Source: Collinsella sp. AK_207A (lineage in GTDB: Bacteria; Actinomycetota; Coriobacteriia; Coriobacteriales; Coriobacteriaceae). From it: a DNA stretch of 64,000 nucleotides. The translations under genes and the position numbers were made by a program. This document shows, in pieces, positions 1-64,000 of this stretch. How positions within the stretch are numbered: the first letter of the stretch is position 1; each line of letters begins with the position of its first letter. The notes below the pieces were generated by a model. That model was not told the DNA's origin and searched no databases. It saw nothing but the letters and a program-made list of their open reading frames with translations. The DNA lies in contig NZ_CABWID010000015.1 in assembly GCF_902501965.1 (NCBI RefSeq), positions 62,001 to 126,000 on the forward strand. Reading direction: 5' to 3'.

Positions 1-907
1 GGCCGCCGCACTGGCCCACGCCGATGATCTCGAGGATCTTCGCCACGGAGTCGCCCACGGCCGGGGTGGGGGCGAGCGAGAGGTCCACGATGCCCTTCTC
101 CACGCCCAAGCGCTTGGCGGCCTCGCGGCTCATGAGCTCGCCGGCGCGCGTGATCTTGAACGCGGTCTGCTTGATGCGCTCGGCAACTTCCATCATGTCG
201 GCGGCCTCGGGTAGCTCCTCAAGGGCCGCGGCCATCACACCGGGGCCGGAAACGCCCACGTTGATGACGGCGTCCGCCTCGCCGGAGCCGTGCGTGGCGC
301 CCGCCATGAAGGGCGAGTCCTCCACCATGTTGGCAAAGACCACGAACTTGCTCGCTCCCACGCACTCGCGGTCGGCCGTGAGCTCTGAGGCGCGGCGGAT
401 GAGCTGGGCCGTGAGCAGCACGGCGTCCATGTTGATGCCGGCACGCAGGCTCGCCACGTTCACGCTCGAGCACACGCGGCTGGTGGTCGCCAGGGCCTCG
501 GGGATGCAGGCCATGAGCCGGCGGTCGGCGTCGCCGATGCCCTTGTGGACGAGCGCGGAATAGCCGCCAAGGTAATCGATGCCGAGCGTCTCGGCCGCGC
601 GGTCGAGCGCGTGTGCGAGCGGCACCAGGTCGGCGTCCGGACACGCGGCGGCGATCTGCGCTACGGGCGTTACCGACACGCGCTTGTTCACGATGGGAAT
701 GCCGTATTCGCGCTCGAGGTCCTGCGCGGTGGAGACCAGGTGCTCGGCGGTCTTGGTCACGTGGTCGTACACCTTGGTACACATGCGGTCCAGGTTCTCG
801 TCCGCGCAGCCCATGAGCGAGATACCCATGGTGATGGTGCGGATGTCTAGGTTGTGCTCGGAGACCATGCCCCGGGTCTCGGCGATTTCCTGCGGTGTGA
901 TCGACAT
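1..907 (-). CDS. PFL-family / DUF711 (UPF0210) protein, C-terminus cut by window
   Basis: The reading frame is open from an ATG at 907 to the window edge and gives about 302 residues; family members are about 450 aa, so the C-terminal third lies outside. It starts MSITPQEIAETRGMVSEHNL and contains LDIRTITMGISLMGCADEN and GIVDLSLAPTPAVGDS, which are typical of the UPF0210/DUF711 family. AGGAGCC precedes the ATG. The family is structurally related to glycyl-radical (PFL-like) folds, but its reaction is not established. It is divergent from tmk, with about 205 bp between them. The family call is firm; the function is unknown. Confidence 0.85.
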   Translation of the reverse strand, partial: MSITPQEIAETRGMVSEHNLDIRTITMGISLMGCADENLDRMCTKVYDHVTKTAEHLVSTAQDLEREYGIPIVNKRVSVTPVAQIAAACPDADLVPLAHALDRAAETLGIDYLGGYSALVHKGIGDADRRLMACIPEALATTSRVCSSVNVASLRAGINMDAVLLTAQLIRRASELTADRECVGASKFVVFANMVEDSPFMAGATHGSGEADAVINVGVSGPGVMAAALEELPEAADMMEVAERIKQTAFKITRAGELMSREAAKRLGVEKGIVDLSLAPTPAVGDSVAKILEIIGVGQCGG

Positions 908-1112
908 GGGAGGCTCCTGTTCCGCGATGTTCAGATGCGCTCATTCTACCGCCTGCGAGGGTCGGGTCCCAGTGCCGCGCCTTTATCGCATAACTCGGCT
1001 GCTGCGGCCATGACTTCGGTGCGCCGCCTTTTACGTAATTCCGGGGTGCCTCTGGGGCGCCGGGGTACTGCGGGGTATGATGGATAGACTCAAACGACCC
1101 CGGGAGCTTGGC

Positions 1113-1757
1113 ATGACCTCTCTGTTCATAACGCTCGAAGGCATCGACGGCTGCGGCAAGACCACGCAGGCGGCGCTCCTGGCCGATGCCCTCTCCCGCG
1201 CGGGCGTGGACGTGCTCTCGCTCCGCGAACCGGGCGGCGTCGCCATCTCCGAGAAGATCCGCGCCATCCTGCTCGACCCGGCCAACGCCGAGATGGGCGA
1301 CACCTGTGAGCTGCTCCTCTATGAGGCCGCCCGTGCCCAGCTGGTGCATCAGGTGATCGCGCCGGCGCTCGCCGCGGGCCGTACCGTGGTCTGCGACCGC
1401 TTCTACGATTCGACCACCGCCTACCAGGCGTATGCCGCGGGACTCGACCCGGCCCGTGTGGGCGCGGCCAACGAGCTGGCGGTCGATGGCTGCCATCCGG
1501 ACCTCACGCTCGTGTTCGAGCTCCCGGTTGAGGAGGCGGCTCGCCGCGCGGCCGTGCGGAACGGCTCCCCCGATCGCGTGGAGGCCAAGGGGCTTGCCTA
1601 CCAGCGACGCGTGGCCGAGGGCTTTCGCACCATCGCCGCCGCGGAACCAGGGCGCGTGCGCCTGATCGATGCCGCGGGTACCCCGGATGAGGTCTTTGCC
1701 CGCGTGCTCACCGTGCTGCGCGCGGCGGGCCTGCCCGCCGGTACCGTGGGGGAGTAG
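1113..1757 (+). CDS. tmk: Thymidylate kinase
   Basis: It phosphorylates dTMP to dTDP in the cytoplasm for DNA synthesis. At 214 aa it has the usual family length. The P-loop EGIDGCGKTT is at residues 9-18 and DRFYDSTTAYQ, the nucleotide-binding DR(Y/F) motif, is near residue 96. An in-frame ATG at 1077 exists, but the ATG at 1113 is chosen because GGGAG lies 8 nt before it and the P-loop then sits at the normal distance from the N-terminus. holB begins 2 nt after the stop, so the two are co-transcribed, as in many Gram-positive tmk-holB pairs. Confidence 0.95.
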   Translation: MTSLFITLEGIDGCGKTTQAALLADALSRAGVDVLSLREPGGVAISEKIRAILLDPANAEMGDTCELLLYEAARAQLVHQVIAPALAAGRTVVCDRFYDSTTAYQAYAAGLDPARVGAANELAVDGCHPDLTLVFELPVEEAARRAAVRNGSPDRVEAKGLAYQRRVAEGFRTIAAAEPGRVRLIDAAGTPDEVFARVLTVLRAAGLPAGTVGE

Positions 1758-1759
1758 CC

Positions 1760-2896
1760 ATGGCTTCTTTGCTGGAACAGCTGGATACCCAGCCGCGGGT
1801 GCGCGACTTCCTCGCCCGCGCCGTCGCCCAGGGTCGCACGAGCCATGCCTATCTCTTCCTAGGCGCTCCCGGCTTCGGCAAGCTCGACGCCGCCTGGGCG
1901 CTCGCGCAGGCGCTGCTCTGCGACCATGGCGATGACGAGCCGCCGGTGCACGGCTGCGGCGCCTGCGACGCGTGCATCCGCGTGGCGCGCCATACGCACC
2001 CTGACGTTCACTGCTACGCGCCGGAATCGGCCACGGGCTACCTGATCTCGCAGACGCGCGAGCTGCTCTCGGACGTGGCGCTCGCCCCCATTCGCGGGCG
2101 CGGCAAGGTCTATATCATCGAATCGGCCGAACGGATGCGCGCCAATACGGCGAACGCGCTGCTGAAGACGCTCGAGGAGCCCCCTGGGGGCGTGACCTTC
2201 ATCCTGCTCGGCACCTCGTCCGAGGCCATCCTCCCCACCATCGTCTCGCGGTGCCAGTGCGTGCCGTTCCGCATGATCCCGCCCGCGCAGGCGGCCGAGT
2301 CCGCGCAACGCGCCACCGGCCTGCCGATCGAGCGCTGCCGCATGGGGGTCGCCGTGGCGGGGAGTCCCGCTCGCGCTGTTGAGTTCCTCAAGTCGCCGCT
2401 GCGCCAGGACGCGCGCCGCGCCATGGTCCGTGCCATCGACGCGCTGCCCCAGGCGGACGAGGCGGACGTGCTCGCTCGTGCCAAGGAGATCACCATCGCC
2501 TGCGATGCCCCGCTCGCCGACGTGGAGTCCGCGCAGAAGGCGGTGCTCGAGCAGAACGCCGATTACTTCACCGCCAATGCCAAAAAGCAGCTGGAAGATC
2601 GCAACAAGCGCGAGCTAACGGCGCGCAGGCGTTCGGGTATCATGGAAGTGCTGGCGAGCGCCCGTTCGCTTCTGCGCGACGTGCTGTGCCGCCTGGAAGG
2701 CGTGTCGGAAGACGTCGCCAACGCGGACGTTCCCGAGGTCATCGATCGCCTCGCCGCTCGCACGGCGCCCGCAGGCGCTATGCGCGCGCTCGAGGCAGTT
2801 GACCGCGCCGAGGCGCAGATTCGCCGCAACGTTACACCTCAGCTGGCCCTGGAGGTCATGCTGCTCGATATCAGGAAGGCGCTCCTATGCCTGTAG
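1760..2896 (+). CDS. holB: DNA polymerase III subunit delta' (clamp loader)
   Basis: This is the AAA+-fold clamp-loader subunit, 378 aa. A Cys-rich zinc module is visible (GCGACDAC, with TH and HC following, around residues 62-80). LLKTLEEPPGG lies near residue 136 and the sensor/arginine-finger region VSRCQC near 163. Delta' usually lacks a working Walker A, and the N-terminal GAPGFGKLDAA here departs from GxxGxGK(S/T). It overlaps the next gene by 10 nt, so expression is probably coupled to the RicT-like protein, an arrangement known from Firmicutes. Confidence 0.93.
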   Translation: MASLLEQLDTQPRVRDFLARAVAQGRTSHAYLFLGAPGFGKLDAAWALAQALLCDHGDDEPPVHGCGACDACIRVARHTHPDVHCYAPESATGYLISQTRELLSDVALAPIRGRGKVYIIESAERMRANTANALLKTLEEPPGGVTFILLGTSSEAILPTIVSRCQCVPFRMIPPAQAAESAQRATGLPIERCRMGVAVAGSPARAVEFLKSPLRQDARRAMVRAIDALPQADEADVLARAKEITIACDAPLADVESAQKAVLEQNADYFTANAKKQLEDRNKRELTARRRSGIMEVLASARSLLRDVLCRLEGVSEDVANADVPEVIDRLAARTAPAGAMRALEAVDRAEAQIRRNVTPQLALEVMLLDIRKALLCL

Positions 2897-4521
2897 TTGT
2901 CCCCGTCAAGTTTCCCTATGCCTCCAAGGACCTGTGGTTCGACCCCGAGGGCCTCGACATCGCGCAGGCGGACTACGCCGTGGTGTACACCGAGCGCGGC
3001 ACCGAGATCGGGCTGGTGACCGAGGATCCCTTCGAGGTTCCCGCGTCCCGCTTGGCCGCCCCCCTCAAATCCGTGATCCGCATCGCCGACGACGCCGACC
3101 TCGACCGCGCCGACGAGCTGGCGCGCAAGGGCGAGGACGCCATGAGCGATTTCCGCCGCCTGGTCAAGGAGAACGGCCTGGAGATGAAGCCCGTGGGGGT
3201 GGAGTTCCTCTTTGGGGGCGAGAAGGCCGTCTTCTACTTTGCCGCTGAGGAGCGCGTGGACTTCCGCCAGCTCGTGCGCGACCTCTCCAACCGTTTCCAC
3301 GTGCGCGTGGACATGCGCCAGATCGGCGTGCGCGACGAGACGCGGCTGGTCGGCGGCTACGCCACCTGCGGCCAGGAGCTGTGCTGCGCGCGCTTTGGCG
3401 GCCAGTTCGAGCCGGTGTCCATCCGCATGGCCAAGGAGCAGGACCTGCCGCTCAACTCCTCCAAGATCTCGGGCGTGTGCGGGCGCCTGATGTGCTGCCT
3501 GCGCTACGAGTTCGAGGCGTACAAAGACTTCAAGAGCCGTGCGCCCAAGAAGAAGACGCTCATCGACACCCCGCTTGGCAAGGCGCGCATCGTGGAGTAC
3601 AACACCCCGCGCGAGCAACTGGTGCTGCGTCTGGAGGGCGGCAAGGTGTTCCGCGTGAACCTCGCGGATATGAGCTGCTCGGACGATTGCAAGAAGCACG
3701 CTTCCGAGCAGGGCTGCAACTGCCGCCCCGACTGCGTGACGCGCGACATCATGGAGAAGATCGAGTCGCCCGAGATCAAGCTCGCACTGCTCGAGCTCGA
3801 TCGCAAAAATGGCGTGGACGTGGGCGATGGCCTCGATAAATCCGATCGCATCGCCGCGAGTGGCCCCACGCCCGGCGCGCGCCGTCGGCGCAACCGCGAG
3901 GAGGCTGCAGGTGCCGGCAAGCCCGCCGGCGGCGAGAATCACGGTCGCGCGCGCAAGGTTTCCCCGGAAGACACCGCCGCGCCTGCCGAGGGCCAGGGCC
4001 GCAAGCGTCGCCGCCGGAGCGGTGGGGACGGCTCGGGGGATGCCCAGCGCGGCCAGCAGCAGGTGGCCGATCGCCAGCAGCGTCCGGGTCCCGCGCGCGA
4101 GGGTGAGGGTCAGGGCCAGCAGCCGCGCCGTCGCCGTCGTCACCTCTCAAGCGAGGAACGCGATGACGCCTTCCGCGCCGCCGCGGCGCGCGAGGCGGGG
4201 AAGAGCGCTCCCGCCGGCGAGCAGGGTCGCGAGGATGCCGGTTCCGCGCCGACGGGCGGCCGCCGCCGCCATCGCAGCGCGTCGCAGAAGCCCGAGGTGC
4301 CGTCCGTGGCAGACCAGGTTGCCGAGGGCGAGGTGCGCGTAACGCGCCGCCGGCCCGGTGACGGCGGCGGTGCCCAGAATGGAGCCGCCCCGACTTCCGA
4401 GGGCGCGCCCGCGGAGGGCGCCGCTCCCAAGAAGCGTCGCCGTCGCCGCCCGCGCAAGCGTGGCCAGGAGGGCGCCGGCGGTCAGGAGAGCGGCGGTAGC
4501 CAAGAGAGCAGCGAGTCGTAA
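2887..4521 (+). CDS. ricT: PSP1-domain protein, RicT/YaaT-like, with long Arg-rich tail
   Basis: 544 aa. Residues 1 to about 285 match the PSP1 domain of RicT (YaaT), which in Bacillus joins the RicA/RicF/RicT iron-sulfur complex that helps RNase Y mature transcripts. Conserved cysteines are visible: GYATCGQELCC (near 158), GVCGRLMCC (near 197) and CSDDC...CNCRPDC (262-283). From about residue 325 the chain is low-complexity, with repeated Arg clusters (GRKRRRRSGG, QPRRRRR, KKRRRRRPRKR) and Gly/Glu/Gln; Bacillus RicT (about 275 aa) lacks this. The tail is probably disordered and may bind RNA (inference). The start overlaps holB by 10 nt. Confidence 0.88.
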   Translation: MPVVVPVKFPYASKDLWFDPEGLDIAQADYAVVYTERGTEIGLVTEDPFEVPASRLAAPLKSVIRIADDADLDRADELARKGEDAMSDFRRLVKENGLEMKPVGVEFLFGGEKAVFYFAAEERVDFRQLVRDLSNRFHVRVDMRQIGVRDETRLVGGYATCGQELCCARFGGQFEPVSIRMAKEQDLPLNSSKISGVCGRLMCCLRYEFEAYKDFKSRAPKKKTLIDTPLGKARIVEYNTPREQLVLRLEGGKVFRVNLADMSCSDDCKKHASEQGCNCRPDCVTRDIMEKIESPEIKLALLELDRKNGVDVGDGLDKSDRIAASGPTPGARRRRNREEAAGAGKPAGGENHGRARKVSPEDTAAPAEGQGRKRRRRSGGDGSGDAQRGQQQVADRQQRPGPAREGEGQGQQPRRRRRHLSSEERDDAFRAAAAREAGKSAPAGEQGREDAGSAPTGGRRRHRSASQKPEVPSVADQVAEGEVRVTRRRPGDGGGAQNGAAPTSEGAPAEGAAPKKRRRRRPRKRGQEGAGGQESGGSQESSES

Positions 4522-4593
4522 CGCAGATGGGGCAATTCGCCGAGCGCGGATTGCCCCCTGTTGTTTGCCGGGACTGCGGAAGGGGAGGGTGAC

Positions 4594-5325
4594 ATGGCGG
4601 ACGGTGTGCTGGGAGGCGCCCTGGAGTTCGCCCTCGAGACCCTGTCCCCCACGCGCTGCGCGGGCTGCGAGCGCCCGGGAGCGCTCATCTGCGATCGCTG
4701 TCTCTCCCGGTTCCAGCTCATCGACCCGCGGCTATCCTGCACGCGGTGCGGCGCCCCTTTTGGCTCCCTGCTCTGCACGGAGTGCCAAGGCGAGCACGGC
4801 GCGTGCGAGCGGGTACTCGCGGCGGCTTCCTTCGAAGACCCGGTGCCGCGCATCGTCCGTGCGTACAAAGACGGCGGCGAGCGCCGCCTGGCCCCGCTCA
4901 TCGCCGACCTGCTGCTCGATACCGCCGAGCATGCCGAGCGCGTGGCCCCGGAACGGTACGGCGGCATCCTCTCGGCGGCGGACGCCATAACGTTCGTGCC
5001 CGTCACGGCCGAGGCCTTCCGCCGCCGCGGCTTCGACCATATGGAGGACGTGGCCCGCGCGTTTTCAGGGCGCTCGGGAACACCCCTGGTAGATGCATTG
5101 ATCAAGCATGGTCGGGCCGATCAGCGCGCCCTTGGCCGTGCAGGGCGCATGGCGGCGGGGCGCGATGGCTACGAGGTGGCGGCGGAGGTGGGCGGCAAGC
5201 ATCTGCTCCTGCTCGACGACGTGATCACCACCGGCGCCACGATGAACGCCGCGGCATCCGCGCTGCTCGCTGCCGGCGCCGCGCGGGTGGATGCCCTTGC
5301 CCTGGCGCGGGTCTGGGGCAGCTGA
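4594..5325 (+). CDS. comF: ComF-family phosphoribosyltransferase-like protein
   Basis: 243 aa. The N-terminal zinc-ribbon cysteines are CAGCERPG...CDRC, then CTRCGAPF...CTEC (residues 22-65). The type I PRTase PRPP loop LLLLDDVITTGAT is near residue 206. Family members take part in natural transformation in some bacteria; the enzymatic role is unproven. The start at 4594 is chosen for the GGGAGGG just before it; an upstream in-frame ATG at 4561 lacks such a site. The gene sits directly upstream of a structured RNA region and, further on, of hpf/raiA. The same order (comFC, RNA, raiA) is known in Clostridia. Confidence 0.85.
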   Translation: MADGVLGGALEFALETLSPTRCAGCERPGALICDRCLSRFQLIDPRLSCTRCGAPFGSLLCTECQGEHGACERVLAAASFEDPVPRIVRAYKDGGERRLAPLIADLLLDTAEHAERVAPERYGGILSAADAITFVPVTAEAFRRRGFDHMEDVARAFSGRSGTPLVDALIKHGRADQRALGRAGRMAAGRDGYEVAAEVGGKHLLLLDDVITTGATMNAAASALLAAGAARVDALALARVWGS

Positions 5326-5405
5326 TACCAACCCCTGGGCACGTTCTCCGGCAAAACCTGCGCATTCGTGCACTTCGAGTGAATTCACCCATCTATACAT
5401 TAACC

Positions 5406-5435
5406 TTCAACTAGAGCTTCAAGCTGTTATATACT
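5406..5435 (+). promoter_or_regulatory. Promoter for the structured RNA
   Basis: A TTCAAC -35 (5406-5411) and a TATACT -10 (5430-5435) are separated by 18 bp in a locally AT-rich stretch. They would start transcription near 5442, about 315 nt before the next start codon. This is among the better sigma-70-like matches in the window. Confidence 0.55.
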
Positions 5436-5441
5436 GTCCCG

Positions 5442-5736
5442 TGTTCCTTCCAGGCTGTGGTTGCGGACGGCGTGCCTTGCGTGAGCGGGCTCTCGTCCAA
5501 GTCCAGGACAGACGCGGTCAAAGGGATCCACGTAAGCGGTGGCGTGCGCGCCGTCGCGATCATGGCGCGTCCTAGAAGTCAGTCGCACCGTCCGACACCT
5601 TCGGGGGCACAGGGCCCCTGCGGACGAGCGGGCTAGTCGTGGTGCCGCCGCAGCGGCAGAAGCAAACGTCCCGGTGCGCAAGTGTGGGGTCAAAGACCAG
5701 GTCAGCTGGGGGAACAAACCGGTGGAGAAGAACCGG
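5442..5736 (+). ncRNA. Structured RNA between comF and raiA; candidate raiA-motif RNA
   Basis: About 300 nt without convincing coding sequence is packed with hairpins. GGACG/CGTCC (5465-5469 with 5494-5498) encloses GCC-TGC-GTGA-GCG-GGC, a GNRA-capped stem (5474-5490). There is a 6-bp stem CGTCCG/CGGACG (5589-5626), TGCCGC-CGCA-GCGGCA (5643-5658), GGTC-AAA-GACC near 5690, and CCGGT/ACCGG (5719-5736). A promoter lies just upstream. The raiA-motif RNA is a known large RNA of Clostridia and Actinobacteria near raiA, often between comFC and raiA. Here comF is directly upstream and raiA 1.2 kb downstream. The structure is seen; the family name is inference from context. It could instead be a long 5' leader of the lipoprotein gene. 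Confidence 0.55.
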
Positions 5737-5757
5737 CCGGGGAAGGTAGGATCAACC

Positions 5758-6762
5758 ATGAAGAAGGCAATCTCCGCATCCGCCCGCCTCCGGGCGCTTG
5801 CGGTCGCGCTGTTGCTGGCCGTTTCGCTGAGCGGCTGCTCGCTGCTCACGCCGTCCCGCGCGGACGTTTCCCCCGAGCAAACCCTCGTCAAGCTCACCAC
5901 GCCGACCATCAAGACCAAGGGCGTGCTTACGGTGGGCTACACCAACGAGGACGCGCCGCAGGTCTGCACCGATGCGAACGGTAACCTCACCGGCTATGCC
6001 GTGGACGTGGCCCGTGCCATCGCCAAGAGCCAGGGCTTGAGCGTCACGTTCGTGAGCGGTGCGAGTGCCGACGACCTCTCTGAGGTCGACCTTATGCTGG
6101 GTGCCACGACGGACGACTCCTCGGGCACCGTCTCGGTGGCGGGCAACTACCTGGAAGACGCCCCGGCGCTCTTCACCAAGGCCTCTGCCGACGGATCCGC
6201 GCCGGGCAGCCTGAGCGTCCAGGACCTTTCGAGCGCGACCATCGCCGTGCAGGATAAATCTCAGACGCAGGACGTGCTTGCCAAGTGCGGCATCAGCGCC
6301 CAGCAGAAGACCTACTCCGACGTGAACTCCTGCCTGGACGCTCTCGCCAAGGGCGAGGTCCAGTACGCCGCCTGCGACGCCACGGCTGGTGCCTACCTGG
6401 CCCGCGCGCACGCCGACATCGTCTTTGCGGGGGCCTTCGATTCCACCACCACCTACGGCCTCGCGATGAAGACCACGAACGCCGAGCTCGTGAAGGCCAT
6501 CGGCGACGCGCTCAGCCAGATGACGGTGGACGGCACGCTGGACGCCATCCACCAGGCCTGGTACGGCTCGCTCCCCATGAGCCTCTCCGATGCGACCGTC
6601 TCGGGTATCACCACGTCGGCCGAGCGCAAGCAGGCGGAGGAAGCGGCCAAGCCGCAGACCGCCACCGACGCTGCGGGGGCCTCCTCGGACGGTGCGTCTG
6701 CGGACGGTACCTCCACGTCGAGCACGGATTCCTCCGCATCCACCACGGATGCCGCCGCGTAG
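5758..6762 (+). CDS. Family 3 extracellular solute-binding lipoprotein
   Basis: 334 aa. The signal peptide has a lipobox LSGC (Cys27). GVLTVGYTNEDAPQVCTDANG and TGYAVDVARAIAKSQGL are typical of family 3 (amino acid) ABC binding proteins. A Ser/Thr/Ala-rich tail follows residue 300. The ATG at 5758 is chosen because it begins the signal peptide and GGAAGGTAGG precedes it; the frame extends upstream to 5539 only by running through the structured RNA region. No permease or ATPase gene is adjacent, so its partners are encoded elsewhere. Confidence 0.85.
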   Translation: MKKAISASARLRALAVALLLAVSLSGCSLLTPSRADVSPEQTLVKLTTPTIKTKGVLTVGYTNEDAPQVCTDANGNLTGYAVDVARAIAKSQGLSVTFVSGASADDLSEVDLMLGATTDDSSGTVSVAGNYLEDAPALFTKASADGSAPGSLSVQDLSSATIAVQDKSQTQDVLAKCGISAQQKTYSDVNSCLDALAKGEVQYAACDATAGAYLARAHADIVFAGAFDSTTTYGLAMKTTNAELVKAIGDALSQMTVDGTLDAIHQAWYGSLPMSLSDATVSGITTSAERKQAEEAAKPQTATDAAGASSDGASADGTSTSSTDSSASTTDAAA

Positions 6763-6812
6763 CCGCGGGGCGCATAATTCGACGGATCGATTGTCAAGGC
6801 GCAATCGGTAAG

Positions 6813-6848
6813 CGGGCGATTCCACGAATGGGGTCGCCCGTTCGCGTA
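6813..6848 (+). terminator. Probable terminator after the solute-binding lipoprotein gene
   Basis: CGGGCGA (6813-6819) pairs with TCGCCCG (6834-6840) across a 14-nt loop. A short T-containing tail follows rather than a clean T-run. It separates the lipoprotein gene from hpf. Confidence 0.45.
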
Positions 6849-6925
6849 TTTGGGTACAACACGGATACCGGCCGCCCGTTGACGAGCGGTCGAGGGAATG
6901 TACCCGGAGAGTAAGGAGCGGCCTC

Positions 6926-7513
6926 ATGGATATCAAGGTCTCTGGACGCAAGACAACCGTTACCGACGCCCTGCGCAACCACGTAGACGAGAAGATTGGG
7001 AACGCTTGCACTGTCTTCGATATCGAGCCGATGACCGTTGATGTGGTGCTTCGCTACGAGAAGAACCCCTCCAACCCGACGCCCGCCATCGTGGAGGCCA
7101 CGGTGCGCGCCCGCGGCTCGGTGATTCGCGTGGCCGAGCACGGGGCCGATATGTACGCCGCCATTGACGCCGCGGCCGAGAAGGTCACGCGTCAGCTGCG
7201 CAAGTTCAAGACCAAGGTGGTCGACAACCGTCAGCAGGGTGCCAGCGCCGCGGACGTGGTGCCGGTGGAGCGCGTGGACGACCTGGCCGACCTGCTTATT
7301 CCCGAGGATGAGGAAGACGATCTGCTCGTGCGCGAGAAGGTCATCGACATCACCCCGATGACCGAGGAGCAGGCACTCGTGCAGACCGATCTGCTGGGCC
7401 ACGACTTCTATGTGTTCGAGAACAGCACGACCGGTCTCATCAATGTGGTGTATCACCGTAAGAATGGTGGATACGGCATCATCAAGCCCAAGATAGAGGA
7501 TCTGGAAGGGTAA
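6926..7513 (+). CDS. hpf: Long-form ribosome hibernation promoting factor (HPF/RaiA)
   Basis: 195 aa, the length of the long HPF that dimerises ribosomes into 100S particles in stationary phase. The N-terminal beta-alpha-beta-beta-beta-alpha domain spans about 1-105 (MDIKVSGRKTTVTDALRNHV) and binds the 30S decoding region. A charged linker of about 25 residues follows. The C-terminal dimerisation domain contains EEQALVQTDLLGHDFYVF and VVYHRKNGGYGIIKP. AAGGAGCGGCCTC precedes the ATG. In the raiA-motif RNA literature this is the neighbouring gene, which supports the RNA call upstream. Confidence 0.95.
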   Translation: MDIKVSGRKTTVTDALRNHVDEKIGNACTVFDIEPMTVDVVLRYEKNPSNPTPAIVEATVRARGSVIRVAEHGADMYAAIDAAAEKVTRQLRKFKTKVVDNRQQGASAADVVPVERVDDLADLLIPEDEEDDLLVREKVIDITPMTEEQALVQTDLLGHDFYVFENSTTGLINVVYHRKNGGYGIIKPKIEDLEG

Positions 7514-7538
7514 ACTGGACCATCAGCATGACTTGGAT

Positions 7539-7571
7539 GGCGGCCATCCCGTGCGGGACGGCCGCCTTTTT
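7539..7571 (+). terminator. Intrinsic terminator after hpf
   Basis: GGCGGCC (7539-7545) and GGCCGCC (7560-7566) form a 7-bp stem, extended inside by ATCCCG/CGGGA pairing, and are followed by TTTTT. Confidence 0.9.
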
Positions 7572-7587
7572 GGTTGAGAGGGTTTTC

Positions 7588-8544
7588 ATGAGCGTGAAGA
7601 ACACGTCCACCGGCCATGGGGACCGTTGCCGCATCGTGATCGATACCTGCGCCGACCTCACCCCCGAGATTGCCGCCACGCTCGACGTGGACATCCTGGG
7701 TTTCCCCTACATTCTGGACGGCCGGGAGTACACGGACGACATCTGGACGTCCATCACGCCCAAGGAGTTCTACGACAAACTGCGGGCCGGTTCCAAGGCC
7801 TCGACCTCGGCGGTCTCGCTCGGCCGTTATCTGGAGTTCTTCACCCAGTGCGCCGAGGAGGGTACGCCCACGGTGTACCTCTGCTTTACGAGCGCGCTTT
7901 CCAGCAGTTACGACGCTGCGTGCTCGGCGGCCGAGGAGGTGCGCCGCACGCATCCCGACTTCGAGCTTTACGTGGTGGACAACGCCCTGCCCTGCTCGTG
8001 CGGCGAGCTGCTGGCCATGGAGGCCGTGCGCCAGCGCGCAGCGGGCCTCACGGCGGCGCAGCTCGCGGAGTGGGCCAACGAGGCCAAGTACTACGTGCAC
8101 GGCTACTTCACCCTGGACAGCCTGGACGCCCTGGCGGCGGGTGGGCGCATTCCCCCGGCGGCGGCCCAGCTCTCGGCAAAGCTCGACGTCAAGCCCTCGC
8201 TCTCCTTCGACCTGGCCGGCTCGCTCACGCTCACGGGCGTGAACCGGGGCCGCAAGAAGGCGCTGAAGTCGCTCGTGAAGTCGTTCCACGACAACTACGT
8301 GCTCGATCCGAGCATGCCCATTGCCGTCGTCTCGTCGGATGCCGAAAAGGACGCCGATTGGCTGGAGGGCACCATTCGCAAGGAGGAGGGCTGCGGCGAG
8401 CTCACCATCCTGCGCGGGTCCGTGGGGCCCACGATCGGCGCGCACGTGGGCGCCGGCATGGTGGCGGTGATCTTCTGGGGCCGCAACCGCGCCGAGAAGA
8501 TCAGCCTGTCCGACCGTATCGCCAAGAAGGTTCGCGGCGTCTAG
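7588..8544 (+). CDS. DegV family fatty-acid-binding protein
   Basis: 318 aa. DegV/FakB-type proteins hold a fatty acid for phosphorylation by FakA. IVIDTCADLTPEI near the N-terminus replaces the usual TDSSxDL. CFTSALSSSYDAACSAAEEV and LDSLDAL-AAGGRIP are family signatures. The start at 7588 has GAGAGGG upstream; the open frame to 7528 runs through the hpf terminator and is not used. No fakA (DAK2-type) gene is nearby, so the kinase partner would be encoded elsewhere. Confidence 0.9.
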   Translation: MSVKNTSTGHGDRCRIVIDTCADLTPEIAATLDVDILGFPYILDGREYTDDIWTSITPKEFYDKLRAGSKASTSAVSLGRYLEFFTQCAEEGTPTVYLCFTSALSSSYDAACSAAEEVRRTHPDFELYVVDNALPCSCGELLAMEAVRQRAAGLTAAQLAEWANEAKYYVHGYFTLDSLDALAAGGRIPPAAAQLSAKLDVKPSLSFDLAGSLTLTGVNRGRKKALKSLVKSFHDNYVLDPSMPIAVVSSDAEKDADWLEGTIRKEEGCGELTILRGSVGPTIGAHVGAGMVAVIFWGRNRAEKISLSDRIAKKVRGV

Positions 8545-8599
8545 GGGCCTAGGGCCGCATAGCGTGTTCCCGGCGCGTTGCCCGGGGCGAGGAGTTGAG

Positions 8600-9583
8600 A
8601 TGACAGATTCGAAACCGTCCGTAGCGTTCATCGGCACCGGCATCATGGGCGCGCCCATAGCCGGTCATATCCTGGACGCTGGCTATCCGCTCACGGTGTA
8701 CAACCGTACCAAGGCCAAGGCAGACGACCTGGTTGCCCGCGGGGCCGCGTGGGCGGCGTCTCCCGCCGAGGCCGCGGCCGGCGCGGACGTGGTCTTCACC
8801 ATGGTGGGGTACCCCGAGGACGTGGAGGAGCTCTACCTGGCAAAGGACGGCCTGCTCGCTTCCTCAAAGCCCGGGGCAACGCTCATCGACCTCACGACCA
8901 GCTCGCCGGACCTCGCCCGTGATATCTCCAAGCTCGCCGAGGTCTCCGAGCGCCATGCCTTCGACTGCCCGGTCACGGGCGGCGAGCCCGGCGCGGTGGC
9001 GGGAACCCTTACGCTGATCTGCGGCGCCACCGAGGAGCAGGTGGAGCCTCTGCGACCGCTGCTCGAGACCTTCGGCGCGCAGATCTTCTGCTTTGGAGAG
9101 GCCGGCCGGGGGCAGGCGGCCAAGCTCTGCAACCAGGTGGCGCTTGCCTCGTCCATGGTCGGCATGGCCGACACGCTGGCGCTTGCAGAGCAGAGCGGCT
9201 TGGATGTGGACCTCACGCTCAAGATGATCCAGGACGGCACCGGCCGCACGGGGGCGCTCGAGTCGCTGGCGCCCAAGGCGCTCGCCGGGGACTACCAGCC
9301 GGCTTTTATGGTGGAGCACTTCCTGAAGGACATTCGCCTGGCGCTCTCGCTCGCCGAGGAGGAGGGCGGCCTTGCCCTGCCCGGCGCCGACACGGCGCTC
9401 TCGCTCTACGAGACGCTCGGTGCCATCGGCGGCGGCCGGATGGGCACGCAGGCCATCACGCTGCTGTACGCCGACGAGGCCACGGCCGCAGCGCAGGGGC
9501 TTGACTGGTCGCGCGTCCACCCGGGCGGGGACGACGCAGACGGCGTCACCGCCGCTTCGGCGCCCGAGCGGCCGGAGGCGTAA
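8600..9583 (+). CDS. NAD(P)-dependent beta-hydroxyacid dehydrogenase (GarR/HIBADH type)
   Basis: 327 aa. The N-terminal Rossmann motif FIGTGIMGAPIAGHILDAG matches the 3-hydroxyisobutyrate / tartronate semialdehyde reductase family. CPVTGGEPGAVAGTLTLICG is the substrate-binding motif and GQAAKLCNQV carries the catalytic lysine. A short acidic C-terminal extension follows the conserved helix. GAGGAG lies 5 nt before the ATG at 8600. The exact substrate cannot be read from the sequence. The gene is 5 nt from the next one, so it is probably an operon with two small unknown proteins. Confidence 0.87.
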   Translation: MTDSKPSVAFIGTGIMGAPIAGHILDAGYPLTVYNRTKAKADDLVARGAAWAASPAEAAAGADVVFTMVGYPEDVEELYLAKDGLLASSKPGATLIDLTTSSPDLARDISKLAEVSERHAFDCPVTGGEPGAVAGTLTLICGATEEQVEPLRPLLETFGAQIFCFGEAGRGQAAKLCNQVALASSMVGMADTLALAEQSGLDVDLTLKMIQDGTGRTGALESLAPKALAGDYQPAFMVEHFLKDIRLALSLAEEEGGLALPGADTALSLYETLGAIGGGRMGTQAITLLYADEATAAAQGLDWSRVHPGGDDADGVTAASAPERPEA

Positions 9584-9588
9584 GCGCC

Positions 9589-10005
9589 ATGGCCTTCATC
9601 ATTCTCTTCATCCTGCTCTTTGCCTTCAGCACGTTCGTCGGCTTTCAGGTGGGAACGCCCTTGGGCGAGCGCGCCCAGACCACGGCGGATTACTGGAAGA
9701 TGAACGCCGGGGCGATCGTCGCGGCGGTGCTGCTCACGCTGGTGTGTTCGAGTATGCCGCTTCTGTGGGCCGCCATCATCGGCATGCTCGCGGGCGCGAT
9801 CGCGGGAATGAAGATGTCGTTCGGAGAGTCCGTGGGTCCGTGGAAGGCCCACGACGAGTTTTTCAATGTCAACAAGGAGCATCGTCGTGCCGCAGAGGAG
9901 GGGGCGGGGGAGCGTCGCCGTGCCGCCAAGCGCGCGGGCAAGGACGCCCCCGAGCTCATCTCAACGGTGGGCGACGCGAACGATGCGGATGAGAACGTGA
10001 GGTAG
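9589..10005 (+). CDS. Small membrane protein, unknown
   Basis: 138 aa, not recognised. A hydrophobic N-terminal segment (MAFIILFILLFAFSTFVGFQ) and a second hydrophobic region near residues 42-70 (IVAAVLLTLVCSS, then AAIIGMLAGAIAGM) predict two to three membrane spans. A basic, Ala/Arg-rich cytoplasmic tail follows (RRAAEEGAGERRRAAKRAG). It is 5 nt after the dehydrogenase and 2 nt before the next gene, so it is co-transcribed. Codon use matches its neighbours, which supports it being real. Confidence 0.7.
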   Translation: MAFIILFILLFAFSTFVGFQVGTPLGERAQTTADYWKMNAGAIVAAVLLTLVCSSMPLLWAAIIGMLAGAIAGMKMSFGESVGPWKAHDEFFNVNKEHRRAAEEGAGERRRAAKRAGKDAPELISTVGDANDADENVR

Positions 10006-10007
10006 AT

Positions 10008-10703
10008 ATGGCAGAGATGAACGAGCACGAGCTCACGGACGAGGAGCGTCAGCAGCTGGAGCTGGTTACCGGTAATCCCGAGATGCTGGCTGGTATCGTC
10101 GGGGACCTTTCGGGCGCGAGCCGCCGCAAGCGTCAGACGGCGGCGCACGTGGTCGCCATCGTGGCGGAGTATCGGCCCGAGGCGCTCGACGCCCACGTGC
10201 CCGAGCTGCTGGATGCGCTCGCCCGGCCCGAGGCGCAGACGCGCTGGGAGATCCTGAACGCGCTCGCGATGCTCGTTTCCACGCATGCTAAGGAGATCGG
10301 CTCCGTCTACGAGGACGCCGAGGACGCGCTCTTCGACGAGGATTCCGCAACGCTGCGCTTGGCGGCGTTCCGCCTGCTGGCCGTGTGGGGCGGCACCGAG
10401 CGCCGTCGCTCCGAGAAGGTGTGGCCGATTCTCGAGGAAGCCATCCGCTGCTATCACGGCGACCTTGAGTATCGCGATATGCTCGGCTACCTGTACGAGT
10501 TCGCCGCGGGCAAGATCGATGGCAAGGTGGCCGCCGAGTTGGCCGGACGCCTGGCGTTCGACGCCGAGAGCGGTAAGGGCGCCTATATCCGTGCGCGCTC
10601 GTCCGAGATCTACGAGATGCTCGTCAAGCGCTTCAAGCTCGAGAAGCCCAAGCCGCGCGCACGCGTGACCAAGGAAGACGACGATACCAACGACGAGGAG
10701 TAG
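10008..10703 (+). CDS. HEAT-like helical repeat protein, unknown
   Basis: 231 aa, all-alpha by composition. It has repeated helix pairs such as RKRQTAAHVVAIVAEYRPEALDAHVPELLDALARPEAQTRWEILNALAML, shown here over several units; these resemble HEAT/ARM repeats. The C-terminus is Lys/Arg-rich and then acidic (EDDDTNDEE). Such proteins are usually binding scaffolds. Spacing of 2 nt from the small membrane protein and 10 nt from the isocitrate-type dehydrogenase gene indicates one operon. Function unknown. Confidence 0.7.
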   Translation: MAEMNEHELTDEERQQLELVTGNPEMLAGIVGDLSGASRRKRQTAAHVVAIVAEYRPEALDAHVPELLDALARPEAQTRWEILNALAMLVSTHAKEIGSVYEDAEDALFDEDSATLRLAAFRLLAVWGGTERRRSEKVWPILEEAIRCYHGDLEYRDMLGYLYEFAAGKIDGKVAAELAGRLAFDAESGKGAYIRARSSEIYEMLVKRFKLEKPKPRARVTKEDDDTNDEE

Positions 10704-10713
10704 GGGGCCGATT

Positions 10714-11808
10714 ATGGCACACGAGGTCGTACTCATTCCGGGTGATGGCATTGGACCCGAGATCACGGATGCCATGCGCCGCGTGGTGGAGGCCACGGGC
10801 GTGGAGATCGCCTGGCAGGTGGTGGATGCCGGCGCGGGCGTGATGGACGAGTATGGCACGCCGCTGCCCGAGCATGTGCTCGATGCCGTGGCAAAGACCA
10901 AGGTCGCCATCAAGGGTCCCATCACCACGCCGGTTGGTACCGGTTTCCGCAGCGTCAACGTGGCGCTTCGCAAGCACTTCGACCTGTATGCCTGCGTGCG
11001 CCCGTGCCTCTCCATGCCGGGCGACGGTTCGCGCTACCGCGACATCGACCTCGTGATCGTGCGCGAGAACACCGAGGACCTGTACGCCGGCATCGAGTTC
11101 GCCGAGGGCGCGCCCGAGGTCTCCGAGCTGGCTCAGCTGGTGGAGCGCTCCGGCCAGAAGCCGTTCCGCGCGGACTCCGCCATCAGCGTCAAGCCCATCA
11201 GCATCTCCGGCTCTCGCCGCATCGTGGAGTACGCGTTCGAGTACGCCCGCCGCTGCGGTCGCAAGCGGGTGACCGCGGTGCACAAGGCGAACATCATGAA
11301 GGAGACCGACGGCCTCTTCCTGCGCGTGGCGCGCGAGGTGGCCGAGCGCTACCCCGACATCGAGTTCAACGACAAGATCGTGGACGCCACCTGCATGGGG
11401 CTCGTGCAAGACCCCTACCAGTTCGACGTGCTCGTGCTGCCCAATCTGTACGGCGATATCGTCTCCGACCTGGGTGCCGGCTTGGTGGGCGGCCTCGGCA
11501 TGGCGCCGGGTGCCAACATCGGGCATGACGTGGCGATCTTCGAGGCCACGCACGGCTCTGCGCCGGACATTGCTGGCAAGGATATTGCCAACCCGACCGC
11601 CGAGATCCTCTCCGCGTGCATGATGCTCGACCATCTGGGCGAGCACGCGGCGGCCGAGCGCATCCGCGCGGCCGTGCGCGCCACATTGGCTGCAGGCGAG
11701 TCCGTGACGGTCGACGTGCGCCGCGCCCAGACCGGCAGCACGGAGGGCGCCGTCGGAACGCGCACCTTTGCCGACGCCGTGATCGCCGCCTTGGGGAACG
11801 GGGCGTAA
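10714..11808 (+). CDS. icd: NAD-type isocitrate dehydrogenase (IDH/IMDH family)
   Basis: 364 aa beta-decarboxylating dehydrogenase. LIPGDGIGPEITDAM is at the N-terminus. RSVNVALRKHFDLYACVRP holds the Ser-x-Asn arrangement that distinguishes isocitrate-using members from 3-isopropylmalate enzymes. VRENTEDLYAGIEF and the metal-binding aspartates in NLYGDIVSDLGAGLVGGLG are intact, and EATHGSAPDIAGKDIANP is the cofactor-binding motif. No citrate synthase, aconitase or leu genes are adjacent. A homoisocitrate or related substrate is possible but less likely. Confidence 0.85.
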   Translation: MAHEVVLIPGDGIGPEITDAMRRVVEATGVEIAWQVVDAGAGVMDEYGTPLPEHVLDAVAKTKVAIKGPITTPVGTGFRSVNVALRKHFDLYACVRPCLSMPGDGSRYRDIDLVIVRENTEDLYAGIEFAEGAPEVSELAQLVERSGQKPFRADSAISVKPISISGSRRIVEYAFEYARRCGRKRVTAVHKANIMKETDGLFLRVAREVAERYPDIEFNDKIVDATCMGLVQDPYQFDVLVLPNLYGDIVSDLGAGLVGGLGMAPGANIGHDVAIFEATHGSAPDIAGKDIANPTAEILSACMMLDHLGEHAAAERIRAAVRATLAAGESVTVDVRRAQTGSTEGAVGTRTFADAVIAALGNGA

Positions 11809-11822
11809 ATCAGGGGGATAGC

Positions 11823-12019
11823 GTAGGGGTTTCGTTTGGGCCGAGGAAAACCTGCCGATACCGTAGGGCTTTTTCGCTGCCGACGAAGTAGTGAGCATAT
11901 GGCAATATCGCCGACCTGCGGTTTTGGTACCGCGAGGGCGTCCGCTCCTGAGGAGGCCAGCGAAAACCCCTACAGCATCGCGTTGGTTTGAGCGCAAAGC
12001 CGTAAAGCCTTACGGTATC
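11823..12019 (+). repeat. Cluster of four short repeats in direct and inverted orientation
   Basis: The 346-bp gap between icd and the next gene contains four related units of consensus GTAGGGGTTTTCGCTGGC: 11823-11842 and 11863-11881 on the plus strand, 11955-11973 and about 12001-12015 on the minus strand. GATACCGTAGGGCTTT (11857-11872) is matched by its near reverse complement AAAGCCTTACGGTATC (12004-12019). The transcript could fold several ways. It resembles a REP/MITE-like intergenic repeat; no transposase is present. No other copy was noticed in this window. Confidence 0.55.
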
Positions 12020-12154
12020 CGCCGGTTTTGCCCTCTTGGCCCTGCCGTCACGGTTCATGAGGCCGGGCGGACGGCGCAAGAAAGGTTTAAGTGCAGTCAT
12101 TCGTTTGCCGGGGGTATGCTAGACCGGCTATGGATACAAAGAGAAAGGTTCCCC

Positions 12155-13288
12155 ATGGGTTTTATCCAGAAGAAGGATAAGAAGGACGAGATAGACGGTA
12201 TTCAGGTCATCGGCCGCGGCGAGGGGCCTGACGGGGTGGAGGAGAATTCCGTGGAGCTCGTTGCTGGCGAGTCCGCCGAGCATATCGCTGCAGGTACAAC
12301 GGCTGCCCAAGCAGAGGCCGAGGAACAGGCTCGCATGGTCGCCGACGCCGACGACGAGGCCCTGAAGGAGGGCATCGAGGACGCCGACGAAGATGACGAG
12401 GACGACATCGAGGAAGAAAGCGACCAAGAGGAGGAGGGTCCCGTGGCCAACGCAAAGCTTCCGCGCCGGCACGCGCTCTATATCATCGCCGCGATCGCCT
12501 GCGTGGTGATCGCAGGCATCGCCGGGTACTTCTTCGGGCACGGCGGCTTCGGCGCGAAGGGCACCGGTTCCGCCACGATCTCCGAGGACCAGCTGGATAC
12601 GCCTATCGCCAGCTATGCCTACAACGGAAAGACCTACGATGTGACGGCGCGTGAGGTCATCGAGGCGCAGTACAGCTTGGACAAAGCCAAGAACAGCGAC
12701 GGCAAGTACGCGGTGCCCTCGTCCGAGACCGTCATCTCGTACGTGCGCAACCAGCTGCTGCTGAAGGAGGCCGAGGGGCGCGGCATCAGCGTCTCGAGCA
12801 AGGAGCGTAAGGCGTACGCCAAGAACTCCATCGGCACCGACGACTACTCCGAGATGGCCAGCAGCTACGGTGTGACCGAGGACCAGGCCAAGCAGATCGT
12901 CAAGGAGAACGCAATCGTCAGCAAGCTCTACCAGCAGGTGGTGGGCGAGGACGCACCCACCGCTCCCACGGCGCCCACGCAGCCCGCGGATGGCAACACC
13001 GAGACGGCTTCCAAGGAGTATGCGGACTACATCATCAACCTTGCAGGGGATGAGTGGGACAGCTCCAAGGGCACCTGGGCTTCCGAGGATGGCCCCTACG
13101 CCCAGGCGTTGAAGGACCAGAGCTTCACGGCCGATTCCGCCACGTACGCCCAGGCGCAGATGGCCTACTACGTGGCCTACCAGCAGTACTCCAAGTCCGC
13201 CCAGTCCGTCCAGTCCAAGTGGAGCGATTTTGCCAACGGGCTCTACGGCAAGGCCAACCTGCAGATCTGGGGCCTGTACGTAGGCTAA
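12155..13288 (+). CDS. Membrane-anchored SurA/PrsA-N-like protein
   Basis: 377 aa. Residues 1-105 are an acidic cytoplasmic region with an Asp/Glu run (EDADEDDEDDIEEESDQEEE). One membrane span follows (HALYIIAAIACVVIAGIAGYF, about 108-128). The external part resembles the SurA_N/PrsA N-terminal chaperone region (YDVTAREVIEAQYSLDKA; SSETVISYVRNQLLLKEAEGRGI; TEDQAKQIVKENAIVSKLYQ). I see no parvulin PPIase domain, so it would be a chaperone-like rather than isomerase protein. The start at 12155 is set by GAGAAAGG; the frame upstream to 11891 runs through the repeat cluster. Confidence 0.7.
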   Translation: MGFIQKKDKKDEIDGIQVIGRGEGPDGVEENSVELVAGESAEHIAAGTTAAQAEAEEQARMVADADDEALKEGIEDADEDDEDDIEEESDQEEEGPVANAKLPRRHALYIIAAIACVVIAGIAGYFFGHGGFGAKGTGSATISEDQLDTPIASYAYNGKTYDVTAREVIEAQYSLDKAKNSDGKYAVPSSETVISYVRNQLLLKEAEGRGISVSSKERKAYAKNSIGTDDYSEMASSYGVTEDQAKQIVKENAIVSKLYQQVVGEDAPTAPTAPTQPADGNTETASKEYADYIINLAGDEWDSSKGTWASEDGPYAQALKDQSFTADSATYAQAQMAYYVAYQQYSKSAQSVQSKWSDFANGLYGKANLQIWGLYVG

Positions 13289-13297
13289 AAAACGGAC

Positions 13298-13326
13298 TTG
13301 CGCAGACGGCGGTTTCCACGTACTAT
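13298..13326 (+). promoter_or_regulatory. Promoter of tRNA-Thr
   Basis: TTGCGC (13298-13303) and TACTAT (13321-13326) are separated by exactly 17 bp. The transcript would start about 25 nt before the tRNA. Confidence 0.6.
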
Positions 13327-13357
13327 TAACAGCCGTCGATGCGAGTCGACCAGGAGC

Positions 13358-13433
13358 GCCAGTTTAGCTCAGTTGGTAGAGCACCGCTCTCGTAAAGCGG
13401 GGGTCATCAGTTCAAGTCTGATAACTGGCTCCA
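13358..13433 (+). tRNA. tRNA-Thr (anticodon CGT)
   Basis: The 76-nt cloverleaf folds fully: acceptor GCCAGTT/AACTGGC, D stem GCTC/GAGC, anticodon stem CCGCT/AGCGG with loop CTCGTAA (anticodon CGT, reading ACG), and T stem ATCAG/CTGAT with loop TTCAAGT. The discriminator T is followed by an encoded CCA. Confidence 0.97.
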
Positions 13434-13444
13434 TTGCATCAGAG

Positions 13445-13479
13445 GAACCAGAGGCACACAGTCTCTGGTTCTTTTTTTT
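13445..13479 (+). terminator. Intrinsic terminator of tRNA-Thr
   Basis: GAACCAGAG (13445-13453) pairs with CTCTGGTTC (13463-13471) and is followed by eight T residues. Confidence 0.93.
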
Positions 13480-13731
13480 GACCGCAACGGACCCGTGCAC
13501 CCTCTACCGCGTGCCGCCTGAGCGGCGAGTGTCTGGCACGTAGGTTCCGGAAACGGATCGGAAATCTATCAGAATTGATACCACCTCGACATTCAACACA
13601 AATTATCAAGCTCGAAACCGAACGGAAAACCGGGCCATTCGAGTGCGGTCGGCCAAATGGATGAAAAGGGGCCTTCCGAGGTGACAAACGCATAGAAAAG
13701 AGAAATATACAGGTAAAAGTCAAGGATGATG

Positions 13732-13762
13732 TTGAACGGTAGGTATTTCACCTTGAACGGTA
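13732..13762 (+). promoter_or_regulatory. Direct repeats TTGAACGGTA, 21 bp apart
   Basis: TTGAACGGTA occurs at 13732-13741 and 13753-13762, exactly 21 bp (two helical turns) apart. It lies upstream of the PTS promoter in the roughly 400-bp gap after tRNA-Thr. This placement fits an activator or cooperative regulator site. The rest of the gap (13480-13730) is relatively AT-rich, with nothing I can call. Confidence 0.4.
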
Positions 13763-13789
13763 AGAAATCGATTTCCATACGCCGTCAAA

Positions 13790-13848
13790 TTGACCCCATC
13801 GGGAAAGCTGATACCATGTTCACAGCTTATCACGTGGTTACTACCAGT
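13790..13848 (+). promoter_or_regulatory. PTS operon promoter and GntR-type operator
   Basis: TTGACC (13790-13795) and TACCAT (13812-13817) form a candidate promoter with a 16-bp spacer. Just downstream is GTGGTTACTACCAGT (13834-13848), whose core TGGT-TACT-ACCA is palindromic. The same core occurs at 18169-18180 in front of agaS. The adjacent GntR/UTRA gene is the likely binder (inference). Confidence 0.6.
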
Positions 13849-13881
13849 TGCGAAGTGGTCGCAACCGAAAGGGGAGCAGCG

Positions 13882-14322
13882 ATGATCGGATTCATTCTTA
13901 CAGGTCACGGTGACTTCTCGGTGGGCCTCAAGAGCGCCATCGATATGGTCGCGGGAGACCAGCCGGAGTTCGAGATCGTTCCCTTCGAGGGCAGTCAGGC
14001 CGCAACCTACGGCGATACCCTTCGCGATGCCATCTCCGCCATGCGCACCGAGTGCGATGGCGTGCTCGTGTTCGTTGACCTGCTGGGCGGCACGCCGTTC
14101 AACCAGGCCATGATGATCGCCAACGACATCGAGAACGTCGAGGTCGTCACCGGCACCAACCTGCCGATGCTCATCGAGCTGCTGCTTACCCGCAGCGGCG
14201 CCGCCGGCCTCGAGGACCTGGCCGCCCAGGCCGTGGCCGTGGGCCAGACCGGCATCGTGCACAAGTCCATCGCCTCCATCGGCGTCGCGCAGGCTGCCGA
14301 CGACGATGAGGACGGCATCTAA
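13882..14322 (+). CDS. PTS mannose-family EIIA component
   Basis: 146 aa soluble EIIA. MIGFILTGHGDFS places the phosphorylated histidine at residue 9, and LVFVDLLGGTPFNQAMMIA is a family signature. It accepts phosphate from HPr-His and passes it to EIIB. The ATG at 13882 is chosen for the AAGGGGAGCAGCG before it; the longer frame from 13726 covers the promoter and operator. Its stop TAA overlaps the ATG of the YajC-like gene (TAATG), which implies translational coupling. With agaS and nagA nearby, the substrate is probably GalNAc or galactosamine. Confidence 0.92.
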   Translation: MIGFILTGHGDFSVGLKSAIDMVAGDQPEFEIVPFEGSQAATYGDTLRDAISAMRTECDGVLVFVDLLGGTPFNQAMMIANDIENVEVVTGTNLPMLIELLLTRSGAAGLEDLAAQAVAVGQTGIVHKSIASIGVAQAADDDEDGI

Positions 14323-14603
14323 TGAGCGGCTTCTGGGGCAATGTGCTCGCTTCCTCGGTGGCGCTGCTCATCCTCTTCGCCATCATGGGCGTCGTGTACC
14401 TCCTCTACACGCGGAGCGGCATGAAGAAGAAGGCCAGCTACTTCGAGAAGATTCACACCGAACTGGCACCCGGACACGAGGTCATGTTCGGCGGCGGGAT
14501 CTTCGGCACGGTCAAGAGCGTCGATGGTGACGTCGTCCAGGTGAAGGTCCGCTCCGGTGCGGTCATGGACGTCTCGCGCTACGCGATCCAAGAGATCAAG
14601 TAG
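14322..14603 (+). CDS. YajC-like small membrane protein inside the PTS operon
   Basis: 93 aa. One N-terminal membrane span (VLASSVALLILFAIMGVVYLLYT) is followed by a soluble YajC-type domain (LAPGHEVMFGGGIFGTVKSVDGDVVQVKV). Genuine YajC accompanies SecDF; here the gene lies between EIIA and EIIB with a 1-nt overlap. YajC-like genes are known in some mannose-family PTS operons of Firmicutes, where their role is unclear. An accessory function in IIC/IID assembly is possible (inference). Confidence 0.85.
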   Translation: MSGFWGNVLASSVALLILFAIMGVVYLLYTRSGMKKKASYFEKIHTELAPGHEVMFGGGIFGTVKSVDGDVVQVKVRSGAVMDVSRYAIQEIK

Positions 14604-14696
14604 TCCCTCTCCCGACGCACGAAAGGCACTACGGGGATGCGCGATGCAGCCCCTCAAGCGATATCGGCAGTGCAGCATCTGAAAGGAATGGTTGAA

Positions 14697-15179
14697 ATGG
14701 CAGAGCCCAACATCCTCCTCACGCGTATCGACGCCCGTCTGATCCACGGCCAGGTTGCCACCCAGTGGAACTCCACCCTGGGTTCCAACCTCATCCTCGT
14801 GGCGAATGACGACGTAGCCAACAACACCATGCGTCAGAACCTCATGAAGATGGCCGCCCCCGCGGGCGTGGCCACGCGCTTCTTCTCGCTGCAGAAGACC
14901 ATCGACATCATCGGCAAGGCTTCGCCGAAGCAGAAGATTTTCATCGTGTGCGACTGCCCCGAAGATGTGCTGACACTCGCCAAGGGCGGTGTGCCCATTA
15001 AAAAGGTCAACATCGGCAATATGCATATGTCCGAAGGGAAGCGGCAGGTGGCCACCTCGGTGGCCGTGGACGACGCCGATGTCGCCGCTTTCCGCGAGCT
15101 GCAGGAAATGGGGGTGGAGCTGGAGATTAGGCGTGTTCCGAGCACGCCGGTGGAGGACATTAACAAGCTCTTTGCCTAA
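14697..15179 (+). CDS. PTS mannose-family EIIB component
   Basis: 160 aa. LLTRIDARLIHGQVATQW places the phosphorylated histidine at residue 17 from the ATG at 14697. VNIGNMHMSEGKRQVATSVAVDD and a C-terminal region ending PVEDINKLFA are typical of sorbose/mannose IIB. AAAGGA lies 9 nt before this ATG; the earlier ATG at 14688 abuts that site and is unlikely to be used. It transfers phosphate to the sugar during import through IIC/IID. Confidence 0.93.
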   Translation: MAEPNILLTRIDARLIHGQVATQWNSTLGSNLILVANDDVANNTMRQNLMKMAAPAGVATRFFSLQKTIDIIGKASPKQKIFIVCDCPEDVLTLAKGGVPIKKVNIGNMHMSEGKRQVATSVAVDDADVAAFRELQEMGVELEIRRVPSTPVEDINKLFA

Positions 15180-15266
15180 GAGCGGTCCTCTGTTGCGCGC
15201 GGTTCCGAGACGCGCGCACGTATCTACACGTTGTCTTACGTACAACATTTGAAAGGAGGAGCAACG

Positions 15267-16064
15267 ATGGAATTCAATTTTGTACAGGTCATCCTGGTCT
15301 TCATCGTCACGTTTATCGCGGCTATCGACCAGTTCGACTTCACGGAGTCCCTGTATCAGCCCATCGTAACCGGTCCGATCATCGGCGCCATCCTCGGCGA
15401 CATGAACACCGGCCTCGTGGTCGGTGGTACCTACCAGCTCATGACGATCGGTAACATGCCGATTGGTGGCGCTCAGCCGCCTAACGCGGTCATCGGTGGC
15501 ATTCTCGCCGCCGTCTTCGCGTGCTCGCTCGGCATGGAGCCGACGGCCGCCACGGCTGCCGCCATCCCGTTCGCCCTGCTGGGCCAGTACGGCGTCACCC
15601 TGTTCTTCACCCTTCGTGCCCCGCTCATGGAGTCCTTCCGCGACGCGGCCATCAAGGCTGATACCAAGCGCATCACCGTGCTGACGATCATCTCCGAGGT
15701 CATCCTCGGCCTGATCTTCGCCGTGATCGTGACCCTGTTCTTCGTTGCTGGCCAGGGCGTTGGCCAGGCTGTCGTCGACGCCATCCCCGCGTGGCTCAAC
15801 ACCGGCCTGTCCGCTGCTGGTGGCATGATGCGCTTCGTCGGCTTCGCTATCCTGCTGAAGATCATGATGAACCGCGACATGTGGGCCTTCTTCCTGCTCG
15901 GCTTCGCTCTCACGAACATCGTGGCCGCGATCCCCGATCTGTCGAGCCCCACGCTTCTGATCATGGCCCTCATCGGCTTTGGTATCGCCTTCTGGGACTT
16001 CCAGCAGCAGACCGAGCTCAAGGGCGCAATTGCTGATGGAGGTGACATGAGCGATGGCATCTAA
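15267..16064 (+). CDS. PTS mannose-family EIIC permease
   Basis: 265 aa, multi-spanning membrane protein. QFDFTESLYQPIVTGPIIGAILGD, GLVVGGTYQLMTIG and GGAQPPNAVIGGILA are hallmark mannose/fructose/sorbose IIC sequences. A strong AAAGGAGG site precedes the ATG. It overlaps the IID gene by 10 nt, so IIC and IID are made together as the membrane channel of the transporter. Confidence 0.94.
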   Translation: MEFNFVQVILVFIVTFIAAIDQFDFTESLYQPIVTGPIIGAILGDMNTGLVVGGTYQLMTIGNMPIGGAQPPNAVIGGILAAVFACSLGMEPTAATAAAIPFALLGQYGVTLFFTLRAPLMESFRDAAIKADTKRITVLTIISEVILGLIFAVIVTLFFVAGQGVGQAVVDAIPAWLNTGLSAAGGMMRFVGFAILLKIMMNRDMWAFFLLGFALTNIVAAIPDLSSPTLLIMALIGFGIAFWDFQQQTELKGAIADGGDMSDGI

Positions 16065-17154
16065 TGAGTTTGTCGTACCGGAGCAGTACGAGGATCTGAC
16101 TCCCGCTCCGCAGGTCGATAAGAAGACGCTCAACCGCATGGTGTGGCGCTCTTACTGGCTCCAGTCTTCGTTCAACTACGAGACGATGCAGTCCGGTGGC
16201 TGGCTGTTCGCTATGGTCCCTGGCCTGGAGAAGGTCCACACCAACAAGAAGGACCTTGCCGCGTCCATGTACCACAACCTGGACTTCATCAACACGCACC
16301 CCTTCCTGGTCACGTTCGTCATGGGCATCGTTCTCTCCCTCGAGCAGAACAAGTTCGACACGCAGACCATCCGCTCCGTGCGTATTTCCGCCGCGTCGCC
16401 CCTGGGCGGCATCGGTGACGCCCTGTTCTGGCTGACGCTCGTGCCCATCACGGCCGGCATCACCTCCAACATGGCGATCGACGGCAACATCCTGGCGCCG
16501 TTCATCTTCCTGATCGTGTTCCACGCTGCGCTGTTCGCGTGCCGCTTTGGCCTCATGGGCTGGGCTTACAAGCTCGGCACCAGCGCCATCGACGCTCTGA
16601 CGGCCAACATGCAGGCCTTCACCCGCGCCGCCGCCATCATGGGCTGCTTCGTCGTGGGCTGCCTGACGGTTGCCATGGGTGGTACGCAGATCAACCTTGA
16701 GATCCCCAACGGCTCCAGCCGCTCCATCGCCGCCACCACCGTCGTGGTGAGCAACAAGGAGGCCAAGAGCTACGAGGACCTCGAGGGCATCGACACCGAG
16801 AAGGCCGACGCTGGCACCATCGCCATCGCCGACAAGGACGGCAAGCCGCTGACCGCCGCCGACGCCGATGGCAACGCCGTCGAGACCGGTGTGAAGGACC
16901 TGGGCAATGGCCTGTCCTCCGTCACCTACGGTACCGTGACCGAGTCTCCCGTCACCTTCAAGGTGGCCGACACGCTGAACACGGTCATGCCGAAGCTCGT
17001 GCCGCTCTGCCTCGTCCTGCTGCTCTACTTCCTGTTCTCCAAGAAGAACTTCACCCCGATGATGGGCATCGTGCTCGTTCTGATCATCGGCATCGTGGGT
17101 GCCTTCCCGCTGAACGAGTGGTTCGGTATCAGCTGGTGGACGGGTCTGTGGTAA
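16054..17154 (+). CDS. PTS mannose-family EIID component with inserted loop
   Basis: 366 aa against about 270-305 for the family. The N-terminal part (LNRMVWRSYWLQSSFNYETMQSGGW) and GIGDALFWLTLVPITAGI are classical IID. Between two membrane regions, residues about 214-305 form an Ala/Asp/Thr-rich soluble stretch, roughly 70 residues longer than the short loop usual there, before TLNTVMPKLVPLCLVLLLYFL resumes the normal C-terminal spans. The reading frame is intact and codon use is uniform, so this is an insertion and not an error. Confidence 0.92.
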   Translation: MASNEFVVPEQYEDLTPAPQVDKKTLNRMVWRSYWLQSSFNYETMQSGGWLFAMVPGLEKVHTNKKDLAASMYHNLDFINTHPFLVTFVMGIVLSLEQNKFDTQTIRSVRISAASPLGGIGDALFWLTLVPITAGITSNMAIDGNILAPFIFLIVFHAALFACRFGLMGWAYKLGTSAIDALTANMQAFTRAAAIMGCFVVGCLTVAMGGTQINLEIPNGSSRSIAATTVVVSNKEAKSYEDLEGIDTEKADAGTIAIADKDGKPLTAADADGNAVETGVKDLGNGLSSVTYGTVTESPVTFKVADTLNTVMPKLVPLCLVLLLYFLFSKKNFTPMMGIVLVLIIGIVGAFPLNEWFGISWWTGLW

Positions 17155-17215
17155 GACTCGCCTGAGTTCGGGCTTGCGCACCGCGCGGTCGCGCAAACCG
17201 CACGCTTGCACGGCA

Positions 17216-17265
17216 AGAGGGGCCGCGACGCTGGGATATTCCAGCGCGCGGCCCCTCTTTTCTCT
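17216..17265 (+). terminator. Terminator of the PTS operon
   Basis: AGAGGGGCCGCG (17216-17227) pairs with CGCGGCCCCTCT (17247-17258), with a T-rich tail TTTTCTCT. Confidence 0.9.
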
Positions 17266-17329
17266 CCACATGACCGATCGCGCGCCCGGTCCTGAGGGTA
17301 TAGAGTACGGCGCGGAAGGAGTGGAAGCT

Positions 17330-18058
17330 ATGGCCCTGGGTGCGAGAAGGCAGCCGCTGTACGATCAGCTGGTTGATATCCTCACCGAGAAGATCGAGCA
17401 TGAGTACCGTCCGGGCTCGCTCATGCCGAGCGAGCGCGAGCTTTCCGAGCGCTACGGGCTCTCCCGTACCACGGTGCGCTTGGCGCTTCAGGAGCTTGAG
17501 CGCCTGGGCCTGGTGGTTCGCCAGCACGGCCGTGGCACCTTTGTGGCCGATCGCTCCGCTCAGACAACGAACCTCGCGCAGAACTACAGCTTCACCGAGC
17601 AGATGAAGTCGCTCGGACGCGTGCCTGAGACCACGGTGCTTGATTTCAGCGAGATCGAGGCCGACAAGAACATGGCCGAGAACATGGGCGTCCACATCGG
17701 CGAGCGCATCTTCAAGCTCAAGCGCCTGCGTTCCGCCGACGGCATGCCCCTTATGGTGGAGCGGACGTACCTGCCGGTACGGAATTTCCTCACGCTCAAG
17801 CGTCCGCACCTTGAGCACAAGTCGCTCTACGACGTGATCGAGAACGACTACCACGAGCGCATTCGTCTGGCGGAGGAGGAGTTCTACGCGAGCATCGCGC
17901 GCCCGACCGACGCGCACCTGCTCGATATCTCCGAAGGGGCGCCGGTGCTCGATCTGATTCGCACCACGTACAACATCAAGAACGAGATCGTTGAGTACAC
18001 CCTTTCGGTGGCTCGTGCCGACCAGTTCAAGTACAAGGTGATTCACCGCCGCGATTAG
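17330..18058 (+). CDS. GntR/HutC-family regulator with UTRA domain
   Basis: 242 aa. The winged HTH (YDQLVDILTEKIEHEYRPGSLMPSERELSERYGLSRTTVRLALQELERLGLV) is shown here only by its landmarks PSERELSE and SRTTVR. The UTRA ligand domain starts near residue 85 (QNYSFTEQMKSLGRVPETTVL). HutC-subfamily regulators of this kind control amino-sugar operons (NagR, AgaR-like) by sensing a sugar phosphate. GGAAGGAG lies 8 nt before the ATG at 17330. It sits between the PTS operon and agaS, both of which carry TGGTTACTACCA; it probably represses both. Confidence 0.9.
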   Translation: MALGARRQPLYDQLVDILTEKIEHEYRPGSLMPSERELSERYGLSRTTVRLALQELERLGLVVRQHGRGTFVADRSAQTTNLAQNYSFTEQMKSLGRVPETTVLDFSEIEADKNMAENMGVHIGERIFKLKRLRSADGMPLMVERTYLPVRNFLTLKRPHLEHKSLYDVIENDYHERIRLAEEEFYASIARPTDAHLLDISEGAPVLDLIRTTYNIKNEIVEYTLSVARADQFKYKVIHRRD

Positions 18059-18167
18059 ATGCGTCTCCGCGTATCTAGACGGCGCCTCCGCCTGTCCACG
18101 CATATGCGCGCCCGACCGTTCAGCCGAAAGACCCGACCGTTTGGCAGAGTTTTTGAAGAGTGCCAAA

Positions 18168-18203
18168 CTGGTTACTACCAGATTACCAATGAATGACTAT
18201 ACT
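18168..18203 (+). promoter_or_regulatory. agaS operator and promoter
   Basis: The perfect palindrome CTGGTTACTACCAG (18168-18181) is followed by a further ACCA half-site. A TATACT -10 lies at 18198-18203, so the operator covers the -35 region. This arrangement fits repression by the adjacent GntR protein. Confidence 0.65.
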
Positions 18204-18241
18204 GCAAGGTAGAAGGCTAACCTCTAAGGAAAGGTATCAAC

Positions 18242-19408
18242 ATGTTCGAGAAGTCAGTCGAAGAGCTTGAGCGCCTGGGTGCCCACATCACCACCCGCGA
18301 GATTAAGCAGCAGCCCGAGCTGTGGCGCGACACCTTCAACATCTACCAGGCCAACAAGGCCGCTATCGAGAGCTTTCTGGCCGAGGCGCGCGCCATGGGC
18401 GAGGGCCGTCTGACCGTCGTGTTCACGGGTGCCGGTACCTCCGACTACGTGGGCGACACCGCCGCTCCCTACCTGCGTCATGCCGGCGATCGCGCGCTCT
18501 ACGACTTCAAGCCCATCGCCACCACCGACATCGTGTCCGCGCCGCGCGACTTCCTGAACCCCGACGAGCCCACGCTCGTGGTGTCCTTCGCCCGTTCCGG
18601 CAACAGCCCCGAGAGCCTGGCTGCCGTGCGCGTGGCCAAGGAACTCGTGAAGAACGTCAAGTTTCTGAACATCACCTGCGCCCCCGAGGGCAAGCTCGCC
18701 GTTGAGAGCAAGGACGACCCGGATGCGCTCACGCTGCTCATCCCGCGCGCGAACGACGGCGGCTTTGCCATGACCGGCAGCTACACCTGCATGGAGCTGC
18801 TCTCCACCCTGATCTTCGACACCGCGTCTGACGAGCAGAAGCAGGCGTGGGTCGAGACGGCCGCCAAGATGGGCGAGGACGTCGTGGCCCGCGAGGGCGA
18901 GGTTATGCAGTTCCTGCTGACCGACTTTGACCGTGTTACCTACCTGGGTTCCGGTTCCTTCGGCGGACTGGCCCAGGAGGCCCAGCTCAAGATCCTCGAG
19001 CTCGCCCACGGCCTCGTCGCCACGTCCTACGACACGAGCATGGGCTATCGCCACGGGCCCAAGTCCTTCGTGGACGACAAGACGCTCGTCTTCGTGTTCG
19101 TGAACAACGACGTCTACACCCGCCAGTACGACCTCGATATCCTCGAGGAGATCTACGGCGACCACATCGCCAAGAAGATCGTGGCGGTTCAGCAGGAGGG
19201 CGAGACGAACTTCGAGCACGAGACCTTTACCTTCAAGGGCTTCGACGAGCTGCCCGAGGCGTACCTAGCGCTGCCGTTCATCATGGTTGGTCAAACGGTC
19301 TCGCTGCTGAACTCCGTGCGCGTGGGCAATACGCCGGATACGCCGAGCCCCACCGGCACGGTGAACCGCGTGGTGAAGGGCGTCACGATTCACCCCTTCG
19401 AAGCGTAG
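18242..19408 (+). CDS. agaS: SIS-domain sugar isomerase/deaminase, AgaS type
   Basis: 388 aa with two SIS domains. TGAGTSDYVGDTAAPYL and SFARSGNSPESLAAV form the sugar-phosphate site of the first; YLGSGSFGGLAQEAQLKILEL and SMGYRHGPKSFVDD lie in the second. AgaS converts galactosamine-6-phosphate to tagatose-6-phosphate plus ammonia. It follows the GntR gene under its own operator and promoter, and nagA follows after a terminator-like hairpin. The family call is firm; the galactosamine substrate is supported by the LacC and aldolase genes. Confidence 0.9.
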   Translation: MFEKSVEELERLGAHITTREIKQQPELWRDTFNIYQANKAAIESFLAEARAMGEGRLTVVFTGAGTSDYVGDTAAPYLRHAGDRALYDFKPIATTDIVSAPRDFLNPDEPTLVVSFARSGNSPESLAAVRVAKELVKNVKFLNITCAPEGKLAVESKDDPDALTLLIPRANDGGFAMTGSYTCMELLSTLIFDTASDEQKQAWVETAAKMGEDVVAREGEVMQFLLTDFDRVTYLGSGSFGGLAQEAQLKILELAHGLVATSYDTSMGYRHGPKSFVDDKTLVFVFVNNDVYTRQYDLDILEEIYGDHIAKKIVAVQQEGETNFEHETFTFKGFDELPEAYLALPFIMVGQTVSLLNSVRVGNTPDTPSPTGTVNRVVKGVTIHPFEA

Positions 19409-19434
19409 AAAACGGGTATAACCGCCAATGAGTT

Positions 19435-19472
19435 GCCCGCCCGCAGTCTTCGGACGGGGCGGGCATTGTTTT
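19435..19472 (+). terminator. Terminator after agaS
   Basis: GCCCGCCC (19435-19442) pairs with GGGCGGGC (19457-19464), followed by ATTGTTTT. Confidence 0.8.
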
Positions 19473-19524
19473 GGTGCAGCGGAAACGCCCCTGTACCACG
19501 ATGCACGCCGAGAGGAGCGCTTGT

Positions 19525-20691
19525 ATGTCTGATTTCGTTTTGGCCGGTGGTCGGTTCGTGTTGCCCGGTGCGGTGATGAACGGTGGCTATCTACCCGTGG
19601 TGAACGGCCGCTTTGGCGCGTGGAGCGCGGAGGCGCCCGAGGGTGATGCCCCGGTGGTGGACGTCTCCGGCAAGTGGGTTGCCCCGGGTCTGGTGGATAC
19701 GCACATCCACGGCTTCTATAACCACGCGACCACGGATAACGACCCCGAGGGCATCGACATCTCGTCGGCCGAGCTGGCGCGTCACGGCACCACCTCATGG
19801 CTGCCGACGACCTTCACGCAGGGCGTGGAGGATCTCGGCCGCTCCTGCAAGGCCATCGCCGACGCCGCCGCCGCGCGTGGTCCCGAGTTCGTGGGCGCGC
19901 GTATCCAGGGCATCTACCTGGAGGGGCCGTTCTTCACCACCAAGCACGTGGGCGCGCAGAACCCCAAGTTCCTGATCGACCCTTCTGTTGAGGTGTTCCA
20001 TGAGTGGCAGGAGCAGGCGGGCGGTCGCATCATCAAGAGCGCGCTTGCCGCTGAGAAGCCGGGTGCCTGCCGCTACATCGCCCAGTTGGACGCTGAGGGC
20101 GTGGTGACGGCCATCGGCCACTCCGACGCCACCTACGACGAGTCGCTCGCCGCGGTGAACGCCGGCGCCACCTGCTTCGTGCACACCTATAACGGTCAGC
20201 GCGGCCTGCACCACCGCGAGCCGGGCGTGCTGGGCTGCGCCATGACGACGCCCAACACCTTTGCCGAGATCATTTGCGACGGCAAGCACGTGGTGCCCGC
20301 CGCCATCAAGGCACTCGTGGAGGCCAAGGGTTGGCAGCACACCGTGCTCATCACCGACTGCCTGGGCTGCGGCGGCATGCCCGAGGGCAAGTACATGAGC
20401 GGCGGTCTGCCCGTGGTGCTCAAGGACAACCTCTGTTGGCTGGCGGATATGTCGAGCATTGCCGGCTCCGTGCTCACGCTCGTTCGTGGTGTGAAGAACA
20501 TGGTGGACTGGGGCATCGTGACGGCCGAGCAGGCGCTCCGTATGGGCTCTGAGATCCCGGCACGCTCGGTGCGCATCGACGATCGCTGCGGTTTCATCAA
20601 GCCGGGTCGCCTGGCAGACTTCATCGTGCTCGATAGCGAGCTCAATCTGGTCGATACGTACGTGGGCGGTACGCTGGTGCCGCAGGCGTAA
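19525..20691 (+). CDS. nagA: N-acetylglucosamine/galactosamine-6-phosphate deacetylase
   Basis: 388 aa amidohydrolase. The metal-binding VDTHIHGFYNHAT is near residue 54, EGPFFTTKHVGAQNP matches the NagA EGPF motif, GHSDATYDE is the second-shell His motif and TDCLGCGG holds the catalytic Asp region. The canonical HxH of many NagA proteins is present as HIH. GAGAGGAG precedes the ATG at 19525. In this context it probably deacetylates GalNAc-6-phosphate, feeding AgaS. Confidence 0.9.
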   Translation: MSDFVLAGGRFVLPGAVMNGGYLPVVNGRFGAWSAEAPEGDAPVVDVSGKWVAPGLVDTHIHGFYNHATTDNDPEGIDISSAELARHGTTSWLPTTFTQGVEDLGRSCKAIADAAAARGPEFVGARIQGIYLEGPFFTTKHVGAQNPKFLIDPSVEVFHEWQEQAGGRIIKSALAAEKPGACRYIAQLDAEGVVTAIGHSDATYDESLAAVNAGATCFVHTYNGQRGLHHREPGVLGCAMTTPNTFAEIICDGKHVVPAAIKALVEAKGWQHTVLITDCLGCGGMPEGKYMSGGLPVVLKDNLCWLADMSSIAGSVLTLVRGVKNMVDWGIVTAEQALRMGSEIPARSVRIDDRCGFIKPGRLADFIVLDSELNLVDTYVGGTLVPQA

Positions 20692-20698
20692 CCTGGTC

Positions 20699-20803
20699 GG
20701 GCGATCGGGTGAATCCTACGCTCAGTCCTCGCGAGACTGGAAAACGGCGAAGCCGGTTTCGCAGTTCGCTGCTGAGTGTCGCTCCGGATTCACCCGATCG
20801 CCC
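20699..20803. repeat. Long imperfect palindrome between nagA and lacC
   Basis: GGGCGATCGGGTGAATCC (20699-20716) and its exact reverse complement (20786-20803) flank 69 nt. That interior holds further pairing: ACGCTCAG with CTGAGTGT, and a nested CGGC-GAA-GCCG hairpin. There is no T-run, so it is not a simple terminator. It lies 46 bp before the lacC start and may act as an mRNA processing or attenuation element. Confidence 0.7.
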
Positions 20804-20849
20804 CTCAGTTTCGCCACGTCGCCGCGTTCCTGACTGAAGGGAATGAGAG

Positions 20850-21791
20850 ATGATTCTCACTGTTACTATGAATCCGTCCATTGATACGTCGTATCAGATC
20901 GATCATTTGGTGGTTGATGACGTCAACCGGGTGGTGCCGACCAAGACGGCGGGTGGCAAGGGCCTCAACGTCTCCCGCGTGCTCGTGCAGCTGGGCGACG
21001 ATGTGCTCGCTACGGGTCTGCTTGGCGGCCATATGGGCGAGTTCTTGGCCGATCGCATGGACGACGACAAGATTCCGCACAGCTTCACGCCCATCGCGGG
21101 GGAGAGCCGCGTGTGCATCGCGGTGCTGCACGATGGCAATCAGACGGAGTTCCTGGAGAGCGGCCCGGCGGTTTCTGCGGAGGAGCTCGCCGCGTTCCAG
21201 GAGCACTTTGCCGAGCTCGTGGCGCGTGAGGATTGCGACTGCGTGACCATCTCGGGCTCCCTGCCCAAGGGCGTGCCGGCGGATACCTACGCCAAGATGG
21301 TGGCCGTGGTCGTTGCCGCGGGTAAACCGGTGCTGCTGGACACCTCGGGCGCGGCACTCGACGCTGCCCTGGCAGCGGACACCAAGCCGACGCTCATCAA
21401 GCCCAACCTGACCGAGATCAACGGCCTGCTGGGTACGAGCTATACGCCGGATGACCTGCCGGCGCTTCAGGTAGAGCTGGCCGGGGACGCCCGCTTTGCG
21501 GGGATTCCCTGGGTCGTGGTGACCATGGGCGGCGCCGGCGCCGTCGCGTTCCACGAAGGGCGCGGGTACCGCGTCGTCATGCCGAGCATTCCCGCGGTGA
21601 ACGCCACGGGTTCCGGCGACTCCACCATCGCCGGCTTTGCCCACGCCATCGCGGCGGACGCGGACGACGACACGGTGCTGCGCTGCGGCAACACCTGCGG
21701 CAAGCTGAATGCCATGGATCCGCAAACCGGGCATCTGGTGATGGACCGCTGGGACGAGGTCTACGGCGGGGTGAAGATCACCGAGCTGTAA
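20850..21791 (+). CDS. lacC: PfkB-family kinase, tagatose-6-phosphate kinase type (LacC/FruK)
   Basis: 313 aa. MILTVTMNPSIDTSYQI and AGGKGLNVSRVLVQLG are the substrate-binding N-terminal motifs of the LacC/FruK/PfkB group. The C-terminal ATP/anion-hole motif is NATGSGDSTIAGF, with the catalytic Asp in GSGDS. LacC phosphorylates tagatose-6-phosphate to the 1,6-bisphosphate. 1-phosphofructokinase is the main alternative; the agaS-nagA neighbourhood favours LacC. Confidence 0.85.
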   Translation: MILTVTMNPSIDTSYQIDHLVVDDVNRVVPTKTAGGKGLNVSRVLVQLGDDVLATGLLGGHMGEFLADRMDDDKIPHSFTPIAGESRVCIAVLHDGNQTEFLESGPAVSAEELAAFQEHFAELVAREDCDCVTISGSLPKGVPADTYAKMVAVVVAAGKPVLLDTSGAALDAALAADTKPTLIKPNLTEINGLLGTSYTPDDLPALQVELAGDARFAGIPWVVVTMGGAGAVAFHEGRGYRVVMPSIPAVNATGSGDSTIAGFAHAIAADADDDTVLRCGNTCGKLNAMDPQTGHLVMDRWDEVYGGVKITEL

Positions 21792-21920
21792 GGCTGGAAC
21801 AACGCGCCAAGCCACGGGCGTCTCTTTGAGCTGAACCACCAAGCGGGTGGTGTGGCTCGGAGGGGCGCCCTTCTTCGTGGGGTCATGGAGCGAAGACGCG
21901 ATAATCCGCCGTCTGCAAAA

Positions 21921-21988
21921 GTTCAAAGCGAGTTCAATATCGAGCGTGTTATCTTGGTCAAGATTGAACTTTGAACCAATTCTGAACC
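21921..21988 (+). promoter_or_regulatory. Promoter with array of GTTCAA half-sites
   Basis: An extended -10, TGTTATCTT (21947-21955), lies between GTTCAAAG (21921) and GTTCAAT (21932) on one side and ATTGAAC (21963), TTGAAC (21971) and CTGAACC (21982) on the other. These inverted half-sites around the start point suggest autoregulation by the XRE-type HTH encoded immediately downstream (inference). Confidence 0.55.
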
Positions 21989-22000
21989 GGAGGAGGCGGA

Positions 22001-23572
22001 ATGGGGCGCGTCGGCTTCTCAAAGCGGCTTCGCAACGTGATGGACGACCGCGGCATCCGGCAGGCCGATTTGCTGCGTGCGGCAGCCGAGCAGGGTCGCA
22101 AACTGGGAAAGAGCCAGCTCAGCCAATACGTCTCTGGTAAGACCATGCCGCGTGCGGACGTGCTGTCACTGCTTGCGGAGCTGCTGGGCGTGGATGCCGG
22201 CTGGCTTGCCGAGGGGCGGGCCGATGCCGCAGCCGCCCCGGTTGCCGCGCCTTTAGGCACGCGTGCTCGGAGTCCAGAGCCGGCGCGAGCTTCCGCGCGG
22301 CCTGCGACCGCCACCTCCACCGCCAAGACGAAAACCACCATAAGGAGCACCATCATGCGCGAGTTCAAAAAATCATCCAAGCTCGAGAACGTCCTCTACG
22401 ATGTACGTGGCCCCGTGCTCGATGAGGCCAACCGCATGGAGGCGGAGGGCCAGCGCATCCTTAAGCTGAACATCGGCAACCCGGCGCCCTTCGGCTTCCG
22501 CACGCCTGACGAGGTCGTGCTCGACATGCGCCAGCAGCTCACCGAGTGCGAGGGCTACTCCGACTCCAAGGGGCTCTTCTCGGCGCGCAAGGCGATCATG
22601 CAGTATGCGCAGCTGAAGAACATCCCCAACCTGGATATGGACACCATCTTCACCGGCAACGGTGTGTCCGAGCTCATCCAGCTCTCCCTGAACGCGCTTC
22701 TGGACACAGGCGACGAGGTACTGATTCCCAGCCCGGATTATCCGCTGTGGACGGCCTGCGCCACGCTTGCCGGCGGTACGCCCGTTCACTACATCTGCGA
22801 CGAGCAGAACGAGTGGAACCCCGATCTGGACGACATGGAGTCCAAGGTAACCGAGCGCACCAAGGCAATCGTCATCATCAACCCCAACAACCCCACGGGC
22901 GCGCTGTACTCCCAGGAGATCTTGGAGGGCATCGTCGAGATCGCGCGCAGGCACCAGCTCATGATCTTCTCCGATGAGATCTACGATCGCCTGGTCATGG
23001 ATGGGTACGAGCACATCTCCATCGCGAGCCTGGCGCCCGACCTGCCGTGCGTGACGTTCTCGGGCCTGTCCAAGAGCCACATGATCGCCGGCTACCGCAT
23101 TGGCTGGATGGTGCTCTCGGGCAACAAGCGCTGCATGCGCGACTTCATCAAGGGCGTGAACATGCTCTCCAACATGCGCCTGTGTTCCAACGTGCCGGCG
23201 CAGTCCATCGTGCAGACCGCACTCGGCGGCCACCAGAGCGTCAAGGGTTACATCGCGCCGGGCGGGCGCGTGCGCGAGCAGCGCGATTATGTGTACGAGG
23301 CGCTGAACGCGATCGACGGCGTGACGGCGGTCAAGCCCAAGGCGGCGTTCTATATCTTCCCCAAGCTCGACGTCAAGAAGTTCAACATTACGGACGACGA
23401 GCAGTTCGCGCTCGACCTGCTGCACGAGAAGAAGGTGCTCATCACGCGCGGAGGTGGCTTTAATTGGGACAAACCGGACCACTTCCGCATCGTGTACCTG
23501 CCGCGTATGGGCGTGCTGCGCGAGTGCATGCAGGACCTTGCGGAATTCCTGTCCACGTATCACCAGAACTAG
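22001..23572 (+). CDS. XRE-HTH / class I aminotransferase fusion (AlaA-like)
   Basis: 523 aa. Residues 5-65 form an XRE/Cro-type HTH (MDDRGIRQADLLRAAAEQ, then KSQLSQYVSGKTMPR). An Ala/Thr-rich linker spans about 66-118. Residues 119-523 are a complete PLP aminotransferase of the alanine/aspartate type (INPNNPTGALYSQE; PLP lysine in SGLSKSHMIAGYRIGW near 356). GGAGGAGG precedes the first ATG. A second ATG at 22355, in frame, has TAAGGAG in front of it and would yield a normal 405-aa aminotransferase. Two products are likely. MocR proteins fuse a GntR wHTH to an aminotransferase; an XRE fusion is unusual. Confidence 0.88.
   Translation: MGRVGFSKRLRNVMDDRGIRQADLLRAAAEQGRKLGKSQLSQYVSGKTMPRADVLSLLAELLGVDAGWLAEGRADAAAAPVAAPLGTRARSPEPARASARPATATSTAKTKTTIRSTIMREFKKSSKLENVLYDVRGPVLDEANRMEAEGQRILKLNIGNPAPFGFRTPDEVVLDMRQQLTECEGYSDSKGLFSARKAIMQYAQLKNIPNLDMDTIFTGNGVSELIQLSLNALLDTGDEVLIPSPDYPLWTACATLAGGTPVHYICDEQNEWNPDLDDMESKVTERTKAIVIINPNNPTGALYSQEILEGIVEIARRHQLMIFSDEIYDRLVMDGYEHISIASLAPDLPCVTFSGLSKSHMIAGYRIGWMVLSGNKRCMRDFIKGVNMLSNMRLCSNVPAQSIVQTALGGHQSVKGYIAPGGRVREQRDYVYEALNAIDGVTAVKPKAAFYIFPKLDVKKFNITDDEQFALDLLHEKKVLITRGGGFNWDKPDHFRIVYLPRMGVLRECMQDLAEFLSTYHQN
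22341..22357 (+). promoter_or_regulatory. Internal ribosome binding site and start in the fusion gene
   Basis: TAAGGAG (22341-22347) lies 7 nt before an in-frame ATG (22355-22357), exactly at the start of the aminotransferase domain (MREFKKSSKLENVLYDVRGP). It supports independent translation of the enzyme domain. Confidence 0.6.
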
Positions 23573-23682
23573 GGGCGAAATCTCGGGGCACAATCCGCTC
23601 GCGCTCGTGTGGTTTTAGAGCCGCAGGTGCGAGCGTGGCGCGCAGCAAAAGACACTCGGGTACACTTACCTGCGGCCGGGAG

Positions 23683-23775
23683 GCCCCGAAAGGGGCTGAT
23701 ACGAACGACAAAGATGATCAGAGTAGGAATCCCGGCAAAACGGCGCGAAAGCGCCTGGGGCGCGCCGAGGGGCGC
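23683..23775 (+). promoter_or_regulatory. Hairpin-rich 5' leader of the RGG protein
   Basis: Three consecutive 5-bp hairpins with G/A tetraloops precede the ribosome binding site: GCCCC-GAAA-GGGGC (23683-23696), GGCGC-GAAA-GCGCC (23742-23755) and GCGCC-GAGG-GGCGC (23762-23775). The last lies next to GAAAGGAGG. Two loops are GNRA. A cis-regulatory role, such as autoregulation by the encoded RGG protein, is inference. Confidence 0.5.
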
Positions 23776-23789
23776 GAAAGGAGGACGAT

Positions 23790-24860
23790 ATGTCCGAGAA
23801 CGAGAACAACAACGAGACGATGGAAGAGGCCGTGGAGGTCGAGGCTCCCGAGGCTGCTGCCGAGGTCGCTGTTGAGGCCGAGGTGTCCGAGCCGGAGGCT
23901 GTGGCCGAGGTTGAGGGTGTCGAGGACGACGCCGACGAGCTCGACCAGAGCCACATCAACGCCGAGATCGTGACGGCTCAGAATGAGAAGCTGATCGAGA
24001 AGGTCAAGCGCGCCGAGAACCTGCTGTTCCGTCGCAGCAAGGCCCTCGAGCGCGAGGCTGAGGAGAAGGCGAGCCAGGTGAACGAGCTGGCGCGCGCCAT
24101 CAAGCTCCTGGACCTCAAGCCCCGCATGGAGCAGAAGGAGATGGCCGACCTGCTGGGTATGCGCCTGCGCGAGCTGGACGCCCTGCTGGCCGAGGCCGAG
24201 AAGGCCAACCTGGTGGGCCGTGTAGAGGTCACCGACCCCGAGACGGGCAATGTGGACATGCGCAAGGTGCAGGTCTTCGCCGACGAAGACGCCCTGGATC
24301 ATGTGGGCGACATCGTCAAGAAAGGCCAGCCGCTCGTGCCCGAGCTCTCCAACGAGGAGATCGAGGCCCTGTTCGCCCAGCTCGACAAGGTGATCGATCC
24401 GCTCGTGGCCATGGGCCTGGACGAGGACCGCGGTCCGCGCGGCGGCCGCGACGATCGCGGTGGCCGTGGTGGCGACCGCGGCGGACGCGGCGGGTTCGAC
24501 CGTCGCGACGGCGGCGACCGCAGCCATGGCAAGTTCGGCGCTCCGCGCATGGGCTTCGGCGGTAGCCGCGGCGGTCATTCCGACCGTGGCGGCTTCGGCG
24601 GTGACCGTGGCAGCCGTGGTGGCTTCGGTGGCGGCGATCGCGGCGGCCGTGGTGGCTTCGGCGGCGGTGACCGTGGCGGTCGCGGCGGCTTCGGCGGTGA
24701 CCGTGGCGGTCGCGGCGGCTTCGGTGGCGGCGATCGCGGCGGCCGCGGTGGTTACGGCGGTGGCGACCGTGGTGGTCGTGGCGGCTACGGCGACCGGGAC
24801 CGCGGCGGCAACCGCGGCGGTGGCTACGGCGATCGTGGCGGTCGCAACAACCGCTACTAA
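23790..24860 (+). CDS. RGG/FGG-repeat protein, putative RNA-binding
   Basis: 356 aa in three parts. An acidic, Glu/Ala/Val-rich N-terminus covers about 1-55. A helical, charged region of about 56-210 resembles a coiled coil plus a small winged-helix-like fold (MEQKEMADLLGMRLRELDALLAEAEKANLVGRVEV). The C-terminus from about 214 is almost wholly RGG/GGFGG/GGYGG repeats ending RGGRNNRY. RGG boxes in other organisms bind RNA and promote phase separation. No catalytic motif is seen. The DNA repeats are protein-coding and in frame. Function unknown; RNA binding is inferred. Confidence 0.85.
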   Translation: MSENENNNETMEEAVEVEAPEAAAEVAVEAEVSEPEAVAEVEGVEDDADELDQSHINAEIVTAQNEKLIEKVKRAENLLFRRSKALEREAEEKASQVNELARAIKLLDLKPRMEQKEMADLLGMRLRELDALLAEAEKANLVGRVEVTDPETGNVDMRKVQVFADEDALDHVGDIVKKGQPLVPELSNEEIEALFAQLDKVIDPLVAMGLDEDRGPRGGRDDRGGRGGDRGGRGGFDRRDGGDRSHGKFGAPRMGFGGSRGGHSDRGGFGGDRGSRGGFGGGDRGGRGGFGGGDRGGRGGFGGDRGGRGGFGGGDRGGRGGYGGGDRGGRGGYGDRDRGGNRGGGYGDRGGRNNRY

Positions 24861-24880
24861 GCGCCGATATAGACGAGCCG

Positions 24881-24911
24881 AAGGGGCTGGCCGCGAGGCT
24901 GGCCCCTTTTT
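24881..24911 (+). terminator. Terminator after the RGG gene
   Basis: AAGGGGC (24881-24887) pairs with GCCCCTT around a GC-rich loop that can pair further, followed by a T-run ending at 24911. Confidence 0.85.
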
Positions 24912-24995
24912 GCGCGGCTTTTGCGTGGACGAGGGTGCGTGCCGGGAACGGGCACGTATCATCAGGGGTGCCGCCAACGGGCCAAGGGGAATACC

Positions 24996-25058
24996 ATGGC
25001 AGCGGATACCTCGCGCAAGCAGGGCATCAACCTCATCGGGCTGATCGCTCTGCACGGC
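24996..25058 (+). pseudogene. N-terminal remnant of a transporter-like gene
   Basis: An ATG with AAGGGGA in front begins MAADTSRKQGINLIGLIAL, which resembles the start of APC-type amino acid antiporters. The similarity ends after about 19 residues; the frame then continues as antisense of the MATE gene. The rest of the gene seems to have been lost, bringing it next to the convergent MATE gene. The identification rests on a very short stretch. Confidence 0.3.
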
Positions 25059-25097
25059 ATCGATCGTGACGATCTAGCCTGCGGGTTCGGTGGCAGG

Positions 25098-26492
25098 CTA
25101 CGACGCGGCGAGCGGTGTGCGGATCGTCGCGAACGCCTGGCGGCGCACGTAGAAGAAGAGCGCGATCATGATGGCGCCGGTCATGAGCCATGAGATGGGA
25201 TAGACAGCCGTCAGCATCTCGAAGCTGCCGATGAGGGGGAAGAGGCCCAGCACGTAGACCAGGCGCAGCACACAGGTGCCAAAGACCGTCACAAGGGTGG
25301 GCAGCACGGGCCAGCCCATGCCGCGCATGCCGGAGGCGGTGATCTCATAGCTGGCGATCATCCAGTCGAAGGCGAGCGAAAGCATGAAGCGTCGATGCGC
25401 GAAGTCGAGCGCGGCGGCGTCCTTGGTGAAGATGCCGAGCATGGGGCCGCTGAACGCGATGACGGTGAAGCAGAACACTGCGGAGACGAGCACGCCGCCC
25501 GCCATGCACAGCTTCATGATGCGATCGCAGCGCGCGGGCTCGCCCGCCGCGTAGTTCTGCCCGATAAAGGTCACGGCCGCCTGCGAGAACGCGTTGATGA
25601 AGTAATAGGAGTAGTACTCGAAGTTGCTTGCCGCCGCGCAGCCGGCAATGGCGGCCGTTCCAAAGCCGTTGATCTCGGACTGGATGATGACGTTGGAGAG
25701 CGAGAACACCACGCCCTGGGCACCCGAGGGTATACCGATGTGGAGGATGCTCTTCACGGCGGCTGGCTCCAGCGAAATCTCGCGCGGGTTGAGCCGGAAC
25801 GCTCCCTCCTCGTGCAGCAGGAACCACACGAGCATGCCGCCGGCGATGCCGTTCGCGGCCACGGTGCCGAGCGCGATGCCAGGAACGCCCGCGCCAACGG
25901 CTACGGCGATGTAGTCCATGACGGCGTTCGCCAGAGCGGCCACCGCCAGCGCGTAGAGCGGCCGCTTGGTGTCGCCCTTAGCGCGCAGGATGGCCGCGGA
26001 GAAGTCGTAGATCTGGAAAAAGGAGATGCCGGCAAAGTAGATCCGCAGGTACTGGCCTGCCTCCACGCGTGCGTCTCCCGGAATGGACATGGCGGAGAGA
26101 ATGGGTTCGGTGGCAAGGAGGCCCATCGCCGTGAGCACCACGGAGCACACGAGCGCCACCCCCGCCGCCGTGTGCACCGCCGAGCGCACGCGCACCATAT
26201 CGCCGCGTCCGATGCGCATGGCGATGGTGACGTTCGCGCCCATGGAGAGGCCGAGGAACAGTCCGACGAGCAGCGCGATGACGGGCGCCACGCCACCAAT
26301 CGCCGCCAGCGCGGTGGATCCCACGAACCGGCCGGCGAACATGGCGTCGGTGGAGCTGAAGAACTGCTGCAAAATGCTCGCGAGGGCGAGTGGGATAGCA
26401 AAGGTGACGATTTTGCCCAGAAGTGGGCCGTGCAACATGTCGATGCTGTTCGAATCGCGCCGTTCATCCAGTGCTGTCTTCTCCGCCGCCAT
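25098..26492 (-). CDS. MATE-family multidrug/metabolite exporter
   Basis: 464 aa, about 12 membrane spans in two halves. LLGKIVTFAIPLALASILQQFFSSTDAMFAGR (landmark TDAMFAGR) and VAPVIALLVGLFLGLSMGANV are typical of MATE proteins such as NorM/DinF, which export cationic drugs or metabolites using Na+ or H+. The start at 26492 has AAGGGAG 6 nt upstream; longer frames to 26543 lack a ribosome site. A basic/acidic 20-residue cytoplasmic leader precedes the first span. The substrate is unknown. Confidence 0.9.
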   Translation of the reverse strand: MAAEKTALDERRDSNSIDMLHGPLLGKIVTFAIPLALASILQQFFSSTDAMFAGRFVGSTALAAIGGVAPVIALLVGLFLGLSMGANVTIAMRIGRGDMVRVRSAVHTAAGVALVCSVVLTAMGLLATEPILSAMSIPGDARVEAGQYLRIYFAGISFFQIYDFSAAILRAKGDTKRPLYALAVAALANAVMDYIAVAVGAGVPGIALGTVAANGIAGGMLVWFLLHEEGAFRLNPREISLEPAAVKSILHIGIPSGAQGVVFSLSNVIIQSEINGFGTAAIAGCAAASNFEYYSYYFINAFSQAAVTFIGQNYAAGEPARCDRIMKLCMAGGVLVSAVFCFTVIAFSGPMLGIFTKDAAALDFAHRRFMLSLAFDWMIASYEITASGMRGMGWPVLPTLVTVFGTCVLRLVYVLGLFPLIGSFEMLTAVYPISWLMTGAIMIALFFYVRRQAFATIRTPLAAS

Positions 26493-26759
26493 GCGTCTCC
26501 CTTGCGTCTTCATTCGATGATGAGTGGCCGCTGGGCGCTGCATGGGCGGGATACGGGCAACAGACGCGGCGAGCGCGACCGTCGGAGCCGCGAGAGCCGA
26601 GTGCGTCGGGCCTCAGGGCAGGGGATAGGGTACCGCGAATACCCGGCGCGATGGTGGCTCAGACGCGAATTCCACGGAGCGGGGCGTGGCTGCGAGTGAA
26701 GGTTTGACGTGTGAGGGGCACCATGCAGCAAGGCGGTTCTCCGCGCTCTTGGCCGCTCG

Positions 26760-27929
26760 CTACCTGCTCTCGAGTCGGGCGTGCGGGGAGAGGGACTCGT
26801 CAGCGGCATTTCGCGCGCCCGCGACGGGGTGGGGGATGAGGGCACGCGCTCGCTCGCGGAGCTCCTCTCCGGTGACTGGCATGCGCTCGGTGGCCCAGTC
26901 GGTGATCGGGCGCGAGGTCCGCGCACCCACGAGCTCGCGGTAGGTGAGGAGCTGGGTGGTGTAGGCAGCGGGATCGTCCGCGGAGAAGGAGAAGGCGCGC
27001 GCCGCGCGGTCGAGACCGGGGCCGTAGGCGCCGAAGCCCGTGGTGGGCGCGTAGCCAAGGTCCATGCCGTGATAGCGGCAGATGAGCGTGTTCTTGTGGT
27101 TGTGACCGCAGTAGAGGGCGAAGAAGCTGCCCTCCTCCACCAGGGCGTCGACTTCGCCCGTGTTCTCGTCTGGGCAGCTGATGGGCTCGCGCAGGCGACC
27201 GCCCTGCAGGGCGTCTGCGCGGGGCACCAGAAGCTCGCCCGCTCGGTAGTGGCTGCGATGGCCGGGGACGCCGCCCTCGCCGGGCCGAGCGGAGCGCAGG
27301 CACGAATACATCTCGGGTACGGGGAGGTGCTGGAAGACGATGCCGGGAACCGGGCGATCCGCCGCCGCCGCCAGTTCGCGAGCGGTTTGCACGAGCCAGG
27401 ATGTTGTCCGCTGGTCAAAGGCCTCGTAGCCGCCCAACAGGTTTCCGGCGCCGGAGTCGGCCAGGTAGACGGCAAGGCACGGTGTGTGTCCGGACGCGTC
27501 GAAGATCGGCAGGGCGAGCGTGCCGGGGCCGTAACCGCGCATGCCGGTAGCGTCGCGCGTCCATGCGTTCACGCAGCCGGGAAGCTCGGCGAGCCATGCT
27601 TCCTGCTGGGCGTTGCTCACACCCACCTCGGGGTCGTGGTTGCCAAAGGTGACGGCAAAGGGGATCTGGCGCTCCACAAAGGGTTCGCAGATGGCGGTAA
27701 GCGTGCATCGGACGGCATCGGGGCGGTGTCGATACCCCGGGTCATAGCCCTTGACCTGGTCCCCGGTCAGCACTACGAGGTCCGGACGGGCGCGGTCGAG
27801 CACGGCGTTCAACAGGGTGAGCGTCTCCGGGCGCATGCGGGTGGTTTCCTGCACGTCGGTAACCTGCAGGAGCTTGAATGAGCCGTCCGGATGGAAACGC
27901 AGGGGACGCGACGGGGTGTTTGAATCCAT
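26760..27929 (-). CDS. Metallophosphoesterase (calcineurin-like)
   Basis: 389 aa. LLQVTDVQ (D-x-Q in place of the usual D-x-H), VVLTGDQV, TFGNHDPE, FQHLPVPE and YCGHNHKN mark the five metal-binding blocks of a calcineurin-like phosphoesterase, of the kind often annotated as metallophosphatase (DCR2/PhoD-like). The start at 27929 has AGGAGGT 6 nt before it; an upstream ATG at 27968 is less well placed. There is no signal peptide, so it is likely cytoplasmic. The D-x-Q change may alter metal choice. Substrate unknown. Confidence 0.82.
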   Translation of the reverse strand: MDSNTPSRPLRFHPDGSFKLLQVTDVQETTRMRPETLTLLNAVLDRARPDLVVLTGDQVKGYDPGYRHRPDAVRCTLTAICEPFVERQIPFAVTFGNHDPEVGVSNAQQEAWLAELPGCVNAWTRDATGMRGYGPGTLALPIFDASGHTPCLAVYLADSGAGNLLGGYEAFDQRTTSWLVQTARELAAAADRPVPGIVFQHLPVPEMYSCLRSARPGEGGVPGHRSHYRAGELLVPRADALQGGRLREPISCPDENTGEVDALVEEGSFFALYCGHNHKNTLICRYHGMDLGYAPTTGFGAYGPGLDRAARAFSFSADDPAAYTTQLLTYRELVGARTSRPITDWATERMPVTGEELRERARALIPHPVAGARNAADESLSPHARLESR

Positions 27930-28104
27930 GACATACCTCCTGAAACAAGCGTATGGCTCGAATGACATGGATTCGTCATTCCCCTATCAAGGAGGGGTAA
28001 GCGATTACGCGTCCGATTTCGCGGAATCAGGATACGCGGGCCCCGCAACGTGGGCGGCGGGCGGAGCAGACGACGCGCTTCTCGCCCCGTGACCTGCCCC
28101 GGGC

Positions 28105-29040
28105 CTACAGCACGCCGAGGAGCGCCACCACGAGGGGCACGATCAGGAACGAGAGCAGCGTGCTCACCACGGTGTTCTTGGTGGCAAGCTTAACGTCGGC
28201 GCCGCACATGTCGGCAAAAGTGGGCACGATGGCGCCGGTGGGCAGGGCGAACATGATGGCAAAGAGCTCGGCGAGCATGGGCTCGGGTACGATGGCGCGA
28301 AGCAGCAGGTAGAGCACGATCGTCACCACCAGCTGACGGATGATGGCGAAGGGATAGGAGCGCCAGTCGGAGAAGACGCTGCGCAGATCCTCCTGCGCCA
28401 CGAGTGCGCCCACCACGAGCATGGCGAGCGGCGAGGTGATCTGCCCCACGTGGGAGAGCGTCGTCTGGATGCCCCGCGGCAGCTCCCAGCCGGTGAAGAA
28501 CATGATGATGGCGATGAAGCACGAGTAGACCACGGGTTGCTTCAGCACGTCGCGCGCGGACTTGCGCTTGCCAGTGCTGCTGCCGCGCGCCAGGATGGCA
28601 AAGCCGATGGTGAAGTTGAAGACGCTCGTGAGCATGTCGATGATGCTCGCGCCCACGGCGCAGCGCTGGCCCAGGATTGCCAGGCAGATGGGGATGCCCA
28701 GAAAGGAGGTGTTGGTGCAGGTGCCGGCAAAGAGATACAGGCCGCGCTTCTCCTTGGGCGTGCGGAGCAGCGCGTTGCAGAGCCAGCTCGTGCCCAACAG
28801 CGAGAACCAGAGGAACGCGGCGATGCCGAAGCTCCACGGGACCTCGACGCTCGCGGCGGACGGGTCGAGCCCCGTGGCGGAGGCGACGACCAAGCAGGGC
28901 ATGGCGACTTCGATGATCAGGCGTGAGATGTGCTTGATGGTGTGGCCGTCCAGGTAGTCGAGCTTGCCGACCACGTATCCCAGGGCCACGATCGCGAGCA
29001 TCCCCACCATCTGTCCCAGCGCATCGAAGGGTGAGACCAT
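28105..29040 (-). CDS. AEC-family (auxin efflux carrier-like) transporter
   Basis: 311 aa, with 8-10 hydrophobic spans. MLAIVALGYVVGKLDYLD at the N-terminus and GTCTNTSFLGIPICLAILG with the conserved Asn-Thr-x-Phe-x-Gly-x-Pro pattern are typical of AEC transporters, which export or exchange small organic acids such as malate. The C-terminal LPTGAIVPTFADMCGAD is also conserved. It is on the minus strand, followed by a 175-bp gap and the metallophosphatase gene; no partner enzyme is evident. Confidence 0.87.
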   Translation of the reverse strand: MVSPFDALGQMVGMLAIVALGYVVGKLDYLDGHTIKHISRLIIEVAMPCLVVASATGLDPSAASVEVPWSFGIAAFLWFSLLGTSWLCNALLRTPKEKRGLYLFAGTCTNTSFLGIPICLAILGQRCAVGASIIDMLTSVFNFTIGFAILARGSSTGKRKSARDVLKQPVVYSCFIAIIMFFTGWELPRGIQTTLSHVGQITSPLAMLVVGALVAQEDLRSVFSDWRSYPFAIIRQLVVTIVLYLLLRAIVPEPMLAELFAIMFALPTGAIVPTFADMCGADVKLATKNTVVSTLLSFLIVPLVVALLGVL

Positions 29041-29137
29041 CCGCCTGTCGTCCTTTCCGTACCCGTTTGAGCGCGGCGCTCGTTCGCCACGGCGTTGTGA
29101 TTCTAGTACACGAAGGGCGGGGGCAACGGGCTGTTCG

Positions 29138-29791
29138 CTACGGTTTAACGAGCTTCTCCCAGCGTGAGCCGAGCCAGGTGAGTCCCATCACGATGATGTA
29201 GTAGATGATGGCGGCGATGAAGAACGGCTCAAAGGCCCGGTAGGTGATCGCTTGGATGCTCTGGGCGGCGCGCATGAGGTCCATGAGGCCGATCACCGCC
29301 ACGAGCGAGGAGCTCTTGAGCACGGTGATGACCTCGTTCACGAGCGCCGGCACCACGGAGCGGAGCGCCTGGGGGATGATGATGGAGACCATCACCTGCG
29401 TATAGCGCATACCGAGGGAGTATGCGGCGTCGCTCTGGCCGCGGTCCACGCCCTCGATGCCGCCGCGCAGCGTCTCGGAGACCGTGGCCGAGCCGTTGAG
29501 GCCGAGCGTGAGCACGCCGGCGGCGAACATGCTGATCTTGTATCCCGTGAGCTGCGGCGTGGCAAAGTAGGCTAGGAACAGCAGGACGATGAGCGGCACC
29601 CCGCGGAAGATGGACGTGTAGAAGTCCAGGAGCAGGCGGAGCGGTCGGCAGGGGAGCACCTTCAGCACGGCAACGAGAAAGCCCACGGCAAAGGCGAGCG
29701 CCAGCGAGCAGGCCGTCACCTCGAGGGTGACGGCGAGCCCGCTGGCGAACATCGACAGATACGGTGCTATGAGGGCGAAGTTCAACGACAC
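29138..29791 (-). CDS. Amino acid ABC transporter permease
   Basis: 217 aa HisMQ-type permease. YTSIFRGVPLIVLLFLAYFATP and SDAAYSLGMRYTQVMVSIIIPQALRSVVPALVNE (the EAA-like loop, AAYSLGM...IIIPQA) are diagnostic, with about five spans. It lies 23 nt downstream of the binding-protein gene, so they form an operon. No ATP-binding subunit follows; the next gene on the strand is an AEC transporter. The ATPase must be supplied from elsewhere. Confidence 0.9.
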   Translation of the reverse strand: MSLNFALIAPYLSMFASGLAVTLEVTACSLALAFAVGFLVAVLKVLPCRPLRLLLDFYTSIFRGVPLIVLLFLAYFATPQLTGYKISMFAAGVLTLGLNGSATVSETLRGGIEGVDRGQSDAAYSLGMRYTQVMVSIIIPQALRSVVPALVNEVITVLKSSSLVAVIGLMDLMRAAQSIQAITYRAFEPFFIAAIIYYIIVMGLTWLGSRWEKLVKP

Positions 29792-29814
29792 GGGAGCTCC
29801 GACGTTTTACGCCG

Positions 29815-30720
29815 CTATTCGGCCTTGGACGCCTCGGCGGCGCGGTCGCCCCAGACGAAGTCCTTGTTCGTCCACTTGGCGATATAGGTGTCCATGGTGC
29901 CATCGGCGATTATCTCGCCCACGCAGTCGTTGAAGGCGGGGATGAAGCTGGCGCCCTTTTTGGCCATGATGCGGTAGACGCTCACGTACTCGTCCGTCTC
30001 CTTGGCGGGCAGCAGCCCCAGCACGGTCTCGGGGTTGGCCTGCTGCATGGTCAGGCCCTCGGCGCCGTCGCAGATGTAGACGTCCACGCGGCCGGCGAGT
30101 ACCTCCTGCAGGCACTGGTCGCCGCCGTCGAAGGTGGTCAGCTCGTTGTCGGGCAGCGCCGCGGTGATGAACTTGTTCTGCACGGTGCCCGTGGTGCAGG
30201 TGAGCTTCTTGCCCTTGAGCGCGTCCAGGCTCTGGAGCGGCTCGCCACCCTTGGAGAGCGCGCCCACGAGCGGCTGGTAGTAGCCGCGGGTGAAGTCGAA
30301 GGTCTGGCGACGCTCGTCGTTGGCGCTCATCGGCATGGTGAAGGAAGTGTCGCTGCTCTGCACGGAGGCGAGAGTGGCGGCAAAGTCCTGCGGCTCGAAC
30401 TCGTACTCAAAGCCCAAGCGGCGGGCCATCTCGTCAACGACGTCGATATCCAGGCCCTCGAGCTTCTGCGAGCCGTCCTTTTGCGTGACGAGCGAGCGGA
30501 AGGGGGCGAAGGCGTCGTCGCCCACAAAGGTGAGCTTGACGCCGGAGAGGTCGCTGCTGCCCGCGCTCGCGGCGGAGCCGGTGCTCGCAGCGCTGCCGCC
30601 GCCGGTCTGCTGCGTGGCGCCGCAGCCTGCAAGCGCTATCGGGGAGAGCACGGCGCCCGTGCCCAGCAGGGTGAGGAAGCCGCGGCGGCTAAGATTGATC
30701 TGATGCGTTGAAGCGTTCAT
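29815..30720 (-). CDS. Amino acid ABC transporter solute-binding lipoprotein
   Basis: 301 aa. The signal contains SRRGFLTLLG (twin-arginine-like) and the lipobox LAGC with Cys33. LTFVGDDAFAPFRSLV and LEGLDIDVVDEMARRLGFEYEFEPQDF are typical of family 3 amino acid binding proteins. AAGGAAGG lies 7 nt before the ATG at 30720; the longer frame to 30753 passes through that site. It is co-transcribed with the permease. The amino acid cannot be predicted. Confidence 0.9.
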   Translation of the reverse strand: MNASTHQINLSRRGFLTLLGTGAVLSPIALAGCGATQQTGGGSAASTGSAASAGSSDLSGVKLTFVGDDAFAPFRSLVTQKDGSQKLEGLDIDVVDEMARRLGFEYEFEPQDFAATLASVQSSDTSFTMPMSANDERRQTFDFTRGYYQPLVGALSKGGEPLQSLDALKGKKLTCTTGTVQNKFITAALPDNELTTFDGGDQCLQEVLAGRVDVYICDGAEGLTMQQANPETVLGLLPAKETDEYVSVYRIMAKKGASFIPAFNDCVGEIIADGTMDTYIAKWTNKDFVWGDRAAEASKAE

Positions 30721-30954
30721 GGTAAGACCTTCCTTTGTAGGCATGTTCACCATAATCTACCATAATCCACGGGGAAGGTGGGTTGAAGCGTGGGCGGCGG
30801 AAACCATGTACGGCGCGTGCCGCCGCGCGCGTCAATAGGCGCTCTCGCCTGAGCGCCCTGCGAGAGCGGCGGCGCGTTCAACCCGTGCAACCTGCGGCGT
30901 AACCGCTTGGCGGCGAGAAGCGACCGTTGGTGAGATTGTTCCGCAGCGCGGCAT

Positions 30955-30988
30955 GAGTACGTTAACATGATGCGATGTGAACGTACTC
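30955..30988. promoter_or_regulatory. Gal operator palindrome
   Basis: GAGTACGTTAACAT (30955-30968) and ATGTGAACGTACTC (30975-30988) are inverted with one mismatch around a 6-bp centre, 15 bp before the galM start. GAGTACGTTAACATGA recurs at 36219-36234 before mglB. The LacI-type regulator at 35.1 kb is the probable binder. Confidence 0.65.
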
Positions 30989-31002
30989 AGAATGGGGCTG
31001 CG

Positions 31003-32076
31003 ATGCTGAAACAAACTGTATTCGGGGAGTTCGCCACCGGCAAGGAGGCGAGCGTCTACACACTTGAGGCGGGCGGCGTCACGGTTCGCGTGAGCGATCT
31101 GGGAGCCACCGTGCTGGGCATCGACGTGCCCGACGCCCGGGGTAACGTTGCCGATATCGCGCTCGGCTTTGCCGGCGTGCCGGGCTACCTGGGCGTGAAC
31201 GACGCGTTCTACGGCGCCACGGCGGGGCCCGTCGCCAACCGCACGGCGCGTGCCGAGGTGCCGATCGACGGCGTGGTGTACCACCTGCCGGTAAACGACG
31301 CCGATACCAACAACCTGCACACGGACAAGGTGCACGGCCTGCACAAGCGCCTGTGGACGGTGGATGCCGCCGAGGAAGCGCCCACGGGGCCCGAGCTCCG
31401 GCTCTCGTGCGAGCTCGCGGACGGCGAGTTCGGCCTGCCGGGCAACCGTCGCGTCACGGCCGTCTACGCGCTCTCCAACCAGGGCGTCCTCACGCTGACC
31501 TACGGCATGGAGACGGACGCTCCCACCTACGCGAACATCACCAATCACACCTATTTCAACCTGGCGGGGCATGCCGCGGGCAATGTGGAAGGGCAGCTGC
31601 TCCAGATCTCGGCGGAGCGGTTCGTGCCCATCGACGCCACGTCCATCCCAACGGGCGAGCTGCGCGACGTGAACGACACGCCCTTCGACTTCCGCCAGCT
31701 CCACGCCATCGGGGAGCACATCGGCGATGAGGACGAGCAGCTGGAGAACGGCCGCGGCTACGATCACTGCTTCTGCGTGGGCGGCTACGCGGACGGGGGC
31801 GCCGACCTGCGCCATGCCGTGCACGCCGAGGACCCGGCGAGCGGCCGCGCGCTCGACGTGAGCATCTCCGCCCCGGGCATCCAGCTCTACACCGGCAACT
31901 GGCTGGACGATGCCTGGGGCGTGAAGGACGGTGCCGTCTACACTTCGCGTTCCGGCTTTGCGCTCGAGCCCGAGTTCTACCCGGACTCCATCCACCACGC
32001 CGCGTGGCCGCAGACCATCGTCACGCCGGAGCGTCCGTTCGAGTCCGTGATCCAGTACGAGTTCACCACGGTCTAG
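31003..32076 (+). CDS. galM: Aldose 1-epimerase (galactose mutarotase)
   Basis: 357 aa. It interconverts alpha- and beta-galactose for the Leloir pathway. GATAGPVANRTARAEVPI (the R of the substrate site), NITNHTYFNLAGH (catalytic His) and SGFALEPEFYPDSIH (catalytic Glu) are intact. The start at 31003 is preferred because the earlier ATG at 30967 lies inside the operator palindrome. Only a weak GGGG ribosome site precedes it. First gene of galM-galK-galT. Confidence 0.92.
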   Translation: MLKQTVFGEFATGKEASVYTLEAGGVTVRVSDLGATVLGIDVPDARGNVADIALGFAGVPGYLGVNDAFYGATAGPVANRTARAEVPIDGVVYHLPVNDADTNNLHTDKVHGLHKRLWTVDAAEEAPTGPELRLSCELADGEFGLPGNRRVTAVYALSNQGVLTLTYGMETDAPTYANITNHTYFNLAGHAAGNVEGQLLQISAERFVPIDATSIPTGELRDVNDTPFDFRQLHAIGEHIGDEDEQLENGRGYDHCFCVGGYADGGADLRHAVHAEDPASGRALDVSISAPGIQLYTGNWLDDAWGVKDGAVYTSRSGFALEPEFYPDSIHHAAWPQTIVTPERPFESVIQYEFTTV

Positions 32077-32154
32077 CGCGCCCGCGCGCCACCGTTTTCG
32101 TTTCTCGGTATCAAGTTGCGCGGGGAAGGGTCCGCGCAAAGAAAGGGGATATCC

Positions 32155-33372
32155 ATGGCAGACACGATTCTGGGCATCGCGCCCGAGCGCCTCGAGGCCG
32201 TGAAGGCGCTGTTCGAGGAGCACTTCGGGCCGATCGGCGACCGCCGCGCGCTCGTCGTCAACGCACCGGGGCGCTCCGAGATCGCGGGTAACCACACCGA
32301 CCACGAGGGCGGCCACGTCATCGCCGGCGCGCTCGACGTCTCGATCGTGGGCATCGCCGTGCCCAACGGCACCGACACCATCCGCGTGGTCGACGCCGAC
32401 TTCCCGCTCTTCGAGCTCGACCTCACCTCGGGTCTGGAGCCCAAGGACGACGAGAAGGTCACCGCCATCAGCCTGGCCCGCGGCATGGCCGCCTGCCTGG
32501 CCGAGACGGGCCGCACGCCCGCAGGCTTCGACCTGGCCAAGATCGGCAACATCCCCGCCGGCGGTGGCCTGTCCTCCTCGGCTGCCGTCGAGGCCCTCTA
32601 CGGCCGCGTGATGGAGGCCTTCTGGGAGGGTCCGCACGTCTCGCCGGTGGAGCTCGCCAAGATGAGCCAGCATGCCGAGCGCGACTACTTCGGCAAGCCC
32701 TGCGGCCTCATGGACCAGCTCGCCGTGTGCCTGGGCGGCCTGGCCTTCATGGACTTCGAGAACCCGCAGATTCCGCAGAGCTCCAAGCTCGACTTCTCCT
32801 TCGATGACCACGGCTACGGCCTCGTGCTCGTTGACGTGGGCTGCGACCACGCCCCCTTCACCGACGACTACGCCGCCGTGCCCGTGGAGATGCAGGCCGT
32901 GGCCAAGATGCTCGGCCACGACCGCCTGTGCGAGGTCGACAAAGCCGACTTCGACGCCAAGCTCCCCGAGATCCGCAAGCAGCTGGGCGACCGCGCGCTC
33001 ATCCGCGCCATCCACTACTGGTACGAGAACGACCTGGTGGATCACCGCTGGGATGCGCTCCAGACCGACGACATCGACACCTTCCTCAAGCTCACCCGCG
33101 AGTCGGGCGCGTCCTCGGGCATGTTCCTGCAGAACGTCTCCACGGGCGGCGACTTCCAGCCCGCTATGGCGGCGCTGGGCATGGCCGAGCACATCCTGGA
33201 CGGTCGCGGCGCCATCCGCATCCACGGCGGCGGCTTCGGCGGCTCCATCCAGTGCTTCGTGCCGAACGAGCTAATCGACAGCTTCATCAAGCAGATGGAC
33301 GCGTGGCTGGGCGAGGGCTCCTGCCGTCACTACCACATCTCTGACGAGGGGGCCGTTGCCGCATGGCTGTAA
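32155..33372 (+). CDS. galK: Galactokinase (GHMP family)
   Basis: 405 aa. It phosphorylates galactose to galactose-1-phosphate. NAPGRSEIAGNHTDHEGG replaces the textbook GRxNLIGEHTDY signature but keeps Gly-Asn/Glu-His-Thr-Asp. The GHMP ATP loop IPAGGGLSSSAAVE and a C-terminal GGGFGGSIQCF are intact. It therefore belongs to the divergent galactokinase branch seen in gut Gram-positives. AAAGAAAGGGGAT precedes the ATG. It overlaps galT by 10 nt. Confidence 0.9.
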   Translation: MADTILGIAPERLEAVKALFEEHFGPIGDRRALVVNAPGRSEIAGNHTDHEGGHVIAGALDVSIVGIAVPNGTDTIRVVDADFPLFELDLTSGLEPKDDEKVTAISLARGMAACLAETGRTPAGFDLAKIGNIPAGGGLSSSAAVEALYGRVMEAFWEGPHVSPVELAKMSQHAERDYFGKPCGLMDQLAVCLGGLAFMDFENPQIPQSSKLDFSFDDHGYGLVLVDVGCDHAPFTDDYAAVPVEMQAVAKMLGHDRLCEVDKADFDAKLPEIRKQLGDRALIRAIHYWYENDLVDHRWDALQTDDIDTFLKLTRESGASSGMFLQNVSTGGDFQPAMAALGMAEHILDGRGAIRIHGGGFGGSIQCFVPNELIDSFIKQMDAWLGEGSCRHYHISDEGAVAAWL

Positions 33373-35024
33373 GCGAGGACATTCGCGCGCTGGTGAACTA
33401 CGCGTGCGATAACCAGCTCATCGGCGACGAGGACCGCGTATGGGCCTACAACGCGGTGCTCGAGGCCGTGGGCGCGACCGGCCCCGAGCCGGGCGACGAG
33501 TGGGTGCTCGACCCCGACTACGACGTGGCTCCGGTGGGCCCCGTGGAGATCGAGGTCGACCCGGACGCCGAAGAGGACGACGAAGTCGAGATCGAGCTAG
33601 ACGAGCTCGTGGTGCCCGAGCCCTTCGACCTCGAGGACACGCTCGGCCGCCTGGCCGACGTTGCCGTGGAGAACGGCGTGGCTGAGGACACCGCGAGCGG
33701 CCGCGACCGCGCGGCCATGCGCGTGATGGGCGTGCTCACCCCGCGCCCCTCCGACGTTGTCTCGGTCTTCGACGACATTCTCTGCACCGAGGGCCCGCGC
33801 GCGGCCACGGACTGGTTCTACAAGCTCTGCTGCGATGCGAGCTACGTGCGCCGCGCCGCCATCGCGCGCAACATCGCGTGGACGACGCCGGGTCGCTGGG
33901 GCGAGCTGGATATCACCATCAACCGCTCCAAACCCGAGAAGGACCCGCGCGACATCGCCGCGGCCGGTCGTGCCAAGGCGACGGGCGAGAAGTACCCGGC
34001 CTGCCAGCTCTGCATCGAGAACGAGGGCTATCCCGGACGCTCCGCCGCGAGCGGCTCGGGTGATCATCCCGCCCGCCAGAACCTGCGCATCATCCCCATC
34101 GAGCTCGACGGTGACCGCTACGGCCTGCAGTACAGCCCGTACGCGTACTTCAACGAGCACTGCATCGTGATGAGCGCGCACCATCGGCCCATGCACATCG
34201 ACCGCGCGAGCCTGACCTGCCTGCTCGACTTCGTGGACCTGCTGCCGCAGTACTTCATCGGGTCCAACGCCGACCTGCCCATCGTGGGTGGCTCGATTCT
34301 CTCGCACGATCACTTCCAGGGCGGCGATCACGAGTTCCCGATGATGAAGGCGGCGCCGACCATGCCCTTCACCATGGCGGCCTATCCGGACGTCGAGGGT
34401 GTGGTGCTCGAGTGGCCGCTCTCGGTGCTGCGCCTGCGGAGCGCGAACCGCGATGAGCTGCTCGAAGCCTGCGTGCACGTGGTGGACGCCTGGCGCGCTT
34501 GGACGGACGAGTCCGTGGGCGTCATCGCCCGCGACGTCGACGGCACGCCGCACAACACGGTGACCCCCGTCATCCGCCGCGTGGACGCCGAGGGCCATGC
34601 CGGCGGCGACACCTACGAGGCCTACCTGGCGCTGCGCTGTAACGTGACGAGCGAGGAGAACCCGCTCGGTATCTTCCACCCGCACGCGCAATGGCACCAC
34701 ATCAAGAAGGAGAACATCGGCCTCATCGAGGTTATGGGCCTGGCCATCCTGCCGCCGCGCCTGGTGGCGGAGCTCGGCGCGGTTGAGGACCATCTGCTCG
34801 CCGGTGACCTGGACGCGCTCGAGACCGACCCGCTCACCCAGAGCCATGCGGCCTGGGCGCGCGAGGTGGCCGCCGCGCATCCGGAGCTCGACGCCGCGTG
34901 CGCCCAGCAGGTGATCAGCGACGAGGTGGGCCATGTCTTTGGTCACGTGCTCGAGGATGCCGGCGTCTTCAAGTGGGACGTGACGGGTCGCGCCGCCCAG
35001 CAGCGCTTCATCGACGTGCTGTAG
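33363..35024 (+). CDS. galT: UDP-glucose--hexose-1-phosphate uridylyltransferase, class II
   Basis: 553 aa, the long GalT2 type typical of Gram-positives (about 490-510 aa), unrelated in layout to the E. coli enzyme. VFDDILCTEGPRAATDWFYKLC, the PYAYFNEHCIVMSAHHRPM segment and GSILSHDHFQGGDHEFPM (nucleotide-binding and active-site His region) are clear. An acidic insert near residues 60-80 (EIEVDPDAEEDDEVEIELDE) accounts for the extra length. It exchanges galactose-1-phosphate for glucose-1-phosphate on UDP and is translationally coupled to galK. Confidence 0.93.
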   Translation: MAVSEDIRALVNYACDNQLIGDEDRVWAYNAVLEAVGATGPEPGDEWVLDPDYDVAPVGPVEIEVDPDAEEDDEVEIELDELVVPEPFDLEDTLGRLADVAVENGVAEDTASGRDRAAMRVMGVLTPRPSDVVSVFDDILCTEGPRAATDWFYKLCCDASYVRRAAIARNIAWTTPGRWGELDITINRSKPEKDPRDIAAAGRAKATGEKYPACQLCIENEGYPGRSAASGSGDHPARQNLRIIPIELDGDRYGLQYSPYAYFNEHCIVMSAHHRPMHIDRASLTCLLDFVDLLPQYFIGSNADLPIVGGSILSHDHFQGGDHEFPMMKAAPTMPFTMAAYPDVEGVVLEWPLSVLRLRSANRDELLEACVHVVDAWRAWTDESVGVIARDVDGTPHNTVTPVIRRVDAEGHAGGDTYEAYLALRCNVTSEENPLGIFHPHAQWHHIKKENIGLIEVMGLAILPPRLVAELGAVEDHLLAGDLDALETDPLTQSHAAWAREVAAAHPELDAACAQQVISDEVGHVFGHVLEDAGVFKWDVTGRAAQQRFIDVL

Positions 35025-35035
35025 GAGCCTCTGAC

Positions 35036-35075
35036 GAGGGGCGGGCACTTCTGCAAGACGGAACGTGCCCGCCTC
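35036..35075 (+). terminator. Hairpin between galT and the LacI-type gene
   Basis: GAGGGGCGGGCAC (35036-35048) pairs almost fully with GTGCCCGCCTC (35065-35075) across 16 nt, without a T-run. It may attenuate read-through into the regulator gene. Confidence 0.45.
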
Positions 35076-35102
35076 TGCGTCTACATGAAAGGAAGCCGGG
35101 TG

Positions 35103-36122
35103 ATGGATAAGATGCCGAAGGCTGCGTGCGATGCGCATCGCTCGGTCTCCATGGCGGACGTGGCGGCTGCCGCGGGCGTCTCGCAGCAGACCGTCTCGCG
35201 CGTGGTGAACGGTCAGCCCAACGTGAGCCAGGCCACGCGCGATAGGGTTAACAAAGCCATTGCCGAGCTGGGTTTTCGTCCCAGTTTTGCCGGACGCTCG
35301 TTGCGCTCGGGCCGCTACCGCAACGTGGGCCTCTGCACGTTCGATATCTCCATGGCGGGCAACCTGTCCATGTTCGAGGGCGTGGTGATCGCCGCGCGCG
35401 AGCAGGGCTATGCCGTCACGATGATCGAGATGGGCCCCGAGCAGGTGCCCTACCTGGTGTCCTCGGCCACGCACCGCTTGGCGGAGCTGCCGGTGGACGG
35501 CGCCATCATCAACCTCTCGGTCCTACCCGAGGACTTTGAGGACTACACGCCGCTACCGGGGTTGGAGACGGTGCTCGTCACCATGTACGCGCATCCGCGC
35601 TGCACCACCATCGACGCCGACCAGTACGGCTGCGGCACCATGATCACCAATTACCTGTTGGAGCACGGTCATACGCAGATCCGCTTCGTGGCGGGGCCAA
35701 CGTACTCATCCCATTCCGATTTCCGCGAGGCCGGGTGGCGCGATGCGCTCGAGGCCGCGAACGTGAGCCCGGTGGAGCCCCTGCGCGGCGACTGGTCGGC
35801 CGATAGCGGCTACGAGATCGGCCTCAAGCTCGCCCAAGACCGCGAGATGACCGCGGTGTTCGCCGGTAACGACCAGATGGCGCTCGGTATCATCGCCGCG
35901 CTCGCCAACAGCGGCATCAGCGTTCCCGACGACGTGAGCGTGGTGGGCGTGGACGATTCGCTCCGGGGCATCATTCCGCACAACGACCTCACGACGGTGC
36001 GCTTCGACATGCTCGAGCGCGGCCGCATGATGTTCGACCTCGCGGTGGGGGGTGGCCCGGCGCGCGCGGTGCGGGTACCGGGCAAGCTCGTTGAGCGGTC
36101 AACGGTCGCGGATATTCGCTGA
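35103..36122 (+). CDS. LacI/GalR-family transcriptional regulator
   Basis: 339 aa. The HTH SMADVAAAAGVSQQTVSRVVNGQ is at about residues 15-37 (landmarks VAAAAGVS and TVSRVVNG), followed by hinge FRPSFAGRSLRSGR and a periplasmic-binding-like effector domain (ELPVDGAIINLS; VFAGNDQMALGIIAAL; DVSVVGVDD). GAAAGGAAG precedes the ATG at 35103. Its position between galT and mglB and the shared GAGTACGTTAACAT sites suggest a galactose-responsive repressor or dual regulator. Confidence 0.9.
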   Translation: MDKMPKAACDAHRSVSMADVAAAAGVSQQTVSRVVNGQPNVSQATRDRVNKAIAELGFRPSFAGRSLRSGRYRNVGLCTFDISMAGNLSMFEGVVIAAREQGYAVTMIEMGPEQVPYLVSSATHRLAELPVDGAIINLSVLPEDFEDYTPLPGLETVLVTMYAHPRCTTIDADQYGCGTMITNYLLEHGHTQIRFVAGPTYSSHSDFREAGWRDALEAANVSPVEPLRGDWSADSGYEIGLKLAQDREMTAVFAGNDQMALGIIAALANSGISVPDDVSVVGVDDSLRGIIPHNDLTTVRFDMLERGRMMFDLAVGGGPARAVRVPGKLVERSTVADIR

Positions 36123-36125
36123 CTC

Positions 36126-36157
36126 AACCCGCGGGGCCGTTAAGCTGCGGGTTTTCT
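36126..36157 (+). terminator. Terminator after the LacI-type gene
   Basis: AACCCGC (36126-36132) pairs with GCGGGTT (36147-36153), followed by TTCTT. Confidence 0.7.
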
Positions 36158-36218
36158 TCAGCGCTTACCATTCCCGGTGTTTGTCCTTACCGTCCACCGA
36201 CCGTTATCGACCGCTCGT

Positions 36219-36267
36219 GAGTACGTTAACATGAGACCGTGGACACGGTTTCATGGGTGGCTAATAT
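36219..36267 (+). promoter_or_regulatory. mgl operator and promoter
   Basis: GAGTACGTTAACATGA (36219-36234) repeats the gal operator arm. It is followed by a palindrome ACCGTG-GA-CACGGT (about 36236-36249), TGGACA as -35 (36240-36245) and TAATAT as -10 (36262-36267, 16-bp spacer). Confidence 0.55.
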
Positions 36268-36322
36268 GTAAATCGTCTTCAAGCAGCGGGCGAATACCTC
36301 GCCCCTGGAAAGGAGTAATCCC

Positions 36323-37597
36323 ATGCAAGTTACACGTCGTCAGTTCGTCCAGACTGCCGGTCTCGGCGCTGCCGCGCTCGCCCTCGTGGGCTGCGGCGGC
36401 GGTGGTACCTCCAGCAGCACGGGCAGCGGTGCCAGCTCCGCTTCTGGTAGCAGCACCGACAAGCCGGTTGTGTTCTACAACCGCCAGCCGTCCAACTCCA
36501 CCACCGGTGAGCTGGACAAGACCACCCTGAACTTCAACAAGAACACCTACTACGTGGGCTTCGACGCCAACCAGGGTGGCGAGCTCGAGGGCACCATGGT
36601 GGCCGACTACATCAAGAAGCACGCCGCTGAGCTCGACTCCGACGGTGACGGCATGATCGGCTATGTGCTGGCCATCGGCGACGTGGGACACAACGACTCC
36701 ATCGCCCGTACCCGTGGTTGCCGCAAGGCCCTCGGTACGGCCGTTGAGAAGGACGGCGCTATCGTCTCCGACGCCGCCGGCACCAACACGGACGGCTCCT
36801 CTTCCGTGGTCCAGGACGGCACCATCAAGGCCGACGACGGCAAGGAGTACACGATCCGCGAGCTCGCCTCGCAGGAGATGAAGACCTCCGCCGGCGCCAC
36901 CTGGGACGCCCCGACCGCCGGTAACGCCATCGGCACCTGGGCCTCCTCCTTCGGCGACAAGATTAACGTCATCGTCTCCAACAACGACGGCATGGGCATG
37001 GCCATGTTCAACGCTTGGTCCAAGGAGAAGGGCGTGCCGACCTTCGGTTACGACGCCAACTCCGACGCCGTTGAGGCCATCGGCCAGGGCTACGGCGGAA
37101 CCATCTCCCAGAACCCCGCTGTTCAGGCGTACCTCACGCTGCGTCTGCTCCGCAACGTCTTTGACGGCGTGGACATCAACACGGGTATCGCCGAAGCCGA
37201 CGATGCTGGCAACGTGCTCTCCGAGGACGACTACAAGTACGTCGAGGAGGATCGCTCCTACTACGCGATGAACCTCGCCGTCACCGCCGACAACTACAAG
37301 GACTTCCTGGACGCCACCGCGCTCTACAAGACCGCGCAGTCCCAGATCAAGGCCGACACCAAGAAGGTCTGGCTGTCCACCTACAACTCCGCCGACAACT
37401 TCCTGGGCGCCACCTACAAGCCGCTGCTCAAGAAGTACGAGAAGCTCCTGGACCTCGAGATCGACTACGTCGACGGCGACGGTCAGAACGAGTCCAACAT
37501 CACCAACCGTCTGGGCAACCCTGACCAGTACGACGGCTTCGCCATCAACATGGTCAAGACCGACAACGGTGCTTCCTACACGTCGATCCTGGGCTAG
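36323..37597 (+). CDS. mglB: Galactose/glucose-binding ABC lipoprotein
   Basis: 424 aa. The signal has TRRQFVQTAG and the lipobox LVGC (Cys24), then a Ser/Gly linker. KPVVFYNRQPSN, YYVGFDANQGGELEGTMVADYI and VIVSNNDGMGMAMFNA are typical of MglB, which delivers galactose or glucose to MglAC. It is about 90 aa longer than E. coli MglB, mainly from a segment near residues 150-200. AAAGGAG precedes the ATG. First gene of the mgl transport operon. Confidence 0.92.
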   Translation: MQVTRRQFVQTAGLGAAALALVGCGGGGTSSSTGSGASSASGSSTDKPVVFYNRQPSNSTTGELDKTTLNFNKNTYYVGFDANQGGELEGTMVADYIKKHAAELDSDGDGMIGYVLAIGDVGHNDSIARTRGCRKALGTAVEKDGAIVSDAAGTNTDGSSSVVQDGTIKADDGKEYTIRELASQEMKTSAGATWDAPTAGNAIGTWASSFGDKINVIVSNNDGMGMAMFNAWSKEKGVPTFGYDANSDAVEAIGQGYGGTISQNPAVQAYLTLRLLRNVFDGVDINTGIAEADDAGNVLSEDDYKYVEEDRSYYAMNLAVTADNYKDFLDATALYKTAQSQIKADTKKVWLSTYNSADNFLGATYKPLLKKYEKLLDLEIDYVDGDGQNESNITNRLGNPDQYDGFAINMVKTDNGASYTSILG

Positions 37598-37653
37598 GAA
37601 TCAGGCGACTGGTTTGAAGACATGTGCTGAGGAACCATCGTTCTAACGCGCAA

Positions 37654-37684
37654 GAAGGGGAGAGGAGCAACTCCTCTCCCCTTC
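37654..37684 (+). terminator. Perfect hairpin between mglB and mglA
   Basis: GAAGGGGAGAGGAG (37654-37667) and its exact reverse complement (37671-37684) flank a CAA loop, with GTTTGG after. A weak T-tail suggests partial termination, which would favour binding-protein over ATPase synthesis. Confidence 0.7.
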
Positions 37685-37803
37685 GTTTGGAATCCCGTGC
37701 AAACGGGTCGTGTTTCCCGTAGGCTCCTCTCCACGCACCAAGGCGAGTCATGGTGCGCGGCGAGGATTTCCGCGCGGATTGAGGTAATTGAGGGGTGAAA
37801 AAC

Positions 37804-39312
37804 ATGTCAGACAAGCAAGACGACATCGTGCTGTCCATCCAGGGGATGAGCAAGACGTTCGGCCGTAACCGCGTTCTGGACCACATCAACCTGAACGTGC
37901 GCCGCGGGACCGTGATGGGTCTTATGGGTGAGAACGGCGCCGGTAAGTCCACGATGATGAAATGCCTGTTCGGCACCTATCAGAAGGATGAGGGAACCAT
38001 CATCCTGGACGGTAGGGAAGTCAATTTCTCCGGTCCGAAGGACGCCCTTGAGAACGGCGTCGCCATGGTGCACCAGGAGCTCAACCAGTGCCTGGAGCGC
38101 TCGGTGGTCGACAACCTGTTCCTGGGCCGCTATCCCACGAATTCGCTCGGCGTCATCGACGAGGGCCGCATGAAGAAGGAGGCCGGCGACCTGTTCCGCA
38201 AGCTGGGCATGACCGTCAACCTCACGCAGCCCATGAAGGACATGTCCGTCTCCCAGCGCCAGATGTGCGAGATCGCCAAGGCCATCTCGTACAACGCGAA
38301 GGTCATCGTGCTCGACGAGCCCACCTCCTCGCTGATGACGCAGGAGGTCGACAAGCTCTTCAAGATGATGCGCATGCTCAAGGGGCAGGGCATCTCGCTG
38401 ATCTACATCTCCCACAAGATGGACGAGATCTTCGAGATCTGCGACGACGTCTCGGTGCTGCGCGACGGCAACCTGGTCATGACCAAGAAGACCTCCGAGA
38501 CCAACATGAACGAGCTGATCTCGGCCATGGTCGGTCGTTCGCTGGACAACCGCTTCCCGCCGGTGGACAACAAGCCGGGCGAGCCGATCCTTTCCATCCA
38601 GCACCTTTCCACCAAGTTCGAGCCGCACCTGGTGGACATCTCGTTCGACGTGCGCCAGGGCGAGATCTTCGGTCTGTACGGCCTGGTGGGCGCCGGTCGT
38701 ACCGAGCTGCTCGAGACGATCTTCGGCGTGCGCACGCGTGCCGCCGGCCGCGTGTACTTCCGCGACCGCCTCATGAACTTCAGTTGCGCCAAGGACGCCA
38801 TGGAACACGGCTTCGCGCTGATCACCGAGGAGCGTAAGGCCAACGGCCTGTTCATGAAGGGCGATCTGACGTTCAACACCACGATCGCCAACCTCGACAG
38901 CTACAAGAACGGCTTCGCGCTCTCCGACTCCAAGATGGTGCGCGCCACCAACAAGGAAATCAAGACCATGCACACCAAGTGCATGGGCCCGGACGACCTG
39001 ATCAGCAGCCTTTCCGGCGGCAACCAGCAGAAGGTCATCTTCGGCAAGTGGCTTGAGCGCTACCCGAAGGTCTTCATGATGGACGAGCCCACGCGCGGTA
39101 TCGACGTCGGCGCCAAGTACGAGATCTATGAGCTGATCATCGACATGGCCAAGCATGGCACCACGGTGATCGTCGTCTCGTCCGAGATGCCCGAGATCCT
39201 GGGCATCACCAACCGCATCGGCGTCATGTCCAACGGGCACCTCTCCGGCATCGTCAACACCAAGGAGACGAACCAGGAAGAGCTGCTGCGCCTGAGCGCC
39301 AAGTATCTGTAA
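37804..39312 (+). CDS. mglA: Galactose ABC transporter ATP-binding protein
   Basis: 502 aa, two fused ABC domains. The first has GENGAGKSTMMKCLFG, the signature-like VSQRQM and VIVLDEPTSSL. The second has the degenerate P-loop GLVGAGRTELLE with LSGGNQQK and FMMDEPTRGIDVG, the usual asymmetry in sugar MglA/RbsA proteins. The ATG at 37804 has GAGGGGTG 6 nt before it. The gene follows mglB after a 14-bp hairpin and precedes mglC by 17 nt. Confidence 0.95.
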   Translation: MSDKQDDIVLSIQGMSKTFGRNRVLDHINLNVRRGTVMGLMGENGAGKSTMMKCLFGTYQKDEGTIILDGREVNFSGPKDALENGVAMVHQELNQCLERSVVDNLFLGRYPTNSLGVIDEGRMKKEAGDLFRKLGMTVNLTQPMKDMSVSQRQMCEIAKAISYNAKVIVLDEPTSSLMTQEVDKLFKMMRMLKGQGISLIYISHKMDEIFEICDDVSVLRDGNLVMTKKTSETNMNELISAMVGRSLDNRFPPVDNKPGEPILSIQHLSTKFEPHLVDISFDVRQGEIFGLYGLVGAGRTELLETIFGVRTRAAGRVYFRDRLMNFSCAKDAMEHGFALITEERKANGLFMKGDLTFNTTIANLDSYKNGFALSDSKMVRATNKEIKTMHTKCMGPDDLISSLSGGNQQKVIFGKWLERYPKVFMMDEPTRGIDVGAKYEIYELIIDMAKHGTTVIVVSSEMPEILGITNRIGVMSNGHLSGIVNTKETNQEELLRLSAKYL

Positions 39313-39329
39313 CAAGGGGGATGGAACAT

Positions 39330-40985
39330 ATGGCAACTACAGCGGGCAAGATCCTGACCGTTGAGGAGGAGACCAAGCTCCTCCAGCCCATCGACGAATA
39401 TGTCAGCGGCATTCAGAAGAAGATCGACGCGCTTCGCCTAGACGGCACCACCAAGGTCGTGGACCTGCAGTCGAGCATCGACGCCACCCGTGGCGACAAG
39501 GTGCTCACCAAGGCCGAGCAGGACAAGCTCATCGCCGGCTACAAGGCCGAGATGGAGAAGGCCAAGGCCGTCGAGAGCAAGAACAAGGCCGAGGTCGATA
39601 AGCTGATCGCCGACGCCGAGGGCTACCTCAAGGCACATTTCGCCAAGGACTATCTGGAGCCCGTCAAGGCGAGCTGCGCCGCCGAGCGCGAGGCCGCCAA
39701 GGTGGCCTACCAGAAGAACCTGGCCGAGCTCGAGCGCGCCCATAAGGCAGACATCGCCAAGATCAAGGACGCCGCCGAGATCAAGGACGAGAAGTACGTC
39801 TACAAGAACAAGCAGTTCGACGCCAAGGTCTCCTACCAGCAGGAGCTCCAGCGCATCAAGGACCGCCAGCACGAGGCGTTCGTGTACGAGTACCACCTCA
39901 TCGACCTGCTTCGCATGTCGAAGTTCACCTTCGGCGAGAACATGGCCCAGAAGAGGGAGCACTACGCCTACACGTTCAACACGCGTACGTTCCTGCTGAA
40001 CAACGGCCTGTACATCGCCATCGTGCTCGTGTTCGCGGCGCTCTGCGCTATCACCCCGGCGGTGAAGGGCACGCAGCTGCTCACCACCACCAACGTGCTG
40101 AACATTCTGCAGCAGGCCTCGCCCCGTATCTTCCTGGCGCTGGGCGTCGGCGGCCTGATTCTTCAGACCGGTACCGACCTGTCCATCGGCCGTATGGTCG
40201 GTATGTGCATGGTCATCTCCACGGCGATCATGCACCTTGGCCCCAACACGGGCACCATCTTCGGTGTCGCGCTTGACCTTACCAGCCTTGCCGTGCCCGT
40301 CCGCGTGATCCTGGCGCTGCTCGTGAACATCGTGCTCTGCACCGCGTTCTCCGCGCTCGCTGGCTTCTTTACTGCGCGCTTCAAGATGCACTGGTTCATC
40401 TCCACGATGGCCAACATGCTGATTATCTTCGGTCTCATGACCTACGCCACCAAGGGCGTCTCCTTCGGCGCCATCGAGCCCACGATCCCCAACATGGTAA
40501 TCCCGAAGCTTGGTTCCTTCCCCACGATCATCCTGTGGGCCGTCGCTGCCATCGCGATCGTCTGGTTCATCTGGAACAAGACCACCTTTGGTAAGAACAT
40601 GTACGCCGTGGGCGGCAACCCCGAGGCCGCGAGCGTTTCCGGCATCAACGTCTTCGCCGTCTCCATCGGCGTGTTCATCCTCGCTGGCATCCTCTACGGC
40701 TTTGGTTCCTGGCTCGAGTGCATCCGCATGGTCGGTTCTGGTTCCGCTGCATACGGCCAGGGCTGGGAGACCGACGCCATCGCGGCCTGCGTGGTCGGCG
40801 GCATCTCCTTCACCGGTGGTATCGGTAAGATCTCCGGCATCACCATCGGCGTGCTGATCTTCACCGCGCTGACCTACTCGCTGACCATCCTCGGCATCGA
40901 TACCAACCTGCAGTTCGTCTGCTCCGGTATCATCATCCTCGTCGCCGTTACCCTCGACTGCCTGAAGTACGTGCAGAAGAAGTAA
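39330..40985 (+). CDS. mglC: Galactose ABC transporter permease with long N-terminal extension
   Basis: 551 aa; MglC is about 336 aa in E. coli. Residues from about 220 form the usual permease (LLTTTNVLNILQQASPRIFLALGV; GTDLSIGRMVGM; FGKNMYAVGGNPEAASVSGINV; GGISFTGGIGKISG). Residues 1 to about 215 are charged Lys/Glu/Ala-rich helix with likely coiled coil (QDKLIAGYKAEMEKAKAVES and similar), placed in the cytoplasm. AAGGGGG lies 9 nt before the ATG at 39330. The frame is continuous, so the extension is real. Confidence 0.92.
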   Translation: MATTAGKILTVEEETKLLQPIDEYVSGIQKKIDALRLDGTTKVVDLQSSIDATRGDKVLTKAEQDKLIAGYKAEMEKAKAVESKNKAEVDKLIADAEGYLKAHFAKDYLEPVKASCAAEREAAKVAYQKNLAELERAHKADIAKIKDAAEIKDEKYVYKNKQFDAKVSYQQELQRIKDRQHEAFVYEYHLIDLLRMSKFTFGENMAQKREHYAYTFNTRTFLLNNGLYIAIVLVFAALCAITPAVKGTQLLTTTNVLNILQQASPRIFLALGVGGLILQTGTDLSIGRMVGMCMVISTAIMHLGPNTGTIFGVALDLTSLAVPVRVILALLVNIVLCTAFSALAGFFTARFKMHWFISTMANMLIIFGLMTYATKGVSFGAIEPTIPNMVIPKLGSFPTIILWAVAAIAIVWFIWNKTTFGKNMYAVGGNPEAASVSGINVFAVSIGVFILAGILYGFGSWLECIRMVGSGSAAYGQGWETDAIAACVVGGISFTGGIGKISGITIGVLIFTALTYSLTILGIDTNLQFVCSGIIILVAVTLDCLKYVQKK

Positions 40986-41060
40986 CTCCTTCTCGAGAAC
41001 GTTCGGTCCGGCCGATGCGGAGCTTGCACCCGTGTCTGCCGGACCGGTTGCCGGACCGGC

Positions 41061-41131
41061 GTGACGCCTGTGTCGGGGCGAAATGTCTGACTCGCAAGGT
41101 TCGTGGCATTTCGTTCCGACACGGGCGTCAC
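41061..41131. repeat. Long imperfect hairpin between mglC and the EIIB gene
   Basis: GTGACGCC, GTGTCGG and CGAAATG (41061-41086) pair in order with CATTTCG, CCGACAC and GGCGTCAC (41107-41131), 22 pairs broken by symmetric mismatches. No T-run follows. A TATACT -10 for the next gene is at 41160-41165. Confidence 0.65.
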
Positions 41132-41218
41132 GCTATGGCAGCGAGCTGCGGATTGCATGTATACTGTGCCGTTGCATGCACGATAGACCGAACGACCGAA
41201 CAGAAAGTTGGTACCTCT

Positions 41219-41515
41219 ATGAAGAAGATTCTCGTTTGCTGCAATTCGGGCGTGAGCACTAGCCTTTTGGTGAACAAGCTCGAGGCCTCCATCGCTGCCA
41301 CTGGGGCCGAGCTCGAGGTCTCCGCCCTTCCGCTGGCCCAGGCCATCGATGAGCTCGCTGCGTCCGACGTGGTGCTGCTCGCTCCGCAGGTGGGCTTTGC
41401 CGCCGACAACCTCAAGGAGGCCACGCAGGCCCCCGTGGCGGTTATCGACCCGGACGCCTACGCCCGCGCCGACACCGAGGCCATCCTGCAGCAGATCAAC
41501 GAGCTGCTCGCGTAG
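41219..41515 (+). CDS. Stand-alone PTS EIIB, lactose/cellobiose type
   Basis: 98 aa. MKKILVCCNSGVSTSLLVNKL carries the phosphorylated cysteine (Cys7/Cys8) in the CxxGxST(S/T) loop typical of cellobiose-type IIB (CelA/ChbB). LLAPQVGFAADNLKEA is the conserved second motif. No IIA or IIC gene is adjacent, so it is an orphan component that may act with other PTS proteins or in regulation. The ribosome site is weak. A terminator follows. Confidence 0.88.
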   Translation: MKKILVCCNSGVSTSLLVNKLEASIAATGAELEVSALPLAQAIDELAASDVVLLAPQVGFAADNLKEATQAPVAVIDPDAYARADTEAILQQINELLA

Positions 41516-41543
41516 CGAAGGCATCAACGCGCAAATCGATAGG

Positions 41544-41580
41544 GGAGCGCTTCTCGGTTTACGAGGGCGCTCCTTCTTTT
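41544..41580 (+). terminator. Terminator after the orphan EIIB
   Basis: GGAGCGC (41544-41550) pairs with GCGCTCC (41567-41573), followed by TTCTTTT. Confidence 0.8.
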
Positions 41581-41594
41581 CGTTAGGGGCTGTG

Positions 41595-41745
41595 TTACCC
41601 CACCGTTTGCACGTCCGGCTCCGGATGGAACTCGCACGCCGGCTCTATCATCTTCTCCCAGGTCTTTCTGTAGCGTCCGTCCCCGAGCCGCTCGCGCATG
41701 GGCAACGTGATCGCGTCCCGGATGGAACACGGGGATGGAGGTTTT
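41595..41745 (-). pseudogene. C-terminal remnant of an unidentified gene
   Basis: On the minus strand the frame ending at a TAA (41595-41597) reads protein-like sequence (ITLPMRERLGDGRYRKTWEK, then EPACEFHPEPD) but loses plausible content upstream of about 41745. No start with a ribosome site is seen. Probably a gene tail left by deletion; family not recognised. Confidence 0.3.
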
Positions 41746-41754
41746 GTTTCAATT

Positions 41755-41786
41755 GGGGCGGTCCTGTTGGGCCGTCCTTTTTCATG
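41755..41786 (+). terminator. Terminator-like hairpin between two remnants
   Basis: GGGCGG pairs with CCGTCC (one G-T) around TCCTGTTGGG, followed by TTTTT. Confidence 0.6.
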
Positions 41787-41798
41787 ATGTTGTGTACC

Positions 41799-41940
41799 TA
41801 CTCTCGCGTCGGTCAAGCTCCAGTTTGGCGATGGGGTGCGCAAGGTCGCTCCCAACCCCTTCGACCTGGTGTATACCTACTTTCCCGAGCGGGACTTGGT
41901 TCATGTGGAAGCGCTCATCCACCAGCGCGCCGCCTGGTAG
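41799..41940 (+). pseudogene. C-terminal remnant of a second unidentified gene
   Basis: A plus-strand frame ending at TAG (41938-41940) reads SVKLQFGDGVRKVAPNPFDL and FPERDLVHVEALIHQRAAW, which look coding, but an in-frame TGA just upstream leaves no start. The rest of the 41516-42183 gap contains only a hairpin near 41988-42010 and the SDR upstream region. Confidence 0.3.
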
Positions 41941-42183
41941 CTCTTACCGGCATGCCGGCTGGACCAGGTTCAGTTGTCATGTGCGGTGACGATCCGTCGT
42001 CGTCACCGAATGTCGGCCGCTCGCATGCGCAAAACACGTGTAACACTATACGGCTTGCACGGTGTTCGCGAGCGGCGGTAATTCGCCGAGAGGTGGCGTC
42101 CGCTCGGCCCAAAGGCGCGCTTCGGTGCCTGCGCCTGGGGTACCAGTCTACGTGGTTCAACCACTCACGAAGGGATTCTCATC

Positions 42184-42984
42184 ATGGGCAAGTTCACGGG
42201 AAAGACCGTCATCGTAACCGGCGGCGGACGCGCCACGCTTAAGGACGGCAGCGCCGGATCCATCGGCTACGGCATCGACATCGCGTTTGCCAAGGAGGGC
42301 GCCAACCTGGTTATCACCGGGCGCAACGTGGCAAAGCTCGAAGCTGCGAAGGAGGAGCTCGAGCGCGCATACGGCATCGAGGTGCTCCCCGTGGCGGCCG
42401 ACGTTTCCGCCGGTGCAGATAACGAGGCCGTCGTGCAGTCCGTGGTGGACGCCGCGATCGAGAAGTTCGGCCGCATCGATGCGCTGGTGAACAACGCGCA
42501 GGCATCGGCTTCGGGCGTGACCATTGCCGACCACACCATGGAGCAATTCAACCTCGCCATGTATTCCGGTCTGTACGCCACCTACCTCTACATGCAGAAA
42601 TGCTATCCGCACCTCAAGGAGACCCGCGGTTCGGTGGTGAACTTCGCCTCCGGCGCGGGCCTGTTTGGCAACTACGGACAGTGCTCCTACGCGGCTGCTA
42701 AGGAGGGCATCCGCGGCCTCACGCGCGTGGCCGCTACCGAGTGGGGGCCCGACGGCATCAACGTCAACGTGGTGTGCCCACTCGCCTGGACGGCTACGCT
42801 CGAGGGCTTCAAGGAGGCCTATCCCGACGCGTTCAAGGCCAACGTGCACATGCCGCCCATGGGTCATTACGGCGACGTGGAAGCAGAGATCGGCCGCGTG
42901 GTCGTTGCGCTTGCCGGCGACGACTTCAAATACATGAGCGGCGAGACCGTCACCCTCGAGGGCGGTATGGGCCAGCGCCCGTAG
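42184..42984 (+). CDS. Short-chain dehydrogenase/reductase (SDR)
   Basis: 266 aa classical SDR, NAD(P)-dependent. The cofactor motif is TGGGRATLKDGSAGSIGYG, a TGxxx...GxG with a short insertion. NNAQASASG replaces NNAG; the catalytic Ser (NFASGAG) and YAAAK motif are intact. GGMGQRP ends the chain. AAGGGA precedes the ATG. It lies 480 bp before the TetR gene and ends in its own terminator, so it is a separate transcript. It may supply oxidoreductase chemistry to the next cluster (inference). The substrate is unknown. Confidence 0.88.
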   Translation: MGKFTGKTVIVTGGGRATLKDGSAGSIGYGIDIAFAKEGANLVITGRNVAKLEAAKEELERAYGIEVLPVAADVSAGADNEAVVQSVVDAAIEKFGRIDALVNNAQASASGVTIADHTMEQFNLAMYSGLYATYLYMQKCYPHLKETRGSVVNFASGAGLFGNYGQCSYAAAKEGIRGLTRVAATEWGPDGINVNVVCPLAWTATLEGFKEAYPDAFKANVHMPPMGHYGDVEAEIGRVVVALAGDDFKYMSGETVTLEGGMGQRP

Positions 42985-43011
42985 CGAGCGCTCGAAAGCA
43001 GCCAGGTTGCT

Positions 43012-43047
43012 AACGGCGGCGCGCCCCTCGAGGCACGCCGCCGTTTT
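43012..43047 (+). terminator. Terminator after the SDR
   Basis: AACGGCGGCG (43012-43021) pairs with CGCCGCCGTT (43036-43045), then TT. The 43048-43382 gap also holds two adjacent hairpins: GGGGGTG/CACCCCC at 43263-43284 and AAGTGTCC/GGACACTT at 43285-43308. Confidence 0.85.
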
Positions 43048-43382
43048 GCAGCATCGGGGCTCCCGCTACCCCTCGCGCACGCACCAGGCGTTGGGCCAGC
43101 GTTCGTGCTCGCGGCCGGGGCGCACCTCAGGTGCATTCACATGGCGCGGCGAACCGAGCTTTCATAAAATAGCCGACAAAATGGCGGCTGTAAAAATGCG
43201 AGCAGTGCAGCATATTCGCTGCGAATGCACCGATGAAATGGTCCCAAGAAAACCTAACGAGAGGGGGTGTACGTCTGCACCCCCAAGTGTCCGGTATATT
43301 GGACACTTTTCAGCCGGGTGATAGATCGACCCTTTCGCGCGGGCGGTTATTCCAACCGGTTTTGTGCATCATGCGAAGCGCG

Positions 43383-43432
43383 TTGACACGGTTGCGCCAT
43401 TCGGTCATTATCACCCAGCACACAGTGTGCTG
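43383..43432 (+). promoter_or_regulatory. TetR gene promoter with palindromic operator
   Basis: TTGACA (43383-43388) and CATTAT (43406-43411), spaced 17 bp, are followed at the start point by CAGCACACAGTGTGCTG (43416-43432), an 8+1+8 palindrome. The same 17 bp occur at 44127-44143. Confidence 0.75.
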
Positions 43433-43464
43433 ATTGATTGATAGGTGACTTTGTGAGGAGGGTC

Positions 43465-44046
43465 ATGGACGCCGATAAACCCACGCGCATCGTGGACGGC
43501 ACGTCGGATGAGATCGTCGCGAGCGTGCGACGCCTCGCGTGCGAGCGCGGCTACGCCAGTCTTACCGTGCGCGATGTCCTCAAGGACCTGCACATCACGA
43601 ACCGCGTGTTCTACAACCGCTTCGCCAATATCGACGAGGTGCTCGATGTCGTGTATCGCGACATCGCCGGCAAGGTGCGCGAAAGCCTGTGCGCGCTGTA
43701 TGACGGCGAGGGCGACTTCTTCGAACACGTGCGCCACGTCGCTGAGCGCACGCTGCACCTGTCCTACACCGCCAAGCAGAACTTCAACCAGTTCGTGTTC
43801 GAGGCCGACTCGGTGGGGGAGGAAAACTTCGCCTGGTGGGATCGCGAGATTCGTGCGCTCATCGCGCAGGGAAAACGTCTCGGCGTGGTGCGTGCAGACC
43901 TAGACGAGGCGCAGTCCTCGTATGCCATCTGGTGCTTTATCCGCGGGTTCAACGCCGATGCGCTCGGCCGCGGCATTCCCGAGGATGAGGCGCTGGCGCG
44001 CTTCCGCTACGGCTTCGACCTCATGCTTTCGGGCATGAGGGCTTAA
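43465..44046 (+). CDS. TetR/AcrR-family transcriptional repressor
   Basis: 193 aa. The N-terminal HTH is RLACERGYASLTVRDVLKDL with HITNRVFYNRFANIDEVL, the typical TetR helix 2-4 pattern (YxxF as FYNRF). The remainder is a helical ligand and dimer domain. The start at 43465 has GAGGAGGG before it, and the longer frame from 43438 begins just after the operator. The palindrome at its own promoter and again before the downstream operon makes it the likely repressor of itself and that operon, released by a pathway ligand (inference). Confidence 0.9.
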   Translation: MDADKPTRIVDGTSDEIVASVRRLACERGYASLTVRDVLKDLHITNRVFYNRFANIDEVLDVVYRDIAGKVRESLCALYDGEGDFFEHVRHVAERTLHLSYTAKQNFNQFVFEADSVGEENFAWWDREIRALIAQGKRLGVVRADLDEAQSSYAIWCFIRGFNADALGRGIPEDEALARFRYGFDLMLSGMRA

Positions 44047-44084
44047 GGGCTACGCTCGGCGCATCCGTTTGCCACCATTTCTTC

Positions 44085-44143
44085 GGCGGTAGGTCTCATA
44101 CCTATCGCCGCTTCTTTTGCCCATCTCAGCACACAGTGTGCTG
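44085..44143 (+). promoter_or_regulatory. Terminator of the TetR gene followed by operon operator
   Basis: GGCGGTAGGT/ACCTATCGCC (44085-44109) with GCTTCTTTT after it is a terminator. TCAGCACACAGTGTGCTGA (44126-44144, core 44127-44143) follows directly and ends 2 nt before the amidase ribosome site. A clear -35/-10 pair was not found; TTGCCA at 44069 is a weak candidate. Confidence 0.7.
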
Positions 44144-44163
44144 AATGAAAGGAGAACGTGTAC

Positions 44164-45354
44164 ATGAGCAAGACCGTAAAGAGAATCGTCATCGTCCTGG
44201 TGCTTGTCATTGTGGCCCTCGTGGGCACCATCGGCTTCACCTGGAAAGACGAGATCGCCTCCGTGGCCAGCTTCCACAAGATCCGCGAGCGCAATGCAAG
44301 CCACGGCGACGCCAACGTCTACGAGATGACCATGGCCGGCGACTACTACATCGACAAGTTCGTCGAGCAGGGCGGCGTTTCGAGCGACGCCGAGCTCATC
44401 GACTTCGTCATCGGCAACATCACGAAGGGCGTCGTCGACATCTCCATGCCCACGCCCCAGATCGGCTGCTCGTCGTTCACCGCCTCCACGGCAGCCGGCG
44501 ACGCGCTGTTCGCCCGCAACTACGACATGCACACCACGCACACCGCCATCGTACACACTTCCGCCTCGGGCGACCGCCACGCCACGGTCTCCACGGTCGA
44601 CCTGGGTCTGCTGGGCATGGACGCCGAGTCCGAGGTCGACGGCCTCATGGACCGCCTCACCTGCCTGGCTGCCGCCTACGCGCCGCTCGACGGCATGAAC
44701 GACGCCGGCGTGAGCTGCGGTGTCTACATGACCTACCAGGGTCACGAGGGCGAGGTCACAGCCACGAACCAAGATACCGATAAACCCGACATGACCACTA
44801 CCACCTTCCTTCGTCTCGTGCTCGACTACGCCGACGATCTGGACGAGGCCGTCGAGATCGCCCAGTCTTACGACATGCATGACTCGGCAGGCACGAGCTA
44901 CCACTACATGGTGGCCGACGCATCCGGCCGCAGCGCCATCTTCGAGTGGGTTGCGGCAGACGACGACACCGACACCGACGGCTCCGCCCGTGAGCTGCGC
45001 GTGATCTACAACGACGACGATGCCGCGCTCGGCGAGGCCGAGGCTGCGGCCGACTACCAGTGGGTCACGAACTTCGTGCTCGAGCCTAACTACTACGCTT
45101 CCGACGATGCCAAGAAAGGCCTCGACCGCTACAACGAGCTCTACACGCGCCTGTCCGCGACCGACGGCGTCGTGGCCGACGAGTCTGCGGCCATGGATGT
45201 GCTCGCCGCCGTGGGTCGTCGTAGCTGGAACAACGACGACGCCAACACCATCACCGTTCACAGCGTCGTGTACAACCTCACCGACCGCGTGATGTACTGG
45301 GTTCCCAACGAGAACTACGACGACCCGAGCGCCTGGATCACCTACAAGCTGTAA
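44164..45354 (+). CDS. Membrane-anchored choloylglycine-hydrolase-type Ntn amidase
   Basis: 396 aa. One N-terminal span (IVIVLVLVIVALVGTIGF) anchors it, and about 75 residues follow before a candidate catalytic Cys102 in PQIGCSSFTA. FARNYDMH gives the Arg-x-x-Asp pair and GMNDAGVSCG the Asn of the linear amide C-N hydrolase (CBAH/penicillin V acylase) fold. Classical members begin at the Cys, so this one would need cleavage before Cys102. AAAGGAG lies 9 nt before the ATG at 44164; a GTG at 44158 is closer than usual. It probably splits an amide outside the membrane. Substrate unknown. Confidence 0.82.
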   Translation: MSKTVKRIVIVLVLVIVALVGTIGFTWKDEIASVASFHKIRERNASHGDANVYEMTMAGDYYIDKFVEQGGVSSDAELIDFVIGNITKGVVDISMPTPQIGCSSFTASTAAGDALFARNYDMHTTHTAIVHTSASGDRHATVSTVDLGLLGMDAESEVDGLMDRLTCLAAAYAPLDGMNDAGVSCGVYMTYQGHEGEVTATNQDTDKPDMTTTTFLRLVLDYADDLDEAVEIAQSYDMHDSAGTSYHYMVADASGRSAIFEWVAADDDTDTDGSARELRVIYNDDDAALGEAEAAADYQWVTNFVLEPNYYASDDAKKGLDRYNELYTRLSATDGVVADESAAMDVLAAVGRRSWNNDDANTITVHSVVYNLTDRVMYWVPNENYDDPSAWITYKL

Positions 45355-45363
45355 GGAGCACCC

Positions 45364-47427
45364 GTGAACGATACCCTCGCGCCTCTCTTTGAGCCCTGGA
45401 CCATAGGTTCTCTTACTATCAAGAATCGCATCGTCATGACGTCGATGGGCGGCACCGACCTGTTCGGTTGGATGGAAAAGAACCATTTCGACCGTGCGGG
45501 AGCCGAGTTCCTCCTCGAGGTGGCCAAGCACGATGCCGGCCTGGTGCTGCCAGGATGCCAGCCGGTGTACAACCCGATGTTCGGCCAATGGCTGCACAAG
45601 AACAAGAAGATGTACCGCGACCTAGCGGCGTGGATGCCTGTGTTCCATGCAACCGGCGCCAAGCTGTTCGTGCAGCTCACGGCAGGCTTCGGCCGATCGT
45701 TCACCATCAGTCCGCTCATGGAGGCGCTCTACACGAACCCCGTCCTGCGCGCCGCTGCCAAGCCCGTCATGGACCTCGAGCGCATCTGCGCCGCGCCGAG
45801 CCCCTCGCCCAACCGCTGGTCGGACAAGGTGCCGTCGCGTGAGATCACCAAGCCCGAGATCGACCAGATCATCGAGTCGTTCGCCGAGTCGTCGCGCCTG
45901 CTCAAGGAGGCAGGTGTCGACGGCGTCGAGGTGCACGCCGTCCATGAGGGCTATCTGCTCGATCAGTTCGCCCTGAAATACGTGAACAAGCGCACCGATG
46001 AGTACGGCGGCAGCCTGGAGAACCGGTATCGTTTCGCGGCCGAGATCGTACGTGCCATCAAGCGTGCCTGCGGCGACGACTTTCCCGTGTCCATCCGCTA
46101 CAGCGTTGAGTCCAAGACGAAGGGCCTGCGTCAAGGCGCACTTCCTGGCGAGCAGTTCGTAGAGGCCGGCCGCGACATGGCCGAGTCCATCGAGGCTGCG
46201 CGCAACCTGGCCGACGCAGGCTGCGACATGTTCAACTGCGATAACGGTACCTATGACGCCTGGTACTGGGCCCACCCGCCTATCTACATGCCCAAGAACT
46301 GCAACCTCGGAGACGTGGCCGAGCTGCGCCGGCACATCGACGTGCCCGTCGTATGCGCCGGACGCATGGAGCCTGCCGACGCCGCCGCGGCCATCGCCGA
46401 GAAACGTATCGACGCCGCGGGCTTCGCTCGGCCGTTCCTGGCTGATCCCGCTTGGGTGTCGAAGCTTAAAGCGGGTCGAGAGGCCGATATCCGCCCGTGC
46501 ATCCTGTGCCATAACGGCTGCTTTAACATGTGCCACTACAAGGGTGTGGCCAACGATCAGGACCTCATGGACTCTTTGCATCTGGCGCGTTGCGCCGTGA
46601 ACGCCGAGACCATGCAGGCGTCGCGTCACTATGTAAAGCCGACCTCATCGCCCAAGATGATCCACATCGTGGGCGGCGGCATCGGCGGCATGGAGTGCGC
46701 CCGTGTGCTGGCGTTGCGAGGCCATCACCCGGTGATTCACGAGCGCGGCGAGCGCCTGGGCGGTGTGTTCGTTGCTGCCGCGCAGGCAAGCTACAAGGAC
46801 AAGATGCGCGATCTACTTGCCTGGTATGAGCGGCAGATGGTGCAGCTTAACGTGGACGTGCGCCTGAGTGACGAGGTGCGCGACATTACCGAGCTCGACG
46901 GCCCTGTGGTGGTGGCGACGGGCTCGACCCCGCGCACGCTGCCCATCCCCGGCATAGAGCTGGCGCACGAGGCGTGCGACTACCTGGAGAATCCGCCTGC
47001 GGCGCAGCGCGTTGTGGTGGTGGGCGGCGGACTGACCGGCTGCGAGGTGGCCTACGACGCCGCGCTCGAGGGGCGCGACGTCGAGATTGTCGAGATGGCC
47101 GACGACCTGGTGGCGCAGAAGGGCGTATGCCTGGCCAACAGCTCGTACCTGCGCGAGTGGTTCGCCTGGAAGCAGGTGCCTGTGCATCTTGAGACCACGC
47201 TTGCCGGCATCGCGCGCGCCGAGGACGCTGGCCTGCGCGTGAGCTGCAGGCACGCGGACGGCACGACGTTTGTCATCGAAGCCGACGCCGTGGTGACGGC
47301 CACGGGGTACACGCCTGCGCCGCTTGCGAGATCGGGCCGTGGCGTTCGCCTGGTGGGCGACTGCAACGGCGTGGGCAATCTGCGCAGCGTGATCTGGCGT
47401 GCGTACGACGTGGCGATGAAGCTGTAG
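45364..47427 (+). CDS. Fe-S flavoenzyme of the 2-enoate reductase / BaiCD / FadH family
   Basis: 687 aa. The N-terminal OYE-like FMN barrel spans about 1-360 (VDGVEVHAVHEGYLLDQF; DEYGGSLENRYRF). Cys379, Cys382, Cys386 (CILCHNGC) and Cys410 (RCAVN) supply a [4Fe-4S] site. The FAD and NAD(P) dinucleotide folds begin at GGGIGGME (about 436) and VVVGGGLTG (about 549). Such enzymes reduce activated C=C bonds: enoates, dienoyl-CoA or 3-oxo-delta-4 bile acid intermediates. GTG start with AAGGAG; 9 nt after the amidase gene. The substrate is undetermined. Confidence 0.92.
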   Translation: MNDTLAPLFEPWTIGSLTIKNRIVMTSMGGTDLFGWMEKNHFDRAGAEFLLEVAKHDAGLVLPGCQPVYNPMFGQWLHKNKKMYRDLAAWMPVFHATGAKLFVQLTAGFGRSFTISPLMEALYTNPVLRAAAKPVMDLERICAAPSPSPNRWSDKVPSREITKPEIDQIIESFAESSRLLKEAGVDGVEVHAVHEGYLLDQFALKYVNKRTDEYGGSLENRYRFAAEIVRAIKRACGDDFPVSIRYSVESKTKGLRQGALPGEQFVEAGRDMAESIEAARNLADAGCDMFNCDNGTYDAWYWAHPPIYMPKNCNLGDVAELRRHIDVPVVCAGRMEPADAAAAIAEKRIDAAGFARPFLADPAWVSKLKAGREADIRPCILCHNGCFNMCHYKGVANDQDLMDSLHLARCAVNAETMQASRHYVKPTSSPKMIHIVGGGIGGMECARVLALRGHHPVIHERGERLGGVFVAAAQASYKDKMRDLLAWYERQMVQLNVDVRLSDEVRDITELDGPVVVATGSTPRTLPIPGIELAHEACDYLENPPAAQRVVVVGGGLTGCEVAYDAALEGRDVEIVEMADDLVAQKGVCLANSSYLREWFAWKQVPVHLETTLAGIARAEDAGLRVSCRHADGTTFVIEADAVVTATGYTPAPLARSGRGVRLVGDCNGVGNLRSVIWRAYDVAMKL

Positions 47428-47445
47428 AAAGAAGGGGGAAAGCTC

Positions 47446-48720
47446 ATGAAACTGACCGCCGAACAAGAGGCGATGCTCGCCGGCGAGCGCGGCGAGACGA
47501 TGGCGAAGGTGCTCGAGACGCTCGTGCGCTACGGTGACCTGTATGGTGCCGACGAGATGGTGAGCGTGACGAGCAAGTACAACCACCTTGTGACGAGCTT
47601 TGGGCTCAAGGCGCTGGGGCCGGTGTACGAGCTGATGGGCAAGCTCATAGACGAAGGGGCCGTGAGCCAGACGGGTTTCTCGGTAGACCCCAGACCGTTG
47701 GATGACAACGTGCCGGCGAGCTTTTTGCAGAAGATCATCTTCAAGCACTTCATGTACAGCAAGCAGGATTTTTACGAGGGGCAGCTGCGCGAGCTGGGGC
47801 TGATGGGCGACGACGCGTTCACGTGCACGTGCTACATGGACGAGGTGGGCAACGTGCCCGCGGCGGGCGACGTGCTGAGCTGGTCGGAGTCGTCTGCCGT
47901 GGTGTATGCGAACTCGGTGCTGGGCGCGCGATGCAACCGTAACTCGGGCATCATCGATTTGATGGGGTCGGTGTGCGGGTTCGTGCCGCGGTTTGGGTTG
48001 CTGACCGACGACGGCAGGCGCGCCGACTGGGTGGTCGAGGTGCGCTGCGAGCGAAGGCCCGAGGCGCAGCTTTTGGGTTCGGCCATCGGCATGCGCGTGA
48101 TGGCCGACGTGCCTTACATCACGGGGCTGGACGCATGGCTGGGCGATGAGCTCGATGGCAGCGCGAAGGCGTACCTGAAGGACATGGGTGCGGCGTGCGC
48201 ATCGAACGGCGCGGTGGGCCTGTACCACGTGGAGGGGCTGACACCTGAGGCGCGAGAGCAGGGCCGCGCGCTCGTGCGCGAGGGCGCGCGGGTGTATGTG
48301 ATCGACGATGCCGAGCTTGAGCGCGTGCACGCGAGCTACCCGGTGGTGTGGAAGAACGCGGACGCCAAGCCCAAGCTGTGCTTTATGGGGTGCCCGCATA
48401 TGAGCATGGAGCAGCTCGAGCAGTGGAGCGAGCGCATAGCGCAGGGACTGGCCGAGGCCGGCCGCACGCGCGTGAGCGTGCCGTGCGTGTTTACGGCGGC
48501 ACCCGCGGTGGCGAAGCGCTTTGCGGCCACGCCGGCTGCGCGTGTGCTGGACGCGGCGGGCGTGGTGGTGTCGAGCATCTGCCCGCTCATGTACATGAAC
48601 AACCCGCTGAGCGCGAAGATGCCCGTGATCACGAACTCGAACAAGTTGCGCACGTATTCGAGCGCGCGCTACTACACCGACGACGAGATTCTGGACATCC
48701 TCACGAAGGGAGCGCGATGA
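47446..48720 (+). CDS. Aconitase X catalytic (large) subunit
   Basis: 424 aa, DUF521/AcnX catalytic domain. Landmarks are MAKVLETLVRYGDLYGADEMVSV, CYMDEVGNVPAAGD, the ligand cysteines in LGARCNRNSG, FMGCPHMSMEQL and SSICPLMYMNN. Characterised AcnX proteins dehydrate cis-3-hydroxy-L-proline (bacteria) or phosphomevalonate (archaea) with an Fe-S centre. The split large/small form seen here fits bacterial type II. It is 18 nt after the flavoenzyme gene and overlaps the small-subunit gene start region. Hydroxyproline or another hydroxy acid could be the substrate. Confidence 0.88.
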   Translation: MKLTAEQEAMLAGERGETMAKVLETLVRYGDLYGADEMVSVTSKYNHLVTSFGLKALGPVYELMGKLIDEGAVSQTGFSVDPRPLDDNVPASFLQKIIFKHFMYSKQDFYEGQLRELGLMGDDAFTCTCYMDEVGNVPAAGDVLSWSESSAVVYANSVLGARCNRNSGIIDLMGSVCGFVPRFGLLTDDGRRADWVVEVRCERRPEAQLLGSAIGMRVMADVPYITGLDAWLGDELDGSAKAYLKDMGAACASNGAVGLYHVEGLTPEAREQGRALVREGARVYVIDDAELERVHASYPVVWKNADAKPKLCFMGCPHMSMEQLEQWSERIAQGLAEAGRTRVSVPCVFTAAPAVAKRFAATPAARVLDAAGVVVSSICPLMYMNNPLSAKMPVITNSNKLRTYSSARYYTDDEILDILTKGAR

Positions 48721-49169
48721 TGGCAAAGACGTTTACGGGGCGCGTGGTGGTGCCCGGGACCGTGAGTGCGCCGGCGCTCGTGAGCCACGGCGGGCTCAAC
48801 ACGCTCGCGTCGTTTCAGAAAGCGTTGCAGTTTGGCGACAAGGAGTCGACCTGCGGCGACCAGAACAACCCCGACCTGTACGGCAAGAAGATGCGCGGCA
48901 AGGCACTGTGCCTGCCCGCGACCATAGGTTCGACCACCGGCGGCCTGGTGCTGTACTGCGCCGTGGCCATGGACAGGCAGCCCGCGTGCCTGCTGTTTAG
49001 CGAGGAGATAGACTCACTGGCCGCCGCCGGCGCCATCCTGCAGGACGTGTGGCTGGACGACGCCGCGCCCATGCCGGTGATCGACTGCCTGGGCGAGGAT
49101 TTTTTGAGCTACGTAGCTGACGGCATGACCGTGACGGTGACGCAGGACGGCAGCGTCGTGGTTGATTAG
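48720..49169 (+). CDS. Aconitase X swivel (small) subunit, DUF126
   Basis: 149 aa. FTGRVVVPGTVSAPALVSHGGLN, PDLYGKKMRGKALCLPATIGSTTGGLVLY (landmark GSTTGG) and PVIDCLGEDFLSYVADGMTVTV are typical of the DUF126 swivel domain that closes over the AcnX active site. Two consecutive ATGs (48717 and 48720) overlap the large-subunit stop; 48720 gives 7-nt spacing from GGGAG. Last gene of the TetR-linked operon; a terminator follows. Confidence 0.88.
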   Translation: MAKTFTGRVVVPGTVSAPALVSHGGLNTLASFQKALQFGDKESTCGDQNNPDLYGKKMRGKALCLPATIGSTTGGLVLYCAVAMDRQPACLLFSEEIDSLAAAGAILQDVWLDDAAPMPVIDCLGEDFLSYVADGMTVTVTQDGSVVVD

Positions 49170-49274
49170 CGAGCGGAAGGGTTGATTGACCGCGAAATCC
49201 TGAAAGTGTCGGCCGCGGCGCGCGGCGCGGAGGCGACCGCGCAGCAGGGCACCTGATCAAGCGCTAGCCGGTTT

Positions 49275-49339
49275 CACCGCACGACCGAACGAGTGCAACG
49301 GGTTTTCCGTTGTGCCGGCGCGGTCGTGCGGTGTTTTGT
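49275..49339 (+). terminator. Terminator of the AcnX operon
   Basis: CACCGCACGACCG (49275-49287) pairs perfectly with 49321-49333, with an inner stem GCAACGG/CCGTTGT and a TTTTGT tail. A TACAAT -10-like box at 49402 may serve the aldolase; the rest of the 320-bp gap shows nothing else. Confidence 0.88.
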
Positions 49340-49489
49340 CGCGAGAAGCCCGGGCATTGTGTGGGTGGTCGTTCTCGCGCGGGCCGAGCGGGCGAATCGC
49401 GTACAATAGCGAAGGAAAACGCCGGTTGGCAGGTTACCGGCTGCGTTGCGTGGCACATCCGAGGTACCGCGCAGAAGGGAGCGAAGCTC

Positions 49490-50341
49490 ATGCTCGTTAC
49501 CACCAAGGAGATGCTGCTCGACGCCAAGAAGAACCACTATGGCGTGGGCGCGTTCAACGTGGAGAACCTTGAGTTCGTGATGGCGGTGCTCGCCGCCGCC
49601 GAGGAGACCAAGTCCCCCGTCATCATGCAGACTACCCCGGGTACGGTGAAGAGCGCCGGCTTGGATTACTTCTACGGCATGGTCGCGGCCGCCGCTGCCC
49701 GCACCGAGGTGCCCGTTGCCCTGCACCTGGATCACGGCGACGGCTTTGAGCGCTGCATGCAGGCCATGCACACGGGCTACACCTCCGTCATGATCGACGG
49801 CAGCCATGTGCCCTACGAGGAGAACATCGCCACCACCGCGCCGGTGGCCCGCGTGGGCGCTGCCATGGGCATCCCCGTGGAGGCCGAGCTCGGCAAGGTC
49901 GGCGGCAAGGAGGACGACGGCCCGGCCGTGGAGGGCGAGAACCCCTACACCGATCCCGATGAGGCCGTCGAGTTCGTGGAGCGCACCGGCTGCACCAGCC
50001 TCGCCATCGGCGTGGGCACCGCGCACGGCGTGTACCACGGCACCCCGCACATCCAGCAGGACGTCGTGTGTGAGATCGCCTCCAAGCTGGATATCCCGCT
50101 GGTGCTGCACGGCACCTCCGGCGTGCCCGACGAGCAGGTTGCCGAGGCCATCAAGAACGGCATCTCTAAGGTGAACTACGCCACCGAGCTGCGTCAGGCC
50201 TACACCAAGGGCTTCATGGCCTACATGGCCGAGAACCCGGAGTGCTTCGATCCCAAGAAGCCGGCAAAGTGGGGCATGGCCGAGATCACCAAGATCGTGA
50301 AGATCCGCATGGAGAACCTCGGCTCCGTGGGCCGCGCGTAG
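49490..50341 (+). CDS. Class II fructose/tagatose-bisphosphate aldolase
   Basis: 283 aa, the GatY/KbaY/FbaA zinc aldolase family. GVGAFNVENLEFVMAVLAAAE, ALHLDHGDGFERC (zinc His and catalytic Asp), GYTSVMIDGSHVPYEEN, VEAELGKVGG and LVLHGTSGVPDEQ are intact. It cleaves fructose-1,6- or tagatose-1,6-bisphosphate to DHAP and glyceraldehyde-3-phosphate. With AgaS and LacC in the window it can close the tagatose route, although general glycolysis is an equally good role. GAAGGGAG precedes the ATG at 49490. Confidence 0.9.
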   Translation: MLVTTKEMLLDAKKNHYGVGAFNVENLEFVMAVLAAAEETKSPVIMQTTPGTVKSAGLDYFYGMVAAAAARTEVPVALHLDHGDGFERCMQAMHTGYTSVMIDGSHVPYEENIATTAPVARVGAAMGIPVEAELGKVGGKEDDGPAVEGENPYTDPDEAVEFVERTGCTSLAIGVGTAHGVYHGTPHIQQDVVCEIASKLDIPLVLHGTSGVPDEQVAEAIKNGISKVNYATELRQAYTKGFMAYMAENPECFDPKKPAKWGMAEITKIVKIRMENLGSVGRA

Positions 50342-50400
50342 ATATTCGCCGGCTGATACTCGGCTGGTCCGCTCGTTTCCGAGCACCTCTGCTTGATATG

Positions 50401-50427
50401 ACGACCGCCTCCGGGCGGTCGTTTTTT
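50401..50427 (+). terminator. Terminator after the aldolase
   Basis: ACGACCGCC (50401-50409) pairs with GGCGGTCGT across a short loop, followed by TTTTTT. Confidence 0.93.
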
Positions 50428-50429
50428 AT

Positions 50430-50800
50430 GCCCCGGGCGAACGTCAAAAACATATGCATATTACCGATATCGTAAAAATGATAGACACAGCAGGCAATTA
50501 GCTTTAAAGCAAAAGATGTATGCACCTTGCTATGCATAAAAAGAAAAGTACGAGTAGGGTCTGATTCAGGATAGCGAGAACCACGAGCTCGGGTGTTTTA
50601 TCTGTATGTTTATCAAAAACGAACCGAAAACCATTTACGTTTCAATTCCACCGCTTACGTAAGTGAGCGCGCTGGGCGTCGTTGCCATCATCATGCTGGC
50701 GACGGGCTTCATCACGGTCTCATCGTGCGAGCGAGGGTGCCGGGGGAGCTGTTTCCCGGTACCCTTTACTTTTGGATTGAAGTAGCGAGAAAGGTACGAC
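50430..50800. other. AT-rich intergenic island with a coding remnant
   Basis: 50440-50660 is the most AT-rich stretch of the window and has no gene I can support. After it, 50661-50720 reads SALGVVAIIMLATGFITVSS on the plus strand, like a membrane-protein start, but without a normal start and soon losing coding character. A hairpin (TGCCGGGGGA with TTTCCCGGTA) near 50737-50762 precedes the aminotransferase. Probably the scar of an inserted or lost segment. Confidence 0.4.
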
Positions 50801-50801
50801 C

Positions 50802-51956
50802 ATGAACATCAAGTCGATCGGCGTGGAGGAGTGGCTGAACGAGCTGGAGAAGTCCGCCGCGCTCGATATCGCGCAGTCCACGATCGCCTCGCTCACCACG
50901 GCCGAGATCCTTGCCCTGGGCGACGAGGAGAACGGTGGCCCAGGCACGGGTGCCGCGGCCTTCTACGAGGCGCTCGGCCGCGAGAAACAGAACTACGGCT
51001 GGATCGAGGGCTCGCCCGAGTTCAAGGCCGAGGTCGCCAAGCTCTACCGCGGCATTGATGGTAAGGGTATCGACGCGGACAACGTGCTGCAGATGAACGG
51101 TGCCACCGGCGCCAATCTCGCCGCGCTCTACACGCTCGTGCACCCGGGCGACCACGTGGTGGCGGAGTACCCCACGTACGATCCGCTCTGGGAGATTCCC
51201 CGTACGCTCGGCGCGAACGTGGACCTCTGGCATCTGCGCCAGGAGGCCGACTGGAACCCGGACATCGAGGAGCTCAAGCGCCTGGTGACCAAGAACACCA
51301 AGCTCATCTGCATCAACAACGCCTCCAACCCGCTCGGCACCGTGCTGTCGCGCGAGACGCTCGAGCAGATCGTTGAGATTGCCCGGAGCGTGGGCGCTTA
51401 CGTGCTTTCCGACGAGGTGTACTACCCGCTGGAGAACAGCGAGGATTTTGCGAGCATCGTCGACCTTTACGAGCGCGGCATCGCCACGAACAGCCTCTCC
51501 AAGACCTATTCCGTGCCGGGCATCCGGATGGGCTGGACGGTCTCGAACAAGGAGGTCGCCGACCAACTGCGTACCTGCCGCGACTACACGCTCATTTGCG
51601 GCGGCGTCTTCAACGACGCCATGGCAGTGCACGTGCTGCGTCACCGCGAGCAGATCCTCGAGCGCAACCGCAAGGTCATCTTCGGCAACCGCGCCATCGC
51701 CCAGGAGTGGATCGACCACGAGCCGCGCGTGAGCTGGGTGCCGCCCAAGGGCGTGTCCACCTCGTTCATCACGCTCGACATCCCCATGGGCGACGAGCAG
51801 TTCTGCCGCAGGATCCTGGCCGAGCGCGGCGTGCTGCTGGTACCCGGTAGCCGCTTCCACCTGCCGCGCGGCGCGCGCCTGGGCTATTGCGCGCAGGAGG
51901 ATACGCTTCGCGCCGGCCTGGCGCAGCTGTCCGAGGCGCTGCGTGAGTTCGATTAA
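50802..51956 (+). CDS. PLP-dependent aminotransferase (class I/II)
   Basis: 384 aa. QMNGATGANLAALYTLVHPGDHVV, INNASNPLGTVLSRETLEQI (Asn of the cofactor site), VLSDEVYYPL (Asp/Tyr) and the PLP lysine in NSLSKTYSVPGIRMGW near residue 235 are all present. It groups by motif with fold-type I aspartate-like aminotransferases; the amino donor is unknown. AGAAAGG precedes the ATG. It lies upstream of an EamA exporter, which may export the product (inference). Confidence 0.88.
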   Translation: MNIKSIGVEEWLNELEKSAALDIAQSTIASLTTAEILALGDEENGGPGTGAAAFYEALGREKQNYGWIEGSPEFKAEVAKLYRGIDGKGIDADNVLQMNGATGANLAALYTLVHPGDHVVAEYPTYDPLWEIPRTLGANVDLWHLRQEADWNPDIEELKRLVTKNTKLICINNASNPLGTVLSRETLEQIVEIARSVGAYVLSDEVYYPLENSEDFASIVDLYERGIATNSLSKTYSVPGIRMGWTVSNKEVADQLRTCRDYTLICGGVFNDAMAVHVLRHREQILERNRKVIFGNRAIAQEWIDHEPRVSWVPPKGVSTSFITLDIPMGDEQFCRRILAERGVLLVPGSRFHLPRGARLGYCAQEDTLRAGLAQLSEALREFD

Positions 51957-52032
51957 CCCTATTGGTTGGTTATAGAATGGTGCGGTAGGCCAATTGCGGT
52001 GGCCGCGTACCATGCGATTGATAGGAGGGGCG

Positions 52033-53019
52033 ATGAGTCTTCAGGAAAACGTTGCCCCTCCTCGCTTTCTCGAGGCGGAAGAGCCGGATGCGACGGTAGC
52101 GCCCGAGGACCGCGTGCCCGGACCGGGCGTCTTGCGCGGTGCCGGCGCCCGCTCTCCGCTGTTCTGGAAGTTCATGCTCGTGGCGATGGCCGTTGCCTGG
52201 GGTTTCTCGTTCACGCTGATGAAGGATGTTGTCGAGACCGTGCCGACGTTCCTCTTGCTGGGCATTCGCTTTGGCGGGTCGGCGCTTTTGATGCTCGCGG
52301 CGTTTCATCGCCGTATCCGCGCGCACCTGAATCGGCGCTATGTGGCCGTCGGCCTGCTCATGGGGTTCTTCATGGGCATGGGCTATGTGTGGCAGACCCT
52401 CGGGCTCACCGACACCACGGCGGGCAAGAACGCGTTCCTGACGGGCACCTATTGCGTGCTCGTGCCGTTTATCAGCTATGCGGTGAATCGCGAGCCGCTC
52501 ACGCGCTACAACCTGGGGGCGGCGCTGCTCTGCCTTGCGGGCATCGCGCTCGTGGCGCTCGACAACCTCACCGTGCAGACCGGCGATTTGCTCACGCTGG
52601 TCGGCGCCCTGTTCTTTGCGCTGCAGATTGTGACCGTGTCCAAGTTCGGGGCGAATCTGGATGTGATGGCCCTGACGTTCTGGATGTTCCTTTCCATCGG
52701 CGCGGGGTGCCTGGCGGCGTTTCCCTTTGTGGAGGCGGCGCCTCCGGCCTCGGCGTGGACCCCGCAGCTCGTGGCCACCATCGCCTTCCTCGTGTTGGTC
52801 TGCACGTTTCTGGGGCTCATGGTGCAGAATCTGGGGCTTGCGCACGTTCCCTCGAGCACGGGCTCGCTGCTGCTCTCCCTCGAGAGTCCCTCGGGCGTGT
52901 TCTTCTCCGTGGTGCTGGCGGGCGAGATGCTCTCCGGCCGGCTGATCGCGGGGTTCGTCCTCATCTTCCTGGCGATCGTGCTGTCCGAGACGCATTTCGC
53001 CTTCCTGCGCCGGCGGTAG
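52033..53019 (+). CDS. EamA/DMT-family transporter
   Basis: 328 aa with a 45-residue cytoplasmic leader and about ten spans in two EamA repeats. AWGFSFTLMKDVVETVPTFLLLGIRFGG opens the first repeat (landmark LGIRFGGSALLML) and VQNLGLAHVPSSTGSLLLSLESPSGVFFS closes the second. The family exports amino acids and other metabolites. AGGAGGGG lies directly before the ATG at 52033; an in-frame ATG at 51994 lacks a site. A 12-bp perfect hairpin follows the stop. Confidence 0.9.
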   Translation: MSLQENVAPPRFLEAEEPDATVAPEDRVPGPGVLRGAGARSPLFWKFMLVAMAVAWGFSFTLMKDVVETVPTFLLLGIRFGGSALLMLAAFHRRIRAHLNRRYVAVGLLMGFFMGMGYVWQTLGLTDTTAGKNAFLTGTYCVLVPFISYAVNREPLTRYNLGAALLCLAGIALVALDNLTVQTGDLLTLVGALFFALQIVTVSKFGANLDVMALTFWMFLSIGAGCLAAFPFVEAAPPASAWTPQLVATIAFLVLVCTFLGLMVQNLGLAHVPSSTGSLLLSLESPSGVFFSVVLAGEMLSGRLIAGFVLIFLAIVLSETHFAFLRRR

Positions 53020-53031
53020 CGGTTGGGGCGT

Positions 53032-53064
53032 CCCGCACGATGGTCTCTGGTTCCATCGTGCGGG
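53032..53064 (+). terminator. Hairpin after the EamA gene
   Basis: CCCGCACGATGG (53032-53043) pairs perfectly with CCATCGTGCGGG (53053-53064); no T-run follows. Confidence 0.6.
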
Positions 53065-53145
53065 GTGCCGCCGCCCGTTCAGTCCGTCCTCATCCCACAT
53101 TGCGTATAATGTGGGGCGCAAACGACGACGCAGGAGGTATGGCTC

Positions 53146-54459
53146 ATGCAGGCACAGCGAGCTGAGGGTACGAAGGACCTGATCGGGAGCGAGATGCGCG
53201 CCTGGCAGCGGATGCAGGAAGTGGCCGCCGAGGTCTTTGGGCCGTACGGCTTCGAGCTGGTGGAGACGCCCGCCATCGAGCAGCTCGACGTCTTCGTGCA
53301 CGGCATCGGCCAGTCCACCGACGTGGTGCGCAAGGAGATGTTCCGCGTGTTCTCCGGTGCCAACTTCGCGCGCGTGCTGGAGGAGGGCACCGACGCCAAG
53401 CTCAAGGCCAAGCAGCGGCTGGCACTGCGCCCCGAGGGCACGGCCGGCGTGGTGCGCGCCGTGGTGGAGAACAACCTGGTCCCGCAGGGTGCGGCTCCCG
53501 TCAAGCTCTACTACACCGAGGCGATGTTCCGCGGCGAGCGTCCGCAGAAGGGCCGTCTGCGCCAGTTTCACCAGGTAGGCATCGAGTGGCTGGGCGCGCC
53601 CGATCCCGCAGCGGACGCCGAGTGCATCATCATGCTCATGGAGTTCTACAAGCGCCTGGGCTTCGACCTCTCTAAGCTGCGCCTACTCATCAACTCCATG
53701 GGCGATCCGGCATGTCGCCCCGCGTATCGCGAGTCCGTGCGCCAGTTTATCCTCGACCACGCCGACGAGATGTGCGACGAGTGCCGCGAGCGCGCCGAAA
53801 TCAACCCGCTGCGCGCCTTCGATTGCAAGAACGACCATTGCCGCGAGGTCATGAAGGACGCGCCGCTCGCCCCCGACCATCTGTGCGACGAGTGCCGCAC
53901 TCATTACGAGCAGGTGAAGAAGTACCTGGATGCGGCCGGTATCCAGTACGTGGAGGACCCCACCCTCGTGCGCGGCCTGGACTACTACACGCGCACGGTC
54001 TTCGAGGTGGAGGCACCGGGTGCGGGCGTAGGGTCGATTGGCGGCGGCGGTCGCTACGACGGCCTGGTGGAGCTCGAGGGCGGCAAGCCCACGCCGGGCG
54101 TCGGCTTTGCCGTGGGCTTTGAGCGCGCGCTGCTGGCGCTCCAGGCGTTCGGCGGCGACATGGGCCTTCCGGTGCCGGCGTGCGTGTACGTGGCCAATGC
54201 CGGTGCGGAGCTGCGCGGCGAGGTGTTCGACGTGTGCCGGGCCCTGCGCGCGGCCGGCGTGCGCACTGAGGCCGACTACCAGGGTCGTTCCCTTAAGGCG
54301 CAGTTCAAGCAGGCCGACAAGCTGGGGGCGCGCCTGATGGTGATCGTGGGCGGCGACGAGCTGGCTGCCGGCAAGGTGAAGATCCGCGACATGCGGAGCC
54401 ACGAGGAGCTGCTCGTGGACCGCGCGAGCGTGGCGGAGGCCGTTTCCGCGCGGTTGTAA
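53146..54459 (+). CDS. hisS: Histidyl-tRNA synthetase
   Basis: 437 aa, class II synthetase. GTKDLIGSEMRAWQRMQEVA opens the catalytic domain; RLALRPEGTAGVVRAVVE and YYTEAMFRGERPQKGR-LRQFHQ form motif 2; RGLDYYTRTVFE and GGGRYDGLVE are the histidine-specific motifs; motif 3 is GFAVGFERALLAL. The anticodon domain follows from about residue 340. AGGAGGT precedes the ATG. A Cys pair insert (DEMCDECRER...CDECRTHYEQ) is seen in the usual insertion domain and may bind zinc. Confidence 0.96.
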   Translation: MQAQRAEGTKDLIGSEMRAWQRMQEVAAEVFGPYGFELVETPAIEQLDVFVHGIGQSTDVVRKEMFRVFSGANFARVLEEGTDAKLKAKQRLALRPEGTAGVVRAVVENNLVPQGAAPVKLYYTEAMFRGERPQKGRLRQFHQVGIEWLGAPDPAADAECIIMLMEFYKRLGFDLSKLRLLINSMGDPACRPAYRESVRQFILDHADEMCDECRERAEINPLRAFDCKNDHCREVMKDAPLAPDHLCDECRTHYEQVKKYLDAAGIQYVEDPTLVRGLDYYTRTVFEVEAPGAGVGSIGGGGRYDGLVELEGGKPTPGVGFAVGFERALLALQAFGGDMGLPVPACVYVANAGAELRGEVFDVCRALRAAGVRTEADYQGRSLKAQFKQADKLGARLMVIVGGDELAAGKVKIRDMRSHEELLVDRASVAEAVSARL

Positions 54460-54690
54460 GCTAAGAAAACGCTGCGCTGCCGAACGGCTAAAACGAACTT
54501 TCTCTTCTAGTCGTTCGGTTGTGCGGTGAATCGTCTTTCTGCGGCCCGCAGGGGCGCCCGGATTCCCTATGGGGGTTCCGGGCGTGTCCGTGCGGGCCGC
54601 TATACTAGAGGACCGCAAATGCTTACGGGTGCTCGCAACCACCGACGAGCTCCCGAGATCTCGCAACCAGAGCAACCGGAAAGGCAGCCC

Positions 54691-57216
54691 ATGACGCAGC
54701 CCGCCATCGATATCGATTCGCTGAACCCCGCGCAGAGGGAGGCCGTGCTCACGACGGAGGGGCCGCTGCTGGTGCTGGCGGGTGCCGGATCGGGCAAGAC
54801 ACGCGTGCTCACGCACCGTATCGCGCACATGGTGGCCGACCTGGGCGTTCGCCCCTGGCAGATTCTCGCCATCACCTTCACCAACAAGGCGGCGGCCGAG
54901 ATGCGCGAGCGCCTGGACGCACTGCTGCCGGACGGCACGCGCGGCATGTGGGTGTGCACGTTCCACGCCATGTGCGTGCGCATGCTCCGCGAGGACGCGG
55001 ACCTGCTGGGATACACCGGCCAGTTCTCCATCTACGACGACGATGACTCGCGCCGCATGGTGCGCGACATCATGGGCGCGCTCGACCTCGACCAGAAGAA
55101 GTTCCCGCTGAACATGGTGCGCGGCAAGATCTCCGCCGCCAAGAACGCGCTCGTGAGCGCCGAGCAGATGCAGGCCGAGGCCGCGGACCCGCCCACCCAG
55201 GCCGCCGCGCGCGTCTACCTGGAGCTGGAGCGCCGCCTGCGTGCCGCCAACGCCATGGACTTCGACGACCTGCTCGTACGCGCGCTCGAGCTGCTGCAGA
55301 CGCGCCCGGAGGTGCTGGACAAGTACCAGGAGCGGTTCCGCTACATCTCCGTGGACGAGTACCAGGACACCAATCACGTGCAGTACCTGATCGCCAACCT
55401 GCTGGCCGCCAAGTACGGCAACCTCATGGTGGTGGGCGACGACGACCAGTCCATCTACAGCTGGCGCGGTGCGGACATCACGAACATCCTAGACTTTGAG
55501 AAGGACTTTCCGCAGGCCAAGGTGGTCAAGCTCGAGCAGAACTACCGCAGCACGGGGCACATCCTCAACGCCGCGAACGCCGTGGTGCGCCGCAATTCGC
55601 GCCGAAAGGACAAGCGGCTGTTCACCGCGGCGGGCGACGGCGAGAAAATCCAGGCGTACCAAGCTTCCGACGAGCGCGACGAGGGCGCGTGGATCGCCCG
55701 CGAGATCAAGAAGCTGAACGACGGTGGCATGCCGTACTCCGATATCGCCGTCTTCTACCGCACCAACGCGCAATCGCGCGTGCTCGAGGACATGTTCCTG
55801 CGCGGCGGCGTGCCCTACCGCATCGTGGGCGGCACGCGCTTCTTCGACCGCGCCGAGATCCGCGACGTCATGGCGTACCTCAAGATGGTCGTGAACCCGG
55901 CCGACGAGATGAGCGTCAAGCGCGTCATCAACACGCCGCGTCGCGGCATCGGCTCCACGAGCGTACAGAAGATCGAGCTTCTGGCGCATCAGAGAGGCGT
56001 GAGCTTCTTCCAGGCGTGCGAGCTCGCCTGCGCCGAGACGGGCCTGTTCTCCGCCAAGGTGCGCAACGCGCTCGGCGAGTTCACGGGCGTGGTGCGCGAG
56101 GGTCGGCGGCTGGACGGCGAGCTGCAGGACGTGGTGGAGCGCATCATCGAGATGTCTGGCCTGCAGCAGGCGCTGCGTGCCGAGGAGAGCATGGAGTCCG
56201 AGAGCCGGCTCGAGAACATCCAGGAATTCCTGGGCGTAGCGTCGGAGTTCGAGGAGACCCACGACGATATCGAGGGCACCCTCGAGAGTCTGGCGGAGCT
56301 CCGGCAGGCCGGCGTGGCCGATGTGCCGGACGCCGCGCCGGCCCTTGCGGGCGGTTCCAGCGTGGTGCCCGGTGCGGACGGCGCGATGCCCGCATCGCTC
56401 GTGCAGGACGAGATCACGCGCACGTACGGCGCGCTCGCCTGCCCGGCGCTCCCGGCTCTTATGGAGTGGCTGGCGCTGCGCTCCGATTTGGACGCGCTCT
56501 CGGGCGAGTCTTCCGCCATCACCATGATGACGGTGCACTCCGCCAAGGGCCTGGAGTTCCCAGCTGTGTTCGTGGCGGGCATGGAGGAGACGATCTTCCC
56601 GCACGTCAACAACTTCATGGACGATGATCCCGGCAAGCTGGAGGAGGAGCGGCGCCTGGCGTACGTGGCCATCACGCGCGCCCGCAAGCGGCTGTTTCTC
56701 ACCTATGCCGCGCACCGTCGCGTGTACGGCTCCTCGCAGGAGAATCGCCGCTCGCGCTTTCTGGACGAGATCCCCGAGCAGGATATCGAGCTCGTGGGCG
56801 TGGGCTCTCGCGGCTTCTCGGGCGTGGGGCTCGACAAGCGCGGGGATCGGCGCGGCACGTTCGGTACCGGCGGCGCGGAGTACGGCGGCAACGTGTTCGG
56901 CCAGTACACGCGCTCGGCGGGCGGCGTGCAGCGGCATCGCGGCGTGAGGCCCGACGCGGGGCTGGGCCCCGCCACCTTCGGCGGCGGCCGGGGCCGCGCC
57001 GAGCGCCAGGCGGCGGCACCCGTGGTGGAGCAGCGCAAGCCCGACGTGGCGAAGGCGCGCGAGGTATTCGCCGTGGGCGACCGGGTGAGCCACAAGACCT
57101 TTGGAACCGGCACGGTCGTTGCGGCGAGCGGTGACATCATCGAGGTCAAGTTCGAGAAGATGGGCCAGGTCAAGAAGCTCATGAAGGGCTTTGCCCCCAT
57201 CGTGAAGCTGGTCTAG
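54691..57216 (+). CDS. pcrA: ATP-dependent DNA helicase PcrA/UvrD
   Basis: 841 aa, SF1 helicase. The Walker A LAGAGSGKTRVLTHRI is near residue 28; then AITFTNKAAAEMRERL (Ia), SVDEYQDTNHVQY (II), VVGDDDQSIYSWRGAD (III), LEQNYRST (IV), TVHSAKGLEFPAVFV (V) and YVAITRARKRLFLTYA (VI). The C-terminal HKTFGTGTVVAASGDIIEVKF region is the Tudor-like domain that contacts RNA polymerase in PcrA. The start at 54691 has GGAAAGG; an upstream ATG at 54619 lacks one. A TATACT box at 54601 may be its promoter. Confidence 0.95.
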   Translation: MTQPAIDIDSLNPAQREAVLTTEGPLLVLAGAGSGKTRVLTHRIAHMVADLGVRPWQILAITFTNKAAAEMRERLDALLPDGTRGMWVCTFHAMCVRMLREDADLLGYTGQFSIYDDDDSRRMVRDIMGALDLDQKKFPLNMVRGKISAAKNALVSAEQMQAEAADPPTQAAARVYLELERRLRAANAMDFDDLLVRALELLQTRPEVLDKYQERFRYISVDEYQDTNHVQYLIANLLAAKYGNLMVVGDDDQSIYSWRGADITNILDFEKDFPQAKVVKLEQNYRSTGHILNAANAVVRRNSRRKDKRLFTAAGDGEKIQAYQASDERDEGAWIAREIKKLNDGGMPYSDIAVFYRTNAQSRVLEDMFLRGGVPYRIVGGTRFFDRAEIRDVMAYLKMVVNPADEMSVKRVINTPRRGIGSTSVQKIELLAHQRGVSFFQACELACAETGLFSAKVRNALGEFTGVVREGRRLDGELQDVVERIIEMSGLQQALRAEESMESESRLENIQEFLGVASEFEETHDDIEGTLESLAELRQAGVADVPDAAPALAGGSSVVPGADGAMPASLVQDEITRTYGALACPALPALMEWLALRSDLDALSGESSAITMMTVHSAKGLEFPAVFVAGMEETIFPHVNNFMDDDPGKLEEERRLAYVAITRARKRLFLTYAAHRRVYGSSQENRRSRFLDEIPEQDIELVGVGSRGFSGVGLDKRGDRRGTFGTGGAEYGGNVFGQYTRSAGGVQRHRGVRPDAGLGPATFGGGRGRAERQAAAPVVEQRKPDVAKAREVFAVGDRVSHKTFGTGTVVAASGDIIEVKFEKMGQVKKLMKGFAPIVKLV

Positions 57217-57222
57217 CGCCCA

Positions 57223-57261
57223 AAGCGCGGTGTACGGGGTCGGTTCCCGTGTGCCGCGCTT
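57223..57261 (+). terminator. Hairpin after pcrA
   Basis: AAGCGCGG (57223-57230) pairs with CCGCGCTT (57254-57261), with an inner ACGGG/CCCGT stem; the T-tail is weak. Confidence 0.6.
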
Positions 57262-57420
57262 GCCGTTGGCAGGGTATCTGCTATCGGCCGGCCAACGTTA
57301 TCGAACCGTATTCGCCTGTTCACAGTTCGGAAATGCTATCTGCCGTATAGTTCTCCTATTCGCGACGCCGAGAGATACCGGCAGATTCGGGCGTCGGCCA
57401 CTTCGGGGGAAGGACACGAC

Positions 57421-59535
57421 ATGAAGTTGCGTTCCGTTATTGCCAAGATCGCGGGGGGGGGTATGCTCGCCGCGTCGCTGATCATGGCTTCGCCTATCTC
57501 GGCGCTCGCGTGCACGCAGATCTACATGGGCAAGGCGCTGACCACGACGGGCGATACCTATGTGGGGCGGTCCGAGGACTATAGCAGTCGCTACGTCAAG
57601 GCCTTTGGCATTCAGCAGCGTGAGGAGAACCCGAAGTTCACCTCATACGAGAATGGCGCTGTCGACGGCTCCGGGTTCCAGTGGACCTACCAGGGAACCT
57701 CGTATCGCTACACCTACGTGCGCGACCTGCCCTCTGAGTGGGGCGCCGAGAACAGCGCCTCGGCCTCTAAGGTCTATTCCGAGGCCGGTATCAACGAGCG
57801 CGGCGTCTCGGTCTCCGCGACGGATAGCACGTCGATGAACACGGGCATCAGCGCTCTGGACCCCGTCGTTGACACGGGTATCGGCGAGTACAACCTGGCC
57901 GACGTCATCCTCTCCATCGCCGACTCCGCGCGCGACGGCGTGAAGAAACTGGGCGCGATCATCGACCAGTACGGCTCGTGCGAATGCAACCAGATCATCA
58001 TCGCCGATAGCAGCGAGACCTTCATCTTCTGCCAGCTCTCCGGGCATCAGTGGATCGCCCTCAAGATGCCGGACGACAAGGTTGCCGTTACGCCCAACCT
58101 GAGTGGCCTGCAGTATAAGGTGAATCTCGATGACGAAAGCGTCTGCCTGCACTCCGCGAATATCGTGGAGATGCCCCAGGATGCCCGTCTGCTCCAGACT
58201 TATGCCGATGGCACGCCCAATATCTTCAAGACCTATGGCGATTCGAATGTGAACGGCCGCTACAAGCTGGCTCGCGACTACTTCAAGGCACAGCTCGATT
58301 CCGGAAGCGATGCCGAGGGTCCGCAGCTCGCTTTCACACCGGGCATCCAAATCGACTCCTTTACCGCGATGCGCTCCTTTGCCGCTAAGAGCACGAGTGG
58401 AAACCCGACGAGCAACTACAGCGATATCGGTAGCCAGGTCACGACTGAGACGAGCATGTTCCAGATTCGCTCCGGCCTCTCCTCCGATATCGCGGCGGTG
58501 CAGTGGACGGCACTGGCACCCGCTGAGTACAGCGTGTTCATTCCCAGCTACTCAGCGCTGCTGACCGAGGTGCCTGAGGACCTGTACCCGGCATGGAACA
58601 CCATCGACGGCTCGCATGCCGGCGGCGGTGTGCAGAACGCTCTCGAGGAGGCCCCCGACGTCACCGGCAAGAACCTCGACTACATCATGATGGATATCAA
58701 CACGATCGCCTCCAGCTACCTTAACAGCATGGGTGCGAACACGCGCGCCTACCTGGACGCGGTGCAGAAGTCGATCATCGCCCAGCAGGATGCCGTGGAC
58801 GCTGTGATGAAGACAACGCCCGCAGGCGAGGCACGCACGGAGCTCGCCAACAAGGCGTTTGCCGCCGTGAGTGAGCAGGTGTACGCCAAGGCGAAGACGC
58901 TGCTCGATGAGATGCGCGCCTTCGTGAAGGCCGGTGACACCTCTGCGGCCTTCGTCCCGAGCGACTACGACGCCGCGACCGGCTCCATGAAGACCGGTCT
59001 CACCTACGGTGCCGCCATCGTGGCGCCGACCATCACCGCGCAGCCGGCTTCCGCCACCTATACCGTGGGCGACAAGGCTGCCGACCTGAGCGTTGCCGCC
59101 ACGCTCGCGGACGGCGTGGAGGGCTCCGATGCCACGCTCGCCTACCAGTGGTTCAAGAAGGGCTCGGACGGGCACCTCGTCGCCATCGAAGGTGCCACGA
59201 GCTCCACGCTCGCCGTCGATACCGCTACGGCCGGTTCCGCCACCTATCAGGTGACCGTCACCAACGCCGTCGGCCTCGCTGCCACCTCCACTGAGGCGAC
59301 CATCACCGTGAACGAGGCGAAGAAGGATCCCGACCAGACGCCGACACCGACGGACCCGGACAAGAAGCCCGCAGACGACACCAAGACGCCTGCGGCGACC
59401 AAGAAGCCGACGACGAAGGCCGCCCTGCCCAAGACGGGCGACGACAGCTCGGCCCTCATGGCCGTGACCGTTGCCATGGGCGTCGCCGCCCTGGTTGCGG
59501 GAGCCGCGCTCGCCCTGGAGCATCGCCGCCAGTAG
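57421..59535 (+). CDS. Sortase-anchored C69-family peptidase with Ig-like domain
   Basis: 704 aa. The signal peptide ends SALA, exposing Cys31 (CTQIYMGK), the N-terminal nucleophile of C69 dipeptidases (PepD). DTYVGRSEDYSSR, INERGVSVSATDST and CECNQIIIADSSETFIFC support the Ntn fold; the enzyme part runs to about 510. An Ig-like domain follows (TYTVGDKAADLSVAATLADG; ATYQVTVTNAVGLA), then a Pro/Thr/Lys stalk, LPKTG at 669-673, a membrane span and RRQ. It would be cleaved by sortase and attached to the wall, cutting dipeptides outside the cell. Confidence 0.92.
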   Translation: MKLRSVIAKIAGGGMLAASLIMASPISALACTQIYMGKALTTTGDTYVGRSEDYSSRYVKAFGIQQREENPKFTSYENGAVDGSGFQWTYQGTSYRYTYVRDLPSEWGAENSASASKVYSEAGINERGVSVSATDSTSMNTGISALDPVVDTGIGEYNLADVILSIADSARDGVKKLGAIIDQYGSCECNQIIIADSSETFIFCQLSGHQWIALKMPDDKVAVTPNLSGLQYKVNLDDESVCLHSANIVEMPQDARLLQTYADGTPNIFKTYGDSNVNGRYKLARDYFKAQLDSGSDAEGPQLAFTPGIQIDSFTAMRSFAAKSTSGNPTSNYSDIGSQVTTETSMFQIRSGLSSDIAAVQWTALAPAEYSVFIPSYSALLTEVPEDLYPAWNTIDGSHAGGGVQNALEEAPDVTGKNLDYIMMDINTIASSYLNSMGANTRAYLDAVQKSIIAQQDAVDAVMKTTPAGEARTELANKAFAAVSEQVYAKAKTLLDEMRAFVKAGDTSAAFVPSDYDAATGSMKTGLTYGAAIVAPTITAQPASATYTVGDKAADLSVAATLADGVEGSDATLAYQWFKKGSDGHLVAIEGATSSTLAVDTATAGSATYQVTVTNAVGLAATSTEATITVNEAKKDPDQTPTPTDPDKKPADDTKTPAATKKPTTKAALPKTGDDSSALMAVTVAMGVAALVAGAALALEHRRQ

Positions 59536-59582
59536 GCTGCGCGAAGACCGCGCCGACAGCCCGCGGCGCGCGGTAAAACGAG

Positions 59583-59623
59583 AACGTGGTACATTGGGAT
59601 GTCCCGATGTACCACGTTTTTGT
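59583..59623 (+). terminator. Terminator after the C69 gene
   Basis: AACGTGGTACAT (59583-59594) pairs perfectly with ATGTACCACGTT, followed by a T-rich tail. Confidence 0.88.
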
Positions 59624-59638
59624 TTGAGGGAGACGGTC

Positions 59639-60988
59639 TTGAGCTCTTCGTCCCACGGTCTGTCCGCGCGGCAATCGCTGCTGGTGGGTATCACGTTGTT
59701 CTCGATGTTCTTTGGCGCGGGCAATCTGATCCTGCCTCCGCTTCTGGGCTACCAGGCGGGTGTGGCGAGCGTGCCCGCTGTGGCGGGTTTTCTGGTGACA
59801 GGCATCGGTCTTCCGGTGTTCGGCGTCATGTCGTGCGCGCTCGTGGGCGACCTGGACCAGTTGGGCGGTCGCGTGCATCCGCGCTTCGCCTTCGTGTTCG
59901 CCATCCTCATCTACCTCTCCATCGGGCCCTGCCTGGCGATTCCCCGCACCGCGTCCACGGCGTACCGGATGCTCGTGCCGGTGGTCGCCGAGACCACGGG
60001 AGCGGCCGCCGAAGGCGCCTTCTCGCCGTTGGCGATCGCGTTCTCCGTGCTCTTCTTCGCGGCCGCGGGCGTGCTCGCGCTGCGCCCCGGCAAGCTCACG
60101 CGCCTGCTCGGCAAGGTGACGGGGCCGGCCCTCATCGCGCTCATCGTGGTCGTGGTGGTCTCCGCCGTGGCAGCCCCGCTCAGCGCGCCCCAGCCCGTGC
60201 AGGCGCCCTACGACCGCGTGCCCCTGCTGCAGGGATTCATCACCGGCTACCAGACCATGGATGTCCTGGCGTCCGTGACGTTCGGCATCGTGATCGCGCA
60301 GAACATCCGCGGTCTGGGCGTTTCGGAAGATGCCGCCGTGGCGCGCGAGGTCATGCGGGCGGGTGCGCTCATGGGCGTGCTCATGGCGCTGGTGTATTGC
60401 GGCATGGCGGCTGTGGGCACGCTGCTCGGCAATGCCGCCGGCCAGGTATCCAACGGCGCCGACGTGCTCTCCGCTTCGGCCACGCTGCATTTCGGCCTGG
60501 CGGGAACCGTCATCGTCGCCGTCATCTTCCTGCTGGCTTGCCTGAACGTGTGCATCGGGCTGCTCTGCTGCTGCGCCGAGTTCTTCAGCGAGAAGTTCCC
60601 GCGCGTCCCTTATCGCGCGTGGGTGGCTGGTTTCGCGGTGTTCAGCTGTGTGGTCTCCGTGGCAGGGCTCGACGCCATCCTCGCGTTCTCCGTGCCGCTG
60701 CTGAACGCGCTCTACCCCGTGGCCATCGTGCTCGTCCTCATGGGCATGCTGCACCGCTTGGTCGACCGTGCACCTCGCGTGTGGGCCTGGGTCGCCGTCA
60801 CCGCCGCCGTGGTGAGCGCGGCCACGAGCCTGCGCGACGTTCTGGCGCCCGGCGCGTGGCTGCCCTTCGATGCTCTTCCCCTTGCCGACCTCGGCTTTAA
60901 CTGGGTGGTCCCGGTGCTTGCGGCCGTGGCGGCGGGTGTGGTCCACTCGCGGCTCGTGGCCGGCGCCGCCGTGCCGGCCACGCGCTAG
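59639..60988 (+). CDS. brnQ: Branched-chain amino acid transporter BrnQ (LIVCS family)
   Basis: 449 aa, about 12 spans. LLVGITLFSMFFGAGNLILPPLLG, IYLSIGPCLAIPRTASTAYRM and QGFITGYQTMDVLASVTFGIVI are diagnostic of BrnQ Na+-coupled Leu/Ile/Val uptake. The likely start is TTG at 59639, with GAGGGAG 6 nt before it; the frame extends further upstream only through the C69 gene end and its terminator. TTG use is uncommon but fits the N-terminus. pflA follows after 29 nt. Confidence 0.92.
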   Translation: MSSSSHGLSARQSLLVGITLFSMFFGAGNLILPPLLGYQAGVASVPAVAGFLVTGIGLPVFGVMSCALVGDLDQLGGRVHPRFAFVFAILIYLSIGPCLAIPRTASTAYRMLVPVVAETTGAAAEGAFSPLAIAFSVLFFAAAGVLALRPGKLTRLLGKVTGPALIALIVVVVVSAVAAPLSAPQPVQAPYDRVPLLQGFITGYQTMDVLASVTFGIVIAQNIRGLGVSEDAAVAREVMRAGALMGVLMALVYCGMAAVGTLLGNAAGQVSNGADVLSASATLHFGLAGTVIVAVIFLLACLNVCIGLLCCCAEFFSEKFPRVPYRAWVAGFAVFSCVVSVAGLDAILAFSVPLLNALYPVAIVLVLMGMLHRLVDRAPRVWAWVAVTAAVVSAATSLRDVLAPGAWLPFDALPLADLGFNWVVPVLAAVAAGVVHSRLVAGAAVPATR

Positions 60989-61017
60989 AATGTGGCGCGA
61001 GAAGACGGGAGGCTGCC

Positions 61018-61836
61018 GTGGCGCAGGTATCGCTTGAGCAATTGGACGAGGGGGAGCTCGCTTCCTCGCACTACACCCTGGGCAGGGTTCACTCCATCGA
61101 GACGATGGGCACCGTGGACGGGCCCGGCATCCGGTTCGTCGTGTTCACGCAGGGTTGCCCCATGCGCTGCAAGTACTGTCACAACCCGGATACCTGGGAT
61201 GCCGGCCCGAACGCCGGTACCAAGGTGAGCGTGGAGCATCTGCTCCGCCGCTTCGAGGGCAACCGCTCGTTCTACAAGTCCGGCGGCATCACGGTCTCCG
61301 GCGGCGAGCCCCTGCTGCAGCCCGCGTTCCTGGCCGATCTGTTCCGCGCGGCGCACGAGGATCCGCACGGGCGCATCCACACCTGCCTGGATAGCTGCGG
61401 CTACGCGTTCGACCCGCGCCATCCCGAGCGCTTCGACGCCGTGCTCGCCCACACGGACCTGGTGTTGCTCGATATCAAGCACGCCGATCCGGAGGAGCAC
61501 CGGCGGCTCACCGGTTGCTCCAACGAGCGCATCCTCGCCTTTGGCGACGAGCTCGCGCACCGGGGCATCCAGATCGTCATCCGCCACGTCATCGTACCGG
61601 GCATCACGGACTCCGCGGAGGAGTGCGAGGCCGTGGGCCGCATCATCGGCCGCTGGCGCAGCGTGGTGGGCCTGGAGCTCCTGCCCTACCACACGCTCGG
61701 CGTGGTGAAGTACGAGCAGCTGGGTATCCCGTACCCGCTTGAGGGCGTGCCGCAGATGGACAAGGCGCGCTTGCCGGAGCTGCGTCAGGCGGTGCTGCGC
61801 GGCATGCGCGAGGTCCGCGGCGGGGGAGGGGCATGA
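61018..61836 (+). CDS. pflA: Pyruvate formate-lyase activating enzyme
   Basis: 272 aa radical SAM enzyme. TQGCPMRCKYCHNPDTWD provides the CxxxCxxC cluster near residue 44, and GGITVSGGEPLLQPAF and LLDIKHADPEEHRRLTG are PflA motifs. It installs the glycyl radical on pyruvate formate-lyase. GTG start with GGGAGG before it. No pflB is in the window; the target may lie elsewhere. Its TGA overlaps the moaA ATG (ATGA), so the two are translationally coupled. Confidence 0.93.
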   Translation: MAQVSLEQLDEGELASSHYTLGRVHSIETMGTVDGPGIRFVVFTQGCPMRCKYCHNPDTWDAGPNAGTKVSVEHLLRRFEGNRSFYKSGGITVSGGEPLLQPAFLADLFRAAHEDPHGRIHTCLDSCGYAFDPRHPERFDAVLAHTDLVLLDIKHADPEEHRRLTGCSNERILAFGDELAHRGIQIVIRHVIVPGITDSAEECEAVGRIIGRWRSVVGLELLPYHTLGVVKYEQLGIPYPLEGVPQMDKARLPELRQAVLRGMREVRGGGGA

Positions 61837-62894
61837 TGCCGGTACAACACGATGGCTTTGGGCGGAACATCACGTATCTGCGCATCGCCGTCACGGACAA
61901 GTGCAATTTCCGCTGCGTGTACTGCATGCCCGAAGAGGGTGTGCCGTCGCGCGCCCACGGTGAGCTGCTCACGGCGGAAGAGATCGCCCGCTTCGTGCAG
62001 CTGGTGGCGGGCGAGGGCATCCGCCGTATCCGCCTGACGGGCGGCGAGCCGCTGGTGAGTCGCCGTATCGTGCCGCTCATCGCGGATATCCGCGCCATCC
62101 CGCAGATCGAGGACATCTCGCTCACCACCAACGGGGCGCTCCTGCCTCGTCTGGCCCCGCAGCTCAAAGAGGCCGGACTCGACCGCGTGAACATCTCGCT
62201 CGACACGCTCTCGCCAGACCAATTCGGCAAGATCACGCGGCTGGGCAGGCTCGAGCAGACCATGCGCGGCATCGATGCGGCGCTCACTTGGGGCTTCGAA
62301 CCGGTCAAGGTGAACTGCGTGGTGGTGCGCCGCCTGGATCAGGACGTCTTCGGCCTGGCGCGGCTCTCGGTGGAGCGTCCCATCCACTTGCGCTTCATCG
62401 AGTACATGCCCATCGGCGACGCCGGCGCGCGCGGCTACCGCACGGCGGATGCCGCCACGGGTAAGGACGGCGTGCTCCGGGCGGAGGAATGGGACGCGAG
62501 CGACACCGTTCCCAGCACGGAGCTGCGCGAGCGCATCAGCGCGGCCGGCGTTGCGGCGGGCGTGGGCGCGCTCGAGCCCGTGGAATCCGGCGAGGGCCCC
62601 GACGGCGCGGGCCCGGCCCGGTACTGGCGCTTCCCGGGCGCGGCCGGTACCGTGGGCTTCATCACTGCCATGTCCAGCCACTTCTGCGCGAGCTGCAACC
62701 GCATGCGCCTCACGGCGGACGGTTCCATCCGCCCCTGCCTGTTCAGCGACGCAGAGTACTCCGTGCGGGCCGCCCTGCGCGCGGGCGACGACGGGCGGGT
62801 GCTGCGCATCTACCGCGACGCCATCGCCCACAAGCCACAGGAGCACGAGGTAATCGGCGGCACGGCGCGCCAGATGTCGCAGATCGGCGGCTAG
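61833..62894 (+). CDS. moaA: GTP 3',8-cyclase MoaA
   Basis: 353 aa. It makes the cyclic GTP intermediate of molybdenum cofactor. The radical SAM cluster is DKCNFRCVYCMPEEG near residue 25, RIRLTGGEPLVSR the SAM region, and the C-terminal cluster CASCNRMRLTADGSIRPCLF. The chain ends with the functional Gly-Gly. Residues 205-270 hold a slightly longer loop than usual (EPVESGEGPDGAGPA). The ATG at 61833 overlaps the pflA stop. Confidence 0.95.
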   Translation: MMPVQHDGFGRNITYLRIAVTDKCNFRCVYCMPEEGVPSRAHGELLTAEEIARFVQLVAGEGIRRIRLTGGEPLVSRRIVPLIADIRAIPQIEDISLTTNGALLPRLAPQLKEAGLDRVNISLDTLSPDQFGKITRLGRLEQTMRGIDAALTWGFEPVKVNCVVVRRLDQDVFGLARLSVERPIHLRFIEYMPIGDAGARGYRTADAATGKDGVLRAEEWDASDTVPSTELRERISAAGVAAGVGALEPVESGEGPDGAGPARYWRFPGAAGTVGFITAMSSHFCASCNRMRLTADGSIRPCLFSDAEYSVRAALRAGDDGRVLRIYRDAIAHKPQEHEVIGGTARQMSQIGG

Positions 62895-62951
62895 CCGGCG
62901 CCCGTTGTCCCGGCAGCCGGGTTTACGCTGTCATTCGATCGAGGAGGAACC

Positions 62952-64000
62952 ATGCCCGATACCCCGCGCGATGCCTATCGCGATACCCTCACCCACGTTG
63001 ACGAGCACGGTGACGTGCGCATGGTGGATGTCTCGGAGAAGGACGTCACCCAGCGCGTGGCGCTTGCCGAGGGCAGCATCCTCATGCATCCCGAGACCCA
63101 GGCCATGGTGCTCGAGGACCGCGCCAAGAAGGGCGACGTGCTCGCCTGCGCGCGCGTGGCCGGCATCATGGCATGCAAGCGCACGAGCGAGCTCATTCCC
63201 ATGTGCCATCCGCTGAACATCACCAAGAGCAAGGTTCAGATCGAGGCGATCCCCGCCAACGGCGCGGGCGCTCGACCGGATGGGCGCGTGGGCTTCCACG
63301 TGCTGGTCACCACCGGCGTGACGGGCAAGACCGGCATCGAGATGGAAGCGCTGACGGGCGCCTCGGTGGCGTGCCTCACCATCTACGACATGTGCAAGGC
63401 GGTTGACCGCGGCATGGAGATCGTGGACGTGCGGCTGCTCCGCAAGGAGGGCGGTCGCTCGGGCGTATGGGTGCGCGGGGGAGCGGCGAGCGAGGAGGCT
63501 TCTGCCCCGGCGCCGGCCTCCGACGCTGGTTCCCCCTCCGTTGCCGGCCCGGCCCCTGCCATCGCCTTCATCGGCTACCAGAATGCCGGCAAGACCACGC
63601 TCGTGGAGAAGGTCATCGCCGAGCTCACCGCTCGCGGGCACCGCGTGGGTTCGATCAAGCACCACGGCCACAAGGGCTTCGACATCGACCAGACGGGCAA
63701 GGATTCCTGGCGGCACGCCCAGGCCGGCAGCAGGCACGTGGGGCTGGTGAGCCCCACGGGGTACGCCGAGTACGCGAGCACGGAAACCGAGCTGCCGCTC
63801 AACTGCATGCTCGATCGCTTCACGGATGTGGACGTGGTGGTCGTGGAGGGCTATAAGTCCGCGGGCCTGCCGAACGTGGTGGTGGCCAGAAGTGGGGTCG
63901 ACCGCCTGCGCAACCAGAGCTCGCTCGACCTGGTGGGTGACGCGACGGTCGCCCTGGCCTGCAACGACGCGCTGGCCGCGCGTGCCAACCTGAGCGTGCC
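62952..64000 (+). CDS. MoaC-MobB fusion, cut by window end
   Basis: At least 349 aa in one frame. Residues 1 to about 165 are MoaC, cyclic pyranopterin monophosphate synthase ([55 protein letters not shown]). An Ala/Pro/Ser linker of about 30 residues leads to MobB from about 200: [17 protein letters not shown] (P-loop), [25 protein letters not shown] and [15 protein letters not shown]. MobB assists attachment of the guanine nucleotide in Mo-bisMGD synthesis. GGAGGAAC precedes the ATG. The C-terminus, or a third domain, is outside the window. Confidence 0.92.

Follow-up and report, generated by a model that had tools for sequence, protein, structure and literature searches.

A noncoding RNA of the raiA-motif (ModT) family lies directly upstream of a gene for an amino-acid-type SBP_bac_3 lipoprotein (SBP gene below) in Collinsella sp. 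AK_207A, and this arrangement is the standard one for the whole class Coriobacteriia, not an oddity of this genome. Our favored explanation, to which we assign a probability of about 0.6, is that the RNA has its own -10 promoter, is co-transcribed with the SBP gene, is released by processing, and acts in trans. In the window, that is, the whole stretch of 64,000 nucleotides that was analyzed, the order is comF, raiA RNA, SBP, and raiA/hpf, and the comFC and raiA linkage of the family is thus present. The features are as follows:

4594-5325, plus strand: comFC-like gene of the ComF family, preceding the RNA (TIGR00201 at E = 7.1e-20, which falls short of the curated cut-off)
5430-5435, plus strand: TATACT, the -10 box of a promoter belonging to the RNA itself, with a weak -35 (sequence and conserved position)
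5445-5714, plus strand: raiA-motif (ModT) RNA, RF03072, 270 nt (cmscan and covariation in 86 sequences)
5465-5498, plus strand: optional P2 hairpin with a GUGA (GNRA) cap, an insertion relative to the Rfam consensus (fold and comparison)
5511-5516 with 5566-5571, plus strand: long-range helix of six pairs (covariation in 86 sequences)
5715-5757, plus strand: 43-nt spacer from the RNA to the SBP start codon, with a purine-rich, ribosome-binding-like GGAAGGTAGGA
5758-6762, plus strand: gene for an orphan lipoprotein, SBP_bac_3 (family 3, amino-acid type), 334 aa (PF00497, E = 4.5e-16; lipobox)
6926-7513, plus strand: raiA/hpf, ribosome hibernation factor (TIGR00741 above cut-off; PF02482 and PF16321)

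The initial annotation had described a structured RNA at 5406-5757, tentatively the raiA motif, with comF upstream and a binding-protein gene between the RNA and raiA. Profile matches bear out this gene order, and the RNA is real, the remainder of the interval being the promoter and the spacer up to the SBP start at 5758. The ComF-family gene also has a Pribosyltran match above cut-off, the nearest solved sequence relative of the SBP is AncQR (4zv1), and raiA/hpf, which gave the genome's single S30AE match, is followed by degV on the side away from the RNA.

The identification of 5445-5714 as the raiA-motif RNA is carried by the covariance model and by covariation. RF03072 matched over its full length (model positions 1-209 of 209), scoring 138.6 bits where the gathering score is 101.3, with an E-value of 3.9e-34 in a cmscan search of the 64-kb window; a single copy was found in the 2.1-Mb genome, and none in 14 control genomes when the default E-value was applied. 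When 86 RNAs of the class were aligned by sequence only and the Rfam structure was imposed on them, 81.9% of cells were paired, compared to 37-43% in controls whose 3' partners had been slid by 1-3, and compensatory double changes seen in at least two sequences affected 27 of 57 pairs, compared to 10-17 in the same controls. Conservation among the 86 RNAs is also strong in the unpaired core, and the reading frames that cross 5445-5714 overlie sequence conserved as RNA. Of the checks that the initial annotation had proposed, the two computational ones, an Rfam-model search and a covariation analysis, thus came out in favor of the family assignment. It is the covariance-model score and the covariation, not the fold energy, that establish a structured RNA: with 67% G+C, the region 5445-5757 had a z score of -0.16 against dinucleotide shuffles, which is uninformative as a proof of structure, so that the "at least five stable hairpins" noted earlier are no evidence by themselves. 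Such a z score is what would be expected if the region held only chance hairpins of a G+C-rich intergenic stretch, or a lipoprotein-mRNA leader without structure. We give this reading practically no credence, since it is refuted by a full-length match far over the gathering score with none in the control genomes, by strong covariation, and by the near-universal occurrence of the RNA among complete genomes of the class.

Within the RNA, every one of the 86 sequences forms all six pairs of the helix between 5511-5516 and 5566-5571, and three of these pairs show 8-19 compensatory double changes. The cryo-EM structure contains a pseudoknot, pk-1, that joins the P3 loop to the P5-P6 junction (PMC11751092), and from the numbering we infer that the helix corresponds to it. 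The family's other pseudoknot, pk-2, comprises two base pairs. Seven pairs near 5531-5541/5551-5561 have poor covariation support, probably because the variable P5 arm is out of register there. The GTGA-capped stem singled out earlier is indeed there, as the optional P2 helix; GUGA belongs to the GNRA loops. The P2 stem is present in 62 of the 71 measurable copies, and a role of its GNRA cap as a conserved docking loop was rejected, the cap occurring in only 11 of the 71.

The "good promoter" of the initial annotation is upheld by conservation rather than by its match to consensus. A scan of 5300-7600 found neither a consensus sigma-70 promoter nor a terminator, and the window's own -10 box departs from the extended form TGnTAnnnT. 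A -10-like box (TAnnnT) nevertheless stands at the same position in 86 of 86 copies, which shows that the promoter is real despite the weak -35, and the extended -10 is found in 69 of the 86, whereas a control stretch farther upstream has it in 1 of the 86 and shuffles have it in a mean of 1.5. From the position of the box, transcription would be expected to start near 5441-5445.

Of 43 genomes of the genus, 42 contain the RNA, as do 64 of 65 of the family and 284 of 296 sampled from the class; a looser repeat search of the thirteen genomes without a match, many of which are incomplete, gave nothing above the cut-off. An SBP_bac_3 gene follows the RNA in 98 of 101 loci, 97 of them recognized by tblastn and one by profile (L113, the same locus as L021). 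The intervening SBP gene, which the initial annotation had called unusual, is therefore the rule in the genus, the family, and the class. An independent scan of named genomes gave the same picture, with an SBP gene behind the RNA in Collinsella, Enorma, Olsenella, Atopobium, Parafannyhessea, Eggerthella, and other Coriobacteriia records and none behind it in Acidimicrobiia and Clostridia records. The few SBP matches from outside the class include one 223 nt away in a Bacillota MAG (L241) and one 732 nt away in an "Actinomycetes" MAG (L275).

The SBP gene and raiA can each be missing from the vicinity of the RNA. Four loci have no SBP gene after the RNA (L111, L130, and L138 in the set of 101 and L022 in the other set), and in these, raiA or a raiA-sized frame comes next. 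Conversely, family f3 and most loci from outside the order have the SBP gene and no raiA gene within ~3.5 kb. Since the RNA is kept in both situations, neither neighbor is indispensable to it. Three of the four loci that lack the SBP gene (L111, L138, and L022) belong to genomes G056, G173, and G044, of one genus of family f2, and carry an ATTTT- or TTTATTTT-like tract after the RNA; the fourth, L130, is from genome G252. The distance from the RNA to raiA is ~210-290 nt in all four, which form a natural test case of a raiA RNA without an SBP.

The surroundings of the SBP gene vary with phylogeny. In all 15 loci from outside Coriobacteriales, a permease and an ATPase are encoded behind it, usually with a second SBP between, whereas the 81 loci of families f1, f2, and f3 have an orphan SBP gene without a permease gene after it. 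Two permeases of the RNA-led ABC operons (L116:4790-6130 and L123:4712-6058) have an N-terminal DUF2808-like region of ~150-200 residues before BPD_transp_1, possibly an extra sensor or binding domain.

The raiA RNAs of other Actinomycetota classes belong to the same family and have comF upstream and raiA downstream where the loci reach far enough, but they are shorter than that of the window and are often followed by a T-tract. Among 28 loci of these classes (L140-L167), raiA lies 166-764 nt after the RNA in 26, and an SBP gene was found behind the RNA in none. The earlier statement that the binding-protein gene "has come between" thus holds at the scale of the phylum, the other classes having the RNA followed directly by raiA. 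A T-run (at least four T within 30 nt after the RNA) is seen in 52% of the loci of the other classes and in 6% of the Coriobacteriia loci with an SBP, a contrast with a Mann-Whitney p of 7e-8, uncorrected for shared ancestry. The simplest history, as reconstructed from synteny alone, would be that, at the base of the class, the insertion of an amino-acid ABC operon separated the RNA from raiA, that the T-tract was lost, and that the operon was afterwards cut down to a lone SBP gene.

Such a history could also account for the arrangement by passive linkage, with the operon inserted a single time behind the RNA and the SBP gene simply making use of a strong RNA promoter. This is suggested by the order of RNA, raiA, and T-tract in the other classes, by the reduction of the operon to a lone SBP gene in the Coriobacteriaceae and in the Atopobiaceae-like and Eggerthellaceae-like families, and by the four loci in which the SBP gene is absent and the RNA was not lost. 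Yet the lone SBP gene has kept its place beside the RNA even in very distant families, in some of which raiA has moved away. Without selection, one insertion would not lead us to expect this much, and we regard passive linkage as rather improbable.

The space between the RNA and the SBP gene is small. Outside family f1 (Coriobacteriaceae), the distance from the RNA to the SBP start has a median of 34 nt and is at most 38 nt in 34 of 44 loci; in f1, the median is 77.5 nt (range, 27-124), compared to 43 nt in the window. The start codons were picked by a rule that favors a ribosome-binding-like sequence and a lipobox, and single distances may err. A spacer of 34 nt would leave room for a ribosome-binding site and none for a terminator or a promoter. 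The terminator scan of 5300-7600 found no intrinsic terminator in the 43-nt spacer of the window, and an extended -10 occurs between the 3' part of the RNA and the SBP gene in only 1 of 82 loci (the last 50 nt of the RNA plus the spacer). Together with the depletion of T-runs, these results point to co-transcription of the RNA and the SBP gene, and the most likely source of the SBP mRNA is the promoter of the RNA or one farther upstream. In several of the longer spacers of Collinsella relatives (e.g., L053, L060, L095, and L098), the RNA is followed by a G+C-rich hairpin without a T-tract, and such hairpins could be 3'-end-protecting or processing elements.

This proximity raises the question of whether, in Coriobacteriia, the RNA serves mainly in cis, as a leader that, like a riboswitch or an attenuator, would respond to a metabolite or to the growth state and control the translation or the stability of the SBP or ABC-transporter mRNA. 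Amino-acid riboswitches and transporter leaders place a structured RNA shortly before an amino-acid uptake gene, as is the case here, and the window RNA has the required position, 43 nt before the SBP gene in a presumed 5' leader if the two are co-transcribed. The near-constant short spacing outside f1 fits a leader, as do the SBP_bac_3 gene of the 98 loci and its place at the head of an SBP-permease-ATPase operon in the 15 loci from outside Coriobacteriales; moreover, Rfam 15 types RF03072 as "Cis-reg; riboswitch". We know of no ligand for the raiA RNA family. In the minimum-energy fold of the window, the 5' strand of P1 (CCUUCC) pairs with the ribosome-binding-like GGAAGG, but across 82 loci, the pairing between this strand and the spacer comes to -9.9 kcal/mol, compared to -9.7 with swapped spacers and -10.2 after shuffling. 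An anti-ribosome-binding-site switch is therefore seen only in the minimum-energy fold of the window, and this pairing gives no indication of a conserved expression platform. The RNA further differs from amino-acid riboswitches in that its family is trans-acting in clostridia, where complementation in trans argues against a cis leader (PMC11706538). The spacer also ranges from 27 to 124 nt within the window's own family, and the RNA is retained where the SBP gene is absent and where the RNA is a free-standing unit. We thus find it unlikely that the RNA is mainly a leader.

We return to the reading that we favor, a trans-acting RNA released from a joint transcript. The persistence of the RNA without an SBP and without a nearby raiA indicates that its core function is independent of its neighbors. 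According to this model, the RNA and the SBP gene would be made as a single transcript, from which the compact RNA would be freed by processing or left as a stable decay product; the freed RNA would act in trans, tuning the transition between growth and stationary phase as the clostridial ModT does, and the remaining transcript would allow a modest expression of the amino-acid-binding lipoprotein. The trans action, the abundance, and the stability on which the model draws are those reported for the raiA/ModT family (PMC11706538). The trans function was shown solely in clostridia, with phenotypes that include sporulation. To our knowledge, sporulation is not a trait to be expected in Collinsella.

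The main rival to a purely trans-acting RNA is one with an additional, cis-regulatory side role, which this model would allow. In a stronger version, the gene of a raiA RNA that had been free-standing would have lost the terminator when the class arose, become fused to an amino-acid ABC-transporter operon a few tens of bases downstream, and gained or revealed a cis role as a dual-function RNA. This seems to us distinctly unlikely; if it were true, the ligand or signal of the raiA RNA would relate to amino-acid supply.

The window RNA shares its core helices, a pk-1-like helix, and the full-length model with ModT of Clostridioides difficile and Clostridium acetobutylicum, which likewise has its own promoter, comF upstream, and raiA in the neighborhood (PMC11706538, PMC11751092). 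With 270 nt, compared to ~210-215 nt in clostridial ModT, it is the longer of the two because of a longer P2 and insertions in the P8 region. It also differs in having the SBP gene 43 nt behind without an intrinsic terminator, whereas the long isoform of C. difficile ends at one (PMC11706538). Family-wide, comFC is found upstream in 74% and raiA downstream in 66% of cases (PMC11706538), and a review credits the linkage to periplasmic-binding proteins to the original raiA-motif paper, Weinberg 2017 (PMC11477304). The family, its structure, and its linkage to comF, raiA, and periplasmic-binding proteins were thus already known (PMC11706538, PMC11751092, PMC12286853, PMC11477304); what we measured here are the class-wide counts, the short spacing, the reduction of the operon, and the terminator contrast, for which we do not claim priority.

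The raiA/ModT RNA is a complex and abundant bacterial RNA of unknown biochemical function, and the studies cited above center on spore-forming clostridia, in which it is a separate transcript. A gut and environmental class in which the RNA is near-universal and stands near an amino-acid uptake gene without a terminator constitutes a second setting, and the Coriobacteriia arrangement offers a concrete partner pathway for testing the function of raiA/ModT.

Two records depart from the general picture. Contig DYIV01000011.1 (L171), from a mine-metagenome MAG and titled Slackia heliotrinireducens, is without an SBP gene behind the RNA; the title is apparently a mislabel, and we liken the locus to L147 (genome G588), of the same phylum and a different class. 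Genome G186, of the window's family, contains two raiA RNAs, L082 on contig C41 and L083/L177 on the 3.2-kb contig C133; the SBP start of the C133 copy is almost identical to that of L127 of family f2, and this second copy, which was set aside, is probably a contaminating contig and not a duplication.
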